This document shows positions 1 to 57,890 of a DNA stretch of 57,890 nt, piece after piece. The position numbers and the translations under genes were made by a program. The stretch lies in NCBI GenBank assembly GCA_903929475.1, contig CAIYUV010000131.1:1-57890 (forward strand), written 5' to 3'. The DNA comes from an uncultured Spartobacteria bacterium. Lineage in GTDB: Bacteria > Verrucomicrobiota > Verrucomicrobiia > Chthoniobacterales > Chthoniobacteraceae. Position 1 is the stretch's first letter. Every line of letters begins with the position of its first letter. The notes beneath the pieces are model-generated. The model was not told where the DNA came from. It made no database searches and saw only the letters and a program-made list of their open reading frames with translations.

Positions 1-61
1 AAAACTTGGTGACCCAGTGGTCGAAGTCGTCGTCGGGATTTGGAATGAATTTGGTAGTCAT
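1..61 (-). CDS. Partial 5' end of an unknown gene running off the left edge
   Basis: An ATG on the minus strand at 59-61 opens a frame that runs without a stop to the window edge and reads MTTKFIPNPDDDFDHWVTKF. The acidic, aromatic N-terminus resembles, from memory, the start of a family of uncharacterised proteins common in Verrucomicrobiota that begin with a similar Asp-rich stretch and continue into fibronectin-like domains. Only 20 codons are visible, so neither the family nor the function can be confirmed. The gene would read away from the 21-bp tandem array that lies upstream of it. Confidence 0.5.
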   Translation of the reverse strand, partial: MTTKFIPNPDDDFDHWVTKF

Positions 62-189
62 AGGTGGTTGATTAGTTGACAAAATACCACAGTGAAATCG
101 CCGGTCTAATAACTCTCCCGTTATTAACAGCTACTTCATGCGCTGCTGAATTTGCCCGCTCCCGACGTTAGGAAAATCAATCTCCCGCA

Positions 190-462
190 TGGCGGACTCA
201 ATCTCCCGTGTAGCGCGCTCACCCCGCTTGCTAGCGCACCCAGTCCGCTTGTTAGCGCGCTCACCCCGCTTGTCGGCGCACCCACCGCGCCAAATAGCGC
301 ACTCACCCCGCTTGTCGGCGCACCCAGTCCGCTTGTTAGCGCGCCCACCGCGCTTGTTGGCGCACTCACCGCGCTAAATAGCGCGTTCAGTCCGCTTGTT
401 AGCGCATCCAGTCCGCTGTTTAGCGCATTGAATGCGCTTGTTAGCGGATTCAACGCGCCAAA
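190..462. repeat. 21-bp tandem repeat array, about 13 units
   Basis: Thirteen consecutive 21-bp units fit exactly into 190-462. Twelve similar units start at 211 and a more diverged one starts at 190. Typical units are TAGCGCGCTCACCCCGCTTG plus one base, with variants ending in CCAAA or CTAAA. The TAGCGC/GGCGC start and the central CGC are best conserved. Because 21 is a multiple of three, all six frames stay open across the array and give low-complexity heptapeptides (SALTPLV-like on plus, ALTSGLN-like on minus). An open frame here is therefore no evidence of coding. This array, the palindromic element after it and an unremarkable stretch at 691-815 fill the interval between the edge gene and the TIR-like gene. 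Confidence 0.85.
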
Positions 463-551
463 CAGCCAACAGAGAAGACCACCCCGCCCGGCACCCCTTT
501 CCCTCAGAAACCTCCCAGTTCCACCCTGCCCGAGCGCCAACGGCGCGAACC

Positions 552-690
552 CATACCAGCCTAGGGCAACGCCCTAGGAACACGGTCGTAAAATAACAAA
601 GCCCTGAAATGGCGCGCCAAATGGGGCCGCCCTTTCAGGGCTTTGGTCATCGTGGACGGGTGACCTAGGGCGTTGCCCCAGGCTGGTATG
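552..690. repeat. Nested palindromic interspersed element (REP/MITE-like)
   Basis: Two sets of inverted repeats are nested. The outer arms at 552-578 and 664-690 (27 bp each, starting CATACCAGCC and ending GGCTGGTATG) pair with one mismatch. Each outer arm is itself partly palindromic (CCTAGGGC.. / ..GCCCTAGG). The inner arms at 597-613 and 629-645 (CAAAGCCCTG.. / ..CAGGGCTTTG) pair with one mismatch. The whole could fold into a cruciform or a long hairpin. No protein-coding capacity is seen. The structure is typical of dispersed palindromic elements mobilised in trans; similar CCTAGGGC-type palindromes are, from memory, abundant in Verrucomicrobiota genomes. No second copy was seen in this window. 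Confidence 0.75.
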
Positions 691-815
691 AAACCGGGCC
701 GTTGGCCCTGCAAAGCAAGCGCCCACCCACCACCTTTGAAGACCGCGCCTTTCACGCCTGCCGTGGCTTAATCCAGCTCCAGCGTCTTCTGCTCCGTGGT
801 GCTCTTGGAAAAGAG

Positions 816-1724
816 CTAAATTAGCCCTTTGTCTTCCAGCCACTGCTCTAGCTGTAATGCTATCGTCTTTGCGGGATGTTGTGGATCAAACGGCCTATAC
901 AGTTTGCCCGCAAGGTCAGTTTGCAGAGCGGGGAGGGTTTGATCTTTGAGCAGCAGCACCGGTTTCTTGAGCCCAAGCATATAGCCCACTTCGAGTGAGA
1001 CATTCGGGTTAAAGACATCTTTCTCTATGCGTTCAAAGACTGCTATTCCGAAACCACAGCCATGCATATAGGTCTGAATGTTTGGGTAGAGATCATCAAT
1101 ATACTCCTTATCACGCGCTAGGAATCCAGTAAGTCCATACTTGCTCAGTGTCTCTTTGATTCCTCATTCAATCTCTTCGTGTGCTGTTGTTTTTCCAAAC
1201 TGCATCATCACAAAGCAAACCTTGCGTGGATCGGGATGCTCGTTTTGAAAGTGCTTGAGGCTTTCCTGAATGGCAACAGGCACAGCTTGTTGAACTGTGG
1301 AAGGGACAGACTCGGGCTCAGCCGGAAGTTTGCGGATAACATAATTCAAAAATGGCTCGATAAAACGTTTGAGAGCGGATTCTGAAATCGCAGGGTAATT
1401 ACCACGATCATTGCCATTAGCCCGAATCCCATGCGAGGAGGCTACGCGAGCTAAGGCAATTCCGCTCTTTTTGCATTCCTCAATTAACGCTAGGCCTACC
1501 GCTGCAATCTCCTCCATAGTTTTAGCCTTTGGTGGTGCCATACCGGTGCCTTGTGCCAATAGTTGTGGGCCATTGCTGCAGGCTTTAAGATCGGCAAGGA
1601 TCGTTTTGATCTCGGCTTGTGTTTCCATCCAATCAACAAAGGCCGCAAGCCGATCTGCTACCTCTTGCCAATCAGCATTGTTAAGAGCTGAAGCTTTATA
1701 TTTATATTCAGAGAGAACTGACAT
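816..1724 (-). pseudogene. TIR-like nucleotide-binding domain protein, interrupted by an in-frame TGA
   Basis: Read on the minus strand from ATG at 1724, the frame encodes about 150 mostly helical residues of no recognised family and then a Rossmann/TIR-like start (KVCFVMMQFG). An in-frame TGA at 1164-1166 stops it after HEEIE. The same frame continues immediately as GIKETLSKYG and runs to 816 with the family's typical C-terminal pattern (GIAVFERI, NPNVSLEVGYM, KPVLLLKD, GKLYRPFD). The two halves are thus one roughly 302-codon gene with a single nonsense codon, most simply a CGA (Arg) to TGA transition. TIR-like domains of this kind are found in bacterial nucleotide-dependent effectors, including defence proteins, but the exact activity is not known here. 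The alternative is a sequencing error. A start inside the second half (ATG near 1067) would make only a fragment lacking the MMQFG strand. Confidence 0.75.
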
Positions 1725-1736
1725 AGACGATACTCG

Positions 1737-1781
1737 TTATAGTTTCTTATGGAGGTTGTCGCCAAAGAAGAACTGGTTCAT
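1737..1781 (-). pseudogene. Relic of a DNA methyltransferase 5' end
   Basis: A minus-strand ATG at 1779-1781 is followed by codons for MNQFFFGDNLH and then, after KKL, a stop at 1737-1739. The N-terminal signature (N)Q-hydrophobic-F-GDNL is characteristic of the opening of many adenine-specific DNA methyltransferases of the N6/N4 type, where it precedes the DPPY-type motif. Only about eleven codons remain, and the sequence then passes into the start of the TIR-like gene. The identification rests on a short peptide. The reading frame and the position just upstream of a defence-type gene support it. Confidence 0.5.
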
Positions 1782-1856
1782 TCGGGGCGGGAGGGTGGAG
1801 GGAATCGGAGTTGGCTGCAAGCGCGGGGGATTCCCTTTTCAACACTCACCCGCGTC

Positions 1857-2324
1857 TTATTTCTCCTGCGCCGCTGCGCAGGCGTCGGCGATGAGTTCGA
1901 GGTCTTTTAGGAAGCGTTCGCGTCTGGATTGGGGGAGGGCGCCGAGGGTTTCGGATTGGAGGGCTTTGGCCACGTCGAACGCTTGTGCGAAGATGCGGCG
2001 TCCGGCGGCTTCGATGCGGACGCGGCGGGCGCGCTTGTCGCTCTCGTGGGCGTTGCGGGTGATGAGGCCGCTTTTTACCATGCGCTGAAGGGTGGAGGTG
2101 ATGGTGTTGGGGTCGCTGGCCATGAGGTCGGTGATGGTCTGCTGGGTGAGGCCGCGCGGGTCGCCTTCGCTGAGCCAGCGCAGGATGCTGTATTGGTCGG
2201 GCGTGAGGCCGAGGTGGGCGATGCGCTGGCGAAAAACTTGATTCAGCGAATACCACGCGCGCCGGAGCAGCGGGGGCAGGCGGCGCGGCGAATGGGGTGC
2301 GGACGCTGGGTCTTCTTTCATCAT
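1857..2324 (-). CDS. MarR-family transcriptional regulator
   Basis: A winged-helix regulator of about 155 residues. After a short Pro-rich N-terminus come the dimerisation helix (LLRRAWYSLNQVFRQ), the family-typical LTPDQYSILRWL helix, the recognition helix region (LTQQTITDLMASDPNTITSTLQRMVKSG in pieces) and the wing with Asp-Lys-Arg-Ala-Arg. The family normally binds short inverted repeats as dimers and releases DNA on binding small phenolic or oxidised ligands. I chose the start at the double Met at 2319-2324; the frame is open further upstream, but that part would overlap the divergent gene and is not MarR-like. It is divergent from the propeller operon, and a dyad lies between them, so regulation of that operon and of itself is the simplest inference. 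Confidence 0.85.
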   Translation of the reverse strand: MMKEDPASAPHSPRRLPPLLRRAWYSLNQVFRQRIAHLGLTPDQYSILRWLSEGDPRGLTQQTITDLMASDPNTITSTLQRMVKSGLITRNAHESDKRARRVRIEAAGRRIFAQAFDVAKALQSETLGALPQSRRERFLKDLELIADACAAAQEK

Positions 2325-2388
2325 GGTGCGGAGGAAAGAGAATCCTGTGCGCGCTGGCAAGGTTTGGCGTGAGAGGGCGGCGAGGGAA

Positions 2389-2410
2389 AATAATACGTGT
2401 AAGTAGTATT
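2389..2410. promoter_or_regulatory. Candidate MarR operator (inverted repeat)
   Basis: The sequence AATAATAC-GTGTAA-GTAGTATT is an inverted repeat with 8-bp arms (7 of 8 pairs) and a 6-bp centre, in the 154-bp gap between the divergent marR-like gene and the first propeller gene. Arm length and spacing suit a MarR dimer. It is also a local AT-rich patch in GC-rich DNA, consistent with overlap of a promoter. Binding is inferred, not shown. Confidence 0.45.
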
Positions 2411-2478
2411 TGACTCTGCCTTTTCTGCGAACTACACCGCTCTCCACTGGCGCGACAAACCCCGCGCCGTTTATCGCC

Positions 2479-5010
2479 ATGAAGCTCCGTCTCGCTCCAT
2501 CTGTCGCACTCGCCATCGCCTGCGCGCTCTCCGTTTCACACGCTGCAAAAAAGGACACGCCTGCCGCGAAGTCTGATGCCGCGAAGGTCGCAGGCTGGCT
2601 CTCGTGGCGCGGGCCGGATCAAAATGGAACTTCGCCGGAGACGGGATTGCCCGATCAGGTGGATGCGAAGAAACCGCTGTGGACGGCGGATTTTCCCGGA
2701 CAGAGCACGCCGGTGATCGCGAACGGCAAACTCTACATCAACGGCTACGTGGGCGAGGGCAAGGACCTGCGCGAGGGCGTGAGTTGCTTCGACGCGGAGA
2801 CGGGTAAGTTGCTGTGGCAGCATCTGGAAAACGACTTCCTCAGCGACATCATTTATCTGCGTTACGCGACGGGCGCGCCGACGGTGGACCCGGAGACGGG
2901 CAATGTTTTTGTGCAGGGCACGCAGGGCATTCTCTCGTGCTTCAGCGGAGACGGAAAGGTGCTGTGGCAGCACTCGCTGATGGAGGAATTCGGACGGATG
3001 ACTTTCCCAAACGGACGCACGGCGACGCCGGTGGTGGACAGGGATCTCGTCATCACGCGCGGCATCACGAGCGGCTGGGGTGGGAACGGCGCGGCGGCGG
3101 ATCGCTTGCTGGCTTTCGACAAAAAGACGGGGAATCTCGTGTGGCTCAGTTCCCCGGCAGACAGGCCGCAGGACCCGACGTTCTCTCCGCTGCAACTTTC
3201 GTGGTTCGATGGGAAGCGTGTGTTTTTCAGCGCGTGCGGGGATTCCTCCGTCGTATGTGTGAATGCCCGCACTGGAGATCCGATCTTCCGTTTCCCGGCG
3301 GCAAAAGCGGGCGCGAAGGGCGGCATCAATGGTGGGGTGCTGCGCTACAAGGATACGCTGATCGTCGCGCACGAATCGGAAAACGTGGACACCAGCGAAG
3401 TCGGACGCACTGCGGCGTTCCGCATTCCGGCGGTGGACGAAAAGCCGAAGGCAGTCATGCCTTCCGCCTACCCGGTGCCGCCCGGCATGAGCATCTTTTC
3501 GCCAAAGGAACTCGAGCTATGGCGCAATCCGCTCGGCAACCTCGGCTCATCGCCTGCGCTCGCCGGCAATACGCTGTATGAGGTCACGGGCGTGGGGGAG
3601 CTGGCAGCGGTGAATATCGAGACGGGCGAGGTGAAGTGGAAAAAGAAACTCGGGGCCGAGCAACGACAGTCGTCGCCATTTGCCGCAGACGGAAAGGTCT
3701 ATGTCGCATTTTACATCGCTGCCGGCCATGCGAAGAACGCAGCGGGCGAAAATGATGTTGGCGACGGTGAATTGTATGTTTTCAAGCCGGGCGAGAAGGA
3801 TGCTGAGTTGCTCAGCCGCACGAAGCTCACGGGCCGCTGCTTTGGCTCGCCCATCGCCTACAATGGCAAGCTCTACATCCAGACAGACAAGAAACTCTAT
3901 GCGTTTGGAAAGAAGGGTGACAGCGCGGGGGCGAAGAAGGTGGAGTGGAGAAATAATTGGGAAGATCGACCCCAACCCCAATTGACGACTCCGCCCAATC
4001 CGCCAGCCGTCGCGAAGCTCCAACTCATCCCAAACGAAGTGCTGCTCAGTCCCGGCAAGAGCGTTCAGGTGCGCGTGCGTTCGCTGGATGCGAATGGATT
4101 CACGATCAATGAGAACGTGGATCTGAAAACCGTGAAGTTCGACAACTACATCCCGCCGACCGCGCTCGTTAAGGCGAAGATGAATGGCACGTTCGATGAT
4201 GCCGGCAAGCTTACCGCAGACGCGAAACCGATCAGCAGCGCCGGTGCCTTTCAGGCCGTGCTGGCATCCGACGAAAAGGTGAATGGCACGCTGCGTGGCA
4301 GGGTGCTGCCCGAGCTGCCGATCAAGGTGGATTTTGAAGGCACTGAATTGAAAGAAACGACCGGCCCCGGAATCGGCGAGGAGGTGAAAGCGCTCGCACC
4401 CGCCGAGCCCGGAAAGCCTGCACCTGCGCCGGGCCCGACGAATTGGAATATCGTCGAGCCGCCCACGCCTTTTGCCTACCCGCCGCTCGCATGGAGCGGT
4501 GCGCGCTTCCGCTTCGAGATTCGCAAGGCGCCCGGCGATGGTTCGCTGGCGCTGTGCAAGACGATTGACAACAAAATCTTTCAGCGTGCGCAGGTCTTCA
4601 TCGGCCATCCGGACATGAAGAACTACACCATCGAGGCCGACGTGCTCACCGAAGGCAACAAGCGCAAGATGTCCGACATCGGCCTCATCAACCAACGCTA
4701 CCTCATCGCCCTGCGCGGCAATGCGCGCGAAATCGAAATCAGTTCCAACCTTGAGCGCATCAAAGAAGTCCAGCCATTCGCCCTCATGCCGAATGAATGG
4801 TATCATCTCAAAGTCCGCGTGGACGTGAAGCCCGACGGCAGCGGCACCGTCCGCGCCAAGGCGTGGAAAAAAGCCGACGCCGAACCCGAGGCGTGGACTA
4901 TCGAACTCGCCCACAAATTCGCGCACACCAACGGTTCACCCGGCATTTATTCGCTCAGTCCGCAGGATCAGCGCGCGTGGATTGATAACATCGAAGTGAA
5001 AGCGAACTAA
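2479..5010 (+). CDS. Exported PQQ-like beta-propeller protein with C-terminal sandwich domain
   Basis: A protein of 843 residues beginning with a signal peptide (MKLRLAPSVALAIACALSVSHA), which fixes the start at 2479 rather than at the upstream in-frame codons. Residues about 35-500 are PQQ-type beta-propeller blades with the usual GxLxW and DxxTG patterns (FDAETGKLLWQ, FDKKTGNLVWL, VNIETGEVKWK). A middle Ig-like stretch follows (about 520-640), then a C-terminal LamG/concanavalin-like region (about 690-843: NYTIEADV, NEWYHLKVRV, WIDNIEVKAN). Such proteins are common in Planctomycetes and Verrucomicrobia; whether PQQ is actually bound is not evident. It is the first of four closely spaced genes on this strand (43-bp gap to the next). 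Confidence 0.85.
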   Translation: MKLRLAPSVALAIACALSVSHAAKKDTPAAKSDAAKVAGWLSWRGPDQNGTSPETGLPDQVDAKKPLWTADFPGQSTPVIANGKLYINGYVGEGKDLREGVSCFDAETGKLLWQHLENDFLSDIIYLRYATGAPTVDPETGNVFVQGTQGILSCFSGDGKVLWQHSLMEEFGRMTFPNGRTATPVVDRDLVITRGITSGWGGNGAAADRLLAFDKKTGNLVWLSSPADRPQDPTFSPLQLSWFDGKRVFFSACGDSSVVCVNARTGDPIFRFPAAKAGAKGGINGGVLRYKDTLIVAHESENVDTSEVGRTAAFRIPAVDEKPKAVMPSAYPVPPGMSIFSPKELELWRNPLGNLGSSPALAGNTLYEVTGVGELAAVNIETGEVKWKKKLGAEQRQSSPFAADGKVYVAFYIAAGHAKNAAGENDVGDGELYVFKPGEKDAELLSRTKLTGRCFGSPIAYNGKLYIQTDKKLYAFGKKGDSAGAKKVEWRNNWEDRPQPQLTTPPNPPAVAKLQLIPNEVLLSPGKSVQVRVRSLDANGFTINENVDLKTVKFDNYIPPTALVKAKMNGTFDDAGKLTADAKPISSAGAFQAVLASDEKVNGTLRGRVLPELPIKVDFEGTELKETTGPGIGEEVKALAPAEPGKPAPAPGPTNWNIVEPPTPFAYPPLAWSGARFRFEIRKAPGDGSLALCKTIDNKIFQRAQVFIGHPDMKNYTIEADVLTEGNKRKMSDIGLINQRYLIALRGNAREIEISSNLERIKEVQPFALMPNEWYHLKVRVDVKPDGSGTVRAKAWKKADAEPEAWTIELAHKFAHTNGSPGIYSLSPQDQRAWIDNIEVKAN

Positions 5011-5053
5011 GCGCACACCAAACCCGCACGCACAACTCTCAACGCACATCATT

Positions 5054-6628
5054 ATGAACATCCGCACTTTTACCGCCGCCGCGCTGGCTGGCGTCGCTTT
5101 TACCACCGCACTGAATGCCGCCGACTGGCCGGCTTGGGGTGGCGGCGATCCAGGGCGCAACATGTATTCCGATGCGAAGGGGATTCCCGCGAAATTCGAG
5201 CCGGGAAAATTTAAGAAAAACAGCGAGGAGATTGATATGTCCACGACGCAAAACGTGAAGTGGATCGCGAAGCTCGGCTCGCAGACTTACGGCAACACGG
5301 TCGTCGCTTATAACACCGTCTATATCGGCACGAACAACGCCGGTGCGCGCGACCCGCGCTTCAAGGACGACAAGTCGGTGCTGCTCGCGCTGGAGGAAAA
5401 AACGGGCGATTTGAAATGGCAGTTCACGGTGCCGAAACTCGCGTCGGGGAAGGTGAATGATTGGGAATATCTCGGCTATCTCAGCGCGCCGTTCGTCGAG
5501 GGTAACACGCTTTACTCCGTGACGAGCCGCTGCGAGGTCGTGGCGCTCGATGCCGAGGGGCAGAAAAACGGCAACGACGGGAAATTTAAAGACGAAGGCC
5601 AGTATATGCCGGGGCCAGCGAAGCCGAAGGTGGAGGCGACGGCGAAGGACGCGGACATCCTTTGGAAATACGACATGATGGACGAACTCGGCGTGTTCCC
5701 GCACAACGCATCGAACTGCTCGCCGCTGATTCTCGACAACCGCGTGTATGTTTGCACGAGCAACGGCCAGGACTGGTCGCACGTCACGATTCCCGCTCCG
5801 CAAGCACCGAGTTTCATCGTGCTGGATAAAAAAACGGGCGAACTGCTCGGTGAAGACGACGCCAAGATCGGGCCGCACATTTTCCACGGACAGTGGGCAT
5901 CGCCGAGCGCGGGCATGGTGGATGGAAAATGGCAGGTGTTTTTCGGCGGCGGCGACGGCTTCCTGTATGCGTTCGATGCGGTGCCGGAGAAAGGCGCGGA
6001 GGGCGGCGTGTTCAAGATGCTGTGGAAATTCGACGCCGTGCTCGACGCCTACAAAACGGACAAGACCGGCAAGAAAATCAAATACCCAGCGCCCGATGGC
6101 CCGAGCGAAATCATCGCGACTCCCGTTTTCTACAAAGACAAAATCTACGTCGCAGTCGGCCAGGATCCCGAACACGGCGAAGGCGTTGGTCGTCTCATGT
6201 GCATTGATCCAAAAGGCGCGAAGGGCGACGTGACCAAGTCGGCGCTTGTGTGGGATTTCAAGGACATCAAACGCAGCATTAGCACGGTGGCGATTGACCC
6301 CGCGACCGACCTGCTTTTCACCGGCGACTACAGCGGCTTTGTCTATTGCATTGATACGAAAACCGGAAAGCTCCAGTGGCAGCACGACATGCAGGCGCAC
6401 ATTTGGGGTTCGCCGATGATCGTAGACGGGAAAGTTTACATCGGCGACGAGGATGGCGACCTGTGCGTCTTCGCTGCTGCGAAGGAAAAAAAGCTGCTTA
6501 ACGAAGTGAACATGGGCGCGCCGATCCTCTCCACGCCGGTCGTCGCCAACGGCACGCTCTACATCAGCACGCAGACGCATCTCTACGCGGTTTCCGAAGG
6601 TGCAAAGCCCGAGGAAAAACAAAAGTAA
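5054..6628 (+). CDS. Exported PQQ-like beta-propeller repeat protein
   Basis: A protein of 524 residues with a signal peptide ending near ALNAADWPAW. The mature protein is a propeller of repeated blades with PQQ-enzyme-like motifs (EEKTGDLKWQF, LDKKTGELLGED, IDTKTGKLQWQHD), and its DWPAWGG start is typical of Verrucomicrobia/Planctomycete propellers. It lacks the catalytic Asp and Cys-Cys features of PQQ alcohol dehydrogenases as far as can be read, so a structural, binding or scaffold role is as likely as an enzymatic one. It is a shorter relative of the preceding propeller, without the C-terminal sandwich domain. The MFS carrier starts 24 bp downstream, which implies co-transcription. Confidence 0.85.
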   Translation: MNIRTFTAAALAGVAFTTALNAADWPAWGGGDPGRNMYSDAKGIPAKFEPGKFKKNSEEIDMSTTQNVKWIAKLGSQTYGNTVVAYNTVYIGTNNAGARDPRFKDDKSVLLALEEKTGDLKWQFTVPKLASGKVNDWEYLGYLSAPFVEGNTLYSVTSRCEVVALDAEGQKNGNDGKFKDEGQYMPGPAKPKVEATAKDADILWKYDMMDELGVFPHNASNCSPLILDNRVYVCTSNGQDWSHVTIPAPQAPSFIVLDKKTGELLGEDDAKIGPHIFHGQWASPSAGMVDGKWQVFFGGGDGFLYAFDAVPEKGAEGGVFKMLWKFDAVLDAYKTDKTGKKIKYPAPDGPSEIIATPVFYKDKIYVAVGQDPEHGEGVGRLMCIDPKGAKGDVTKSALVWDFKDIKRSISTVAIDPATDLLFTGDYSGFVYCIDTKTGKLQWQHDMQAHIWGSPMIVDGKVYIGDEDGDLCVFAAAKEKKLLNEVNMGAPILSTPVVANGTLYISTQTHLYAVSEGAKPEEKQK

Positions 6629-6652
6629 CCGCACAAACAAAGCCGTCTCGCC

Positions 6653-8323
6653 ATGGAAAACCAACGTCCCGCTTTCACCCGCACGCAGTGGCTCATCGTC
6701 ATCATCGCGGCGATTGGCTTTCTCTTCGATACCTACGAATTGCTGATGACGCCGCTCATCGGCGTGCCCGCGATTGCCGAGTTGCTCCAGCTTCCGCAGA
6801 ATCATCCATCCGTGACCGAATGGACGGGCCGGATGCTGTGGATCACCGCATTGTGCGGAGGCACTTTCGGGCTCATGGGCGGCTGGCTCATTGATCGTTT
6901 TGGCCGCAAGCGAATCATGGCGCTGAGTATTTTTCTCTACGCATTTTCGCCATTCGCGGCAGCGTTTGCCACTACACTGAAAATGTTCATCGCCTGCCGG
7001 TGCCTGACTTTCATCGGAGTGTGCGTCGAGTTTGTCGCTGCAATCACGTGGCTTGCGGAATTATTCCCCGACGCCCGGCAAAAACGCATCGTCCTTGGCA
7101 GCACACAGGCGTTCGCGTCGCTCGGCGGCTTGCTCGTCACCCGTGTGAATATGTGGATAGTCGATCACGCAGCTTCGTTGCCCGCGTTGTCGCTACCGGA
7201 GCTTTTCGCCGCGCACGCTTCGTGGCGCTACGCGCTGCTGACCGGTCTTCTTCCCGCAATCCTGATTGCGTTCCTGCTGCCATTTGTTCCCGAGTCACAA
7301 GTCTGGCGCGACCGTCGCGCTGCCGGCACGCTCCGCCGTCCGAGTTTCGCTCAGCTTTTTGCGCCGGAACTTCGTCGCGTCACGCTCGTCACTGCCGGAC
7401 TTTCCGCGTGTGCGTATGCGGTCGCATTTGGCGCACTCCAGCTCACACCGCTGCGCATCGCGCCCGGTCTGCCGGAGTTGAAAGATCAACGCGCTGCGCT
7501 GAAGCCGCTGCAAGAGCAGGCGAAGGAACTCAACGGAAAGCTCGACGTCATCCAGCCTGCATTTGTGCAGGCCACGATTGATGCGCCTGGGCTTCACTCC
7601 ATCGCCGTGCAGCGTGCATTTAACCGCAAGGAATTCCGCGCTGCGAAAAAAGACGGCGACCCAGCAAAAATCGCCGCGCTCGATGCGAAGTTCAAAGAAC
7701 TCGGCGCGCAACTGGATCAACTCACCGCCGACAAACCCAAAGCGAAACTCGTCCTCGTCGAACGCGAAAAAGTCCTCAAGGCCCTCGGTGACAATCGCGA
7801 GCAGCAGGACCCGCTAGACAAGCTCGTGAAGGAACGCGGCAACACCGTGCAATTTTACCAAGAACTCGGCGGCCTCGTTGGGCGAATCATCCTCGCCGTG
7901 CTGCTGCTCACCGCGATCCCGCGTGACAGAATGCTCCGCATATTCATCGTGCCCGGCCTGCTCATGCTGCCGGTCGTCTATAATTATTTTTACACAACAG
8001 GCGGCGCAGCGTTCGAGTGGGGCATCTTTGTCATCGGCCTGTGTGTCGTCGCTCAGTTCAGCTATTTCGGCGAATACCTGCCCAAAGTTTTTCCGCTCCA
8101 CCTCCGCGGCACCGGCGGCAGTTTCGCCACCAACGTTGGCGGACGCATGATCGGCACATCCGCTGCCGTGCTCACCACCAACATCGTCGCGCCATTGATG
8201 CCCGGCACTTCGCCCTACGACAAAATCGCCCTCGCAGCCACCGTCGTGGGCGCAGCCGCCCTCATCATCGGTGCCATGCTCAGCTACATGCTCCCCGAGC
8301 CGAAGGCGGAAACAAACGAGTAA
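6653..8323 (+). CDS. MFS transporter with a ~130-residue extracytoplasmic helical insert
   Basis: A major facilitator superfamily carrier of 556 residues. TM1 carries the family-typical FLFDTYEL motif, and the loop between TM2 and TM3 carries the A-like motif GGWLIDRFGRKR. TM segments are evident to about residue 266 and again from about 408 to 548. Between them (about 270-405) lies a highly charged, helical, coiled-coil-like insert (KDQRAALKPLQEQAKEL; AALDAKFKELGAQLDQL). It falls after what I count as TM7, so it should face the periplasm. Ordinary MFS proteins of 400-450 residues lack this. The substrate cannot be read from the sequence. The gene sits between two exported propellers and a ligase-like enzyme. 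Confidence 0.85.
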   Translation: MENQRPAFTRTQWLIVIIAAIGFLFDTYELLMTPLIGVPAIAELLQLPQNHPSVTEWTGRMLWITALCGGTFGLMGGWLIDRFGRKRIMALSIFLYAFSPFAAAFATTLKMFIACRCLTFIGVCVEFVAAITWLAELFPDARQKRIVLGSTQAFASLGGLLVTRVNMWIVDHAASLPALSLPELFAAHASWRYALLTGLLPAILIAFLLPFVPESQVWRDRRAAGTLRRPSFAQLFAPELRRVTLVTAGLSACAYAVAFGALQLTPLRIAPGLPELKDQRAALKPLQEQAKELNGKLDVIQPAFVQATIDAPGLHSIAVQRAFNRKEFRAAKKDGDPAKIAALDAKFKELGAQLDQLTADKPKAKLVLVEREKVLKALGDNREQQDPLDKLVKERGNTVQFYQELGGLVGRIILAVLLLTAIPRDRMLRIFIVPGLLMLPVVYNYFYTTGGAAFEWGIFVIGLCVVAQFSYFGEYLPKVFPLHLRGTGGSFATNVGGRMIGTSAAVLTTNIVAPLMPGTSPYDKIALAATVVGAAALIIGAMLSYMLPEPKAETNE

Positions 8324-8344
8324 TTTACCGGCACAACTTCAGTC

Positions 8345-9412
8345 ATGATTCAGCAAACAACCGAACAAGCCAAAGCCGCCCTTGATGCACATCTGCGCGA
8401 GATTATCGCGTGGCATTTTTCGCCGGAGACGGGATGTCCTTTCTGGCTGGATTGGATGGGAAAAAACTTCGACCCGCGCAAGGAGATCACGACTTTCGAG
8501 GACGTGAAAAAGTTCCCGCATTTTCAGGACGAATGGCTCCGCGATTTGCAGCCGGAGGTTTGGGTGCCGAAGGAATTCAAAGGGAAACCGTTCAATATTT
8601 TCGAGACAGGCGGCACGACGGGGATGCCAAAGCAGCGCATCGGCTGGAACGACTTCCGCGTGGATTACTCGGAGTTCTCCGACAAGCTGAACGATGAGCA
8701 TTTTCCACGTGGCGGCGCGTGGCTGATGATGGGGCCGACGGGGCCGCGCCGGCTGCGGCTTGCCATCGAGCATCTCGCGAATGTGCGCGGCTCGTCGTGC
8801 TACTTCATAGACCTCGATCCGCGCTGGGTGAAAAAACTGATTTCAAAGAAGCTGTTCGAGCCTGCCAAGCATTACATGGAGCATGTCGTGGATCAGGCTG
8901 CGGTTATTTTGAAGCACCGCAAAGTCACCGGACTCTTCACGACGCCGAAGTTGCTAGAAGCGCTCGCGGAAAAGGTGGACCTCTACGAGGCGGGCATCCG
9001 TGGTGTGTTCTGTGGCGGCACCACGATGCTCCCGCAATACGTGCGCTTCATCGTCGAGGAAGTGCTGGAGGGTCGCATCGGCTTCTACCCGACCTACGGC
9101 AATACGCTGATGGGGCTCGCGGCGAGCGTGCCGCTCACGAAGGAGGACAATTTTTCCATCACCTACTTCGCCCCGCAACCCCGCGCCGTCCTGCGAGTCG
9201 TGAATCCCAACGACACCGCGCAGACTGTGGATTACGACACATGGGGCCGCGTGGAGCTCACGACGATGACGAAGGAATTTTTCATGCCCCGCTTCCTCGA
9301 ACGCGACGAAGCACTCCGCCGTCGCCCCCGCGCCCCCTACGCATGGGACGGCGTTGCCGAAGTGCGCCCGTTCGGCGCGATGGAAAAGACGATCGTCGAG
9401 GGCGTGTATTGA
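8345..9412 (+). CDS. PaaK-like adenylate-forming enzyme
   Basis: A protein of 355 residues of the phenylacetate-CoA ligase/LuxE type. The AMP-binding loop FETGGTTGMPK is present near residue 80, followed by a GGTTML segment and a YPTYGNTLMG segment that correspond to the later adenylate-binding motifs. At 355 residues it is shorter than PaaK (about 430), and the usual C-terminal lid domain appears reduced. Activation of an aromatic or other carboxylate as an acyl-adenylate is therefore the supported reaction type; the substrate and acceptor are unknown. It starts 21 bp after the MFS gene and is probably the last gene of that operon, so the carrier may import its substrate. Confidence 0.75.
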   Translation: MIQQTTEQAKAALDAHLREIIAWHFSPETGCPFWLDWMGKNFDPRKEITTFEDVKKFPHFQDEWLRDLQPEVWVPKEFKGKPFNIFETGGTTGMPKQRIGWNDFRVDYSEFSDKLNDEHFPRGGAWLMMGPTGPRRLRLAIEHLANVRGSSCYFIDLDPRWVKKLISKKLFEPAKHYMEHVVDQAAVILKHRKVTGLFTTPKLLEALAEKVDLYEAGIRGVFCGGTTMLPQYVRFIVEEVLEGRIGFYPTYGNTLMGLAASVPLTKEDNFSITYFAPQPRAVLRVVNPNDTAQTVDYDTWGRVELTTMTKEFFMPRFLERDEALRRRPRAPYAWDGVAEVRPFGAMEKTIVEGVY

Positions 9413-9539
9413 TTTTTGGCGGAAGCCGAAAATTCGATGCCAGACGCCGTGAAATGACAGTGTATTTTTGTCGTTGGAAAAAGGCTGCGCGGGTGTTGCA
9501 TCCTGTATATGTCGCGCTACATTCCGCGCCACTTTACTC

Positions 9540-10442
9540 ATGAAATCGTTCGCATTTGCACTGGTGGCCTTGGTTTTCGGTGTGGTCACACTTTCCGCAC
9601 AGACGCCTGAAAAATCCGAAGGGGCACCCAAGGTTGCGTCGGCACCGGCGGCGGCCGGGAAAGAAAATGCGGTAACGCAAATCAACGGGCCGAGGATGAC
9701 GCCGAAGCCTGCGACCAAACCGGGTTCGGCTTATATTCCACCGGAGACGACACAGGGCGGGACTTCGCTTTGGGAACTGATCAGACGTGGTGGCTGGACG
9801 ATGATCCCGCTGGGCGTGATGAGTTTTCTGACGGTGATGTTTGTGCTCATCTTCATGGCGACGCTGCGGCGCTCGGCGATTCTCACTTCGCACTACATGA
9901 ACACGGCGGATGTGCTTTTGAAAAAGCGCGACTACCTCGGGCTGCTGGCGATTTCGAGCCGGCACAGCGAGGCGGTGGCACGGGTGGTTCAGCGCACGCT
10001 GGATTTTGTGACGAAGAATCCGAGCGCGAATTTCGATGTGGTGAAGAGTGTCGCGGAGAGCGAGGGGTCGGCGCAGGCGGCTTCACTCCAGCATCGCGTG
10101 ACATATCTTGCGGACATTGGCACGCTGTCGCCGATGGTGGGATTGTTTGGCACGGTGGTGGGGATCATCAAGAGCTTCGGCGAACTGGCGAACGGGCCGG
10201 CGAGCGGCGGCGCAAATCGCGATTGGGGATTGGCTGGCGGCGTCTCGGAGGCGCTTGTCGCCACGGGAGGCGGGCTGGTGGTCGGTATTGTTGCGTTCGC
10301 TTTCTACGCGTTCTTTCGGAACAAAGTGCAGCGGCTCATCTCGGATCTGGAAGTAGCGAGTTCCCACGTGATTGGGCTGATGGCGCTGAATTTTAACAAA
10401 AAGCGCGAGGCTTCGCGGGCCGCGCTGGATGATGAGTTTTAG
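9540..10442 (+). CDS. exbB: MotA/TolQ/ExbB proton channel family protein
   Basis: A protein of 300 residues. The start at 9540 gives a signal-like N-terminus (MKSFAFALVALVFGVVTLSA), then a Pro/Ala-rich spacer to about residue 75, then the three-helix TolQ/ExbB core: TM1 (MIPLGVMSFLTVMFVLIFMA), a cytoplasmic helix pair with LADIGTLSPMVGLFGTVVGIIKSF, and the last TM containing ALVATGGGLVVGIVAFAFY. The GLFGTV and ATGxGL motifs are diagnostic. The family forms the pentameric part of proton-motive-force-driven stators that energise outer-membrane or envelope processes. It lies 12 bp upstream of exbD, and together they feed the TPR protein downstream. Confidence 0.9.
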   Translation: MKSFAFALVALVFGVVTLSAQTPEKSEGAPKVASAPAAAGKENAVTQINGPRMTPKPATKPGSAYIPPETTQGGTSLWELIRRGGWTMIPLGVMSFLTVMFVLIFMATLRRSAILTSHYMNTADVLLKKRDYLGLLAISSRHSEAVARVVQRTLDFVTKNPSANFDVVKSVAESEGSAQAASLQHRVTYLADIGTLSPMVGLFGTVVGIIKSFGELANGPASGGANRDWGLAGGVSEALVATGGGLVVGIVAFAFYAFFRNKVQRLISDLEVASSHVIGLMALNFNKKREASRAALDDEF

Positions 10443-10454
10443 AGGAAGCAAACC

Positions 10455-10868
10455 ATGAAATTTCGCCGCCGCTCCGAGCCTCACGTGCTCGGTTTTCAAA
10501 TCGCCCCGATGGTGGATGTGCTCATCGTGCTGTTGTGCTTTTTCATCGTGACGTGGAATTTTGCCCGCAAGGAAATGGAACTGGATGTGAAGGTGCCGAC
10601 GGCGGAACACGGCGGCGATCCTTCGCTCGATGTGAACCAAACGGTGCTGAACTTGAAGGAGGACGGTTCGCTCGTGATGAATACGAAGCCGATCACTTAC
10701 GAAGAACTGGCGGTGAAGATGGACGAACTGGCGAAGATTAATCCCGACTACGCGATCATCCTGCGCGGTCATGAAAACGTGCCATATAAATACGTGGCGA
10801 AAGTTTTGGATATCTGCCGGGGCGCGAACATCTGGAACGTGGCGTTCCCCGTGACCAAGCCTGAATGA
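10455..10868 (+). CDS. exbD: ExbD/TolR biopolymer transport protein
   Basis: A protein of 137 residues with a short basic cytoplasmic tail, one TM helix and a periplasmic domain. The helix begins with the family's ion-carrying Asp (QIAPMVDVLIVLLCFFIVTW), and the periplasmic domain is of the TolR/ExbD type (ITYEELAVKMDELAKINPDYAIILRG in pieces). It partners ExbB to make a proton-driven stator. Its TGA overlaps the ATG of the TPR gene by 4 bp, which suggests translational coupling and a fixed stoichiometry between stator and TPR protein. No TonB-like gene follows. Confidence 0.9.
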   Translation: MKFRRRSEPHVLGFQIAPMVDVLIVLLCFFIVTWNFARKEMELDVKVPTAEHGGDPSLDVNQTVLNLKEDGSLVMNTKPITYEELAVKMDELAKINPDYAIILRGHENVPYKYVAKVLDICRGANIWNVAFPVTKPE

Positions 10869-13519
10869 AGCGCACTCTGCGAATTGCCACGCCTTGCATT
10901 TTCGCCGCCCTGCTCGCAGCGCGTGCGTATGCACAGAACGATTTGCTGAAGCCCTTCCGTCCCGGTGGGGAGAAGGCGCCCGCGGAGGAAACTGCGCCGC
11001 CGCTGAAGCCATTCAAACCTGCCGACGAGCCGCCAAAGGCTCTGCCGGTGAAACCGAAACCAGCAATTCGCGATGCGGATGTGCCGAAGGCATTGCCGGT
11101 GAAAAAGCCGACACCCGTTCCAGTGGACACCGGCGTCGTCCACCCGCAGCACCCCATCGGAGCTGAGTCTGCCGCGCCGAAACCTGCCGAGACGCCACCG
11201 CGCGCGGGCACTCCGCAAAAACAAACGCCTGCCGATCTCGATACAGGCGACATCGTCGTGAAATCGGGGAGCGCCACGACGGCGGATCAGGTGCAGCTTC
11301 AATACGCCGACGGTTTTTACTCCCGTAAAATGTGGCGCGAGGCGCTGCCGGAATACGAGCGTTACCTCGAGACATATCCCAAGGCTGCGCCGGAGGATCG
11401 GCAGGCTGCCTACTATCGTCTCGCCGAGTGCTACCGGCTGACGGATGCGGTCAACAACGCAAAGGCAAATTACGAGGCGGTCATCGCGAATTTCAACGGC
11501 GGCGATTTCGTCGGCTATGCGGCATACCGTCTTGGGACGATTCTTTACGAAGAAAAAGATTACCGCGGCGCGCTGCCCGTTTATCGCCGCGCGAGTGTGC
11601 GCCTCAAGCAGCCTACGCTCGTGAATGCGTCGAGATTTTTTGTGGGCCGCTGCCTCGAAGCGACAGGCCAAAAAACCGAGGCCAAGGTGCAATACGAAGA
11701 CCTTTCCCAAGTCGTGGAAGGAAATCCCTATCGCGATGCGAGCCGCCTTTCAGTCGCGCGTCTGCTCGAGGAAGCGAACCAGCGCGACGGCGCGCTGAAG
11801 TGGCTGCTCCCGCTCATTGCTGAAACGAGCAACCCGCAAATCAAAACGGACGCGACCGTTCGCGCCGGGCTGCTCCAGCTCGAACTCGGCCAACTCGACG
11901 CGGCCACCGCGACGATCACCGCCGCGCTCGCATTGCCGGACATCGGCGCGGCGAAGGACAGGCTGCAAGTTGCGTTGTTTCGCGTGATGTTTGAAAAGAA
12001 GGACTACAAGGGGTTGCTCACGCGTTTCGAGCAGGGCGGAACGAATGGACTGAACATTGAGGCGAAGCTGAACGTGCTCGTCCTCGCAGCTGACGCGAAC
12101 CGCGAACTCGGCCAGCGTGATGCGGCGATGGGTCTTTATGAGCAGATTATGCACGATTTTCCGGCGACGTTGCAGGCGCGCGAGGCGGGCTACGCGAGGC
12201 TGGTGATGCTCTACGACACGGGCGATGCGCGGCTGCTCGACGAGGTGAATAATTTTCTGACCGACAACCCGACCGCGCCGCAGGTGGAGCGCGTGTCGTT
12301 GATGAAGGCCGAGGCGTTGTTCAAAGCCGGTGACTTCGAGCACGCCGCGCCGATCTATCAGATCATCGTCGAGAAATCGAAGGGGCTTGCAGGAACGTTC
12401 AAGGGCGAGGCGACTTTCAAGCTCGGCTGGTGCTGGATGCAGCTCCGCTATTTCGACAAGGCGGTCGCGACATTCACGACGTTCGTGAAAGACTACCCCA
12501 CGCACGCGAAAGTGCCCACGGCTCTCGCGCAACGCGGTGCGGCGCAGATGCAGCTCAAGCAATACCCGGCGGCACAAAAAGATTTTCAGGAACTGACGAC
12601 GAAGTATCCGAAATCGAAGGAGCGCGAGTTCGGTCTCGAAAATCTGGCGCTCATCCACGGGCAGCTCGGTGATCAAGTGCGCATGGGGGAGACGTTCGAG
12701 ATTTTGCTGCGCGATTTCCCCGAGACACCGGCGAAGGCGAAGGCGAATTACTGGCTCGGTCGCGCGGCGTTCGACGCGAAGAACTGGAAAAAGGCCGCGC
12801 CACATCTCGCTGCCGCCCGCACGCTGGACAAGGAGCAGTTCATGGAGCGTGCGTCGCTCGCGCTGCTGCTGTGCTACTACAATCTCGAGGACGTGGACGC
12901 GACGGAGAAGGAGATCGAATTTTACAAAAACAACGGCGGCAAGGCGGAGACCTCCACCGACGTGATCCGCTGGCTCGGGCAAAAGTATTACGAGCGCGGG
13001 GACTTTGAAAAATCCGTGAAATATATGCCGCTCCTCGTGATGAAAAAGGAAGCGGTTGCGGAGGATTTTCTGCTGCTCGCGCGCAGCCGTGTGAAGCTCG
13101 GGAAATTCAAGGACGCGGTGGACAGCTTCGACAACTACCTGACGCTGGTGAAGGACACCGTGCCGCGCGTAGCGGGGCTGATCGAAAAGACCGACGCGCA
13201 GATCGGACAGAAAGATTGGGAAGGTGCGGACAAGACGATCAAGGAGGGACTCGGCGTCGCGACGGAGGGAAAATACAACGGCGAACTGCGACTGCGCGCA
13301 GGCGAGGTGGAGTTTGGCAGGGGAGCGGCGAAGAAAGCGCTGCAAATTTTTGAATCCATCCCGGTGACACTCGACGATGATGACATCTGCCCGCGTGCGT
13401 TGGAGCGTGCCATCGGCATCCATCGCAAACTCGGCGAGGAAGAAGATGCCAAGAAACTGGAAAACCAGCTCCGCAGCAAATACCCGGAGTATTTCCAAAA
13501 GAAGAAAGCGACGAAGTAG
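10865..13519 (+). CDS. Exported TPR-repeat protein coupled to ExbBD
   Basis: A protein of 884 residues with a signal peptide (ending RAYAQ). A Pro/Lys-rich segment at about 30-110 contains a repeated motif (PPKALPVKPKP and VPKALPVKKPT), and many tetratricopeptide-like helical repeats run from about residue 135 to the end (AYYRLAECYRLTDAVNNAKA, AAYRLGTILYEEKDYRGALP, ATFKLGWCWMQLRYFDKAVA). The repeats resemble those of CpoB/YbgF and BamD-like envelope proteins. With ExbB and ExbD just upstream, and its start inside exbD, a periplasmic scaffold that couples the stator to an envelope complex is the best inference. The Pro/Lys-rich stretch could span the periplasm as TonB does. Confidence 0.85.
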   Translation: MKRTLRIATPCIFAALLAARAYAQNDLLKPFRPGGEKAPAEETAPPLKPFKPADEPPKALPVKPKPAIRDADVPKALPVKKPTPVPVDTGVVHPQHPIGAESAAPKPAETPPRAGTPQKQTPADLDTGDIVVKSGSATTADQVQLQYADGFYSRKMWREALPEYERYLETYPKAAPEDRQAAYYRLAECYRLTDAVNNAKANYEAVIANFNGGDFVGYAAYRLGTILYEEKDYRGALPVYRRASVRLKQPTLVNASRFFVGRCLEATGQKTEAKVQYEDLSQVVEGNPYRDASRLSVARLLEEANQRDGALKWLLPLIAETSNPQIKTDATVRAGLLQLELGQLDAATATITAALALPDIGAAKDRLQVALFRVMFEKKDYKGLLTRFEQGGTNGLNIEAKLNVLVLAADANRELGQRDAAMGLYEQIMHDFPATLQAREAGYARLVMLYDTGDARLLDEVNNFLTDNPTAPQVERVSLMKAEALFKAGDFEHAAPIYQIIVEKSKGLAGTFKGEATFKLGWCWMQLRYFDKAVATFTTFVKDYPTHAKVPTALAQRGAAQMQLKQYPAAQKDFQELTTKYPKSKEREFGLENLALIHGQLGDQVRMGETFEILLRDFPETPAKAKANYWLGRAAFDAKNWKKAAPHLAAARTLDKEQFMERASLALLLCYYNLEDVDATEKEIEFYKNNGGKAETSTDVIRWLGQKYYERGDFEKSVKYMPLLVMKKEAVAEDFLLLARSRVKLGKFKDAVDSFDNYLTLVKDTVPRVAGLIEKTDAQIGQKDWEGADKTIKEGLGVATEGKYNGELRLRAGEVEFGRGAAKKALQIFESIPVTLDDDDICPRALERAIGIHRKLGEEEDAKKLENQLRSKYPEYFQKKKATK

Positions 13520-13558
13520 TTCCGACCGAGGGGAAGGTGACTGCTGTGCAAAACAAAA

Positions 13559-13582
13559 CGCCGGAGCCTTTCGACTCCGGCG
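13559..13582 (-). terminator. Rho-independent terminator, minus-strand orientation
   Basis: Arms CGCCGGAG and CTCCGGCG (8 perfect pairs) enclose an 8-base loop. On the minus strand the hairpin is followed by TTTTGTTTTG. It sits between the convergent TPR gene and the Pro/Gln/Arg-rich gene, ends the latter and could also slow transcription from the TPR side. Confidence 0.8.
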
Positions 13583-13607
13583 CTGTGTTGATGATCATTG
13601 CTTTGCT

Positions 13608-14654
13608 TCAGCGGCGCTGCTCCTGCCAGTCGTCCTGCGGCGGACGTCTCCGTGGGCGGAACTGCTCCCTTTCACCCTGCGCTGGAGCGAAGTTTTCGCG
13701 GGGCGGCGGTGCGAAACGATCCCATCGCGGTGGCGGCGGGCCTTGGTGCATTCCGCGCGGATCGCCGTTCATCGGGCCGGGGCCTTGCGGGCGCATTTCT
13801 TCAAAACGCGGGCCGCGTTGTTGGAAGTCCGGCCTTTCGTCGAAGCGTGGACGCCAGTTTTGCGAGCGCGCATCCATTCGACGTTCGCCTTGTTGTTGAA
13901 AACGCGGGCCGTCCTGCGGTGGCTGCGGACGGTAATTTCCGCGAGGTCCGCCACCCTGTGCCCAGCGCTCGCGCATCATTTCAAAAAGGTGCCGCAGTTC
14001 TTCCGGGTTTGGCCTTCCAGCAAAAGGAGGGCGTCCATCTTGCGAACGCGCATCCATGCGACGCTCGTCTTGTTGCGCAAAGCCGGGGCCGTTTGGTGGC
14101 TGTTGCGGGCCGTAGTCCCTGTGGTTGTGCCGCCGCGGGCGCTCCATTCCATATTGTTGGCCGTTGCCACCGAAGTCCTGCCACTTGTGATGGCGGTGGC
14201 GGTGATTCCCGAAGCGACGGCCGTCGTCCGGGCCTTGTTGCTGTGGCGGCGGTGGTGGAGCGAAGTTCCGCTGCGGGCCATCGGGCCGGGCGTTTTGTCC
14301 TGGGCCGAAAAACGGACGCGCACCGCGCTGCCAGCGTTGCCATTCGCCACGTAAGGCGAAATTGCCGCCGTCGCGGTTCGGGCGTTCCACGTTTTGCGGA
14401 CGCTGGTTTTCCGGAGGACGATCATTTTGTTGCGGGCGATCTCCCCGTGGAGTTTCGGTGCTTTGTGCCTGTCCTGCTTCGTCGCGGTGGCGGTGCGGAC
14501 GCTGTGGTTTGTCACCTTCGGCGTGCGAGGTGTTTGGGTTCTGTGGCTGACCTTCGCCGGATGGCGGATTCGGTCGTTGGTTGTCTTGTGCATTGAGCGT
14601 CCAGGTCGAAAGAAAGACCGAGATTGCTCCGATGATTGCGTGGTTCATTTTCAT
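13608..14654 (-). CDS. Secreted, disordered Pro/Gln/Arg-rich protein divergent from a Cpx-like system
   Basis: A protein of 348 residues. The start at 14654 gives a clear signal peptide (MKMNHAIIGAISVFLSTWTLNAQ); the open frame extends further upstream but not with signal-like sequence. The mature part is low-complexity, rich in Pro, Gln, Arg, Asn and Gly, with no hydrophobic core, and is expected to be disordered. It holds an imperfect repeat (DERRMDARSQDGRPPF and GERRMDARSQNWRPRF) and one helix-like patch (NPEELRHLFEMMRERW). No family is recognised. It is transcribed away from the regulator/sensor pair, the position cpxP/spy-type genes take next to cpxRA in enterobacteria, so it may be a regulated envelope protein. 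The strong reading-frame bias on this strand and the terminator support real coding. Confidence 0.65.
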   Translation of the reverse strand: MKMNHAIIGAISVFLSTWTLNAQDNQRPNPPSGEGQPQNPNTSHAEGDKPQRPHRHRDEAGQAQSTETPRGDRPQQNDRPPENQRPQNVERPNRDGGNFALRGEWQRWQRGARPFFGPGQNARPDGPQRNFAPPPPPQQQGPDDGRRFGNHRHRHHKWQDFGGNGQQYGMERPRRHNHRDYGPQQPPNGPGFAQQDERRMDARSQDGRPPFAGRPNPEELRHLFEMMRERWAQGGGPRGNYRPQPPQDGPRFQQQGERRMDARSQNWRPRFDERPDFQQRGPRFEEMRPQGPGPMNGDPRGMHQGPPPPRWDRFAPPPRENFAPAQGEREQFRPRRRPPQDDWQEQRR

Positions 14655-14818
14655 AGTTGGTTTTGTTGTAGCCTGCGTGGGGCCGCACGCTGGTGTCCGG
14701 CTATATAACTCCGCCGATGTAAAAAAGGTGTCAGTGAACTTCAGGAAAATTGTTAAGTCCGTGTAAATGCGAGAGCATCGGCTCGTAGTTTTGCTATCCA
14801 CCCATTATTCCAGCGCAT

Positions 14819-15538
14819 ATGTCCGCAGAAAATACCAACGCACAGCGACTCCTCGTCATAGACGACGACCGCAAGCTTTGCCGCCTCATCGCAGGCTATC
14901 TCACGCCGCTTGGATACGCCGTGACTACCGTCCACACCGGCCCCGAGGGAGTGGAAAAGGCGACCGCTGAATCGTGGAGCGCGATCATCCTCGATGTGAT
15001 GATGCCGGGCATGGACGGCTTCGAGGTGCTCAAGGCCATTCGCAAAACGAGCGACGTGCCGGTGCTCATGCTCACGGGTCGCGGCGAGGAGGCGGATCGC
15101 ATCGTCGGTCTGGAAATCGGAGCGGACGATTATCTGCCAAAAACATTTTCTACGCGCGAACTGCTCGCCCGTCTCCGCGCCGTCACGCGCCGCAGCACAC
15201 GCGCTGTGGATAAAGACGCTGCAATCGCCGAACTCGTCGTCGGCCCGCTGCGCGTGGATCCGAACACACGCACGGCTGCGTTTGGCGACAAGCCGCTCTC
15301 GCTCACGCCGGTCGAATACGATCTGCTCTACGCGCTCGCCCGCGCGAAAGGTCGCATCAAGACGCGCGAGGCGCTCATCGAGGACATCCGTGATCGCCAC
15401 TACGACGTGTTCGACCGCTCGATAGACGTTCACATTTCCGCGCTGCGGAAAAAGATGGGCGATGACGCAAAGAACCCGCGCTTCATCCGCACCGTGCGCG
15501 CAGCCGGCTACATGCTCGTGGAGCCGGATACACCGTGA
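14819..15538 (+). CDS. OmpR/CpxR-type response regulator
   Basis: A protein of 239 residues: a receiver domain (about 9-122) with the acidic pair at 15-17, phospho-acceptor Asp59 (IILDVMMPGMDGFEV), Thr in LMLTGRG and Lys108 (ADDYLPK), followed by a winged-helix DNA-binding domain (about 140-235: LSLTPVEYDLLYALA, RSIDVHISALRKKMGDD). The DDYLPK-x-F-x-x-REL run is close to CpxR. It overlaps the sensor start by 4 bp (GTGA), so the two are translationally coupled. The upstream gap is shared with the divergent secreted protein gene, a likely target. Confidence 0.9.
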   Translation: MSAENTNAQRLLVIDDDRKLCRLIAGYLTPLGYAVTTVHTGPEGVEKATAESWSAIILDVMMPGMDGFEVLKAIRKTSDVPVLMLTGRGEEADRIVGLEIGADDYLPKTFSTRELLARLRAVTRRSTRAVDKDAAIAELVVGPLRVDPNTRTAAFGDKPLSLTPVEYDLLYALARAKGRIKTREALIEDIRDRHYDVFDRSIDVHISALRKKMGDDAKNPRFIRTVRAAGYMLVEPDTP

Positions 15539-17079
15539 AAACACGCATCCCGCTCTACGCAAAAATCGTGATGTGGTTCTTCGTGAACCTCGTCGTGCTC
15601 TTTATCGCGGGCTGGCTGCTGGTGCGCGGGCAGTTTCAAGTGAACGGATTTTCCGCGCGCGTCGCCGGCGATCGTGTTCAAAACAAAGCGCTCGAAATGA
15701 TGACGGAGTTGAACTCGGCACCGCGCGAAAAATGGGACGAGATACTTAAGAAATACGCTGCGCCGTTTGGCGTGAGATTTTTCCTCTACGATAACGACGG
15801 ACGACATCTCGCAGGCCCCACGCAGCCACTGATACCGGAAGTTCACAACAGGCTGGTCGGTGCCCGCCCGCCGCTGCGCATGGATAATCAGCGGGGCCAC
15901 CCGCCATTTGAAGGCCGCCGTCCGCCCGGCCCTGATGATCGCCCTCCGCGCCCGGAGGAGTTTGATTTTTTGGGAGGGCCGCCTGACGGCCCGCAGCGCG
16001 GCCAGCCGCCCGCGCAAATGCGAGGCCAACCCCGCGAATTGCCGGACAAGCTTTTCATCCCCACCACAAATCCAGACCGTTACTGGGTGTTGGTGCGGGT
16101 GGAGTATCTGGAAAATCAAACGAAGCGCGGTGGTGCGCTTGTTGCGGAATCGGATTCGCCGACTGGCGGCGGTTTGTATTTCGATGTCGTGCCGCTGCTG
16201 TGGGCGGGGGCGGGCGTGCTTGTGCTCTCGGTGCTCATCTGGCTTCCGTTTGTGCGCGGCATCACGCGCAGTCTCTCGCGGATGAGCGCGGCGACTGCGC
16301 AGCTTGCGGAGGGGAATTTCGAGGCGCGCGCGAACGAAAAACGCCGCGATGAACTCGGCGCACTCGGTAGTGAAATCAATCGGATGGCGGCGCGCCTCGC
16401 GGGCTACGTCGGCGGACAAAAGCGGTTCCTCGGCGATGTGGCGCACGAACTCTGTGCGCCGACCGCCCGCCTGCAAATGGCCGTGAGCATCCTCGAACAG
16501 CGTGCAACCACCGACGACGACCGCGAGCGCCTTGCCGACGTGCGCGAGGAAGTCGAGCACATGGCCTCGCTCGTGAACGAACTGCTGCAATTTTCCCGCG
16601 CGAGCATCGGCGGGAAGAAAGTTGAACTGCAAAGAGTGAATCTTCGAGCCATCGCCGAAAAAGCAATTCATCGCGAAGCGGGGGACACTTCGCAGGTCAG
16701 CCTCGATCTTGATCCGGAACTTCAAGTCCGCGCCGAGCCCGATTTGCTGCTGCGTGCGGTGAGCAACCTTCTGCGCAATGCCATCCGCTATGCCGGCCAC
16801 GCTGGTCCCATCGTGGTTTCCGCCGTGCGGGATGGTGCGGATGTTTTTCTCAGCGTCACCGACAGCGGTCCCGGAATTCCGGCCGATGCGCTGCCGAAAA
16901 TCTTCGATCCATTCTACCGCGTGGACACCGCGCGCACGCCCGGCCAGCCCGGACAGGGCGGCACCGGGCTGGGACTTGCCATCGTAAAAACGTGTGTGGA
17001 AGCGTGCTCCGGCAGTGTCGTCGCGCACAACGTCCAGCCCTCCGGCCTCGAAGTGACGCTGCGCCTTCGTGTGGCGTAG
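15535..17079 (+). CDS. CpxA-like sensor histidine kinase with Pro/Arg-rich outer loop
   Basis: A protein of 514 residues starting at a GTG that overlaps the regulator's stop. TM1 is about 11-30, the extracytoplasmic sensor region 31-218, TM2 about 219-240, then HAMP, a HisKA domain with His304 in FLGDVAHELCAPTARL, and an ATPase domain with N (NLLRNAIRYA), G1 (DSGPGIP), F and G2 (GGTGLGLAIV) boxes. The HELCAP sequence and the layout are CpxA-like. Residues about 117-168 of the outer loop are a Pro/Arg/Gly/Asp-rich, disordered stretch (EGRRPPGPDDRPPRPEE) not seen in typical CpxA and similar in composition to the secreted protein encoded divergently. Its likely job is to sense envelope state and phosphorylate the adjacent regulator. 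Confidence 0.9.
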   Translation: MKTRIPLYAKIVMWFFVNLVVLFIAGWLLVRGQFQVNGFSARVAGDRVQNKALEMMTELNSAPREKWDEILKKYAAPFGVRFFLYDNDGRHLAGPTQPLIPEVHNRLVGARPPLRMDNQRGHPPFEGRRPPGPDDRPPRPEEFDFLGGPPDGPQRGQPPAQMRGQPRELPDKLFIPTTNPDRYWVLVRVEYLENQTKRGGALVAESDSPTGGGLYFDVVPLLWAGAGVLVLSVLIWLPFVRGITRSLSRMSAATAQLAEGNFEARANEKRRDELGALGSEINRMAARLAGYVGGQKRFLGDVAHELCAPTARLQMAVSILEQRATTDDDRERLADVREEVEHMASLVNELLQFSRASIGGKKVELQRVNLRAIAEKAIHREAGDTSQVSLDLDPELQVRAEPDLLLRAVSNLLRNAIRYAGHAGPIVVSAVRDGADVFLSVTDSGPGIPADALPKIFDPFYRVDTARTPGQPGQGGTGLGLAIVKTCVEACSGSVVAHNVQPSGLEVTLRLRVA

Positions 17080-17132
17080 GCAAAATTGTGCATAGTGGAT
17101 CGTGCGGTTCGTGGGTTATCCTCGGAGCACTG

Positions 17133-20100
17133 ATGCGCCTTTCATTTCTTCCAGCCTTGTTTGTCATCGCAAGCGCGCACGCCGTGCCGCCCGAGCAGGT
17201 GGAGTTTTTTGAAAAGCGCATCCGCCCCGTGCTCGCGGAGACATGCCACGAGTGCCACGGCTCCGAAAAACAGAAGGGCGGACTGCGTCTCGATTCGCGT
17301 CCCGGCTGGCAGAAAGGCGGCGACAGCGGCGCGGTGATCGTTCCCGGAAAACCCGCCGAAAGTTTGCTGCTGAAAGCCATCCGCCACGACGATCCCGATC
17401 TGAAGATGCCTGCCAAGCGTCCGAAGCTGGATGCCGCAGCCATCGCAGATTTTGAAAAATGGATCACGCTCGGCGCGCCTGATCCGCGCGACGAACCCGC
17501 TAAGGAACGTCCTCGTGCGTGGGCTGAAATTTTCTCCGAACGCAAAGCGTGGTGGAGTTTCCAGCCCATCGCCAATCCTGCGCCGTCAGCAGTGAAAAAT
17601 GCCGGGTGGCCGCGCAGTGACGTGGATCGTTTTCTTTTGGCGAAAATGGAAGGTGCCGGCCTTGCGCCAGCGCAGGACGCTGATCCGCGCACGCTCATCC
17701 GCCGTCTCAGCTACGTGCTGACAGGCTTGCCGCCTTCGCCGGACGAAGTGGAGTCGTTCGTCCAATCCGCAATCCGCAATCCGCAATCCGCAATCGCCGA
17801 AGCTGCGGATCGGCTGCTTGCCAGCCCGCGTTTCGGCGAACACTGGGCCCGCCATTGGCTCGACCTTGTGCGCTACGCGGACAGTCACGGCAGCGAGGGC
17901 GATCCGGAGATTCCCGAGGCGTGGCGCTATCGCGACTACATCATTCGCGCCATCAATGACGACGTGCCGATTGACGCGCTCATCCGCGAACACATCGCAG
18001 GCGATCAGTTGCCGTCGCGCCCGAACGCAGCCGAGGGCTGGAACGAAGCCATGCTTGGTCTCACACACTGGCGGCTTGTCGAGCACGGCTACCAGCCCGT
18101 GGACACGCGGGATGAACAGGTGAAGAACGTGGACTCGCAAATAGATGTGCTCACGAAGGCGTTTCAGGGTCTCACCGTCTCGTGTGCGCGCTGCCACGAC
18201 CACAAATTCGACGCCATTTCCCAGCGCGATTACACGGCGCTCGCAGGCGTGATGGAAAGCAGCCGGCCCGGGATGGTCACGATTGATCTCCGGGAGAAAT
18301 TGGACGCGTCCATTGCTGCGCTCGCAGTAGCGAAAGCCAAGGTGAAAGCTGCTGTTGCCGAAGCATGGCTTGCGGAAGCGGCGAAGATTCCAGCGCATCT
18401 GGCAGGCCCGCGCAATCGAGAGGCGGAAAAAGCCAGGCTCGAAAAGGAGCGCGATGCAGTTTCTGCAAAACGCGAAGCACTTCGCGCCGCTGTGATGGAA
18501 CGTGCATTTGCAGCGAAAGGGATCAAAAACAACGGTGCCGACATGCCGCCGTTTCCCTTCGCGCGATGGGGTTTCAACAGCGTCAGCGGCGACGGTGCAA
18601 AGAAAGCAACGCTGGATGACATCGGCGGCCTCAACGCTCAAATCGAAGGCGATGCTGTGGTGCGTGATGGCAGGCTCATCCTCAACGGCAACGGATTTGC
18701 GCGCACCTTACCCGTTGGCCGCATACTCACGGAAAAAACTCTTGAGGCCTGGGTGAAACTGGCAGCACTCGATCAGCGCGGCGGCGGAGTTATCACGCTC
18801 GAAGACAATAGTGGCACTGTGTTTGATTCGATCGTTTTTGCAGAGACTGCACCGCGTCGCTGGATGGCTGGAAGCGAAGGACTCGCGCGCGGCCGCGTTC
18901 TTGAAGCGCCCGACGAGCAGACTGCGGACGGTTTTATCCATGTCGCCATCACCTACGCAGCAGATGGCGCCATCACCGTATACCGCAATGGCCAGCCCTA
19001 CGGGAAATCGTGGAAGCCAGCAAACCCGCCGGGCAAGTTACTAGCCGACTCGCATCTGCTTTTCGGCCTGCGTCACCTGCTCGGCAAAGTGAACGGGCAT
19101 CTTCGTGGCGAAGTGGACGAGGCCCGGCTTTACGACCGTGCACTCAGTTCGGTGGAAGTCGCCGCATCATTCCGCGCAGGCCCCGATTTCTTTGGACCGA
19201 ATGAAAAACGGCCGGAAATCGTCTGGACGGAAGCCGAGAGGAACGTGGCCACTGCGCTCGGCGTGCAACTGGCCAGCATCAGCCAACAGCTTCTCGCGCT
19301 GGGGGCAAATACCGATAACGCGTGGAAAAACGCACTCGCCGAGATCACTGCATCCGGAAAAAATGTCGCACCCGCCGCTGACGCAGCAGCGCTGACGCCA
19401 AAATTTTTTACCGGGCCGGGTGTTGGCAGCGTGACAGCGGGTGATTTCACCATCGAGCCAGCAGGTGATGCGATCCTCGACGGTCTGCGTCCGGCGGGTG
19501 TGGGGAGCGGAATGTTGACACGCAAGTTTGGAGGGATTGCGACGACCGAGCGGTTCAAAATCACGACGGACTACATCAGCATCCACGCCGCCGGGCGCGC
19601 GTCGTGGTGTCGGCTAATCGTGGATGGTTACCCGATTGGCTCAAACCCAATCTTTCCTCGCACTGAGTTGAACGCTGCGGATCCGAGGTGGATGAGAATT
19701 GATGTGAAATACCGTAAAGGCTCGATGGCCTATGTCGAATTCGCCTGCGCCGAGGATCTCACCCGTCGGGAAAAACGCGATGCGCAAAGTTGGTTCTTTG
19801 TGGATCGCATCGTCGCGCACCATGGCGGCACTCCGCTGGAACCCGCCGTGGATTTTGCCGCGATGCTTGGTGGCAATGGTGGCGATGCAGAGCGCGTTCG
19901 TGATGAGATCACCGCGGCCATCACTGCGTGGCGCGATGGAAAAATGACGGAGCCGCAGCGCGCGTTGCTCGATGTTTTCGTGCGCAAGAAATTGCTCCCC
20001 GTCGCGCCGACGGACGACAAGGCCCGCGCGCTCCTCGCGGAATTCCGCCGTCTCGAAGCTGCCGCTCCAGTCCCGCAGCGGGCGTCCGGTGTGTTCGATG

Positions 20101-21014
20101 CCGACTGCTACGACGCTCCGCTGCTTACTCGCGGGGATCAGAACAAGCCGACCGATCCAGTCCCGCGCGGCTACCTCGCCGCTCTGAGCACACAACCGGC
20201 GGAAATTGCGAAACATCAATCCGGGCGACTCCAACTCGCAAACGCCATCGCCAGTCCGAAGAATCCACTCACCGCTCGCGTGATGGTGAACCGCATCTGG
20301 CTCCATGTCTTCGGTCGCGGAATCGTGGCGACGCCGGATAATTTCGGCAAAATGGGCGAGTTGCCCACGCATCCCGAACTGCTCGACCATCTCGCCACGC
20401 GCCTCATCGCCGATGGTTGGTCGTTGAAAAAGACGCTGCGCACGCTTGTCACTTCGCGCGCTTTTGCCCTTGCGAGTGAGTCCTCTGCGCTGGCGCGAGA
20501 GCGCGACCCGGGTGATGCGTTGCTCTCGCATTTCCGTGTGCGACGCTTGGAGGCCGAGTCTATTCGTGATTCGATGCTGGTTTTAGCGGGTCAGTGCGAA
20601 TTCGTAATGTTTGGTCCGTCGCTTTCACCGGACAACGGGCAGCGTCGCCGCAGTATTTATCTCGCTGTCCGTCGCACTTCGCTGAACCCGTTTCTCACAG
20701 CTTTTGACGCGCCTGTTCCGTTCAGCACACTGGGACGCCGCGATGCGACGAATGTCCCGGCTCAGTCGCTCATGCTTTTAAACGATCCGTTCGTCATCAA
20801 ATGCGCGGAGCAATGGGCGGCGCAGGGCGGCAAGGTGGCTGACGAGGATGCGCGTTTGCGCTCGATGTTTGTATCCGCATTTTGCCGTCAGCCTGGCGAT
20901 ACCGAACTTGCGGCTGCGCGCCGCTTCCGTGGCGAACTCGGTGCGTCGCCGACTGCATGGCGTGATGTCGCGCAGTCACTGTTCAACTTGAAAGAATTCA
21001 TCTACCTGCGATGA
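17133..21014 (+). CDS. Exported cytochrome-c/DUF1549/LamG/DUF1553 protein (Planctomycete-type)
   Basis: A protein of 1293 residues with a signal peptide ([17 protein letters not shown]), which places the start at 17133. Domains in order: a PSCyt1 haem-type domain with C38-x-x-C41-H42 ([16 protein letters not shown]); DUF1549/PSCyt2 (about 165-390: [30 protein letters not shown] with a second C-x-x-CH); a coiled Ala/Lys-rich stretch; a LamG-like sandwich (about 555-690); and DUF1553/PSD1 (about 1010-1260: [33 protein letters not shown]). These proteins occur almost only in Planctomycetes and Verrucomicrobia, usually next to DUF1501, and are linked by context to polymer degradation in the periplasm; the biochemical role is unsettled. 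DUF1501 follows after 25 bp. A heptanucleotide repeat lies inside the gene at 17764-17791. Confidence 0.9.
17764..17791 (+). repeat. Heptanucleotide tandem repeat (AATCCGC x4) inside a gene
   Basis: Four perfect AATCCGC units, then a degenerate AATCGCC, lie in frame in the DUF1549 gene and encode [10 protein letters not shown]. The unit is 7 bp, so gain or loss of one unit would shift the frame and truncate the protein. Nothing else in the gene resembles this run, which looks like an insertion in a loop before the FGEHWARHW motif. Confidence 0.8.
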
Positions 21015-21039
21015 GTCGCACCGTCTCTCCATCGAAAAA

Positions 21040-22431
21040 ATGACCACATACTCCCGCCGCGAAATGCTCCGCCGATGCTCGCTCGGTTTTGGTTCCGTCG
21101 CGCTCGCCGGGCTGCTGGCGGAGAAGGCGTCCGCTGCCGCGCACTTCGCGCCGAAGGTGAAGCAGGTGATTTTCGCATACATGAGCGGTGGCGTTTCGCA
21201 TGTGGACTCGTGGGATCCGAAGCCCGAACTGGCGAAACGACACGGTCAGCCGATGCCCGTGCCGGTGCGACAGACGATGTTTAACAATAATGGAAACATC
21301 ATGCGTTCGCCGTGGACTGCGAAACCGCGCGGGCAGAGCGGCATTGTTTGCACGGATCTTTTTCCGCGTCTCGCGGAGATGGTGGACGACCTCGCGATTA
21401 TTCGCTCGATGACGACGAAGGCGAACGAGCACGCGCAGGGGAACTATGCTTTTCACACCGGCTTTCCGTTCATGGGGCACCCGAGCGCCGGTGCGTGGGT
21501 GAATTACGGACTAGGCTCGCTGAATCAAAATCTCCCCGGGTTTGTAGTGCTGCAAAGCGGCGGAGCGGTCGCGCCGCATGGTGGCGTTGGTCTTTTCAGC
21601 AGCGGGTATCTTCCGGCGCAGCATCAGGCGAGCATCCTGAATCTCGAGGGTAATGAAGCCATGCCAAACATCCGCCCGCGCGAGGCCGATGAACTACAAC
21701 GTCGCCGTCTCGCTTTCATCGGCGAAATGGATGCACCATTTGCGCAAACCACGGGCGATGCGCAGGTGGAGGCCGCGATTCGCAATTACGAAACCGCCTA
21801 TCGGATGCAGGCTGCGGTGCCGGAACTCACGGACTTGCGCGGCGAGACCGATGCCACAAAAAAACTCTACGGCTTCGATTCGCCGGACAAGCTCACCGCG
21901 GCCTATGCGCGTCAGTGTCTGGTCGCGCGGCGGCTCATCGAACGCGGTGTCCGTTTTGTGGAACTGAGTTGCCTGACTGCCGGCATCGGCGCAGGCGGCG
22001 CGCCGAATCCCTGGGATCAACACGGCGCTATTGAGAAAGGCCACGCTGCAATGGCACATCAAGTGGACCAGCCGCTGGCCGGATTGCTCCTTGATTTGAA
22101 AGCGCGCGGGCTTTGGGAGAGCACGCTTGTGCTGTGGGCCGGCGAGTTTGGCCGCACGCCGTTTTCGCAAGGTGGCGACGGGCGCGATCATAATCCTACG
22201 GGATTTTCTGTATGGATGGCTGGCGGCGGAGTGCGCGAGGGAACGGCCTACGGTGCGACGGACGACCTCGGTTATCACGCCGTCGAGAATGTCACGACGG
22301 TCTATGATTTTTACGCCACCGTGCTGCATCTCCTCGGTCTCGACCACGAGCGACTCACCTATCGCTACGGCGGGCGCGATATGCGACTTACCGACGTGCA
22401 TGGTCATGTGCTCCGCGACATCTTGAGTTGA
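21040..22431 (+). CDS. DUF1501 protein with Tat-type signal
   Basis: A protein of 463 residues of the DUF1501 family, which has a sulfatase/alkaline-phosphatase-like fold. The N-terminus carries a twin-arginine motif ([15 protein letters not shown]) followed by a hydrophobic stretch ending in AEKASAAA, so export folded through Tat is expected. Family motifs seen include [48 protein letters not shown] and [11 protein letters not shown]. It follows the DUF1549/DUF1553 gene by 25 bp, the standard pairing in this group of bacteria; the pair probably acts together in the periplasm. The substrate is unknown. Confidence 0.9.
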
Positions 22432-22462
22432 AGGCTGGCTTCGTTCCTCTCTGATGAAAGTG

Positions 22463-22490
22463 TAATTTTCCATTCAAAATATGGAAATTA
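22463..22490. promoter_or_regulatory. AT-rich inverted repeat before the VOC gene
   Basis: TAATTTTCCAT and ATGGAAATTA flank a 7-base centre (TCAAAAT) 22 bp upstream of the VOC gene start. The arms pair perfectly over TTTCCAT/ATGGAAA. The repeat has no GC-rich stem or T-run, so an operator overlapping the promoter is more likely than a terminator. No specific regulator is implied. Confidence 0.35.
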
Positions 22491-22512
22491 TAAAGCTGGC
22501 ACGCTGTCCGCT

Positions 22513-22935
22513 ATGTCAGTGCCCATGATAAGTCTTACACGCATGGTTACAGATTTGGATGGGGAACACGGCGTCACCCTCAACACGCCCGTTGTCGCAC
22601 AACCCAAGTGTTACGCGCTCACCATTTTCACCCAGCACTATCGCGAAGTCCGGGACTTCTACGTGGACATCCTCAACGCTCATGTCGTCAGCGAAAAACC
22701 GGATCGCGCCTGCGAACTCGAACTGGCTGGGATGCCGCTCTGCCTGCGCGCCACGGAGCACGGCGAATTAGTCAGCTACTTTCATCTTCATCTCGCTTTG
22801 AAATATCAGGACGCCGTGCTCGGCGAACTCCGCCGCCGCGGCATCATCGTCACCTCGGTCGGGCCTTTCACAAATTTCCGCGACCCCGAGGGACGCGTCA
22901 TCAAACTTACCGAAGAGCGACTTGCTATCGCATGA
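22513..22935 (+). CDS. VOC (glyoxalase/dioxygenase-like) superfamily protein
   Basis: A protein of 140 residues with a single glyoxalase/bleomycin-resistance-type fold. The opening strand ALTIFTQHYREVRDFYVDIL, the central HLHLALKYQDAVLGELRRRG and the final FRDPEGRVIKLTEERLAIA match the paired beta-alpha-beta-beta-beta modules, with Asp-Pro-Glu-Gly before the last strand. Candidate metal ligands are the final Glu and a His in the HLHL strand. VOC proteins are too diverse to assign a substrate. Alternative starts exist at 22525 and 22543. It is preceded by an AT-rich dyad and has its own gap on both sides, so it is probably monocistronic. Confidence 0.75.
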   Translation: MSVPMISLTRMVTDLDGEHGVTLNTPVVAQPKCYALTIFTQHYREVRDFYVDILNAHVVSEKPDRACELELAGMPLCLRATEHGELVSYFHLHLALKYQDAVLGELRRRGIIVTSVGPFTNFRDPEGRVIKLTEERLAIA

Positions 22936-23032
22936 TTTTTGCGGGGCGGGCGGGCTTCGTCGGGCTGTCAAAGTCTGTCCGCTCCGTGAAGTTTTTTATA
23001 ATCGCGGGGTGGGTGCAAAATGGTTGGGCTAA

Positions 23033-23845
23033 TCAAACTGCACCTGCCCCGCGAATTCTTTCTTCGCCAGCGTAGATGTTGAAATTTCTCCCGCGCAAAA
23101 ATGCCGCGAGTGTCTGTCCGCTATCGCGCGCCAGTTCCACGGCGAGGGACGATGGAGCGCCAATCGCGGCGACGACCGGAATGCCCGCCGCGAGCGCCTT
23201 CTGCATCATCTCGAAAGAAGTGCGTCCGCTGAGAAGGAGCAGTTGGTTTGAAAGTGGCAATCTTCCTTCGAGCAGCGCCCAGCCGAGCAGTTTATCGAGC
23301 GCATTGTGACGGCCCACGTCTTCGCGCAGCGCGATGAGAGTGCCGTCACCGTCGAAGAGAGCGCAGGCATGAAGCCCCCCCGTGCGTTGGAAAGCGGGCT
23401 GATTCTCCGCCAGGCGCGCCGGCAGTTCCAGGAGCAGTTTCGCGTTTATCAGAAATGCACTTTCGATTTTTGGAAAATCCCGCAGCACCTGCGCGACCGA
23501 CGCCGCGCCGCACAGCCCGCAACTGGAGTTCGTCACCACGTTGCGCCGGTGCTTGACGGCGGAAAAACGCGACACATCGCGCAGCATCACATCCACCATC
23601 GCCGCGCGTGCATCTTCGCCCGGTCGCTCGACGATATCTGCGATTTCCTCCGCGCTGCGCACGATGCCTTCGCTCAACAGCCAGCCAGCCGCCAGCTCGC
23701 GATCCCGGCCCGGCGTTCGCATCGCGACGACGAGCGGCTCGCCTTCCACACGAATCTCCAGCGGTTCCTCCACCGCCACATCATCCGAGCGTGCGCCAAG
23801 CGGTTTGCCGTCTTCGTAACGATGGATGGTGAGGGTGCGTGTCAT
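23033..23845 (-). CDS. fdhD: FdhD sulfurtransferase for formate dehydrogenase activation
   Basis: A protein of 270 residues. The start at 23845 (MTRTLTIHRYEDG) overlaps the thiD stop by 4 bp (ATGA). Family signatures are VEEPLEIRVEG near the N-terminus, the persulfide-carrying cysteine motif SSCGLCG (Cys109 and Cys112), the LREDVGRHNALDKL segment and the SGRTSFEMMQKA segment. FdhD passes sulfur from a cysteine desulfurase to the molybdenum cofactor of formate dehydrogenase in the cytoplasm. No formate dehydrogenase gene is in the window, so it must act on one encoded elsewhere. Confidence 0.95.
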   Translation of the reverse strand: MTRTLTIHRYEDGKPLGARSDDVAVEEPLEIRVEGEPLVVAMRTPGRDRELAAGWLLSEGIVRSAEEIADIVERPGEDARAAMVDVMLRDVSRFSAVKHRRNVVTNSSCGLCGAASVAQVLRDFPKIESAFLINAKLLLELPARLAENQPAFQRTGGLHACALFDGDGTLIALREDVGRHNALDKLLGWALLEGRLPLSNQLLLLSGRTSFEMMQKALAAGIPVVAAIGAPSSLAVELARDSGQTLAAFLRGRNFNIYAGEERIRGAGAV

Positions 23846-24651
23846 TCTCCGTGTGCGAAGTGATGCAGCGCGTTTGTGGTGCGTCCATCTTTCTCCCAGC
23901 GCAACGAGGACGCGATGGCGCGATGGACAAATTGCTTCGCCGCGCCCACGGCCTCGCGCAGACCGAGTCCGCGACCGAGTCCCGTGGCGATGGCCGCGCT
24001 CATCGTGCAGCCGGTGCCGTGCGTGCTCACGCCGGGGATGAACGGCGCGCAAAACTCGGCGATGTCACCATCGGGCGCGACGAGCAGGTCGGTGGATGTT
24101 GCCTCGCGAAGATGTCCGCCTTTGATCAAAAACGCGCAACCGTGGCGCGTGGCGAGTTCGCGTCCGGCGTCGCGCATCTCCGCGACGCTGGTGACAGGCT
24201 TGCCGGTGAGCACGCGCACTTCATCAAGATTCGGTGTGACCAGCGTGGCACGCGAAAAAAGCAGATCGCGGTAAAGTGCGACCGCATCCGCTTGGAGCAG
24301 CGCATCGCCGCTCGTGGCGACCATCACGGGATCCACGACGAGGGGAATCTTTCGCGTATTACACTCATCCAGCACCGCAACGACACTCTCGATGATTGCG
24401 GAAGAATGAAGCATCCCCGTTTTCATCGCGGCGATGGGGAACGCCCCGAAGAGCAACCGCACTTGCTCGGCTACGATCTCCGCCGGGATGGGATAAATTG
24501 CACTCACCTTGCCAGGCACCTCCGCAACCACACAAGTGATCGCCGTGACACCGTAGCCGCCGAGCGCGCTGATAGTTTTCAGATCGGCCTGCGCGCCTGC
24601 GCCCGCGCTGTTGTCGGATCCGGCGATGGTGAGGATCACGGGGAGCGTCAT
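23842..24651 (-). CDS. thiD: Hydroxymethylpyrimidine (phosphate) kinase
   Basis: A protein of 269 residues of the PfkB/ribokinase fold. MTLPVILTIAGSDNSAGAGAQADLK (read in pieces) carries the ThiD-specific GSDxSxGAGxQADLK start, DPVMVATSGDAL is the substrate region, and STHGTGCTMSAAIA carries the catalytic Asp-equivalent/anion-hole motif. It phosphorylates HMP and HMP-P in thiamine biosynthesis. The sequence has Asn where many ThiD proteins have Ser/Cys in GSDxSAG, a minor variation. It overlaps genes on both sides by 4 bp. I saw no TPP riboswitch consensus upstream of the operon. Confidence 0.95.
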   Translation of the reverse strand: MTLPVILTIAGSDNSAGAGAQADLKTISALGGYGVTAITCVVAEVPGKVSAIYPIPAEIVAEQVRLLFGAFPIAAMKTGMLHSSAIIESVVAVLDECNTRKIPLVVDPVMVATSGDALLQADAVALYRDLLFSRATLVTPNLDEVRVLTGKPVTSVAEMRDAGRELATRHGCAFLIKGGHLREATSTDLLVAPDGDIAEFCAPFIPGVSTHGTGCTMSAAIATGLGRGLGLREAVGAAKQFVHRAIASSLRWEKDGRTTNALHHFAHGE

Positions 24652-25049
24652 GTGTTCACGCTGGAAAATTTTTTTAGTCCGAAGAAAAACTGCGCGAGTC
24701 CGGTCAAAATTGCGCCGGTTGCGACGACAAAATATCCGCCTTCGGGAGAGGATGCCGCGTTCATGTATGTGATGTAGGTCACACCAACACCGCCAAAAAA
24801 CCACAGCACTCCGAGACACATATTTCTGACTCCGGCACGACGGAGCGGATGCTCCGAAAGCGGACGCTCGGCTTGCTGGCGCGACTGGCTGTGCTGTTGA
24901 ACAAGCTCCGTGGCTTCATCGTCAGTGAGTCCCTTGCGGATCAACGCCTCGATGATCTGTTGCGGGGAGGCGCCTTTGCGCAACTGGAATGAAGTGTAGT
25001 TTCGTGCGGCAATGATGAGTCGCTCACGGGCGTGTTTTTCATCGTTCAT
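24648..25049 (-). CDS. Small two-helix membrane protein of unknown function, first in thiD-fdhD operon
   Basis: A protein of 133 residues. The N-terminal half is soluble and helical, with a SHOCT-like or short UBA-like pattern (RKGASPQQIIEALIRKGLTDDEATELV). The C-terminal half has two TM segments (LGVLWFFGGVGVTYITYMNA and YFVVATGAILTGLAQFFFGL). The start at 25049 (MNDEKHAR) was preferred because upstream codons give no plausible protein. Its TGA overlaps the thiD ATG, so it is translated with thiD and fdhD. No function can be assigned; the linkage may be only a shared promoter. Confidence 0.75.
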   Translation of the reverse strand: MNDEKHARERLIIAARNYTSFQLRKGASPQQIIEALIRKGLTDDEATELVQQHSQSRQQAERPLSEHPLRRAGVRNMCLGVLWFFGGVGVTYITYMNAASSPEGGYFVVATGAILTGLAQFFFGLKKFSSVNT

Positions 25050-25133
25050 GCGAGGCAGCGTAGCGGCTCCGCACGACGAGACAATCACGCAGCAGCTTGC
25101 CACGTTACTTTCATGGCGCTACGCCTCGCACAA

Positions 25134-25520
25134 ATGTCTGCCACAATTTCCGAACTCGAAGGCCTGCGCGTCACGGTGGATCGCGTTTCCTACACGCCGC
25201 AATTGGAAGCTCCAGCAGACAAGCCGTTCCCGTTTGTCTATTTCATCACCATCCACAACGACTCGGACGAGACGGTGACGATCAAGGGCCGTAAGTGGGT
25301 GGTGACGGATTCCGCAGGCGGCACGATTGTCGTGGAGGGCGATGGCGTTGTGGGAAAATATCCGCGCCTCACCACTGGCGGAAGTTTTTCCTACAACAGC
25401 TACCACGTTATCGCGTGCGACAGCGTGGCGGAGGGAGCGTTCATCGGGCTCACGGACGAAGCGAAGCCGGTGCTTGTGCGAATTCCTCGTTTCGAAATGA
25501 AGGCACCGGAGGCAGAGTGA
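25134..25520 (+). CDS. apaG: ApaG-domain protein
   Basis: A protein of 128 residues from the ATG at 25134 (MSATISELEG); an ATG at 25113 would add seven residues. The fibronectin-like ApaG fold is shown by YFITIHNDSDETVTIKGRKW, VEGDGVVGKYPRLTTGGSF and SYNSYHVIACDSVAEGAFIG, collinear with E. coli ApaG. The family is associated genetically with Co2+ resistance and Mg2+ flux and, in eukaryotic fusions, with F-box proteins; its molecular activity is unclear. It diverges from the membrane-protein-thiD-fdhD operon and converges on the folate gene, with only 10 bp between stops. Confidence 0.85.
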   Translation: MSATISELEGLRVTVDRVSYTPQLEAPADKPFPFVYFITIHNDSDETVTIKGRKWVVTDSAGGTIVVEGDGVVGKYPRLTTGGSFSYNSYHVIACDSVAEGAFIGLTDEAKPVLVRIPRFEMKAPEAE

Positions 25521-25530
25521 GGCTGGCTGG

Positions 25531-26064
25531 CTACTCCGCGATTACGAAATCAACGCCGACGTCGTGGGATTCCGTCGGCAATTCGTCCACGATTTGCAGC
25601 GCGAAACAGACGCCGACTTTGCAGGTGCGCGCAGCGAGGGAGGCGAGCAGGCGGTCGTAATATCCTCCGCCGCGTCCGCAGCGTGCGCCTACGCGTGTGA
25701 AGGCGACGCCGGGCAACAGGATGAGATCCACATCGGCGGGCAGGATCAGTCGCGCTGGATCAGCGACGGGTTCGCGGAGATTCCACTGGCCCGGCTGTAA
25801 TTCGTAAAGCGATTCGACGGTATAGAGCGAAAGACCATCGGTGCCCACCCGCGGGTAGCAGATCACTTTTCCGAAAGCGTGCGTCCATAGCAGTTCGACA
25901 TCCGGCTCGCGCGGTTGCGGTGCGAACAGTGCAACAGTGCGCGCGCACTGCCATTGCGGAAGCGCGGCGATGGCGGCACAGATGCGTGCGCTTTTCTCCC
26001 CGCGCTGATCGGGTGGCAGCGGCAGTCGGTCGCGCATGGCGCGGCGGAGTTGTTCTTTGGCGGG
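25531..26064 (-). CDS. 5-formyltetrahydrofolate cyclo-ligase
   Basis: A protein of 177 residues matching the 5-FTHF cyclo-ligase family (MTHFS). The N-terminus has the KEQLRRAMRDRL helix, the middle VALFAPQPREPDVELLW and CYPRV, and the C-terminal catalytic/nucleotide loop is GRGGGYYDRLLA followed by VGVCFALQIVDELPTESHDVGVDFVI (given in part). It uses ATP to convert 5-formyl-THF to 5,10-methenyl-THF in one-carbon metabolism. In many bacteria this gene (ygfA/yqgN) lies near 6S RNA, but I see no clear 6S RNA here. The start at 26064 gives the usual family length. Confidence 0.9.
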   Translation of the reverse strand, partial: PAKEQLRRAMRDRLPLPPDQRGEKSARICAAIAALPQWQCARTVALFAPQPREPDVELLWTHAFGKVICYPRVGTDGLSLYTVESLYELQPGQWNLREPVADPARLILPADVDLILLPGVAFTRVGARCGRGGGYYDRLLASLAARTCKVGVCFALQIVDELPTESHDVGVDFVIAE

Positions 26065-26184
26065 CATGGTTTGCGTGGTGCGGATACTGAGCACTGTGCG
26101 ACGGACGCTGGGAACAAATTTTTCACGCGATTGCCATGCACGAAATAATTGCGTCGCGCATCGCGTTCTCTACGCTCACGTGCT

Positions 26185-27147
26185 GTGCCGAAAATTTTGC
26201 CACGAAAACCCCCGAAAGCCCGGATTACAAAATCGGCCAACGGCCACCACGCCCACGCGACCGCAGGCGCGCACAAGGTCGGTTTGAAACCAAAGAAGGG
26301 ATGGAGCAAACGCAGCTATCTCACGAACGTCTGGCTGCCTTCGCTTTTCAAAAAAAGAAAGGGCGGCGAGATCACGCCGGAGTTTCCCGAGGTTCGGCGC
26401 GGCGAGGTCGGGCTGACGTGGATCGGCCACGCTTCATTTCTCCTGCAATTTCCCAATAACAATCTGCTGATCGATCCGAACTGGGCGAAGTGGCTGAAGA
26501 TCGTGAAGCGGTTGAAGCATCCGGGCGTGAAGCTCGATCATCTGCCGGAGATCGATCTCGTGCTCGTCACCCACGCGCATTTCGATCATCTGGATCGTCG
26601 CACGCTGCGGAGCGTCGCAGCGGGCCAGCCCATCGTGGTGCCGTTCGAGGTGGGTAATCTTGTCCACGACCTCGGTTTTCACAGCGTCCATGAACTTGGA
26701 TATTGGGAAAACTATCGTCACGGATCGCTGAACGTTTCGCTCACGCCATGTCAGCATTGGGGCGCGCGTGTGTTGCATGACACGCATCGCGGATTCGGAG
26801 GCTTCATCGTGCAGTGCGGCGGGCGCACCATTTATCACTGCGGCGACACGGCGTATTTTCCGGGCTTCAAGGAAATCGGAAAGCGATTCGATATTGATGT
26901 CGCGCTGCTGCCCATCGGTGCCTACGAGCCGCCGAGCGGGCGCGATGTGCACATGAATCCCGAGGAGGCGCTGCACGCTTTCATGGATCTCGGCGCAAAG
27001 GTGATGGTGCCGATGCACTATGGAACTTTCCGATTGAGCCACGAGCCGATGGACGAGCCGTTGGAGCGTCTGCTCAGCGCCGCGCACAAATTCGGTCTGA
27101 GCGAAAAAATCGCGGTGATGACGGAAGGGAAGCCCGAGATTTTTTAG
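26185..27147 (+). CDS. Metallo-beta-lactamase-fold hydrolase (UlaG/NAPE-PLD-like)
   Basis: A protein of about 320 residues. The GTG at 26185 (VPKILPRK) or a TTG at 26149 could start it; no ribosome-binding site decides this. The zinc-binding signature is LVTHAHFDHLDR, preceded by WIGHASFLLQ and LLIDPNWAKW, and later CGDTAYFPGF and MHYGTF supply further ligands. This arrangement matches the NAPE-PLD/UlaG/RomA group that acts on phosphoesters, lactones or lipids in the cytoplasm. The N-terminus before about residue 45 is basic and not part of the fold. Its stop overlaps the stop of the convergent receiver-kinase gene by 3 bp. Confidence 0.85.
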   Translation: MPKILPRKPPKARITKSANGHHAHATAGAHKVGLKPKKGWSKRSYLTNVWLPSLFKKRKGGEITPEFPEVRRGEVGLTWIGHASFLLQFPNNNLLIDPNWAKWLKIVKRLKHPGVKLDHLPEIDLVLVTHAHFDHLDRRTLRSVAAGQPIVVPFEVGNLVHDLGFHSVHELGYWENYRHGSLNVSLTPCQHWGARVLHDTHRGFGGFIVQCGGRTIYHCGDTAYFPGFKEIGKRFDIDVALLPIGAYEPPSGRDVHMNPEEALHAFMDLGAKVMVPMHYGTFRLSHEPMDEPLERLLSAAHKFGLSEKIAVMTEGKPEIF

Positions 27148-28337
27148 CGGGCCGGAAGGAAAACGGTGAACGTGGTGCCCTGGCCGACTTTCGTCGAGAG
27201 ACGCACTGCGCCTTTCGCTTGAGTGACGAGCTGCTTCACGCTGCCGAGTCCGATGCCTGTTCCTTTGCCGACGGGCTTGGTGGTGAATTGCTCGTTGAAT
27301 AATTTTCCGACCACTTCCGGGGGGATGCCGGGACCGTTGTCGCGCACGCTGATGGCGATGTGCTGGCCGGACTTCGCGAGCGTGTCTCGTCCGACGAAGC
27401 GTTCATTCGCGCTGTCGAGAAAGCTGGATGAGTCGAAGTCCGAAGGCAGAAGTTGCGCGATGACTTCGACGCGATGCGACGCGGTGCCACTTTGAAGGGC
27501 GTTGATTGCCAGATTCAGCAGGATGCGGAGGAGATCGGTGCTGTGGATGGCGGCGCAGGCAGGTTCCTCCAGTTCACTGATTGTGAATTGGTGCCCCTCG
27601 GCACTCGGGTGTTTGATAAGGAGTTCCTGCAAATCGAGCAGGACTTCGTTCACCGATGTGCGTTCGTCTGGGTCTGTCTTGCGACGTGTGCCGAGGTAGC
27701 GACGGGAGATTTCCAGGCATCGTGCCACCTGTCCGTGGACTCTAGAAATGTTGCCGCGCATTTTTTCCATCTCAGCACCTTCCAGACTGGCTACAGATTG
27801 GACCTGACGTTCGAGCAATTCGACAAAGCCGTTGATGACGGTGAGCGGGTTATTGAGATCGTGTAGAACATTGCCCACTTCATCGGCGTCGGTGCGTCTG
27901 GCAATTTCGCCGTGCAGTTCCTCTAGTCGTTTATGAGCGGATTTCAGCTCCCTCGTGGCGCGACGTTTTTCGAGAGCCTTGCTTGTCGCGCTGCGGAGCG
28001 TGGGGATGTCGAAGGGCTTGTTGAGATATTCGCGTGCGCCGTGGCGGAGGGCTTGCCGTGCGGTTTCGAGGGTCTCGTAGGCGGTGAGCATGATGACCTC
28101 GATGTCTTCATCGAGCGCCTTCAATTCGCGCAACACGTCCACGCCGGACATTCCCTGCATGAGGATGTCGAGGATCGCGACGTCGGGTGTCCGTTCGCGT
28201 GCGAGCTTGAGCGCGTCCTTGCCGTTGGATGCGAGCAGGACTTCAAAGTCGTTTTTGAAAACGACCTTGAGGGAAGCGCGTGGACCTTCCTCGTCATCTA
28301 CGACGAGAAGGATCGGCTTAGAAGTTGTATCCGGCAC
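27144..28337 (-). CDS. Receiver-histidine kinase fusion protein (REC then HK)
   Basis: A protein of 397 residues from a GTG at 28337 that lies inside the 3' end of the fadL-like gene (20-bp overlap). Residues 7-120 are a receiver domain with Asp57 (VAILDILMQGMSG) and Lys in YLNKPF. A coiled linker follows (about 120-150), then a HisKA-like helix with His159 (VLHDLNNPLTVINGF) and an ATPase domain (LLNLAINALQ, DNGPGIP, GTGIGLGSVKQL). There are no TM segments, so it is cytoplasmic. The REC-first order marks a protein that is switched by phosphorelay from another kinase. Frame-consistent codons upstream within fadL are not protein-like, which supports the GTG start. Confidence 0.85.
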   Translation of the reverse strand: MPDTTSKPILLVVDDEEGPRASLKVVFKNDFEVLLASNGKDALKLARERTPDVAILDILMQGMSGVDVLRELKALDEDIEVIMLTAYETLETARQALRHGAREYLNKPFDIPTLRSATSKALEKRRATRELKSAHKRLEELHGEIARRTDADEVGNVLHDLNNPLTVINGFVELLERQVQSVASLEGAEMEKMRGNISRVHGQVARCLEISRRYLGTRRKTDPDERTSVNEVLLDLQELLIKHPSAEGHQFTISELEEPACAAIHSTDLLRILLNLAINALQSGTASHRVEVIAQLLPSDFDSSSFLDSANERFVGRDTLAKSGQHIAISVRDNGPGIPPEVVGKLFNEQFTTKPVGKGTGIGLGSVKQLVTQAKGAVRLSTKVGQGTTFTVFLPAR

Positions 28338-29616
28338 TGATGGAGATGGCGTGGCTGTCGAATTGATAGGTGCCGTCGGCGACGGTGCCCTGCGAAATGG
28401 TGCGCTTGGGGCCATGCGCCCATTGGTAGGCGAGGTCCCAGTTCCAGTTTTTATGCTGGCCGCCGAGACCTGCGCTGAAGATGTGGCGGTTGGAGTCGGG
28501 CACGACGGGGTTGAAGGATTCGTTTGGCACGCTGTTTTCGCTGTAGATGTAACCGGCGCTGGCGACGAGGCCGTTGTCGAATTTGTAGCTCGCGCCGAAT
28601 TCGTAGAAGAGCGACGACTCCCAGTTGAATGGCAGAGCGACGTCACCGCTCTTTTTGCGCAGGTTGACCGTGTTGAGGTTGTCCCAGTCGGTCCAGTCCA
28701 CGTTCACTTCGAGGTTCCATTTCGGCGTCGGGCGGAAGCTGTAACCGACAACGATGTTCTGCGGGAATTTGATCCCCGCCGATGCACTCTCACGCGAGTC
28801 CACACCTGCAACCGGGAATGGTCCGAATGGCGTGGGCACCGAGAAGCCGTTGTAGAAAGTGTGCGCGTGGCCATCGAAATTTATGTCCGTCTGGCTGCGA
28901 TAGGTGATGCCGAAGCTGTGCATCGGATGCGGTTTCCAAAGTATGCCTGCATTCCAGCCGACACCCCAGCCGTCACCTTCGAATTCGAACATATCATGCG
29001 CCGCGAGAATCCCGCGTTTCAAACTTGCCTTGGCATAGTTGAAAGTCGGGCCTGCCGCGATGGAAAGACTGTCGCAAACCTGCCATGCGACGACGGGGTT
29101 GATGCAGATGTATTGCACGCTACCGCTGATTGAGAGTGTGCGGAGCGGGGAGTTTTCCGGGTATTCCAGGCCGAAGCCGTAGGGCGCGTAGACGCCGAGA
29201 CCGAAGACCACTGGTGCGGCTGCCGGTTTCCAAGTCGCGAAGAACGTGGGCGCAAACTGCCAGTCGCGTTTGATGTCAAACGCGGGCGCACCACTCGCCG
29301 GGTGGACGCGATTTTCCAGTGTGATGGCATACACGCCGATGCGGGTGTGGACGCTGTCTGCGTCCGGTGCCACGGGCACGGTGTTTTTTCCACCGAGTGA
29401 GATGGAGGACGGAGCATTCAGCTTTTCGTAAAGCTGTGTGATGCCGGCAGGGTTGTAGTAGATCGCCGACGGATTATCCGCCGTGGCGGCGAATGCATTG
29501 CCACGCGCGGTGGCTGCGGCGTCTTGGTCTGCGATGCGGATGCCGAGCGCGTGTGAAGAGGCGGTGAGGCCAAGCACGACGGCACAGGCGAACGTTAAGG
29601 AGTGGGCTGATTTCAT
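28318..29616 (-). CDS. OmpP1/FadL-family outer-membrane transport protein
   Basis: A protein of 432 residues. The start at 29616 gives a signal peptide (MKSAHSLTFACAVVLGLTASSHA). The mature N-terminus (LGIRIADQDAAATARGNAF, ATADNPSAIYYNPAGITQL) is the diagnostic FadL hatch/N-terminal region, and the rest shows alternating amphipathic strands ending with aromatic SISAGYNF, the expected C-terminal outer-membrane signature. The family imports hydrophobic compounds such as fatty acids or aromatics. It is divergent from the OmpR-type regulator/kinase pair and is translationally overlapped by the receiver-kinase gene. Both could regulate it. Confidence 0.9.
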   Translation of the reverse strand: MKSAHSLTFACAVVLGLTASSHALGIRIADQDAAATARGNAFAATADNPSAIYYNPAGITQLYEKLNAPSSISLGGKNTVPVAPDADSVHTRIGVYAITLENRVHPASGAPAFDIKRDWQFAPTFFATWKPAAAPVVFGLGVYAPYGFGLEYPENSPLRTLSISGSVQYICINPVVAWQVCDSLSIAAGPTFNYAKASLKRGILAAHDMFEFEGDGWGVGWNAGILWKPHPMHSFGITYRSQTDINFDGHAHTFYNGFSVPTPFGPFPVAGVDSRESASAGIKFPQNIVVGYSFRPTPKWNLEVNVDWTDWDNLNTVNLRKKSGDVALPFNWESSLFYEFGASYKFDNGLVASAGYIYSENSVPNESFNPVVPDSNRHIFSAGLGGQHKNWNWDLAYQWAHGPKRTISQGTVADGTYQFDSHAISISAGYNF

Positions 29617-29769
29617 AACGAGGGGGCTGTTTAGCAGGGGGTGGGCCATGAGGACAGATAAACTTCCACCTCAGGTGCTGCGCACAAAAGAAAAGCCTCG
29701 CCGGTTGGTGACGGGGAATTCATGACAAACATAGTAACACTCTGCGTGAAATATGTTCACATTGCCTTC

Positions 29770-30441
29770 ATGAAAATCCTCGTAATCGAAGACGAAAAGA
29801 AAATTGCCAACTTATTGCAGAAGGGTCTGCGCGAACAGGGATACAACGTGGACATCAGCCACGACGGCAATGATGGGCTTGAGCGCGCCGGCACTACACC
29901 CTACGAAGCCATCATCTTGGACATCATGTTGCCGGGCCGCGACGGACTCAGTGTTTTGCGCAAGCTGCGCGAGCGAAAGGTGACAACGCCTGTCATGATC
30001 CTCACGGCACGAGGTGAGGTGAATGAGCGCGTCGAGGGTTTGAACGCAGGTGCCGACGACTACCTTGCAAAGCCGTTCGCGATGGATGAACTCATCGCCC
30101 GACTGCGTGCGCTCATGCGTCGTGTAACCGGTGAAAACATCAGTTTCTACAAAGTGGCTGACCTGACGATCAACCTCGTCAATCGCGAAGTAATGCGAGG
30201 CAATCGAAAAATAGTGCTGACCGGGCGTGAGTTTCGCCTGCTTGAACATCTCATGCGTTCGCCCGAGCAGGTTCTCACCCGCACTCAGATCATCGAGCGT
30301 GTGTGGGAGTATCATTTTGATCCCGGCACGAATCTCGTGGACGTTTACATCCAGCGTCTGCGCCGGAAAGTGGACGACGGCGAAGAGGTGAAACTCATCC
30401 AGACCGTGCGCGGAGTAGGCTACGCCATCAAACCCGAATAG
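29770..30441 (+). CDS. OmpR-family response regulator
   Basis: A protein of 223 residues from the ATG at 29770 (MKILVIEDEKKIANLLQKGL); an earlier in-frame codon would add a non-homologous leader. The receiver has the acidic pair at 7-9, phospho-acceptor Asp51 (AIILDIMLPGRDGL), Thr79 and Lys101 (DDYLAKPF). The C-terminal winged helix has LTGREFRLLEHLMRSPEQVL and NLVDVYIQRLRRKVDDG. It resembles CusR/CopR-like regulators in its compact linker. The kinase gene follows after 3 bp. The upstream gap is shared with the divergent fadL-like gene. Confidence 0.9.
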   Translation: MKILVIEDEKKIANLLQKGLREQGYNVDISHDGNDGLERAGTTPYEAIILDIMLPGRDGLSVLRKLRERKVTTPVMILTARGEVNERVEGLNAGADDYLAKPFAMDELIARLRALMRRVTGENISFYKVADLTINLVNREVMRGNRKIVLTGREFRLLEHLMRSPEQVLTRTQIIERVWEYHFDPGTNLVDVYIQRLRRKVDDGEEVKLIQTVRGVGYAIKPE

Positions 30442-30444
30442 CCG

Positions 30445-31833
30445 ATGAAAGGCTGGCCGCTGCGTCTGAAGGTCACGCTCTGGTCCGTGCTGGTCGGTGG
30501 CCTTGCGCTTTTGCTCTTCGGTGGTGTGGTGGGTGTGAGCCTGCGACGCTCGGCACTCGCCCGTCTCGATAATGCTTTGCGCCATGAAGCCAACGACTTC
30601 TTTACAAGTTTGCGCGAACATACCTCGCCAAATCTATGGAAGGATCCGAATGAAGTGCGCGAACTTTTCGGACTCGTGCGAAGCCTTTACGCGTTCGATA
30701 TAGAACAGCCGCCTGGAAACCCCGTATATCGCACGCGCAGCCTTGGCACGGCACCGATTCCCGGTGGCCCGAACGATATTCCCTACAGCACAATCATAGA
30801 TGGGGACAAAGTGCGTGTCCTTCAAGTGACCCGCAACAACGTGCAAGTCCGTGTCGCGGCCGACCTCGGACCTATTGATCAAATCGAGCGCACACTCTGG
30901 ATCACCTACGCAATTCTGCTGCCGCTCACACTTCTCTTCATCGCATTTGGCGGAATGTGGCTTTCCAGAAAGGCGCTCAGGACCGTCGAACAAATTGCAG
31001 CGGCGGCTGAGCGAATTACCGCGCAGCGGCTGGATCACGGGCTGCCATCGCCCGGCACGAACGATGAAATCGGTCACCTCACCAATGTGTTGAATGAAAT
31101 GATAGCCCGCATCCGCGTCAGCTTTGAACAGGCACGACGTTTCAGCGCGGATGCATCGCATGAACTAAAAACCCCCCTCACGATTATCCGTGGCGAGATC
31201 GAGGCGTCACTACGTTCCGGACAGCTTCATCCGTCCGTGGAAGGAACGATGCTCGATCTATTGGAGGAAACCGGGCGTCTCATTCACATCGTGGAAAGTC
31301 TGCTCATCCTTTCACAGGCCGACGCAGGTAAATTCAACATCGAACTTGGCCCGGCTGACTTCGGCGCATTCCTCGATGAACTCGTGGAAGATGTGGAAAT
31401 TCTCGCGTCCCCTCGCGGCATCAAACTGATCACGGATTTCGCACCTGGCATTATTGTGAACGCCAACGTGCAATTTCTTCGGCAGGTGTTGCTCAACCTT
31501 TTTGACAACGCGGTGAAATATAATCTGCCCGATGGAGAAATCAGCGCGCAGCTCACCAGATTAAACGGGCAGGCCGTCTTCACCATCTCCAACACTGGAG
31601 CCAACATTTCACCCGAGGATCGTGAACGCATCTTTGATCGCTTCCATCGCGCGGATCCATCACGCGAGCGCAGCACGGGCGGGCAGGGGCTTGGCCTTAG
31701 TATCTGCCGGGAAATCATTCGCGCACACGGAGGCGAGATTTGGCTGGAACCAAGTATGCAGGGATGGACGTGTTTCCGCTTCTCCGTGCCACTGTGCGAA
31801 ATCCCGCGTATGGCCTCCACTGCGAGTGTGTAG
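30445..31833 (+). CDS. Two-TM sensor histidine kinase
   Basis: A protein of 462 residues: TM1 about 9-32, an extracytoplasmic domain to about 152, TM2 about 152-174, HAMP (about 175-228), HisKA with His239 (FSADASHELKTPLTIIRGE) and an ATPase domain (LLNLFDNAVKYN, DRERIFDRFHR, GGQGLGLSICREI). The G1 box reads SNTGANISPED rather than DxGxGI, so the first glycine box is diverged; the rest is intact. Layout and motifs match CusS/heavy-metal-type kinases, but the ligand is not evident. It forms a pair with the regulator just upstream. Confidence 0.9.
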   Translation: MKGWPLRLKVTLWSVLVGGLALLLFGGVVGVSLRRSALARLDNALRHEANDFFTSLREHTSPNLWKDPNEVRELFGLVRSLYAFDIEQPPGNPVYRTRSLGTAPIPGGPNDIPYSTIIDGDKVRVLQVTRNNVQVRVAADLGPIDQIERTLWITYAILLPLTLLFIAFGGMWLSRKALRTVEQIAAAAERITAQRLDHGLPSPGTNDEIGHLTNVLNEMIARIRVSFEQARRFSADASHELKTPLTIIRGEIEASLRSGQLHPSVEGTMLDLLEETGRLIHIVESLLILSQADAGKFNIELGPADFGAFLDELVEDVEILASPRGIKLITDFAPGIIVNANVQFLRQVLLNLFDNAVKYNLPDGEISAQLTRLNGQAVFTISNTGANISPEDRERIFDRFHRADPSRERSTGGQGLGLSICREIIRAHGGEIWLEPSMQGWTCFRFSVPLCEIPRMASTASV

Positions 31834-31890
31834 TCGCCGGACTGCGGCGCGGCGTTGCCACGGCGCGCGTGCGATGACATGATGCGTGCG

Positions 31891-33108
31891 ATGACAAACA
31901 ACGATTGGATGAAAGTGCGTGCCGACTTTCCGATTCTCGACCAGCAGGTGAACGGAAAGCCGCTGATCTATTTTGACAATGCCGCCAGCTCGCAAAAACC
32001 CCGCGCCGTCATCGCCGCGCTCGCTCACTACTACGAGCACGACAACGCCAACGTGCATCGCGGACTGCACGAGTTGAGTTCGCGTGCGACCGATGCCTTC
32101 GAGGGAGCACGCATGAAAGTCGCGAAATATCTCGGCGCATCGCAGACGGAGGAAATCATCTTCACACGCGGAACTACCGAGGCGATCAACCTTGTCGCGA
32201 ACACATGGGGCGTTCGCAATCTTCGCGCAGACGATGTGATTTTGCTTACGGAAATGGAGCACCACAGCAACCTCGTCCCGTGGCAACTGCTTGCTGAACG
32301 CACTGGAGCAAAACTCCGCTTCGTCCCAGTCGTAGATGACGGCACACTCGCCTTCGAGCCCGCGCTGCTGGATGGCGTGAAGCTTTTCTCCTTCGTCCAC
32401 ATTTCAAACTCCCTCGGCACCATCAACCCCGCCGCCGAACTCTGTCGCGCCGCACGCGCTACGGGCGTCGTGACGCTCGTGGATGGTGCGCAGTCCTCGG
32501 GTCATCTGCCCGTGAATGTCCGCGAGATGGGTTGCGATTTCTACGCATTCTCCGGCCATAAAATGTGCGCGCCCACCGGCATCGGCGCGCTGTGGGGACG
32601 CATGGAACTTTTGCAGGAAATGCCGCCGTGGCACGGGGGAGGGGAGATGATCGTGAGCGTCACCTACGAACGCGCGACCTACAAACAACCTCCGCACAAG
32701 TTCGAGGCAGGCACGCCGAATATCGCGGGAGCTGTTGGACTCGGTGCTGCGGTGGATTATTTGGAAAACATCGGGCGCTCCGAGATTTTCGCGCACGATT
32801 CCGAGCTGGCCGCGCTCGCCGTTGCGCGACTCGGAGAAATCCCCGGAATCCGCGTCCTCGGTCCATCCGGCCAGCGCGGTGCGCTTGCAGCATTCCACGC
32901 GGGATGGGCGCACCCGCACGACCTCACCACCTACGCAAACGAACACGGCCTCGCGCTGCGCGGCGGGCACCACTGCACGCAGCCGCTCATGCGCAAACTG
33001 CGGTTGCCCGGCACCACGCGGGCGAGCTTCTATTTTTACAACACCACCGGGGAGGTGGAGCGCATGGCGGAAATCCTCCGTGCTGCGCGCAAATTTTTTG
33101 ACCGATGA
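31891..33108 (+). CDS. sufS: SufS-type cysteine desulfurase
   Basis: A protein of 405 residues of fold-type I PLP enzymes. Key residues can be placed: His124 in EMEHHSN, the PLP-Asp in TLVDGAQSSGH, the Schiff-base Lys224 in AFSGHKMCAPTG and the catalytic Cys362 in LRGGHHCTQPLM, the short SufS-type loop rather than the long NifS/IscS loop. It releases sulfur from cysteine for Fe-S cluster assembly. The start at 31891 (MTNNDWMKVRADFPIL) matches SufS. It overlaps sufU by 4 bp (ATGA), the Firmicute-type SufS-SufU pair, so SufU is the probable sulfur acceptor. Sulfur for FdhD could also derive from such an enzyme. Confidence 0.95.
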   Translation: MTNNDWMKVRADFPILDQQVNGKPLIYFDNAASSQKPRAVIAALAHYYEHDNANVHRGLHELSSRATDAFEGARMKVAKYLGASQTEEIIFTRGTTEAINLVANTWGVRNLRADDVILLTEMEHHSNLVPWQLLAERTGAKLRFVPVVDDGTLAFEPALLDGVKLFSFVHISNSLGTINPAAELCRAARATGVVTLVDGAQSSGHLPVNVREMGCDFYAFSGHKMCAPTGIGALWGRMELLQEMPPWHGGGEMIVSVTYERATYKQPPHKFEAGTPNIAGAVGLGAAVDYLENIGRSEIFAHDSELAALAVARLGEIPGIRVLGPSGQRGALAAFHAGWAHPHDLTTYANEHGLALRGGHHCTQPLMRKLRLPGTTRASFYFYNTTGEVERMAEILRAARKFFDR

Positions 33109-33557
33109 ACGACGAACTCGAAGAACTCTACCAGCAGGTGATCCTCGATCACTCGAAGCGCCCGCGCAATTTCGGCAAACTGCCGGACGCGATTCACGTT
33201 CACGGCGACAATCCTTCGTGCGGCGACGAAATCCGGCTCGATGTGAAATTCGGCCCGGACGGGAGCGTGGCGGATATGAAGTTCACCGGCACCGGTTGCG
33301 CCATCAGTCAGGCGAGCGCGTCGCTGATGACGCTCAAGCTCAAAGGCAAACCGCGCGCCGAGGCCGAGCGGCTCATGCACAATTTTCACACGCTCGTCAC
33401 CAGCGACACCGAGCCGGATACGAAGGGGCTTGGCGATTTGGTGCTGCTGCGAGGCGTGCGAAAATTCCCCCAGCGCGTGAAATGCGCAATGCTCGCGTGG
33501 CGCGCATTTGAGCAGGCGCTTGGCGAGGGCGGTGCGGTGACGACGGAGGGAGAATAG
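33105..33557 (+). CDS. sufU: SufU zinc-dependent sulfurtransferase / IscU-like protein
   Basis: A protein of 150 residues. The zinc/cluster-binding cysteines are at 39 (NPSCGDEI), 65 (GTGCAISQAS) and 127 (RVKCAMLAW), with the conserved Asp41. The extra segment between the second and third cysteines (about 90-112) is the SufU-type insertion absent from IscU. SufU takes the persulfide sulfur from SufS. The overlap with sufS and the absence of sufBCD here indicate that the rest of the Suf machinery is elsewhere. Confidence 0.95.
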   Translation: MNDELEELYQQVILDHSKRPRNFGKLPDAIHVHGDNPSCGDEIRLDVKFGPDGSVADMKFTGTGCAISQASASLMTLKLKGKPRAEAERLMHNFHTLVTSDTEPDTKGLGDLVLLRGVRKFPQRVKCAMLAWRAFEQALGEGGAVTTEGE

Positions 33558-33590
33558 CGGAATGTTGAATCGGCGCTTGCCTCTTAGCCC

Positions 33591-34070
33591 GTGATCGCGC
33601 CCGATCCGACCATGCAATTGACCGACGAGCAAAAAGCCAAAGTCGCCGCGTGGATCGCGGACGGCGTGAAACTTTCCGACATCCAGACGCGCCTTGCGAG
33701 CGAATGCGACCTGCGTATGACCTACATGGACGTGCGCCTGCTTGTGGACGATCTCAAGCTCATGCCAAAAGATCCGCCCGCGCCTCCGGTCATGCTTCCC
33801 ACGGAAACACCAGCCGCGCTCTCGCCGCTGGCCGCCGAGCCAGCTCCTGCTGGTGAAAGCGTGTTGCTCACCGTGGATACTATCGCGCGCCCCGGCACGA
33901 TGGTCAGCGGTAACGTGACATTCAGCGATGGGAAAAAGGCGGCATGGTATCTCGATCAAACCGGCCGTCTCGGCGTCGTTCCCGAGGAACAGGGTTATCG
34001 GCCGCCAGCGGGCGATGTGGAAAAATTCCAGGCCCAGCTCGACCGCGAACTCGCGAAACTCGGATTCTAA
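33591..34070 (+). CDS. Uncharacterised protein with helical N-terminus
   Basis: A protein of 152-159 residues; a GTG at 33591 or the ATG at 33612 (MQLTDEQKAKVAAWIADG) could start it, and the ATG looks better. Residues about 1-55 form a helix-turn-helix-like helical region (LSDIQTRLASECDLRMTYMD). A Pro/Ala-rich linker follows (about 55-85), then a small beta-rich C-terminal part (TMVSGNVTFSDGKKAAWYLD) with a final GYRPPAGDVEKFQAQLDREL. No signal peptide. I do not recognise a named family; I recall similar proteins in Verrucomicrobia only in general terms. Its stop overlaps that of the convergent PAS kinase gene. Confidence 0.65.
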   Translation: MIAPDPTMQLTDEQKAKVAAWIADGVKLSDIQTRLASECDLRMTYMDVRLLVDDLKLMPKDPPAPPVMLPTETPAALSPLAAEPAPAGESVLLTVDTIARPGTMVSGNVTFSDGKKAAWYLDQTGRLGVVPEEQGYRPPAGDVEKFQAQLDRELAKLGF

Positions 34071-35248
34071 TCTGCGCCTGGCGAGCCGCTAGTGAGCATT
34101 CGCACGCGCTGGTCTTGGAGCGGGAGTTTCATCGTGAGTTCGAGTCCTTTTCCGGCGTCGTTGAGCAGTTCCATTTCGCCGCCGTGCTCGCGCAGGATGC
34201 GGCGGACGATGAGCAGACCGAGCCCGCTACCGCTGGCTTTCGTAGTGAAATAGGGCTCGAATATTTTGCTCATCTCGGTTTCCGGGATTCCACAGCCGGT
34301 GTCGGCGAATTTGATGGAGACGAAACGGTCGTCCATGTCCGTGCGGATATGCAGGATGCCACCGGTCTTCATGGCCTGGAACGCATTTTTGATCACGTTG
34401 AAGAACGCCTGCTTGATTTGCGCTCGATCCACTTCGAGCAGCGGAAGGTCGGCGCGCAGTTCGGTTTCAACGATAATGTTGCGGTCGGTGATCTCCGCCT
34501 CGAGAAAGCGCACGCTTTCCTGCACGAGCTGGTTCACGTTTTCGAGCCGGCGTTCGAGTTGCGCGGGGCGGATCGCGCCGAGGAATTGCCGGATGATCGT
34601 ATCGAGCCGGGAGATTTCCTCCTTCGCTACGTCCACGCTTTTGGCGAGTTCCTTGCGCTGCGACTCGGGCAGTTTCCGCAGGCGGCGCTCCATGAGCTGG
34701 AGGTGAATATGGAGCGAGTTCAGCGGGTTTCCGATTTCGTGCGCGACGCCGGCGGCGAGAAGCGTGAGCGCATTCAGTCGCTCGCTCTGGATGGTTTCCT
34801 CCGTGCTTTTGCGGCTCTCGGTGATGTCGCGGAGGATGACGGCGTAGCCCACCAATTCCTGCTCGCCGGATTTGCGGCCCGGCTTTTCCACGCGCAGCGG
34901 GGCGACGTAAAAATTGAGGAAACGATTCTGTGGGTAGAAAATTTCCATGTCGCGCGACACGGTTTTCCCCGCCTCGGCGATGGCGCTCCAGTCGAGCCCG
35001 CGCAACTGTTCTGCGAGCGGTCGGCCCATCGCTTCTTCGCGGACGAAGCCGAAAAATTCGCACGCAGCGCGGTTGATGTAGGTGATGTTGCCCGAGGGGT
35101 CGGTGACGATGACGCCTTCGTGCAGCGCATGGAAGATGGTCTCAAAGAATCCCTTCTCATCCGCGAGGCGTGAGACGTAGTCGCGCACTTCCTCCGGGCG
35201 CACGCGACCGATGCGTTCGAGGAGTTTGTCGAGAAAACCGGAGTTCAT
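34067..35248 (-). CDS. Cytoplasmic PAS-domain histidine kinase (NtrB-like)
   Basis: A protein of 393 residues without TM segments: a short helical N-terminus, a PAS domain (about 32-145: HEGVIVTDPSGNITYINRAA, LVGYAVILRDITESRK), HisKA with His170 (AAGVAHEIGNPLNSLHIHLQ) and an ATPase domain (FFNVIKNAFQAM, DTGCGIPETEMSKIFEPYF, GSGLGLLIVRRI). The HEIGNPL motif and PAS-HK order match NtrB/AtoS-like kinases, which usually phosphorylate sigma-54 activators; none is adjacent. The start at 35248 (MNSGFLDKLL) was chosen over a codon 30 bp upstream, which lies close to the rplQ terminator. It is an orphan kinase here. Confidence 0.9.
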   Translation of the reverse strand: MNSGFLDKLLERIGRVRPEEVRDYVSRLADEKGFFETIFHALHEGVIVTDPSGNITYINRAACEFFGFVREEAMGRPLAEQLRGLDWSAIAEAGKTVSRDMEIFYPQNRFLNFYVAPLRVEKPGRKSGEQELVGYAVILRDITESRKSTEETIQSERLNALTLLAAGVAHEIGNPLNSLHIHLQLMERRLRKLPESQRKELAKSVDVAKEEISRLDTIIRQFLGAIRPAQLERRLENVNQLVQESVRFLEAEITDRNIIVETELRADLPLLEVDRAQIKQAFFNVIKNAFQAMKTGGILHIRTDMDDRFVSIKFADTGCGIPETEMSKIFEPYFTTKASGSGLGLLIVRRILREHGGEMELLNDAGKGLELTMKLPLQDQRVRMLTSGSPGAD

Positions 35249-35282
35249 TTTGGAATGATGAGCTTTTACCGGACGCAAAAAA

Positions 35283-35316
35283 AAAGGGCGAGCCTGCTCG
35301 CGCGGGCCCGCCCTTT
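35283..35316 (-). terminator. Rho-independent terminator of rpoA-rplQ
   Basis: Arms AAAGGGCG and CGCCCTTT pair perfectly around an 18-base GC-rich loop that can itself pair further. On the minus strand the hairpin runs into nine Ts (complement of 35277-35285). It lies 22 bp beyond the rplQ stop and ahead of the PAS kinase gene on the same strand, so it separates the two units. Confidence 0.85.
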
Positions 35317-35338
35317 GATGATGATTTGCGAGTCCGGC

Positions 35339-35854
35339 TTAGCCTTCCGCTTCGCCCTCAGTCTTTTTCTTCCGGGTGCGTTTTGGTTTATCCTCCGCTG
35401 CGGGGGCGTCAGCGGCTGGTGCCTTTGCGGCGGGTTTGGCGGCTTTCTTTGCGGCCTTTGGTTCGGCTTTCGGCTCGGCAGGCACGTTCGTGGCGGGCAT
35501 ATCTACCCACTCGATGACGGCCATTTCGCTCGCGTCGCTGCGGCGCTGGCCGAGCTTCGTGATGCGGGTGTAGCCGCCTTTGCGCGCTGCGTTGATCGGA
35601 CCGATCTCAGCGAAGAGCTTGTGAACTGCGCCCACGTTGTGGCGCAGGTCCGCGAGGGCCATGCGGCGCGAGTGGATGGAGCCATTCTTTGCCTTGGTGA
35701 CGAGTTTTTCCACAAACGGGCGCACGGCTTTCGCCTTGGCAACGGTGGTGGTGATGCGGCCGTGGTCAATGAGGCTCACGGCGAGGTTGGACAGCAGCGC
35801 GTTCCGGTGATCCTGACGGCGGCCGAGTTTTACAGTTTTACGTTGATGACGCAT
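35339..35854 (-). CDS. rplQ: 50S ribosomal protein L17 with C-terminal Lys/Ala/Pro tail
   Basis: A protein of 171 residues. Residues 1-120 are standard L17 (MRHQRKTVKLGRRQDHRNAL, GRITTTVAKAKAVRPFVEKL, RKGGYTRITKLGQRRSDASE). The remaining 50 form a Lys/Ala/Pro/Glu-rich tail (PKAEPKAAKKAAKPAAKAPA) ending KRTRKKKTEGEAEG, absent from E. coli L17 (127 residues) but common as an extension in this phylum. It follows rpoA after 29 bp and ends at a strong terminator. Confidence 0.97.
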   Translation of the reverse strand: MRHQRKTVKLGRRQDHRNALLSNLAVSLIDHGRITTTVAKAKAVRPFVEKLVTKAKNGSIHSRRMALADLRHNVGAVHKLFAEIGPINAARKGGYTRITKLGQRRSDASEMAVIEWVDMPATNVPAEPKAEPKAAKKAAKPAAKAPAADAPAAEDKPKRTRKKKTEGEAEG

Positions 35855-35883
35855 TGGCGTGTTTTCTTTCTATCTGGTTAGGA

Positions 35884-36897
35884 CTAGGCCTCCGGGGTCG
35901 TGCCAGCGAGTCCTTCGACAAGTCCGAGGTCGAATTTCATTCCCAGCGACAAGCCGAGGCCGGTGAGTTTTTCTTTGATTTCGTTGAGCGATTTTTTGCC
36001 AAAGTTGCGATACTTCAGCATCTCCTGCTCGCTCTTCATCGCGAGTTGACCGACGCTGGTGATGTTCGCGTTGTTGAGGCAGTTTGCCGCGCGGACGGAG
36101 AGTTCGATTTCGTTCACGGACATATTCAAGAGCTTCTTCAGCTTTTGGTTTTCCTGATTCTGCGCCGGAGCGGTTTCGTCGAACGTCACTTGGGCCTCGT
36201 CGTAGTTGTAAAAAGGCTCGATGTGTTTGCGGAGGATGGACGATGCCTGCTTGAGCGCCTCTTCGGGCTCAATGCGGCCGTCCGTCCAGATTTCGAGAAC
36301 GAGCTTGTCGTAATCGGTGCGCTGGCCGACGCGCGTTGCTTCGACTGCGTATTTCACGCGGGTGACTGGCGAGAAAATCGAATCCACCGGAATCACGCCG
36401 ATTGGCATGTCGGGATACTTATTTTCTTCACCTGTGGCGAAACCACGGCCCACGCGGACCGTCAGTTCGGCTTCAAATTTGGTTTTCTTGTCGAGCGTGC
36501 AGATGTGCTGCTTCTTGTTCACGACCTCGATGCCGGTGACTTCCTCGATGTCTGCCGCCGTCACGTCGCCTTCCTTGTTCACGGAAATGGACAGCGTGCG
36601 TGGTTCATGGTCTTCGCATTTAAAGCGGACGGCCTTGAGGTTGAGAATGATGTCCGTCACGTCCTCGACGACGTTCGGGAGAGTCTGGAACTCATGATTG
36701 GCTCCAGTGATTTTGACATTGGTGATTGCACCGCCCTCGATGGAGCTGAGCAGAACGCGGCGGAGCGCGTTGCCAACGGTGACGCCATAGCCAGCCTCGA
36801 AGGGCTCGGCGATGAATTTGGCGTAGCTTTCATTTGCGGTTGCCTCGTCTTTGACGGGCACCTTCGGCAGTTCAAAACGGCCAAGACGAACAGACAT
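35884..36897 (-). CDS. rpoA: RNA polymerase alpha subunit
   Basis: A protein of 337 residues. The N-terminal assembly domain has the typical GYGVTVGNALRRVLLSSIEG helix and KAVRFKCEDHEPRTL region; the C-terminal domain (about 255-320) has the DNA- and activator-binding helix-hairpin-helix (VNEIELSVRAANCLNNANIT, LLKYRNFGKKSLNEIKEKL-like). The start at 36897 (MSVRLGRFELPK) is preferred over a codon 27 bp upstream. Upstream is a 226-bp gap and then a divergent sulfatase gene, not rpsM-rpsK-rpsD, so rpoA must have its own promoter. Confidence 0.97.
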   Translation of the reverse strand: MSVRLGRFELPKVPVKDEATANESYAKFIAEPFEAGYGVTVGNALRRVLLSSIEGGAITNVKITGANHEFQTLPNVVEDVTDIILNLKAVRFKCEDHEPRTLSISVNKEGDVTAADIEEVTGIEVVNKKQHICTLDKKTKFEAELTVRVGRGFATGEENKYPDMPIGVIPVDSIFSPVTRVKYAVEATRVGQRTDYDKLVLEIWTDGRIEPEEALKQASSILRKHIEPFYNYDEAQVTFDETAPAQNQENQKLKKLLNMSVNEIELSVRAANCLNNANITSVGQLAMKSEQEMLKYRNFGKKSLNEIKEKLTGLGLSLGMKFDLGLVEGLAGTTPEA

Positions 36898-37020
36898 ATT
36901 TGTGTTTTCTATTTGATGAAGCACTGGGTTACCCTCGGCGCATACAGCTCACAGCCTGACGGCAAGAGCCCGAGGACCAACAGCGCGGTTTTATGTGGTG
37001 CGCTTACTCAAAGGGCGGGG

Positions 37021-37049
37021 AGAAAAGCGCGGGCCAGGGTGCTTGGCAA
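37021..37049 (-). promoter_or_regulatory. Weak candidate promoter for rpoA-rplQ
   Basis: On the minus strand TTGCCA (complement of 37044-37049) and TTTTCT (complement of 37021-37026) are 17 bp apart, which would start transcription near 37014 with a roughly 117-base leader before rpoA. The -10 match is poor. The rest of the 226-bp gap (36898-37123) shows no gene and no clear hairpin. Confidence 0.25.
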
Positions 37050-37123
37050 GGGGTATTTTTAATTCCGCTCACTGAAAAGCCCCAGCTTGCACGCAGCACG
37101 GCGGGGCGACAATTTCCCAGTTC

Positions 37124-38606
37124 ATGAAATTTCTCACCGTCCTCCTCGCCCTCGCTGCCAATGCCTTTGCGACGGACAGGCCGAACATCCTCTTCATCAT
37201 GACGGATGACCACGCAGCGCACGCCATTTCCTGCTACGGCTCCAAGGTCAACGAAACACCAAATCTCGACCGCCTCGCCAAATCCGGCGTCCGCTTCACC
37301 CAACGCCTTCGTCACCAACTCCATCTGCACCCCCAGCCGCGCCACACTCCTAACCGGAAAATACTCCCACCTCAATGGCGTCCCCGTCTTCAACAACTTC
37401 GACGGCACCCAGCAGAACGTCGCCAAACTCCTCCAGAGCGCCGGCTACCACACCGGCGTCATCGGCAAATGGCACCTCGGCAGCGACCCCACCGGCTTCG
37501 ACCGCTGGATCATCCTCCCCGGCCAGGGCGTCTATAACAACCCCGCCTTCCTCACCCCTGCAGGCCGCCTCACCGTGAATGGCTACGTCACCGACATCAT
37601 CACCGACCTCGGCACCGAGTGGCTCGACACGCGACCGAAGAACAAACCTTTCTTCCTCCTCCTCCATCACAAAGCCCCGCATCGCGAATGGACGCCCAGC
37701 GAAAAATACCGCGCCGAGTTTTCCAAAAAAACCATCCCCGAGCCATCCACGCTCTTCGACAAATACGACAGCCGCCCCGCCGCATTGCCCGAAAACCGGC
37801 AGACCATCGCCCGCGACCTCAACCGCAACGATCTCAAAATGGACCCGCCCTCCGGCATCACCGGCGACGCCCTCACCCGCTGGAAATACCAGCGCTATAT
37901 GCAGGACTACCTCGCCTGCGTCCAAAGCGTGGACGACAGCGTCGGTAAAATCCTCGACTACCTCGCCGCCCACGACCTCGCCAAAAACACCCTCGTCATC
38001 TACACCGCCGACAACGGCTTCTTCCTCGGCGACCTCGGCCTTTTCGATAAACGCTTCATGTATGAGCCCAGCCTCCGCGTCCCCCTCATCGCCTGCGGCC
38101 CCGGCGTGAAAGCAGGCACCGTCACCGATTCCTTCGCCCTCAACATAGATTACGCCCCCACCTTCCTCGCCGCCGCCGGTGAAAAAATCCCCGCCGATAT
38201 GCAAGGCCGCAGCCTCCTCCCGATCCTCAGCGGCGAACCGCCCGCCGACTGGCGCACCGCCATGTATTACCGCTATTACCACGACCCCGGCCACCACAAC
38301 ACCCGCGCCCACCTCGGCATCCGAACCGCCACCCACAAGCTCATCCATTACTGGAAAAAAGACGCATGGGAGTTGTTCGACCTCACCACCGACCCGCAAG
38401 AACAACACAACCTCGCCAACGATCCCGCCCACGCAGCCAAACTCGCCGAACTCAAAACCCAGCTCGCCGCTTTGAAAATGGAGATGAAAGACGAAGATCA
38501 ATTCGCCGCCACCCAGCCCAAGGACGGCGTAGACAACCAAAGACCCTTCAAACCTCTTGGCGTAAAAAAATCCAGCGAAGCGATCCCACTTTCTGTTTCC
38601 AAATAA
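37124..38606 (+). pseudogene. Exported arylsulfatase-type sulfatase with a one-base frameshift
   Basis: The 5' part (37124-37300) encodes a signal peptide ([16 protein letters not shown]) and the metal-binding start [11 protein letters not shown] up to KSGVRFT. At the CCC run 37299-37301 one extra C shifts the frame; dropping it restores [20 protein letters not shown]. From there the +1 frame runs to 38606 with the formylglycine site Cys at 37326-37328 (CTPSR), the second metal/active-site motifs ([26 protein letters not shown]) and a normal C-terminus. With the shift corrected it is a complete type I sulfatase of about 493 residues, expected in the periplasm. It needs a formylglycine-generating enzyme, not seen here. 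Either a recent null mutation or a sequencing error in the C run explains it. Confidence 0.85.
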
Positions 38607-38621
38607 TTTCTAAAACCTTTC

Positions 38622-38720
38622 ATGGCTTTCTTGGTGAAACCAGTCTTCGGCGAAGCACAACGCATGGAGCTAGCCCACGTTCACGAGGCGCTGAAAAACG
38701 GTCTGATCATTTTGTCGTGA
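38622..38720 (+). CDS. Possible 32-residue small ORF
   Basis: In the gap between the sulfatase and the TIGR03118 gene, an ATG at 38622 opens MAFLVKPVFGEAQRMELAHV and continues to a TGA at 38718-38720. The peptide is amphipathic and ends NGLIILS. There is no clear ribosome-binding site and no recognised homologue; it may be a gene remnant or a chance frame. The rest of the gap, to 38824, holds a T8 run near 38742 without a proper stem and a TTGACA at 38754 with no good -10. Confidence 0.2.
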   Translation: MAFLVKPVFGEAQRMELAHVHEALKNGLIILS

Positions 38721-38824
38721 GTGACGGGCGCCATGGGAGTTTTTTTTGCAACCATTGACAGTGGGTGGTTTTAAGCAGTCAGTCCTTCAACTCCACTGAA
38801 CAGAAACCACAAACTCCCTATAAA

Positions 38825-40027
38825 ATGAAGCTGAACACATTCTTCAAAGCCACACTTGCTGCCACACTGCTTATTATTTCCGCCGCGAGGGCGGAACATT
38901 TCGCATGGCGCAACCTCCAATCCGACATCCACGGCGTGGCTCCCGGCACCGACGAAAATCTCGTCAACCCTTGGGATATCGCTGTCGGCCCGGACGGTCA
39001 CCGCATCTGGGTCGCCAACAACGGCACCGGCACGGCGACGGTGTATGACGCGCTGGGCAAACCCGTGCCCGTCGACAATCCGCTCGTGGTGAGTATTCCC
39101 GCAGCGACGCAAGGTTTTACCGGCACGCCGACTGGGTTGGTGAGGCATCTGGCTGCATTCGGCGCAACGCCGAGCAGCGATTTCATCATCCACAATGCGA
39201 GCATGACAGTTTCTGGATCCGCAAAATATCTTTTCTGCTCCGAGGATGGCGTCATTTCCGGCTGGAACCCGGACGTGGATGCGACGAACGCGCGTATTGT
39301 CGTGGATAATTCTGCGAATGGTGCCGTCTACAAAGGAATGGCCATTTCGCACATCGGCGAGGGTGCCGTCCGCCTCTACGTGGCGAATTTCAAAGGCGGA
39401 AAAATCGAAGTGTATGACGGTGATTTCGCGCCGGACACGGCACTCACCACCAAGATCAACGCAGCGGATCTTGCTCCGATAGCGGGATACGCTCCTTACA
39501 ACATCAAGCACTACGCAATTCGCAAAGCACACAGCGTCTCGCGCTACCTCATCGTGGCATATGCGAAGCAGGATTCCAGCGGGGCACAGGAACTTCACGG
39601 AGCGGGGCTGGGCTACATCAATGTGTTCGATTCGGCTGGGAATTTCGTGAAGCGGCTCGTGGATGTGAGCCTGGATGCGAACAATCCGAATGATCTCAAT
39701 GCTCCGTGGGGCATGGCGATTTCGCGTCATCAAGCCGGTGCCTCCGATGATGTTCTTTTTGTCGGTAATTTCGGCGACGGGAAAATCCATCGCTATCGTC
39801 TCGGCGGAAATTTTTCCGGCACGCCTCGTGGTTCCTTGAAGGACGCCAAAGGCGTAGAGCTTCAATTCGACGGGCTATGGGCACTGCACTTCGGTTCCAA
39901 GGTTCAGTCGGAGAAAATTGCCGCCCGCGATACTGATGAACTTGATGAGCCCGACTCGGTGCTCTTTTTTACCGCCGGCATTGCCGACGAAGGACACGGC
40001 TTGTTTGGGGTTATACTCCGGAGATAA
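38825..40027 (+). CDS. Exported TIGR03118-family protein
   Basis: A protein of 400 residues with a signal peptide (MKLNTFFKATLAATLLIISA then RAEHF). The mature sequence is a beta-propeller-like chain with the family features LVNPWDIAVGPDGHRIWVAN, GVISGWNPDVD, GMAISHIGEGAVRLYVANFK, NDLNAPWGMAIS and a final GIADEGHGLFGVI, which I recognise as TIGR03118. The function of this family is unknown. The start at 38825 was chosen for the signal peptide. It is convergent with the large ABC gene; only 30 bp separate the stops and no terminator is obvious there. Confidence 0.85.
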   Translation: MKLNTFFKATLAATLLIISAARAEHFAWRNLQSDIHGVAPGTDENLVNPWDIAVGPDGHRIWVANNGTGTATVYDALGKPVPVDNPLVVSIPAATQGFTGTPTGLVRHLAAFGATPSSDFIIHNASMTVSGSAKYLFCSEDGVISGWNPDVDATNARIVVDNSANGAVYKGMAISHIGEGAVRLYVANFKGGKIEVYDGDFAPDTALTTKINAADLAPIAGYAPYNIKHYAIRKAHSVSRYLIVAYAKQDSSGAQELHGAGLGYINVFDSAGNFVKRLVDVSLDANNPNDLNAPWGMAISRHQAGASDDVLFVGNFGDGKIHRYRLGGNFSGTPRGSLKDAKGVELQFDGLWALHFGSKVQSEKIAARDTDELDEPDSVLFFTAGIADEGHGLFGVILRR

Positions 40028-40057
40028 AAAGCAGCCACCACCCGCAGGCGCGCTGGT

Positions 40058-43000
40058 TTACACGCCGGTTTTCTGGAGTTGCCGCCGCAGCACCCAGCGA
40101 AGGATGATGAGTTGCACGAGCGAGGTGATAATGAGGATGGCGCCGTTGCGGAACCAGACGCTCATCGTCCAGCCGCTCTTGCCGTCGCCGAGGGTGAAGT
40201 GGTGTTTTTCGGGGCTGAAGAAGGGGTTGATGCGGTAGTTGCGGCGGTAGTCGTTTTGCTCGGTTTCGGCTTTCGCGACCATGTCGGCGATTTTCTGGTT
40301 TTCGTAGAGCTGGCTGGCGGTGATGCCGAAGACGCGCGTCTTGAAATCGCCTTTGGTGGTCTGGCTCCCGGCGATGATTTCGTCGGCGCGGGCGAGGCGT
40401 TTGTCAATTTCACGCGGGCTGCCGGCTTCGAGTCCGCTGAGTTGGGCGAGGGTGTCTTTTAAATCGTCGAGGCGGTCGTCCTCGGCGTCGGTGCGCGTGG
40501 GCCTGGCGGCGAGGGTTTCGATCATGTGCTGGAGTTTCTGCTGGCGGAGGGCGAGGGGATTGAGCTTGGCCTGGGCGACAACGAGCGCCTCATAACTGTA
40601 GTGCGTGGCGACGATGCGGCTGATGAGTGGCACCCGGAGTTTTTTGTCGCCCTCCATGTCGCTGGCGACGTGTTTATTTTCAAACCAGCGCTGGAAGGAA
40701 TAGAGCAGACTGGGGTCCTTGTTCATCTCATCGTATTTGATGAGTGCGCCGCCGAAGATGAGCTGCGGGATGAGGATGAGCGGGACGAGCATCGCGCCGG
40801 TCTTGGAATTTGGCACGAGTGCGGAGACGAGCAGGCCGAGGGCGATGCCGCTCACGGCGGTGAGGAAGGTCCAGAGGAAGTATTCCCAAAACATACCTCG
40901 CAATTCGAGAATGCTGTTGCCCACGATGATGAAGAGCGCGCACTGGAGCGCAGAAAAAACGCAGAGTGTGAGAAATTTCGCCGTGACGTAGTAGCCGATG
41001 CCGACATCGAGATTGCGCTCGCGCTGGAGCACGGCGCGGTCGCGGATGATGTCTTCAACGCTGTTCATCAACGCGAGGAAGAGTGCGACGAGCAGCGCGA
41101 TGAAGATGTAGGTGGGAATGTGAAAGGCGGAGGCGAAGACGTAGGGATGGTCGGCGTCGTCGGTAAAATAAAGCGCCCAGCCGACGATCGCGCCGAGCAC
41201 CGGCGGGGCGAGGAGTGTGACGAAGAGGCTGGCGACGTTGCGGAGCTTTGAGAGGAAAGCGCGGCGCAGGAGCGTGTGAAATTGCAGCCACTCGGCGCGC
41301 CAGCGGAGTTGGCGCAGGGTGCCGGGGACTGGCGCGGGCTTGGGTTTGGCGGGGCGCGGCACGGGCACGGAAACGTTGGTCTGCGGGCCGGCAAAACTGA
41401 CGGTGCTCATCTGCGCAGGAGGCTCGAGCGTGCTTGGCGCGTGACTTTTCCCCGTGCGGTTGAAGTTCAACTTTACGTCCTGTGTGAGGCGGTGGGCTTC
41501 GTAGCGGTCGCGCCAGAAATCCGGCGAAAAGCGGCGCGCTGGGATCAGTTGTCCGTTGCTTCCCTCCTCCAAAATTACGTCGCCGCTGAGATCGTGAAGT
41601 GGAGTTTCGAGCACGTCGAAACAGAACTCGGCGCTGTCGGCGTCGCGCTTCGCGACATCGGCGGCCATTCCTTTTTCCTCGATGGCTGCCTCGGCGAAAT
41701 AGTCGAGCATCTCCGCCGGTTTGCCGTGGAAGACGAGCTTGCCGCCGCGGTCGAGGAGGATGGCTTTGGTGAACATCGAGAACAGTCGCGCGCTCGGCTG
41801 ATGGATGACGACGAAGACGATCTTGTTGTGCGCGATGCCACGAATGATTTCGATGACGTGCTCGCTGTCCTTGCTGCTGAGGCCGCTGGTGGGTTCGTCG
41901 AAAAGAAAAATGTCGGCGCTCGAAATCATATCGAGGCCGATGTTCAGCCGTTTGCGTTCACCGCCGGAGAGCGTCTTTTTATCCGCGGAGCCGACGATGA
42001 CGTCGCGGCGCTCGGCGAGTCCGAGTTCGACGAGGCGGCTGTCCACGCGGCGCTCGCGGTCGTTGAGGCTGAGGTGCGGCGAGCGGATCGCGGCGGCGTA
42101 GGTGAGGTTTTCCTCGACGGTGAGGTGGTCGTCGAACGCGTCGTCCTGCGGGATGTATGCGATGAAGCGTTTGAACTCGTCGAGGTTTTCGTAAAGAGCC
42201 TGGCCGTTGAGAAGCACGTGGCCGCGCGATGCGGGGAGACGGCCTGCGATGGCGCGGAGCAGTGTGCTTTTTCCCGAGCCGCTGCCGCCCATCACGCACA
42301 CGAGGTCGCCGCGCGTGAGCGAAAAGCTGATGCCGTCGAGCGCGGTGACGTTGCCGCCGAAGTGGCACGTGAGGTCGCGCAGTTCGAGCGAGGAGACGAT
42401 GTTGCGCTCCTCCTCGATGATGCGCTCGCTGAAGTCGCAGCGCAGGCCCTGACCAGCGTCAATGCGGATGAAGTCGCCATCATTCAAATCGCACGAGCCA
42501 CCGACGGGGATGACTTTTTCGCCGACGACGATGGGGCGATCCGCAGCGGTGACTTCGAGTTTGCCGACCTTGTTGTCGTAATCGCAGAGCACGCGCAGGA
42601 GCACATCGCCGGAGGTGCCGGGCGAGAGCAGGATGTCGTCGGTCTCCAGCAAACTCGGGTTGTTCGAGACTTTGTAGGCGCTCTTGTAGCTTTTGAGTTG
42701 AAAGCGGACGCCGAGTGCGCGGGCGCGGCGGCGGAGGTCGGCGAGGGTGAGTTCGGCGTCGTGGTGGAAGATGATGCGGTCTTCGAGCGTGGCATTTAGC
42801 ATCGTGCTGCTGCGGAGTGCGACGCCGTTGAGCAGTGCATCCACATCGGCAAGTGCGCGCACCTGCACTTTGAGGCCGAAGCGCACTTCGAGCACGCTGG
42901 CGCGCGTGCGGACGCGGGAGAGTTCCACTTCGTCCTTGTCGTTTAGTTCGACGAAGACCTGCGTGGCGAAGACGCCTTTCTTCGCGTTGAAATAGTAGGT

Positions 43001-43750
43001 GATGTCTTGAAACGTGAGCACCTGCTCGTCGAGCACGACGCGCTGGCCGGGGTAGATGCGGCAGAAGGTGCCGGGCAGCAGCGGGCGCCCCCGGACGAAG
43101 ACAGTGCGTTGCGCAGCGTTCTTCACCAGCACGAGCGCGTGAAAGCGGAAGGCGATGAGTCGCTCGTCGGCATTAAATCCCTTCAGCCAGACATCGGCCT
43201 GCGCATCGCGCCCGAATGTGAGAACTTCGAGGGGAAATTCGCCGGACTGCGTTACAGCTTTGTCTGCTTTTTCTCCGCTTTGAAGTTGGTGGACGATCTC
43301 GATGGCCTGCGTCGCCATACCGAGACGATCCATGAATGCATAAAATGCGGGCATCTGCTTCTGCCCTTCGCCGACCCGCGCGATGATGTCGTAGAGCTGC
43401 ACACCGAGCATGATTTTTTGCTCGGGGCCAAGCACGCGGGAGAGGCGGTCGGCCATTGCATCTACGTCCTGCTGCTGGCCGAGCGCGTCGCGAAACTGGC
43501 GTCGCAAATCGGAATAAACGCCGTCGGGAAATCCGTGACGGAGCAGGCCGAGCACATTATCCACCTCCTCCTCGACGACTTCGCCTTCGCTTTTTGAAAA
43601 TGCGGCGAGCACCTGGATGACGAGCGGAAAAAGGCTCTGTTCTTCTGCGGGTCGCGGTTTGCCGACGAGGCGACGCCATCCGCGATTGAAGAAACGGCTG
43701 ATGCCTCGGGTGATGTGCACGGTTTTATCGCGGAAAAAATGGGTGCTCAT
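40058..43750 (-). CDS. TerB-like / FHA-like / ABC-ATPase / ABC-2 permease fusion
   Basis: A single 1230-residue protein (start 43750, MSTHFFRDKT). Domains: a helical TerB-like domain (about 40-155: FPLVIQVLAAFSKSEGEVVE); an FHA-like beta region (about 172-252: LEVLTFGRDAQADVWL, RGRPLLPGTFCRIYPGQ); a further beta-rich stretch (about 290-440) with a second FHA-like look (PIVVGEKVIPVGGSCDLNDG); an ABC ATPase (about 455-690) with Walker A GGSGSGKST at 488-496, signature LSGGE at 594-598 and Walker B IFLFDE; then a linker and an ABC-2 type membrane domain (from about 835) with a large extracytoplasmic charged insert before the last TM. It is a half-transporter of the ABCG/Rv1747 type. TerB plus FHA inputs suggest control by phosphorylation or envelope stress. 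The substrate is unknown. It lies downstream of two small envelope protein genes on the same strand. Confidence 0.85.
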   Translation of the reverse strand: MSTHFFRDKTVHITRGISRFFNRGWRRLVGKPRPAEEQSLFPLVIQVLAAFSKSEGEVVEEEVDNVLGLLRHGFPDGVYSDLRRQFRDALGQQQDVDAMADRLSRVLGPEQKIMLGVQLYDIIARVGEGQKQMPAFYAFMDRLGMATQAIEIVHQLQSGEKADKAVTQSGEFPLEVLTFGRDAQADVWLKGFNADERLIAFRFHALVLVKNAAQRTVFVRGRPLLPGTFCRIYPGQRVVLDEQVLTFQDITYYFNAKKGVFATQVFVELNDKDEVELSRVRTRASVLEVRFGLKVQVRALADVDALLNGVALRSSTMLNATLEDRIIFHHDAELTLADLRRRARALGVRFQLKSYKSAYKVSNNPSLLETDDILLSPGTSGDVLLRVLCDYDNKVGKLEVTAADRPIVVGEKVIPVGGSCDLNDGDFIRIDAGQGLRCDFSERIIEEERNIVSSLELRDLTCHFGGNVTALDGISFSLTRGDLVCVMGGSGSGKSTLLRAIAGRLPASRGHVLLNGQALYENLDEFKRFIAYIPQDDAFDDHLTVEENLTYAAAIRSPHLSLNDRERRVDSRLVELGLAERRDVIVGSADKKTLSGGERKRLNIGLDMISSADIFLFDEPTSGLSSKDSEHVIEIIRGIAHNKIVFVVIHQPSARLFSMFTKAILLDRGGKLVFHGKPAEMLDYFAEAAIEEKGMAADVAKRDADSAEFCFDVLETPLHDLSGDVILEEGSNGQLIPARRFSPDFWRDRYEAHRLTQDVKLNFNRTGKSHAPSTLEPPAQMSTVSFAGPQTNVSVPVPRPAKPKPAPVPGTLRQLRWRAEWLQFHTLLRRAFLSKLRNVASLFVTLLAPPVLGAIVGWALYFTDDADHPYVFASAFHIPTYIFIALLVALFLALMNSVEDIIRDRAVLQRERNLDVGIGYYVTAKFLTLCVFSALQCALFIIVGNSILELRGMFWEYFLWTFLTAVSGIALGLLVSALVPNSKTGAMLVPLILIPQLIFGGALIKYDEMNKDPSLLYSFQRWFENKHVASDMEGDKKLRVPLISRIVATHYSYEALVVAQAKLNPLALRQQKLQHMIETLAARPTRTDAEDDRLDDLKDTLAQLSGLEAGSPREIDKRLARADEIIAGSQTTKGDFKTRVFGITASQLYENQKIADMVAKAETEQNDYRRNYRINPFFSPEKHHFTLGDGKSGWTMSVWFRNGAILIITSLVQLIILRWVLRRQLQKTGV

Positions 43751-43813
43751 CAGGATGCGCACGCACTGCTTAGCATCGCAGGGTGCCACGTGTCCATCGC
43801 GCGCATGCAAGGA

Positions 43814-44029
43814 TCACTCTGCGGTTTTCTGCGCAGTGCGGTTGTGAGCGTCGCGAGCTTCCTTTGGCGATTTGAAAATGTAGGGTGGTTTTGCCGATTT
43901 CTGAGGAGCGGGTGAGTGTGCCGGTTGCGAAGAGTCGGCCACTTGAAAACTGCGCCAGTGTTTCGCCGACACACCGGCGAGAAGTGCGAAAAGGATGAAG
44001 GCGACCAACTTGATCTCGTCCCGCGTCAT
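43814..44029 (-). CDS. Small single-TM protein coupled to the KTSC gene
   Basis: A protein of 71 residues, MTRDEIKLVAFILFALLAGV then a Pro/Ser/Lys-rich tail (SSQPAHSPAPQKSAKPPYIF). One N-terminal TM helix is followed by a short basic outer or inner tail with a conserved-looking PYIFKSPKEARDAHN. The ATG overlaps the TAA of the preceding KTSC gene (TAATG), so the two are translationally coupled. No named family; similar small anchors often precede DNA-uptake or envelope genes in Verrucomicrobia, from memory. The large ABC gene follows 63 bp downstream on the same strand. Confidence 0.6.
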   Translation of the reverse strand: MTRDEIKLVAFILFALLAGVSAKHWRSFQVADSSQPAHSPAPQKSAKPPYIFKSPKEARDAHNRTAQKTAE

Positions 44030-44352
44030 TACTGTCCGGCAATGGCATTCGGGTTCGAACGCGCGAAAGGAAATCTTCCGCGAATTTTGAGGGCGAAGAA
44101 CCTGCCCTTGGAATTGGCAGACATAAACTGGGTGAAAAATTCCTTTGTGATTCCTGAATAGCGGTAGATGCCGCCGTTGCGAAATTCGATTTCCAGCACC
44201 TGCTCCCGCTCGTCGTAGCCGACGCTGGCGAGGCTGGAGGAAACGACTGGCGTGCGTTGAATCGTGTCTTCTGCAAGAGCGATGCCGGCAAAAATATACG
44301 TGCAGATGAGGAGGGCGAGGGCGAGGGCAGATGTTCTTATGCGGGGAGGCAT
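44029..44352 (-). CDS. Exported KTSC-domain protein
   Basis: A protein of 107 residues with a signal peptide (MPPRIRTSALALALLICTYI, cleavage near ALAED). The mature part is a KTSC domain: VSSSLASVGYDEREQVLEIE, FRNGGIYRYSGITKEFFTQF, then SANSKGRFF. The domain is named after the Lys-Thr-Ser-Cys motif of some lysyl-tRNA synthetases; here the corresponding stretch is variant, but the YRYSGI core is typical. Its function in isolated exported form is unknown. It is translated together with the small TM protein that follows. Confidence 0.8.
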   Translation of the reverse strand: MPPRIRTSALALALLICTYIFAGIALAEDTIQRTPVVSSSLASVGYDEREQVLEIEFRNGGIYRYSGITKEFFTQFMSANSKGRFFALKIRGRFPFARSNPNAIAGQ

Positions 44353-44432
44353 GGTGAAAAGATGACCCTGCCAATACGGTTGGCGAGTCTTTTTTACAGA
44401 AATGATTTACCGAGCCTTTTATCGGGAAACAG

Positions 44433-44462
44433 AAGAGCCACGCTTTAATGGGCGCGGCTCTT
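44433..44462 (-). terminator. Hairpin terminator after gspG
   Basis: AAGAGCCACGC and GCGCGGCTCTT pair with one mismatch around TTTAATGG. It lies 20 bp past the gspG stop. A TTTT follows on the plus strand and CTGTTT on the minus strand, so it may work in both directions, although it is weaker than the other terminators in this window. Confidence 0.6.
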
Positions 44463-44481
44463 TTGAAACTAATCGGGAGTA

Positions 44482-44910
44482 TTACTGCTGCCAGTTTCCG
44501 ATGTCGTCGGCGGTGTTTGGCTGGCGGTCGGGGCCGTTGCTGTAGATGTCAAAACCCTTCGTATTGTGGCGCCCTGGGAATTCGTAGTGATATTCCTGCC
44601 CCCACGGATCGGGTTGGATTTTGTCTTCGTAGTTGCGCCACCGGCGCGGGACCGGATCGCCTGCGGGTTTTTCGACAAGCGCCTTGAGACCTTGCGACGA
44701 GGAGGGCGGCGAGGAATTTTGCATTTCGTATGTCGCTACCTCGCCAGCCAATCGTGTGATGTAGATTCCGGCCTGCTCGATTTTTGCCTGCTCCGCTTTT
44801 TGTGCGATGTTTGGAATCAGCACGGCCATCAGTGTGACGATGATGATGATCACCAGCATGATTTCGAGGAGTGTAAAGCCGGCGGTTTGATTGCGCAGAA
44901 GCGGTTTCAT
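44482..44910 (-). CDS. gspG: Type II secretion major pseudopilin GspG
   Basis: A protein of 142 residues. A short basic leader ends in the prepilin peptidase site AGFTLLE (Glu at +5), followed by the hydrophobic helix (IMLVIIIIVTLMAVLIPNIA). The C-terminal globular part has the GspG calcium-loop signature: DPWGQEYHYEFPGRHN and DIYSNGPDRQPNTADDIGNW. The start at 44910 overlaps the preceding gene by 4 bp. It is the major subunit of a type II secretion or type IV pilus-like pseudopilus. No GspE, GspD or GspK gene is adjacent. Confidence 0.95.
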   Translation of the reverse strand: MKPLLRNQTAGFTLLEIMLVIIIIVTLMAVLIPNIAQKAEQAKIEQAGIYITRLAGEVATYEMQNSSPPSSSQGLKALVEKPAGDPVPRRWRNYEDKIQPDPWGQEYHYEFPGRHNTKGFDIYSNGPDRQPNTADDIGNWQQ

Positions 44911-45953
44911 GGATTTGTGGGACTGAGGATGTAGTCGAAGTGTTTCCAATTGTGTTTGAGCTGTAGCTCGACGTTGCGGATGGCGATGGCGCTGCTTCCT
45001 TCCGACAAGCTGATGGTGATTTTGTTCAAGCCGGAGCGCAGAAGTTTGCCGGGGATGATCGCCTGCGCGTGCAGCCATCCGGTGTATTGAAAGCGCATTC
45101 CTTGTTCGAGCGTGCGCGATTCGCCGCGATAGGCGGGGTCGGCGAGGTCGGGCCAGCGGATGTTTGCGAAGGCGGGATTGCCTTCGTTCACGGTGACGAC
45201 GGGCGCTGCGCCGGTGTCGGCATTCAACACCTCAAAGCTGACGACGGCGATGAGCGGCTGCGCGGCGAGATCGAATTCCCATGTCTCCGCAGTTTTCGCT
45301 TTTAGCGAAAGGCTGACGACGCCGGGGTCGAGGACGGCTTTGATGCGTCCGAAAAGTTTTGAGTCTGAATCCTCGGCGGGTGCGGAGACGATGTTGCCGA
45401 AGGGGTCGGTGAGTTCGGGTGCGGGCGTGAAGTCGGTAGTTTGTTTTGTAGCTCCGTCTTTCAGCGAACTCGCAAATGCGCCGCGGATGCTGCTGCCGTC
45501 GCCGGGGACTTCGATGTCCACGTAGTCCGTTCCTTCGAGCGGGAGGATGATGCTTTCGTGCGTGGGCAGCCCGGTGCTGTTGCCGGGCAGCGTGGTGCGG
45601 AATCGCTCTTTCCCCGTTTCGCTCCATGCGCTGATGACGGGCTGCATATCGGGCAGGTCGTCGAAGAAAACGCGGAAGAGCATTTCCTGGTGCAGTTGCG
45701 GGAGGCGGCGCAGGCGCAGGCGGAAAAGTGTTTTGGGCGGCGTGTCGCCATTCGCGGGGACGGCTTCGCTTTGGAAGGACTGAAACCAAATCGGGAGCGC
45801 GGGCTGCGGGGCGTTCGCTTTTGCGAGGGCGTTGAAATCGAGCCACACGCTGAATGGCACGGGCTGCTCGGTGATAGGTGCCTGTTCCTCGTCGGCAAAT
45901 GCACAGGCCGCGAGGGCGGCGGCGCAGATGCAGGTGAGGATGGTGCGTGGCAT
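44907..45953 (-). CDS. Exported protein of unknown function between gspF and gspG
   Basis: A protein of 348 residues with a signal peptide (MPRTILTCICAAALAACAFA). The rest is rich in beta-like segments (VPFSVWLDFNALAKANAPQP, MLFRVFFDDLPDMQPVISAW, AIIPGKLLRSGLNKITISL) and ends YILSPTNP. The last third resembles a carbohydrate-binding or galactose-binding-like sandwich in pattern (SSAIAIRNVELQLKHNWKHF), but I do not recognise a family. It overlaps gspG by 4 bp and lies downstream of gspF, so it is probably a substrate or accessory of that pseudopilin system. Confidence 0.7.
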   Translation of the reverse strand: MPRTILTCICAAALAACAFADEEQAPITEQPVPFSVWLDFNALAKANAPQPALPIWFQSFQSEAVPANGDTPPKTLFRLRLRRLPQLHQEMLFRVFFDDLPDMQPVISAWSETGKERFRTTLPGNSTGLPTHESIILPLEGTDYVDIEVPGDGSSIRGAFASSLKDGATKQTTDFTPAPELTDPFGNIVSAPAEDSDSKLFGRIKAVLDPGVVSLSLKAKTAETWEFDLAAQPLIAVVSFEVLNADTGAAPVVTVNEGNPAFANIRWPDLADPAYRGESRTLEQGMRFQYTGWLHAQAIIPGKLLRSGLNKITISLSEGSSAIAIRNVELQLKHNWKHFDYILSPTNP

Positions 45954-46079
45954 GAGTTGGAAGTTAGTGAGCGAAGGCGATGGATGGCAAGACGCGCGAG
46001 GCTGGAAGTGTAACAACTGTGCGGCGCTGTTGTTTCGTCTTCGCGGTGAAAGTGTCGTGTCTCATGGGCGGAAAATTTT

Positions 46080-47414
46080 TCACCGGCGGTTCATGCCGCT
46101 GGTGAGATTGAAGACTGCGATGAGGATGCCGTAGATGACGGTGCCGATGACGCCCGCGATCAGGATCATGATGAGCGGCGGGATGAGGGTGCTGACGACC
46201 TGCACTTGTTTGTCGAGTTCGCGTTCATACACGTCGGCGATGAGGCACATGGTCTCGGAAAATTTTCCGGTCTGCTCGCCGACGCCCATCATGTCCACGA
46301 ACATCTCGGGAAAGATGTGCTGGCTGGCTGCCGCGACGGAGAGCGTGGTGCCGTCGAGGACAGCCGCGTGGATTTCCATCATGCGCTGGCGGATAAATTC
46401 ATTGCCTGCGATGTCTTCGAGTAGTTCCAGCGCGCGGAGAAGTGTGACGCCGTTTTGTGTGAGCGTGCCGAGGGTGCGCGCAAATTGCGCGAAGTAACGG
46501 AAGCGCGAGATGCGGCCAAGAACGGGGATGTTCCATTTGAACCGATCCCACGCGAGCCGCCCCGCTGGCGTTGCGACGAAGGCACGGAATAGAACGTATG
46601 CGCCAAATATCGCGGCGACACCGGCCCACCAGTAGTTGGCGACGATGGTGTTGAGGCCGATGAGGAATTTGGTGGCGGCGGGGAGCTGGGCGTTCGTGTC
46701 TTTGAAAAAGGACATGAGCTTCGGCACCATCGTCGTCATGAAAACCATGATCAAAACGATGCCGACGACGACGAGGACGGACGGGTAGAGTAGTGCCTGC
46801 TGGACGCGCTCGCGCAGTGATTTGATTTCCGCGAGATGCGTGGTGAGGCGGTGGAGAATGGTGGAGAGGGAGCCGGAGGCCTCGCCTGCGGAGACCATGT
46901 TCACGTAGAGCGGGCTGAAGATGCGCGGGAAGTCGCGCATGGCCTGCGAGAGGCTGCGGCCATCAACGAGCGACTGGTGGAGTGATTGCGAGAGCGCGCG
47001 GAGTTTGACGTGCTTGAGGCGCTTGCAGAGGACGCCGAGCGATTCGTCGAGCGTCATGCCCGCACTGAGAAGGTGGGCGAGCTGCTCGGTGAAAAGATAC
47101 TGCTGTGAGTGGCTGAGCTTGAGCGACTGCGGGGCGGAGGTCGCTGGGGTCGTTGCTGATTTTACAGACTGATTGCGCACTGCGGGTGGTGCGGATTTGT
47201 TCGCGTCGGACTTTGCATGCGACTTTTCCGTGGCTGCGGGCTTGGTGGCGAGTGCGACGGACTTCGCGGGTTCGTCGGTGACGAGCTGGATTTTTACGGG
47301 GACGAATCGCTGCTGTTCGACTTGGGAGATGGCCCCGCTGCGGTCATTCGCGGTCACGACGCCGTCCACCATCTGGCCGGAGGCATTGCGTGCGGTGTAG
47401 CGAAACTGAGGCAT
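46080..47414 (-). CDS. gspF: Type II secretion inner-membrane protein GspF/PilC
   Basis: A protein of 444 residues. The start MPQFRYTARNASGQMVDGVV is typical of GspF/PilC. Two GspF domains follow (about 105-225 and 310-430), with TM segments at about 208-232, 255-280 and 405-430. Signature stretches are QLAHLLSAGMTLDESLGVLC, MVSAGEASGSLSTILHRLT, ARTLGTLTQNGVTLLRALEL and MGVGEQTGKFSETM. A Lys/Ala/Ser-rich linker (about 48-95) between the N-terminal 45 residues and the first domain is longer than usual. The protein spans the inner membrane and works with an ATPase encoded elsewhere. Confidence 0.95.
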   Translation of the reverse strand: MPQFRYTARNASGQMVDGVVTANDRSGAISQVEQQRFVPVKIQLVTDEPAKSVALATKPAATEKSHAKSDANKSAPPAVRNQSVKSATTPATSAPQSLKLSHSQQYLFTEQLAHLLSAGMTLDESLGVLCKRLKHVKLRALSQSLHQSLVDGRSLSQAMRDFPRIFSPLYVNMVSAGEASGSLSTILHRLTTHLAEIKSLRERVQQALLYPSVLVVVGIVLIMVFMTTMVPKLMSFFKDTNAQLPAATKFLIGLNTIVANYWWAGVAAIFGAYVLFRAFVATPAGRLAWDRFKWNIPVLGRISRFRYFAQFARTLGTLTQNGVTLLRALELLEDIAGNEFIRQRMMEIHAAVLDGTTLSVAAASQHIFPEMFVDMMGVGEQTGKFSETMCLIADVYERELDKQVQVVSTLIPPLIMILIAGVIGTVIYGILIAVFNLTSGMNRR

Positions 47415-47442
47415 GTGTGTGGATTGCTATGTCCGAAAAAAA

Positions 47443-47470
47443 CGAAGGCAAGCCAAGAGGCTTGCCTTCG
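47443..47470 (-). terminator. Rho-independent terminator of the PEP-CTERM gene
   Basis: CGAAGGCAAGCC and GGCTTGCCTTCG pair perfectly (12 bp) around AAGA, and on the minus strand the stem is followed by seven Ts (complement of 47436-47442). It lies 30 bp beyond the PEP-CTERM stop and 29 bp before the gspF start. Confidence 0.95.
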
Positions 47471-47500
47471 TGAGACAGAGGATGGTCGTGTTTCGTTCGT

Positions 47501-49363
47501 TCAAGCCCGACGCCTGCGGCGCCCGAGAAGGCCCGCCGCGCCAGCCGCGAGCAAGAGAGCCGATGTTGGCTCCGGGATTGCCAATGTGGTTTTGAATTCC
47601 GTTCCGTTGCCTCCCTGCCATTCCAATCCTGCATCTCCGAGAGACATGATAATTTGAGGTGGAAATGGTGAAGGTGATGCGGGTGTTTTCCACAGCCACA
47701 AATCATCGGAAACCGTGTTGAACAGCGTTGCGTTAGAAATGAGCAGGGTGTTGTAGAAACGCAAAGAGAGAGGAATTGTTGTCGAAGGAGGGAGGCTATT
47801 AAATGTATTCGGCAGTGAACTGTTAAATACATAGGTCCCGTAAAATTCGCCATCTACTCCCTGACCATCACCGATGGATGTCGTGAGAAAAGCCGTATTG
47901 AGTGAGTTTTGCCCCGTTAGAGGAACCCAGTTGCCGGAGAAATTGTTCGATGTGGTCGCTCCATCGTAATATCCAATTTGAACTGCAATACCGTCGCCGT
48001 CACCGGGACCGCCTGCGGAGAGTGCGACTCCAGCGTTGTTCTTGAGTAGAAGACCGGCGCTATCAAAAGCAATGTCGGTTTCCGTTGCAGGCGGAGATGC
48101 GGTGAAAACTGCACGTCTGAGTGTCGGAGTTTTCTGGTTGAAGTTGAATTGGCCTGTGCTGCTTGTGTTTTTGGCAATGATTGAATTGCCGGGCGCGGGG
48201 GTTGCGGGTGTAAATTGAGTGTTGTTGCTGAACACGGTGCCTGCAAAATTGACGTAGGCAGGTGCGAAGTCAGCGGGCTGACGCGTCGCGGTCGGCGTGT
48301 TTGACGAAAGTGCCGCAGAGGCGAACTCTGTGGTTGGGATGATTTCCTCAAAGCCAGTGTTTAAGCTGGGTCCCGCGGAAACAATGATACTGCTGCTGTT
48401 GACCACGCCCTGCTTGGGAAGAGCTATATTTGTGAGATCTGTGTTGTTCCAGTTTCTGTCCTGCCCGATTTTGGAAAGATCATTCTGCAAAAGGTATGAA
48501 GCGACGCCTGGCGGGTTGCTATTTTTGGCGGCTCCAGAATCAGCATAAGAAGTGGGGACTGCATTGAATTGGTCAGTGGTTAAAAACGAATGTTCGTCAT
48601 AAGTGGCCGATAAATTATCATGTGAAAATTGAGCGTTGCTGGTGTTTGCCTGAAGCTTTTCCGTGAATGATGCCACGGAAGATTTGCGAGAAGTGCGCAG
48701 GGTGGCTGTGCTGAAACCACCGCCGTTGCCGCTCGCGAGATTGCTGTTCGGGAAAGCGGGAATGCTGGCATTCTGCGAGGAACGAGAGGCTCCGCCCACA
48801 AAGACGGTTGAAGTCAATTCCGTTCCCGATGTGCCGCTGAGCCGACCTGTCAAACTGTGTCCGCTATTCGCCTGAGCCTCTGTGTCAACACGAGTGCCAA
48901 AGGGATTTTGATTAAAGGTATTTGCCGGGATTTTGGTGAGGTTGACTTCGCTGGTTCCGATTACTCCGTTCGCAGCAAGCTGCTGGCTGGTATGGATGGG
49001 AGAAACCTGATTTCCGAGGCATGCAAGGATTGCATTTACAGTGAATTCCTCAACCCGTTTGTCGGGATTTGCATCCCCGCTATTCAATGTGAGGTTGCCC
49101 GTGCCGCTGATGTTGATAATTCCTGCCGAACTCACAATTTTCAGCACGGGAGGCATGATGTTTTCCGGTGTGGAATTGTTTGAGAACTCCGCTTTTGCCT
49201 CGCTCAAGTAGAAAGACCCGCTTGTATCGCTTTTCCAAACTTCGTCGGTGGTCAGTGTCCACGTGATGGATGCCGCCGAAGCACTAGTTGCGACCAGAAA
49301 GGCAAGCGGAAGAGCACATATTTTTATGGCTCTGCCACTGCGATGTGCGGTCGGATTATTCAT
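47501..49363 (-). CDS. Exported PEP-CTERM protein
   Basis: A protein of 620 residues. Signal peptide: ICALPLAFLVATSASAASIT, preceded by a basic start. The long middle is Ser/Thr/Asn/Gly-rich and beta-like (GTGNLTLNSGD, TVFVGGASRSSQNASIPAF) with no recognised enzyme domain. The C-terminus is a classic PEP-CTERM sorting tail: IPEPTSALLLAAGAAGLLG then RRRRRA, so processing by an exosortase and attachment to or release from the envelope is expected. No exosortase is in the window. AT content is higher than in the neighbouring genes. It has its own strong terminator. Confidence 0.9.
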   Translation of the reverse strand: MNNPTAHRSGRAIKICALPLAFLVATSASAASITWTLTTDEVWKSDTSGSFYLSEAKAEFSNNSTPENIMPPVLKIVSSAGIINISGTGNLTLNSGDANPDKRVEEFTVNAILACLGNQVSPIHTSQQLAANGVIGTSEVNLTKIPANTFNQNPFGTRVDTEAQANSGHSLTGRLSGTSGTELTSTVFVGGASRSSQNASIPAFPNSNLASGNGGGFSTATLRTSRKSSVASFTEKLQANTSNAQFSHDNLSATYDEHSFLTTDQFNAVPTSYADSGAAKNSNPPGVASYLLQNDLSKIGQDRNWNNTDLTNIALPKQGVVNSSSIIVSAGPSLNTGFEEIIPTTEFASAALSSNTPTATRQPADFAPAYVNFAGTVFSNNTQFTPATPAPGNSIIAKNTSSTGQFNFNQKTPTLRRAVFTASPPATETDIAFDSAGLLLKNNAGVALSAGGPGDGDGIAVQIGYYDGATTSNNFSGNWVPLTGQNSLNTAFLTTSIGDGQGVDGEFYGTYVFNSSLPNTFNSLPPSTTIPLSLRFYNTLLISNATLFNTVSDDLWLWKTPASPSPFPPQIIMSLGDAGLEWQGGNGTEFKTTLAIPEPTSALLLAAGAAGLLGRRRRRA

Positions 49364-49517
49364 ATTGTGAAAGTGCTTTAGGAGGCATCTGTTGGGTTAT
49401 CCAAGTCTCACGATATACCAATACAGATGTTCTGTTGCGTCGCAATGTCTCACTGGCGGCATCCCCGATTTTTTATCCCAATTATTGCCGATATATCGTT
49501 TCGACACTGATTTCAAA

Positions 49518-50552
49518 TTAAGGGGTGTAGGGGAGTGGTTGAACCAGTGCAGTGCCAGTGGCCGCCGACCGATACAGAACGACGGCCGTGCCAGCTTTGA
49601 TGACTGTGGTGTTTTGATTGGCGCCGGTTCCCGCACGGCGCCAGTTCGTTCCATTGTGAAAATATGTCTGCCACACACGGGTTATGGTGTCCCAGAGATA
49701 GACTTTGTCAGCCGTGTTGGCGCTGGTGCTTTTCACCCATCCAGCGCTGTCTTGGATGCCGGAGTTGAACAATTGAACATCCACTGGAAAACGGTTTGCT
49801 AGAAAGGTCGAACCACTTCCAAATAAACCCGTCTGCTCACTGGTGCTGGGGACTGCTCCCATCATGGTCAAAGTCACCGAGCTTGTGCCACGATGGACGA
49901 TAAACACCCCTTCGTCAGGATAAATGATGGTGTTGGTTTGATCCGCTCCAGATCCGGCTCTCCGCCAGTTGGTGCCATTGTGAAAGTAAGTTTGCCACTG
50001 ATCATTGCCCGATCCGTCTTTTGACAGGAGATAGACGACATCAGCATCGTTTGCACTCGCGCCTGTCATCAAAAGTGGTGTCGTAGTCCCGAACAGACTA
50101 CCGAAGGTGTTCACTGGAACGATTTGAATCGTATTACCGACAGCCAGCAAAGTGTTGATATCCGTGACGCCGTTGGGAAGGACAACCGTGACTTGATTCG
50201 TCGTATTTGCCGAAACAAGGAACAGCATCCCCTGCTGTGTGCCGGTAATGATCCGGACGCCGCGGGGCGCGGATGTGGTGGCAAAATTTCCGGCGGTGAA
50301 GGAGGCGCCTGTCAGTGTGAACGAATTTACACTGTCGAGCGAGGCAACGGTGCCTTGGAAATCCGGCGTGTTGTAGAGCGGCACGGAGAAGGCGACGCTT
50401 TGTTCTGTAATCGTCGGTGGCGTGGCGGCGGGAATTGTAACATTAATGTAGCCTACCGGGGTTGTATTCGCAGTCGTCTGCGCTCGGCATGGTGACAGCC
50501 AAGCAACAAGCACTGCCGTCATGGTCAGAACTTGGAGGGCTTTGGTTTTCAT
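49518..50552 (-). CDS. Exported TIGR02597-family protein with an internal repeat
   Basis: A protein of 344 residues with a signal peptide (ending AWLSPCRAQ). The sequence TTANTTPVGYINVTIPAATP and the following VTVVLPNGVTDINTLLAVGN match TIGR02597, a family found in Verrucomicrobia. A segment WQTYFHNGTNWRRAG occurs twice, near residues 187 and 290, each followed by a Gly-Ala-x-Gln and an aliphatic strand; these are two copies of one beta unit. The function is unknown; surface display is likely. It lies upstream of the PEP-CTERM gene on the same strand (154-bp gap). Like that gene it is AT-richer than the region. The 253-bp gap behind it (50553-50805) shows nothing I can identify. Confidence 0.85.
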   Translation of the reverse strand: MKTKALQVLTMTAVLVAWLSPCRAQTTANTTPVGYINVTIPAATPPTITEQSVAFSVPLYNTPDFQGTVASLDSVNSFTLTGASFTAGNFATTSAPRGVRIITGTQQGMLFLVSANTTNQVTVVLPNGVTDINTLLAVGNTIQIVPVNTFGSLFGTTTPLLMTGASANDADVVYLLSKDGSGNDQWQTYFHNGTNWRRAGSGADQTNTIIYPDEGVFIVHRGTSSVTLTMMGAVPSTSEQTGLFGSGSTFLANRFPVDVQLFNSGIQDSAGWVKSTSANTADKVYLWDTITRVWQTYFHNGTNWRRAGTGANQNTTVIKAGTAVVLYRSAATGTALVQPLPYTP

Positions 50553-50805
50553 ATTTTGAATTTATGTGGATTTGAACTGCGCGCAATCAAAAGCTTAAAG
50601 AAGTAGAATTCTTGAAGCACGTTACACACGAGGGTTGATGAGGCTAGTGTTTTTCTTGGGTGACTTTGTGAAAATAAGGTCATCGCGCGAAAGGAGTATG
50701 CAGGAGGAGCGACATTTGCATCTCCCCGCAGGTCACGGAGAGAGGTGAAAGCGATATCCACCGTCGCCATTGTGCTTGTCGAGGAAAGTCGCTAGCACCC
50801 GCGTC

Positions 50806-51531
50806 ATGCCGCAAATTGACTTCGCCATCGGGCTGCTCTGGTATTTTGTCTATACCTACTCCACCGTCTGCCACGAGGCGGCGCACGCATGGGCTGCGCA
50901 CAGGCTTGGCGACGACACGGCGTATCATGGCGGTCAGGTTTCGCTCGACCCGATCCCGCACATGAAGCGCGAGCCTGTGGGGATGATTTTTGCACCTATC
51001 ATCAGCTTCTTCTATTTCGCCGCCCAAGGTATGACTTGGATGATGGGGTGGGCGAGCGCGCCCTACGACCCGCAGTGGGCGGCCAGATTTCCACGACGCG
51101 CCGCGCTCATGGCGATGGCCGGCCCGGCTGCGAATCTCCTTCTTGCCCTGCTCGCCGCAATTTTCATTCGTGGGGGAATTTCGGCGGGCTGGTTCGTCCC
51201 TGCAAACTCCTTCCATTTCGCCGATTTCGTCGCACCCGGACGGCCCGACAAACTACTTGAGATCGCCGCCGCACTGCTCGGCGTCACCTTTGCGCTGAAC
51301 ATCATCCTATGCTGTTTCAACCTCCTGCCGCTGCCTCCGCTCGATGGCTCGTGCATCCCGCTGCTCTTCCTCCGGGAAGACAAGGCCGAGGCATATCAGC
51401 AGATGCTCTGGACGCCCTCCATTCAGTTTATCGGCATGGCGGTCGCGTTCCGTGCGTTCGGCTCGTTCATCCATCCGATCCTCACGTTTTTCGTGAACCT
51501 CCTCTATCACGGGCAGGCGTATTACAGTTGA
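50806..51531 (+). CDS. Site-2 protease family (M50) membrane protein
   Basis: A protein of 241 residues. The zinc motif H23-E24-A-A-H27 (STVCHEAAHAWAAHRLGD) sits in the first TM segment, and the second zinc-binding motif region is NLLPLPPLDGSCI (N-x-x-P-x-x-P-x-D-G), in the third TM helix. This is the rhomboid-like short S2P group without a PDZ domain, similar to YwhC/SpoIVFB-type proteins. It is integral to the inner membrane and cleaves in the membrane. The start at 50806 (MPQIDFAIGLLWYF) gives the expected short N-terminus. Neighbours do not suggest a substrate. Confidence 0.9.
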   Translation: MPQIDFAIGLLWYFVYTYSTVCHEAAHAWAAHRLGDDTAYHGGQVSLDPIPHMKREPVGMIFAPIISFFYFAAQGMTWMMGWASAPYDPQWAARFPRRAALMAMAGPAANLLLALLAAIFIRGGISAGWFVPANSFHFADFVAPGRPDKLLEIAAALLGVTFALNIILCCFNLLPLPPLDGSCIPLLFLREDKAEAYQQMLWTPSIQFIGMAVAFRAFGSFIHPILTFFVNLLYHGQAYYS

Positions 51532-51595
51532 GGGAAAATGGACTTCCCCCGCGTGGCTTTCGCGGCATAGCGTGCCACCAACATATTTTTCACAG

Positions 51596-52489
51596 ATGAA
51601 AAAATTACTATTCGCCCTTCTCACCATCGTCTCGGTTCTCCATGCGCAAAAGGAGGACGCTCAGCCGGACGCGAAGCAAATTGCAGCCATGCAACACGCG
51701 ATGAAGACAATTGCCGAACTCGAATACAAAACCGGCGAAATCCCGCTCATCGGCGGGAAGGCAAAAATCAAACTCGGCGAAGACTTCCGCTACCTCGATC
51801 CCGCCAACGCCCGCAAGGTGCTCGTTGATATTTGGTCCAATCCCCCGGAAGCAGGCAGCACCCTCGGCATGATCGTGCCGAAAGGGATCAACTTTCTGGA
51901 CAACGATACATGGGTCGCAGTCCTCGAATGGAAGCCTGATGGTTATGTGAAGGACGAGGAATTTTCCTCCATTGATTTCAACAAGATGCTCGCCGACTTG
52001 AAAGAGGCCAACAAGAGCGAGAACGCGGAACGAATGAAGGGAGGATACGGGAGACTGGAACTCAGCGGATGGGCCGAGCAGCCGCATTACGACCGCAACA
52101 CACACAAACTCTATTGGGCAAAGTCATTCGACAGGGACGGCCCCGTTCAACAACTGAATTACGACATCCGCGTTCTTGGGCGTGAAGGCGTTCTTGAAGT
52201 CAGCATCATGTCCTCGATGCCTCAGTTCAATGACATCAAAGCTAAATCCTCCGGAATCCTCGCCGTAGTGGATTTTACCGAGGGCAACCGCTATGCCGAT
52301 TACAAATCCGGCGACAAAGTGGCCACCTACGGCATCGCCGGTCTCATCGCGGGCGGCGTGCTGCTCAAGAGCGGATTCTTCAAGGTGCTTTTGACCGCAC
52401 TCATCGCAGCCAAAAAATTCGTCGTCATCGGCGTCGTCGCCATCGGCGCGTGGATCAAAAAGCTCTTGGGCGGGCGCAAACAAGCGTAG
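51596..52489 (+). CDS. DUF2167 family membrane protein
   Basis: A protein of 297 residues with a signal peptide (MKKLLFALLTIVSVLHAQ). The large extracytoplasmic part has the DUF2167 pattern (GMIVPKGINFLDNDTWVAVL, WAEQPHYDRNTHKLYWAKSF, YDIRVLGREGVLEVSIMSSM). Two C-terminal hydrophobic segments follow (GIAGLIAGGVLLKSGFFKVL and KKFVVIGVVAIGAW), then a basic end. The family's function is unknown. The start at 51596 was chosen for the signal peptide. The GNAT gene begins 8 bp downstream. Confidence 0.9.
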   Translation: MKKLLFALLTIVSVLHAQKEDAQPDAKQIAAMQHAMKTIAELEYKTGEIPLIGGKAKIKLGEDFRYLDPANARKVLVDIWSNPPEAGSTLGMIVPKGINFLDNDTWVAVLEWKPDGYVKDEEFSSIDFNKMLADLKEANKSENAERMKGGYGRLELSGWAEQPHYDRNTHKLYWAKSFDRDGPVQQLNYDIRVLGREGVLEVSIMSSMPQFNDIKAKSSGILAVVDFTEGNRYADYKSGDKVATYGIAGLIAGGVLLKSGFFKVLLTALIAAKKFVVIGVVAIGAWIKKLLGGRKQA

Positions 52490-52497
52490 CTCCCAAT

Positions 52498-52986
52498 TTG
52501 AATCTCCGCCCCGCCACGGCAGCCGACATCCCGCTGATTCGCACCCTCGCACAGCGCATCTGGCGTGAGAGCTACCCCGGCATCATCAGCGGCGAGCAAA
52601 TCGAATTCATGCTCGGCTGGATGTATTCCACCGAACAACTCGCCAGCGAATTTGCCGCGTGCGTGCCGTGGGAATTTGTCGAGGAAAACGGCGAACCCAT
52701 CGGCTTTCTCTCCTACCAATTGGAGGAGGATAGCCGTGTGAAACTCAACAAACTCTACCTCATCCCCGAGCACCAGCATCGCGGACACAGCCGCACCCTC
52801 CTAGCCCACGTCTGCGAACGTGCCCGAGCACTCGGTGCACGCGAAGTCTGGCTGCAAGTCAACAAACGCAACGTCCGCGCCATCGCCGCATATGTGAAAG
52901 CCGACTTCCACATCGCGAGCGAAGCCGTCGCCGACATCGGCCACGGCTTCGTGATGGACGACTACTTCATGGCGAAGGCGGTGTGA
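52498..52986 (+). CDS. GNAT family N-acetyltransferase
   Basis: A protein of about 162 residues. A TTG at 52498 (LNLRPATAADIPLIRTLAQ) is the natural start of a GNAT fold; an earlier GTG at 52450 would overlap DUF2167. The acetyl-CoA-binding pattern V-x-L-x-x-L-Y-L-x-P-x-x-x-x-R/Q-G-x-G is present as LNKLYLIPEHQHRGHSRTLL, followed by the VWLQVNKRNVRAIAAYVKAD helix pair. The C-terminal [15 protein letters not shown] matches a second, orphan copy at 54518-54567. The acceptor substrate is unknown. Confidence 0.85.
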   Translation: MNLRPATAADIPLIRTLAQRIWRESYPGIISGEQIEFMLGWMYSTEQLASEFAACVPWEFVEENGEPIGFLSYQLEEDSRVKLNKLYLIPEHQHRGHSRTLLAHVCERARALGAREVWLQVNKRNVRAIAAYVKADFHIASEAVADIGHGFVMDDYFMAKAV

Positions 52987-52989
52987 GTG

Positions 52990-54450
52990 TCACCGCTTTT
53001 TCTTGGAGGTGCTCACAGGCTCCAACCATATTTTTGCCAGACTTTTGTCCTCAAGGATCGCTTTGCGAATAGCGTGGCGAACACACAGTAATTCTTCGGC
53101 TGGATTTTTGACGATCAGGGTTGAAGTAGCAGGAGAATACATAGCAAATCTATCTGGCCCAAAAACTACACCCCGGGGTTCAATGAATGCGCCCGGCGCA
53201 AATTTTTTCTGTTCTGTGTTGTTCCTAAACAGCGAAAGAGGAACCTTATATTCGCGAATAATATGGTTTTCCCTGTCTTGCATCTGCCGCGCGGTGATTC
53301 CCCATCGCCCATCTGGTTGCGCTCCAAACTTGCAGCCGAGATCGAAGAGCATCAGAAGCAGCGCATCCGCAGCATCTCCTCGTTTAAGTTTGAGACTTAC
53401 AGGGCCGAGTGATGCCAGCTTTGGTTGAAGAAACGGCCACTTTAGAAACGCTTCCTTGGTTCCCGGAATTTTCCGACAAGCTGTCCGTAATAGTTCCAAA
53501 GCTTCACCTAAAGTTGGCGCTTCAATTTCCAGATTTTTCGCCTCCGTAAAGCCGGGCGGCTCTGATGCATCAACCAACTCGATTTCACTGAGGTGTTGAA
53601 TAGCCTCAATTAAGTTGAGTTCGCCCTTGTTGAGTGGTGTAACCCAGTGGTTATTGGCCGTATCTTCGAGCGATGCGATATAACGACGTAGCTTCCAAAT
53701 TTCCTGCGTCGGGGCCTTGAGGGCGAGAACCGTATCGCCATTTTTCCATTGGACTTGGACTCTCTCATCGAGTTTTGCATCGAACAAGATTTGCTCCTTC
53801 CAACCCAACACACTGTTTAGCCAGCCTTGGCCGTAATAGTCGGTTAATTTTCTCCAATTCACAAAGGTATGAACTGAGGCAGGCACTTTGATTTCTGCTT
53901 GTTCGCCCCACCCTTCTACCGGTGGAGAAAAATAGATGCCATCACCCAAAGTCCCTACACCAGCAACAGTGTAACGATAGTATTTCATCTCCGACAGGTA
54001 ACTGATCGCATCTGCCACCTTAATGTCGCGAGCGTTTGTCCAAACACGAATTGGTTCGGGCTTTTGCTGTAGGCTGTCGTTTGCCGGTTCTGGTTGCCCA
54101 ACGGGAGTGCTGCTTGGCTCGGATGCCTCCGGAAGCGAAATTTCCTGTGGTGCAGGTGTCGGCGAGATTTTTCGGATTTCATCTTCCACCCGCTCTGGGG
54201 TGAAGAGCTTCACGCCCTTTCCTGTTGGATCGACAGAACGAATCAATTCCTCCAACAAACCCCACGCTTCCTCGTAGGTCACGTTGTTCCATTCAATCCG
54301 GGGGATGTTCAGTTGGATCACCGCGTTGATTCTCTCCTCGTTTTGTTTCACCGCTTTGTCCAAGTTGTCTTCCGACGACGGGGGCTGAGCCATGCACGAA
54401 GCGGTGGCAAAGAGGAGAGCGGCGAGCAGGCTTTTTGGTGAGTAGCCCAT
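52990..54450 (-). CDS. Exported protein with STN-like (secretin N-terminal-like) repeats
   Basis: A protein of 486 residues. Signal peptide MGYSPKSLLAALLFATASCM, possibly a lipobox-like Cys. Several segments of about 40-50 residues follow a beta-alpha-beta pattern typical of STN/secretin N-domains: IPRIEWNNVTYEEAWGLLEE; RVWTNARDIKVADAISYLSE; EIEAPTLGEALELLRTACRK; and VSLKLKRGDAADALLLMLFD. A Pro-rich linker lies between the first two (about 95-130). Near the end, YSPATSTLIVKNPAEELLCV resembles an N1-type secretin subdomain. No secretin beta-barrel follows, so it is not a full GspD. I infer a periplasmic adaptor or scaffold. It lies on the minus strand between the GNAT gene and acs, flanked by duplicated GNAT sequence. 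Confidence 0.65.
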   Translation of the reverse strand: MGYSPKSLLAALLFATASCMAQPPSSEDNLDKAVKQNEERINAVIQLNIPRIEWNNVTYEEAWGLLEELIRSVDPTGKGVKLFTPERVEDEIRKISPTPAPQEISLPEASEPSSTPVGQPEPANDSLQQKPEPIRVWTNARDIKVADAISYLSEMKYYRYTVAGVGTLGDGIYFSPPVEGWGEQAEIKVPASVHTFVNWRKLTDYYGQGWLNSVLGWKEQILFDAKLDERVQVQWKNGDTVLALKAPTQEIWKLRRYIASLEDTANNHWVTPLNKGELNLIEAIQHLSEIELVDASEPPGFTEAKNLEIEAPTLGEALELLRTACRKIPGTKEAFLKWPFLQPKLASLGPVSLKLKRGDAADALLLMLFDLGCKFGAQPDGRWGITARQMQDRENHIIREYKVPLSLFRNNTEQKKFAPGAFIEPRGVVFGPDRFAMYSPATSTLIVKNPAEELLCVRHAIRKAILEDKSLAKIWLEPVSTSKKKR

Positions 54451-54517
54451 GTGCGGAGGCTACGGGGGCAAATTTTCCGTTTCAAGGAATCCTATCATTA
54501 CTCACGGCAACGTAATG

Positions 54518-54567
54518 TCGGTCACGGCTTCGTGATGGATGACTACTTCATGGCAAAGGCGGTGTAG
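54518..54567 (+). pseudogene. Orphan copy of the 3' end of the GNAT gene
   Basis: These 50 bases match the last 50 bases of the GNAT gene (52937-52986) except for five positions. Read in frame they give [15 protein letters not shown] and a stop, identical in protein to the GNAT C-terminus. The base differences are a C/T in the His codon's predecessor, a C/T in an Asp codon, a G/A in an Ala codon (all synonymous) and two in the stop (TGA versus TAG). No upstream part of a GNAT gene adjoins it, so it is a remnant 67 bp before acs. Confidence 0.85.
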
Positions 54568-54634
54568 GCGAAACTTCATGCGAGACTTGTCGTGTGGGCG
54601 CGGGGCCGCTAGACACCCCAACCTTTCCAACGTC

Positions 54635-56599
<1,965 letters not shown>

Positions 56600-56613
56600 T
56601 CGCCTTCGCTCGG

Positions 56614-57528
56614 CTATTCCGTTTTGGGAACATCCGCTTCCACTTCGTGCAGCCGACCGTAGTCCACGGTCAGCCTGCCGTCTTCCATTTCGGTGTAAAT
56701 TTCCACGAAGCGCTTGCCGAAGTGGATGTCGCGCCAGCCGTAGTCGTGTTGTTTTTGGACGGGTGCCTGAATCACCGCATCCACGCAGACCACCGAGCCC
56801 ATCAGTCGCGTGTCTGTTTTTTCCAAATCCGCCACGGTCATTCCATGGAGCGGGCTCTGTTCATCAATCACGTGCCGCAGCGTGAGGGCGACGGGGAACA
56901 TGATCAGCCGGTCGAAGGTCAGCTTCAGCGTGTAAAAGCGGCGCGCGAAATCGCCCTCCTGGACAGGTTCGTTGCGCAGGAGCATGAGCCGGAACTCCGC
57001 TTCCACCATGGACTGATGGCGCATGTTTGCCACGCGCAGCATCAAGGTCGGCTTGCCATCGAACTGCGTAATCACCGCCGAATTACTGAACACGATGCGG
57101 GCCGTGGGGCGCGAGAAACGCACAAAGATCAAACCCGTGATCACTGCCATCCAAAACATGCCAATCACGATCTCAATAGTCGTCACGATGTGGCCGTATG
57201 TAGTGGCAGGATACATGTGGCCGTAGCCCACCGTGGCCAGCGTCTCCACGCTGAAAAAAGTGGCCTCAAGAAAATTCCCCGGCGGCAGTTCGGCGATGCA
57301 GCCACTTTGCGCAGTGTAGGCGACGGCGAAAGCCAGATTCAGCGCTACGAAAAAACCAAGCACGAGAGCGGCGAAGCGCGGCCAGCTCAGCGAAAGAATC
57401 CAGTGATACACATCGCGCCAGTCCCACGTCGTGGCGTTGATTTTCACGAACTCGATCTTTCCAGCCCGCACAGAAATCGGAGTGTCTTTCTTCTTCATGG
57501 CTCCCGGCATTGCTCCGCTGTTCCGCAT
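56614..57528 (-). CDS. Inward-rectifier (KirBac-type) potassium channel
   Basis: A protein of 294-304 residues; three possible starts (57528, 57510, 57498) are near each other, and the one at 57498 (MKKKDTPISVRAGKIEFVKI) is also plausible. An N-terminal slide-helix region is followed by TM1 (ALVLGFFVALNLAFAVAYTA), a pore helix and selectivity filter (TVGYG, residues 99-103), TM2 (VIGMFWMAVITGLIFVRFSR) and a cytoplasmic Kir beta-sandwich (FSNSAVITQFDGKPTLMLRV, MVEAEFRLMLLRNEPVQEGD, LTLRHVIDEQSPLHGM). The ARI segment after TM2 is the usual link to the C-terminal domain. It converges on acs with a 14-bp gap. Confidence 0.9.
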   Translation of the reverse strand: MRNSGAMPGAMKKKDTPISVRAGKIEFVKINATTWDWRDVYHWILSLSWPRFAALVLGFFVALNLAFAVAYTAQSGCIAELPPGNFLEATFFSVETLATVGYGHMYPATTYGHIVTTIEIVIGMFWMAVITGLIFVRFSRPTARIVFSNSAVITQFDGKPTLMLRVANMRHQSMVEAEFRLMLLRNEPVQEGDFARRFYTLKLTFDRLIMFPVALTLRHVIDEQSPLHGMTVADLEKTDTRLMGSVVCVDAVIQAPVQKQHDYGWRDIHFGKRFVEIYTEMEDGRLTVDYGRLHEVEADVPKTE

Positions 57529-57607
57529 TTGATGTCGAGCAAGTCCTCATTGGTCCTGTATTCCCAAAGGTGATGCGGTTGAAGAAAATCATCCAGACGA
57601 GACTATT

Positions 57608-57890
57608 TCACTTTGCGAGCGGTTCTTTTTTGAGGGCTACAAGGCTTAGCTTTTCGTCGTTTTCTAATCTCAGTGTCCGGCCTGTTTCACGGACAAGCAA
57701 TGCCATGGCAAGATGTTCGATTCGCCGTTCTGAGTGATTTATTAAAGTTCGATCTGGCATTCTGTAGTTCTCTCTAAGGAAACGCTGAATAAAGCGGCGA
57801 TCGTCTGAAAGTTTTCTGGGCGGCTGTTTTTTGTCTAACGAGTGGGAGTGGTATGTGGATTTTTGGACGCGAGAGGTGCGCGACAGGGCA
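57608..57890 (-). CDS. Partial open frame at the right edge, unknown
   Basis: On the minus strand a frame enters from the window edge and continues for 93 codons to a TGA at 57608-57610. Its readable part includes PPRKLSDDRRFIQRFLRENY, MPDRTLINHSERRIEHLAMA and a final KLSLVALKKEPLAK. The composition is basic and helical, and the AT content is higher than in most of the window, which makes a long chance frame less likely but does not exclude it. An internal ATG would leave only 50 residues. No family is recognised. The gap between this stop and the channel gene start (57529-57607) shows no feature. Confidence 0.35.
   Translation of the reverse strand, partial: ALSRTSRVQKSTYHSHSLDKKQPPRKLSDDRRFIQRFLRENYRMPDRTLINHSERRIEHLAMALLVRETGRTLRLENDEKLSLVALKKEPLAK

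Follow-up and report, generated by a model that had tools for sequence, protein, structure and literature searches.

A single-gene insertion with a 48-bp duplication at the GNAT-acs junction of an uncultured Spartobacteria genome

How a gene for an exported protein came to lie between two copies of the same gene end is the question raised by a locus in an uncultured freshwater Spartobacteria bacterium. The window, that is, the whole stretch of 57,890 nucleotides analysed here, belongs to a 4.5 Mb draft genome of 295 contigs. It was compared with Chthoniobacteraceae/Spartobacteria MAGs, among which G007 (CANJNZ01) and G005 (CAMBOD01) are the two nearest sequenced relatives. The sequence-only reading had proposed tandem GNAT acetyltransferase genes, one of which was replaced by the intervening STN-like gene.

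The GNAT-acs junction and its empty counterpart

The GNAT gene (52498-52986, plus strand; stop codon TGA) encodes a protein of 162 aa (Pfam Acetyltransf_1, E 1.3e-15) with amino acid identities of 93% and 92% to its counterparts in G007 and G005. In these relatives it is directly followed by acs, the acetyl-CoA synthetase gene (54635-56599, plus strand, in the window). Both genomes are colinear with the window at GNAT-acs, and G007 across most of the window. In each, a single GNAT gene continues straight into the acs leader, the 48-nt sequence that is repeated in the window occurs once, and the STN-like gene is absent. These empty sites indicate that the window holds an insertion, and tandem GNAT genes are not needed to explain it. 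The STN-like gene was thus inserted, with a 48-bp duplication, into an otherwise conserved GNAT-acs junction, as had been suspected from its position beside a duplicated GNAT end. The insertion splits the gene pair, leaving acs with its 69-nt leader and with the start of the inserted gene opposite it. None of the remaining genus members with GNAT had acs in the stretches compared around that gene, and their genomes also lacked the inserted gene.

The replacement of one of two tandem paralogues would account for a second copy that reads as coding, but the relatives carry one GNAT gene next to acs, and the intact second GNAT gene that was to be sought before acs was found in none of the genus genomes. 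It had been held that relatives lacking both the STN-like gene and the duplicated end would refute the proposal; G007 and G005 are such relatives, and they refute a tandem history but are what one would expect of an insertion that made the duplication. We therefore regard the tandem origin as extremely improbable. A deletion in G007 and G005 in place of an insertion was also considered and rejected, since one more gain would have to be assumed beforehand, and recombination of the two repeats by a single crossover fails to yield the base pattern of either genome.

An assembly artefact, in which two strain variants of a metagenome bin were joined, might be suspected from the 295-contig draft and from the MAG origin of the related genomes. 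The window contains no N runs (0), its synteny with G007 extends for tens of kb leftward and rightward to the window end, and joining two variants would not bring a 1.5-kb gene between the copies; such an error is hardly credible here.

The inserted DNA and its product

The insert (52985-54517, about 1533 bp) contains one gene, which encodes an exported protein of 486 aa (52990-54450, minus strand) and lies tail to tail with GNAT, the two stops being 3 nt apart. Its GC content is 0.50, compared with 0.60 for GNAT and 0.62 for acs, and the third-codon-position GC of the STN-like gene is 0.52 versus 0.76 (GNAT) and 0.83 (acs). The insert DNA had no match among 40 family genomes. No full-length relative of the protein was found in 10 genus, 213 order and 387 phylum genomes, and the order and phylum genomes yielded partial matches to secretins only. 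The absence of the insert from the relatives' DNA, together with these partial protein matches, makes a gain in this lineage the simplest history. Searches of genome contigs, viral contigs, plasmids, PHROGs and PDB gave no useful homologue.

Direct repeats that lie at a gene 3' end and restore its stop codon are reminiscent of integrase sites; on this view the 48-nt repeats would be attL and attR, and the insert a small element at the GNAT 3' end that is mobilised in trans. Against this, the single ORF of the insert carries no transposase or integrase domain, no terminal inverted repeats of the insert were seen, neither the repeat nor the insert has another copy in the genome or genus, and no homologue was found in viral contigs or plasmids. 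The repeats do not qualify as att sites, and site-specific integration is very unlikely.

The inserted protein matched nothing in Pfam above the cut-off, Pfam Secretin included. It gave a partial match to NF042912, the Amuc_1098 family of type IV pilus outer-membrane proteins (E 3.7e-6), and an hhalign comparison aligned residues 39-83 and 391-460 with Amuc_1098 N-domain segments. The likeness to this family resides in these two segments; in contrast to the Amuc_1098 secretin, the protein lacks the pore domain, and its score of 25.3 bits against a cut-off of 750 places it outside the family. The label STN-like is accordingly justified at the level of the Amuc_1098 N-domain segments, but not by any Pfam hit above the cut-off. 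By inspection, the N-terminus is likely to be a signal peptide. Single-sequence structure prediction was poor (pLDDT 36), and an internal two-fold repeat, considered as a candidate, was unsupported. Its sequence points to a probable location in the periplasm or envelope and to an assembly from secretin N-domain parts.

Elsewhere in the window, a further insert of about 1.49 kb (38569-40057), also with one gene, is absent from the syntenic place in G007. Its ORF (38828-40027) encodes an exported NHL-repeat-like protein, and no direct repeat flanks it.

Repeat copies, palindrome and recombination tract

The repeated GNAT end was found on both sides of the STN-like gene as described, with copy 1 at 52937-52984 (left, plus strand) and copy 2 at 54518-54565 (right, plus strand); 45 of 48 nt are identical (94%) at a spacing of 1581. 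The pair is the strongest direct repeat of the window apart from tandem arrays near the window start (self-blastn E = 6e-14). Of the 50 bases first counted, 48 belong to the repeat and the last two are stop-codon bases that differ between the copies (TGA in copy 1, TAG in copy 2). Copy 1 is the end of the intact GNAT gene, its 48 nt reaching up to the closing GA of the stop codon, whereas copy 2 is a GNAT tail without a gene.

The three differences between the copies (GGC/GGT, GAC/GAT and GCG/GCA) are all synonymous in the GNAT frame, as the sequence-only reading had stated. The chance that three random transitions in the repeat would all be synonymous is about 0.025, and for any changes it is 0.007. 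The stop TGA of copy 1 is shared with the GNAT genes of G002, G003 and G004, and the TAG of copy 2 with those of G007 and G005, where the 48 nt continue into the stop and the acs leader in the same way as copy 2 does. Only 1/48 sites of copy 2 is private to the window (p 0.022 at the native rate), so that copy 2 may also be of the G007/G005 type. The coding past that had been ascribed to the second copy fits these data, but a different allele of the one GNAT gene, and not another GNAT gene, would supply it most simply, and copy 2 is best understood as the tail of such an allele.

On its left, the duplicated segment begins at the centre of a 32-nt near-palindrome (52920-52951), CGAAGCCGTCGCCGA-CA-TCGGCCACGGCTTCG, with 15-bp arms, one mismatch and a 2-nt loop; its first base is also that of the right arm. 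Palindromes of such quality number one in the window and 11 in 1.05 Mb. The hairpin has a DNA fold of -17 kcal/mol (z -3.0), and the same hairpin occurs in G007 (z -3.7), which lacks the insert, indicating that the hairpin probably predates the event. Among 4000 random window positions none had an arm of 15; the maximum was 14, seen twice, probably through resampling of the same site. The best edge palindrome at 11 other repeat pairs had an arm of 9, and a survey of direct-repeat pairs, several of them paralogue motifs, in about 1 Mb of the source genome plus contig C1 of G007 found no comparable palindrome at their edges. The link between palindrome and duplication was noted post hoc and at this single locus.

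Two further direct repeats of the same survey are recorded here as separate observations. In this genome, a 321-bp repeat, 94% identical, surrounds a reading frame of 1515 aa (L138:444-764 and 5532-5852), and a 73-bp repeat, 97% identical, surrounds a short reading frame (L109:120-191 and 930-1002), the latter apparently being two copies of one gene start.

The gene could also have been captured at the hairpin, through a staggered break or a template switch, with 48 bp duplicated in the same step; the copies would then have been identical at first and have diverged later. The single-copy empty sites of G007 and G005 and the position of the duplication edge on the palindrome centre agree with such a course, as does the change peculiar to copy 2, GCG to GCA, a GC-to-AT transition expected of idle DNA. 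The purely synonymous differences are harder to reconcile with it, given the probability of about 0.025 for random transitions, and it offers no explanation for the recombination tract at GNAT, described below. We consider it possible but somewhat doubtful.

The GNAT side of the insert is a homologous-recombination tract of G007/G005 type (52319-52984), which covers the end of a DUF2167 gene and all of GNAT. Over the background, G007 and G005 are about 95% identical to each other and each about 82% identical to the window, as expected of sisters with the source genome outside. From about 52319 to the insert, the three are roughly equidistant (about 92%). Sites private to the window make up 23/91 of the variable sites in the tract versus 488/651 outside it (LLR 42, 0/200 permutations; Fisher test on site classes, p 4.5e-12), and fourfold-site identity between the window and G007 is 0.79 in GNAT, where the three lineages are equidistant, versus 0.62-0.69 in its neighbours. 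The drop in private sites and the equidistance together indicate an exchange with the G007/G005 group on the GNAT side. Such tracts are common, about 31% of the window's 300-bp bins being more than 0.91 identical to G007, so the position of this one may be coincidence. Separately, an ion-channel-like gene at 56614-57528 has a fourfold identity to G007 of 0.87, far above its neighbours, which suggests another recombination tract.

On the right, tract ends at 54575 (the repeat) and 54717 (early acs) fit equally well. This equality, and the resemblance of copy 2 to a G007/G005-type allele, would also be expected if insertion and duplication had arisen elsewhere in the G007/G005 group and the stretch from 52319 to about 54717 had been imported by two-sided homologous recombination. 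Yet the right flank (54566-54765), which is partly non-coding, has 16/198 private sites, above the tract rate (p 0.002), and no such donor is present among the sampled genomes; import of the whole stretch is unlikely.

A proposed route of gene entry

The reading we prefer, with a probability of roughly one in two, is that incoming DNA of a close relative underwent homologous recombination on the GNAT side and an illegitimate join on the other side. DNA in which the STN-like gene stood behind a G007/G005-type GNAT gene would have entered a cell of this lineage, or of a close relative that later donated the region. The resident DNA may have broken, or replication switched template, at the hairpin. 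The left end would then have been repaired by homologous copying of the incoming DNA, which ran along GNAT and on into the STN-like gene, and the right end joined without homology to resident DNA starting at the hairpin centre. Copy 2 would be what the resident DNA kept on the right side of the break, namely the final 48 nt of its GNAT allele together with the acs leader, and copy 1 would represent the end of the incoming allele. With the break at the hairpin and homology ending at the GNAT stop, the length of the duplication would be the distance between them, and with copies derived from two GNAT alleles, the synonymous differences would be explained without a paralogue.

Several results weigh on this preferred route, among them the two equally fitting right tract ends, the single private site of copy 2 and the commonness of such tracts in the window. 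The obvious joining and hairpin-cutting enzymes, Ku and SbcD, were not found in the source genome (the SbcD model gave matches in 13/14 control genomes), where DprA was found. In addition, no donor with GNAT adjoining the STN-like gene was present in the genus, family, order and phylum genomes searched.

The locus is a new case of a known kind, belonging either to insertions with long target duplication or to homology-facilitated illegitimate recombination. The former was described from a Helicobacter pylori genome comparison (Nobusato et al. 2000; PMC1643837, PMC3031569). In these accounts, a gene absent from a close relative lies between direct copies of the relative's single sequence, and the duplication is long, variable in length and made without involvement of a transposase. 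The present locus likewise has a single-copy empty site, 48-nt repeats that exceed transposon target duplications, and no transposase or integrase. The H. pylori passengers are mostly restriction-modification genes, whereas the passenger here is an exported secretin-N-domain protein, and the site differs from those cases in that a palindrome and a homologous tract mark it.

Competent bacteria provide documented examples of homology-facilitated illegitimate recombination (PMC2884548, PMC5361080). The process has been proposed for variable segments of E. coli (PMC2884548) and for the displacement of effector modules in Vibrio cholerae, where old 3' ends stay downstream (PMC5361080). Common to these cases and the present one are homology on one side and a downstream 3' remnant, and under the preferred route a non-homologous join opposite would be shared as well; unlike in V. 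cholerae, the remnant here is 48 nt of the GNAT gene and not of an immunity gene (PMC5361080). A homologous tract on one side is present at this locus (52319-52984), in a window where such tracts are common.

A more general and rather speculative suggestion, which we hold only tentatively, is that hairpin palindromes at gene ends could serve as entry points where incoming homologous DNA and its passenger gene are captured in a genome in which SbcD and Ku were not found. Replication would stall or break at the hairpin centre, and the neighbour's tail would be duplicated from the centre onward. Should the link to palindromes prove true at other loci, it would indicate where such joins occur. Single-gene gains without mobile-element machinery make up a large share of bacterial diversity, but it is seldom that their joints can be read. 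At this locus, the empty site, the tract and the palindrome at the joint are all visible, providing a testable model of how genes enter Verrucomicrobiota genomes.
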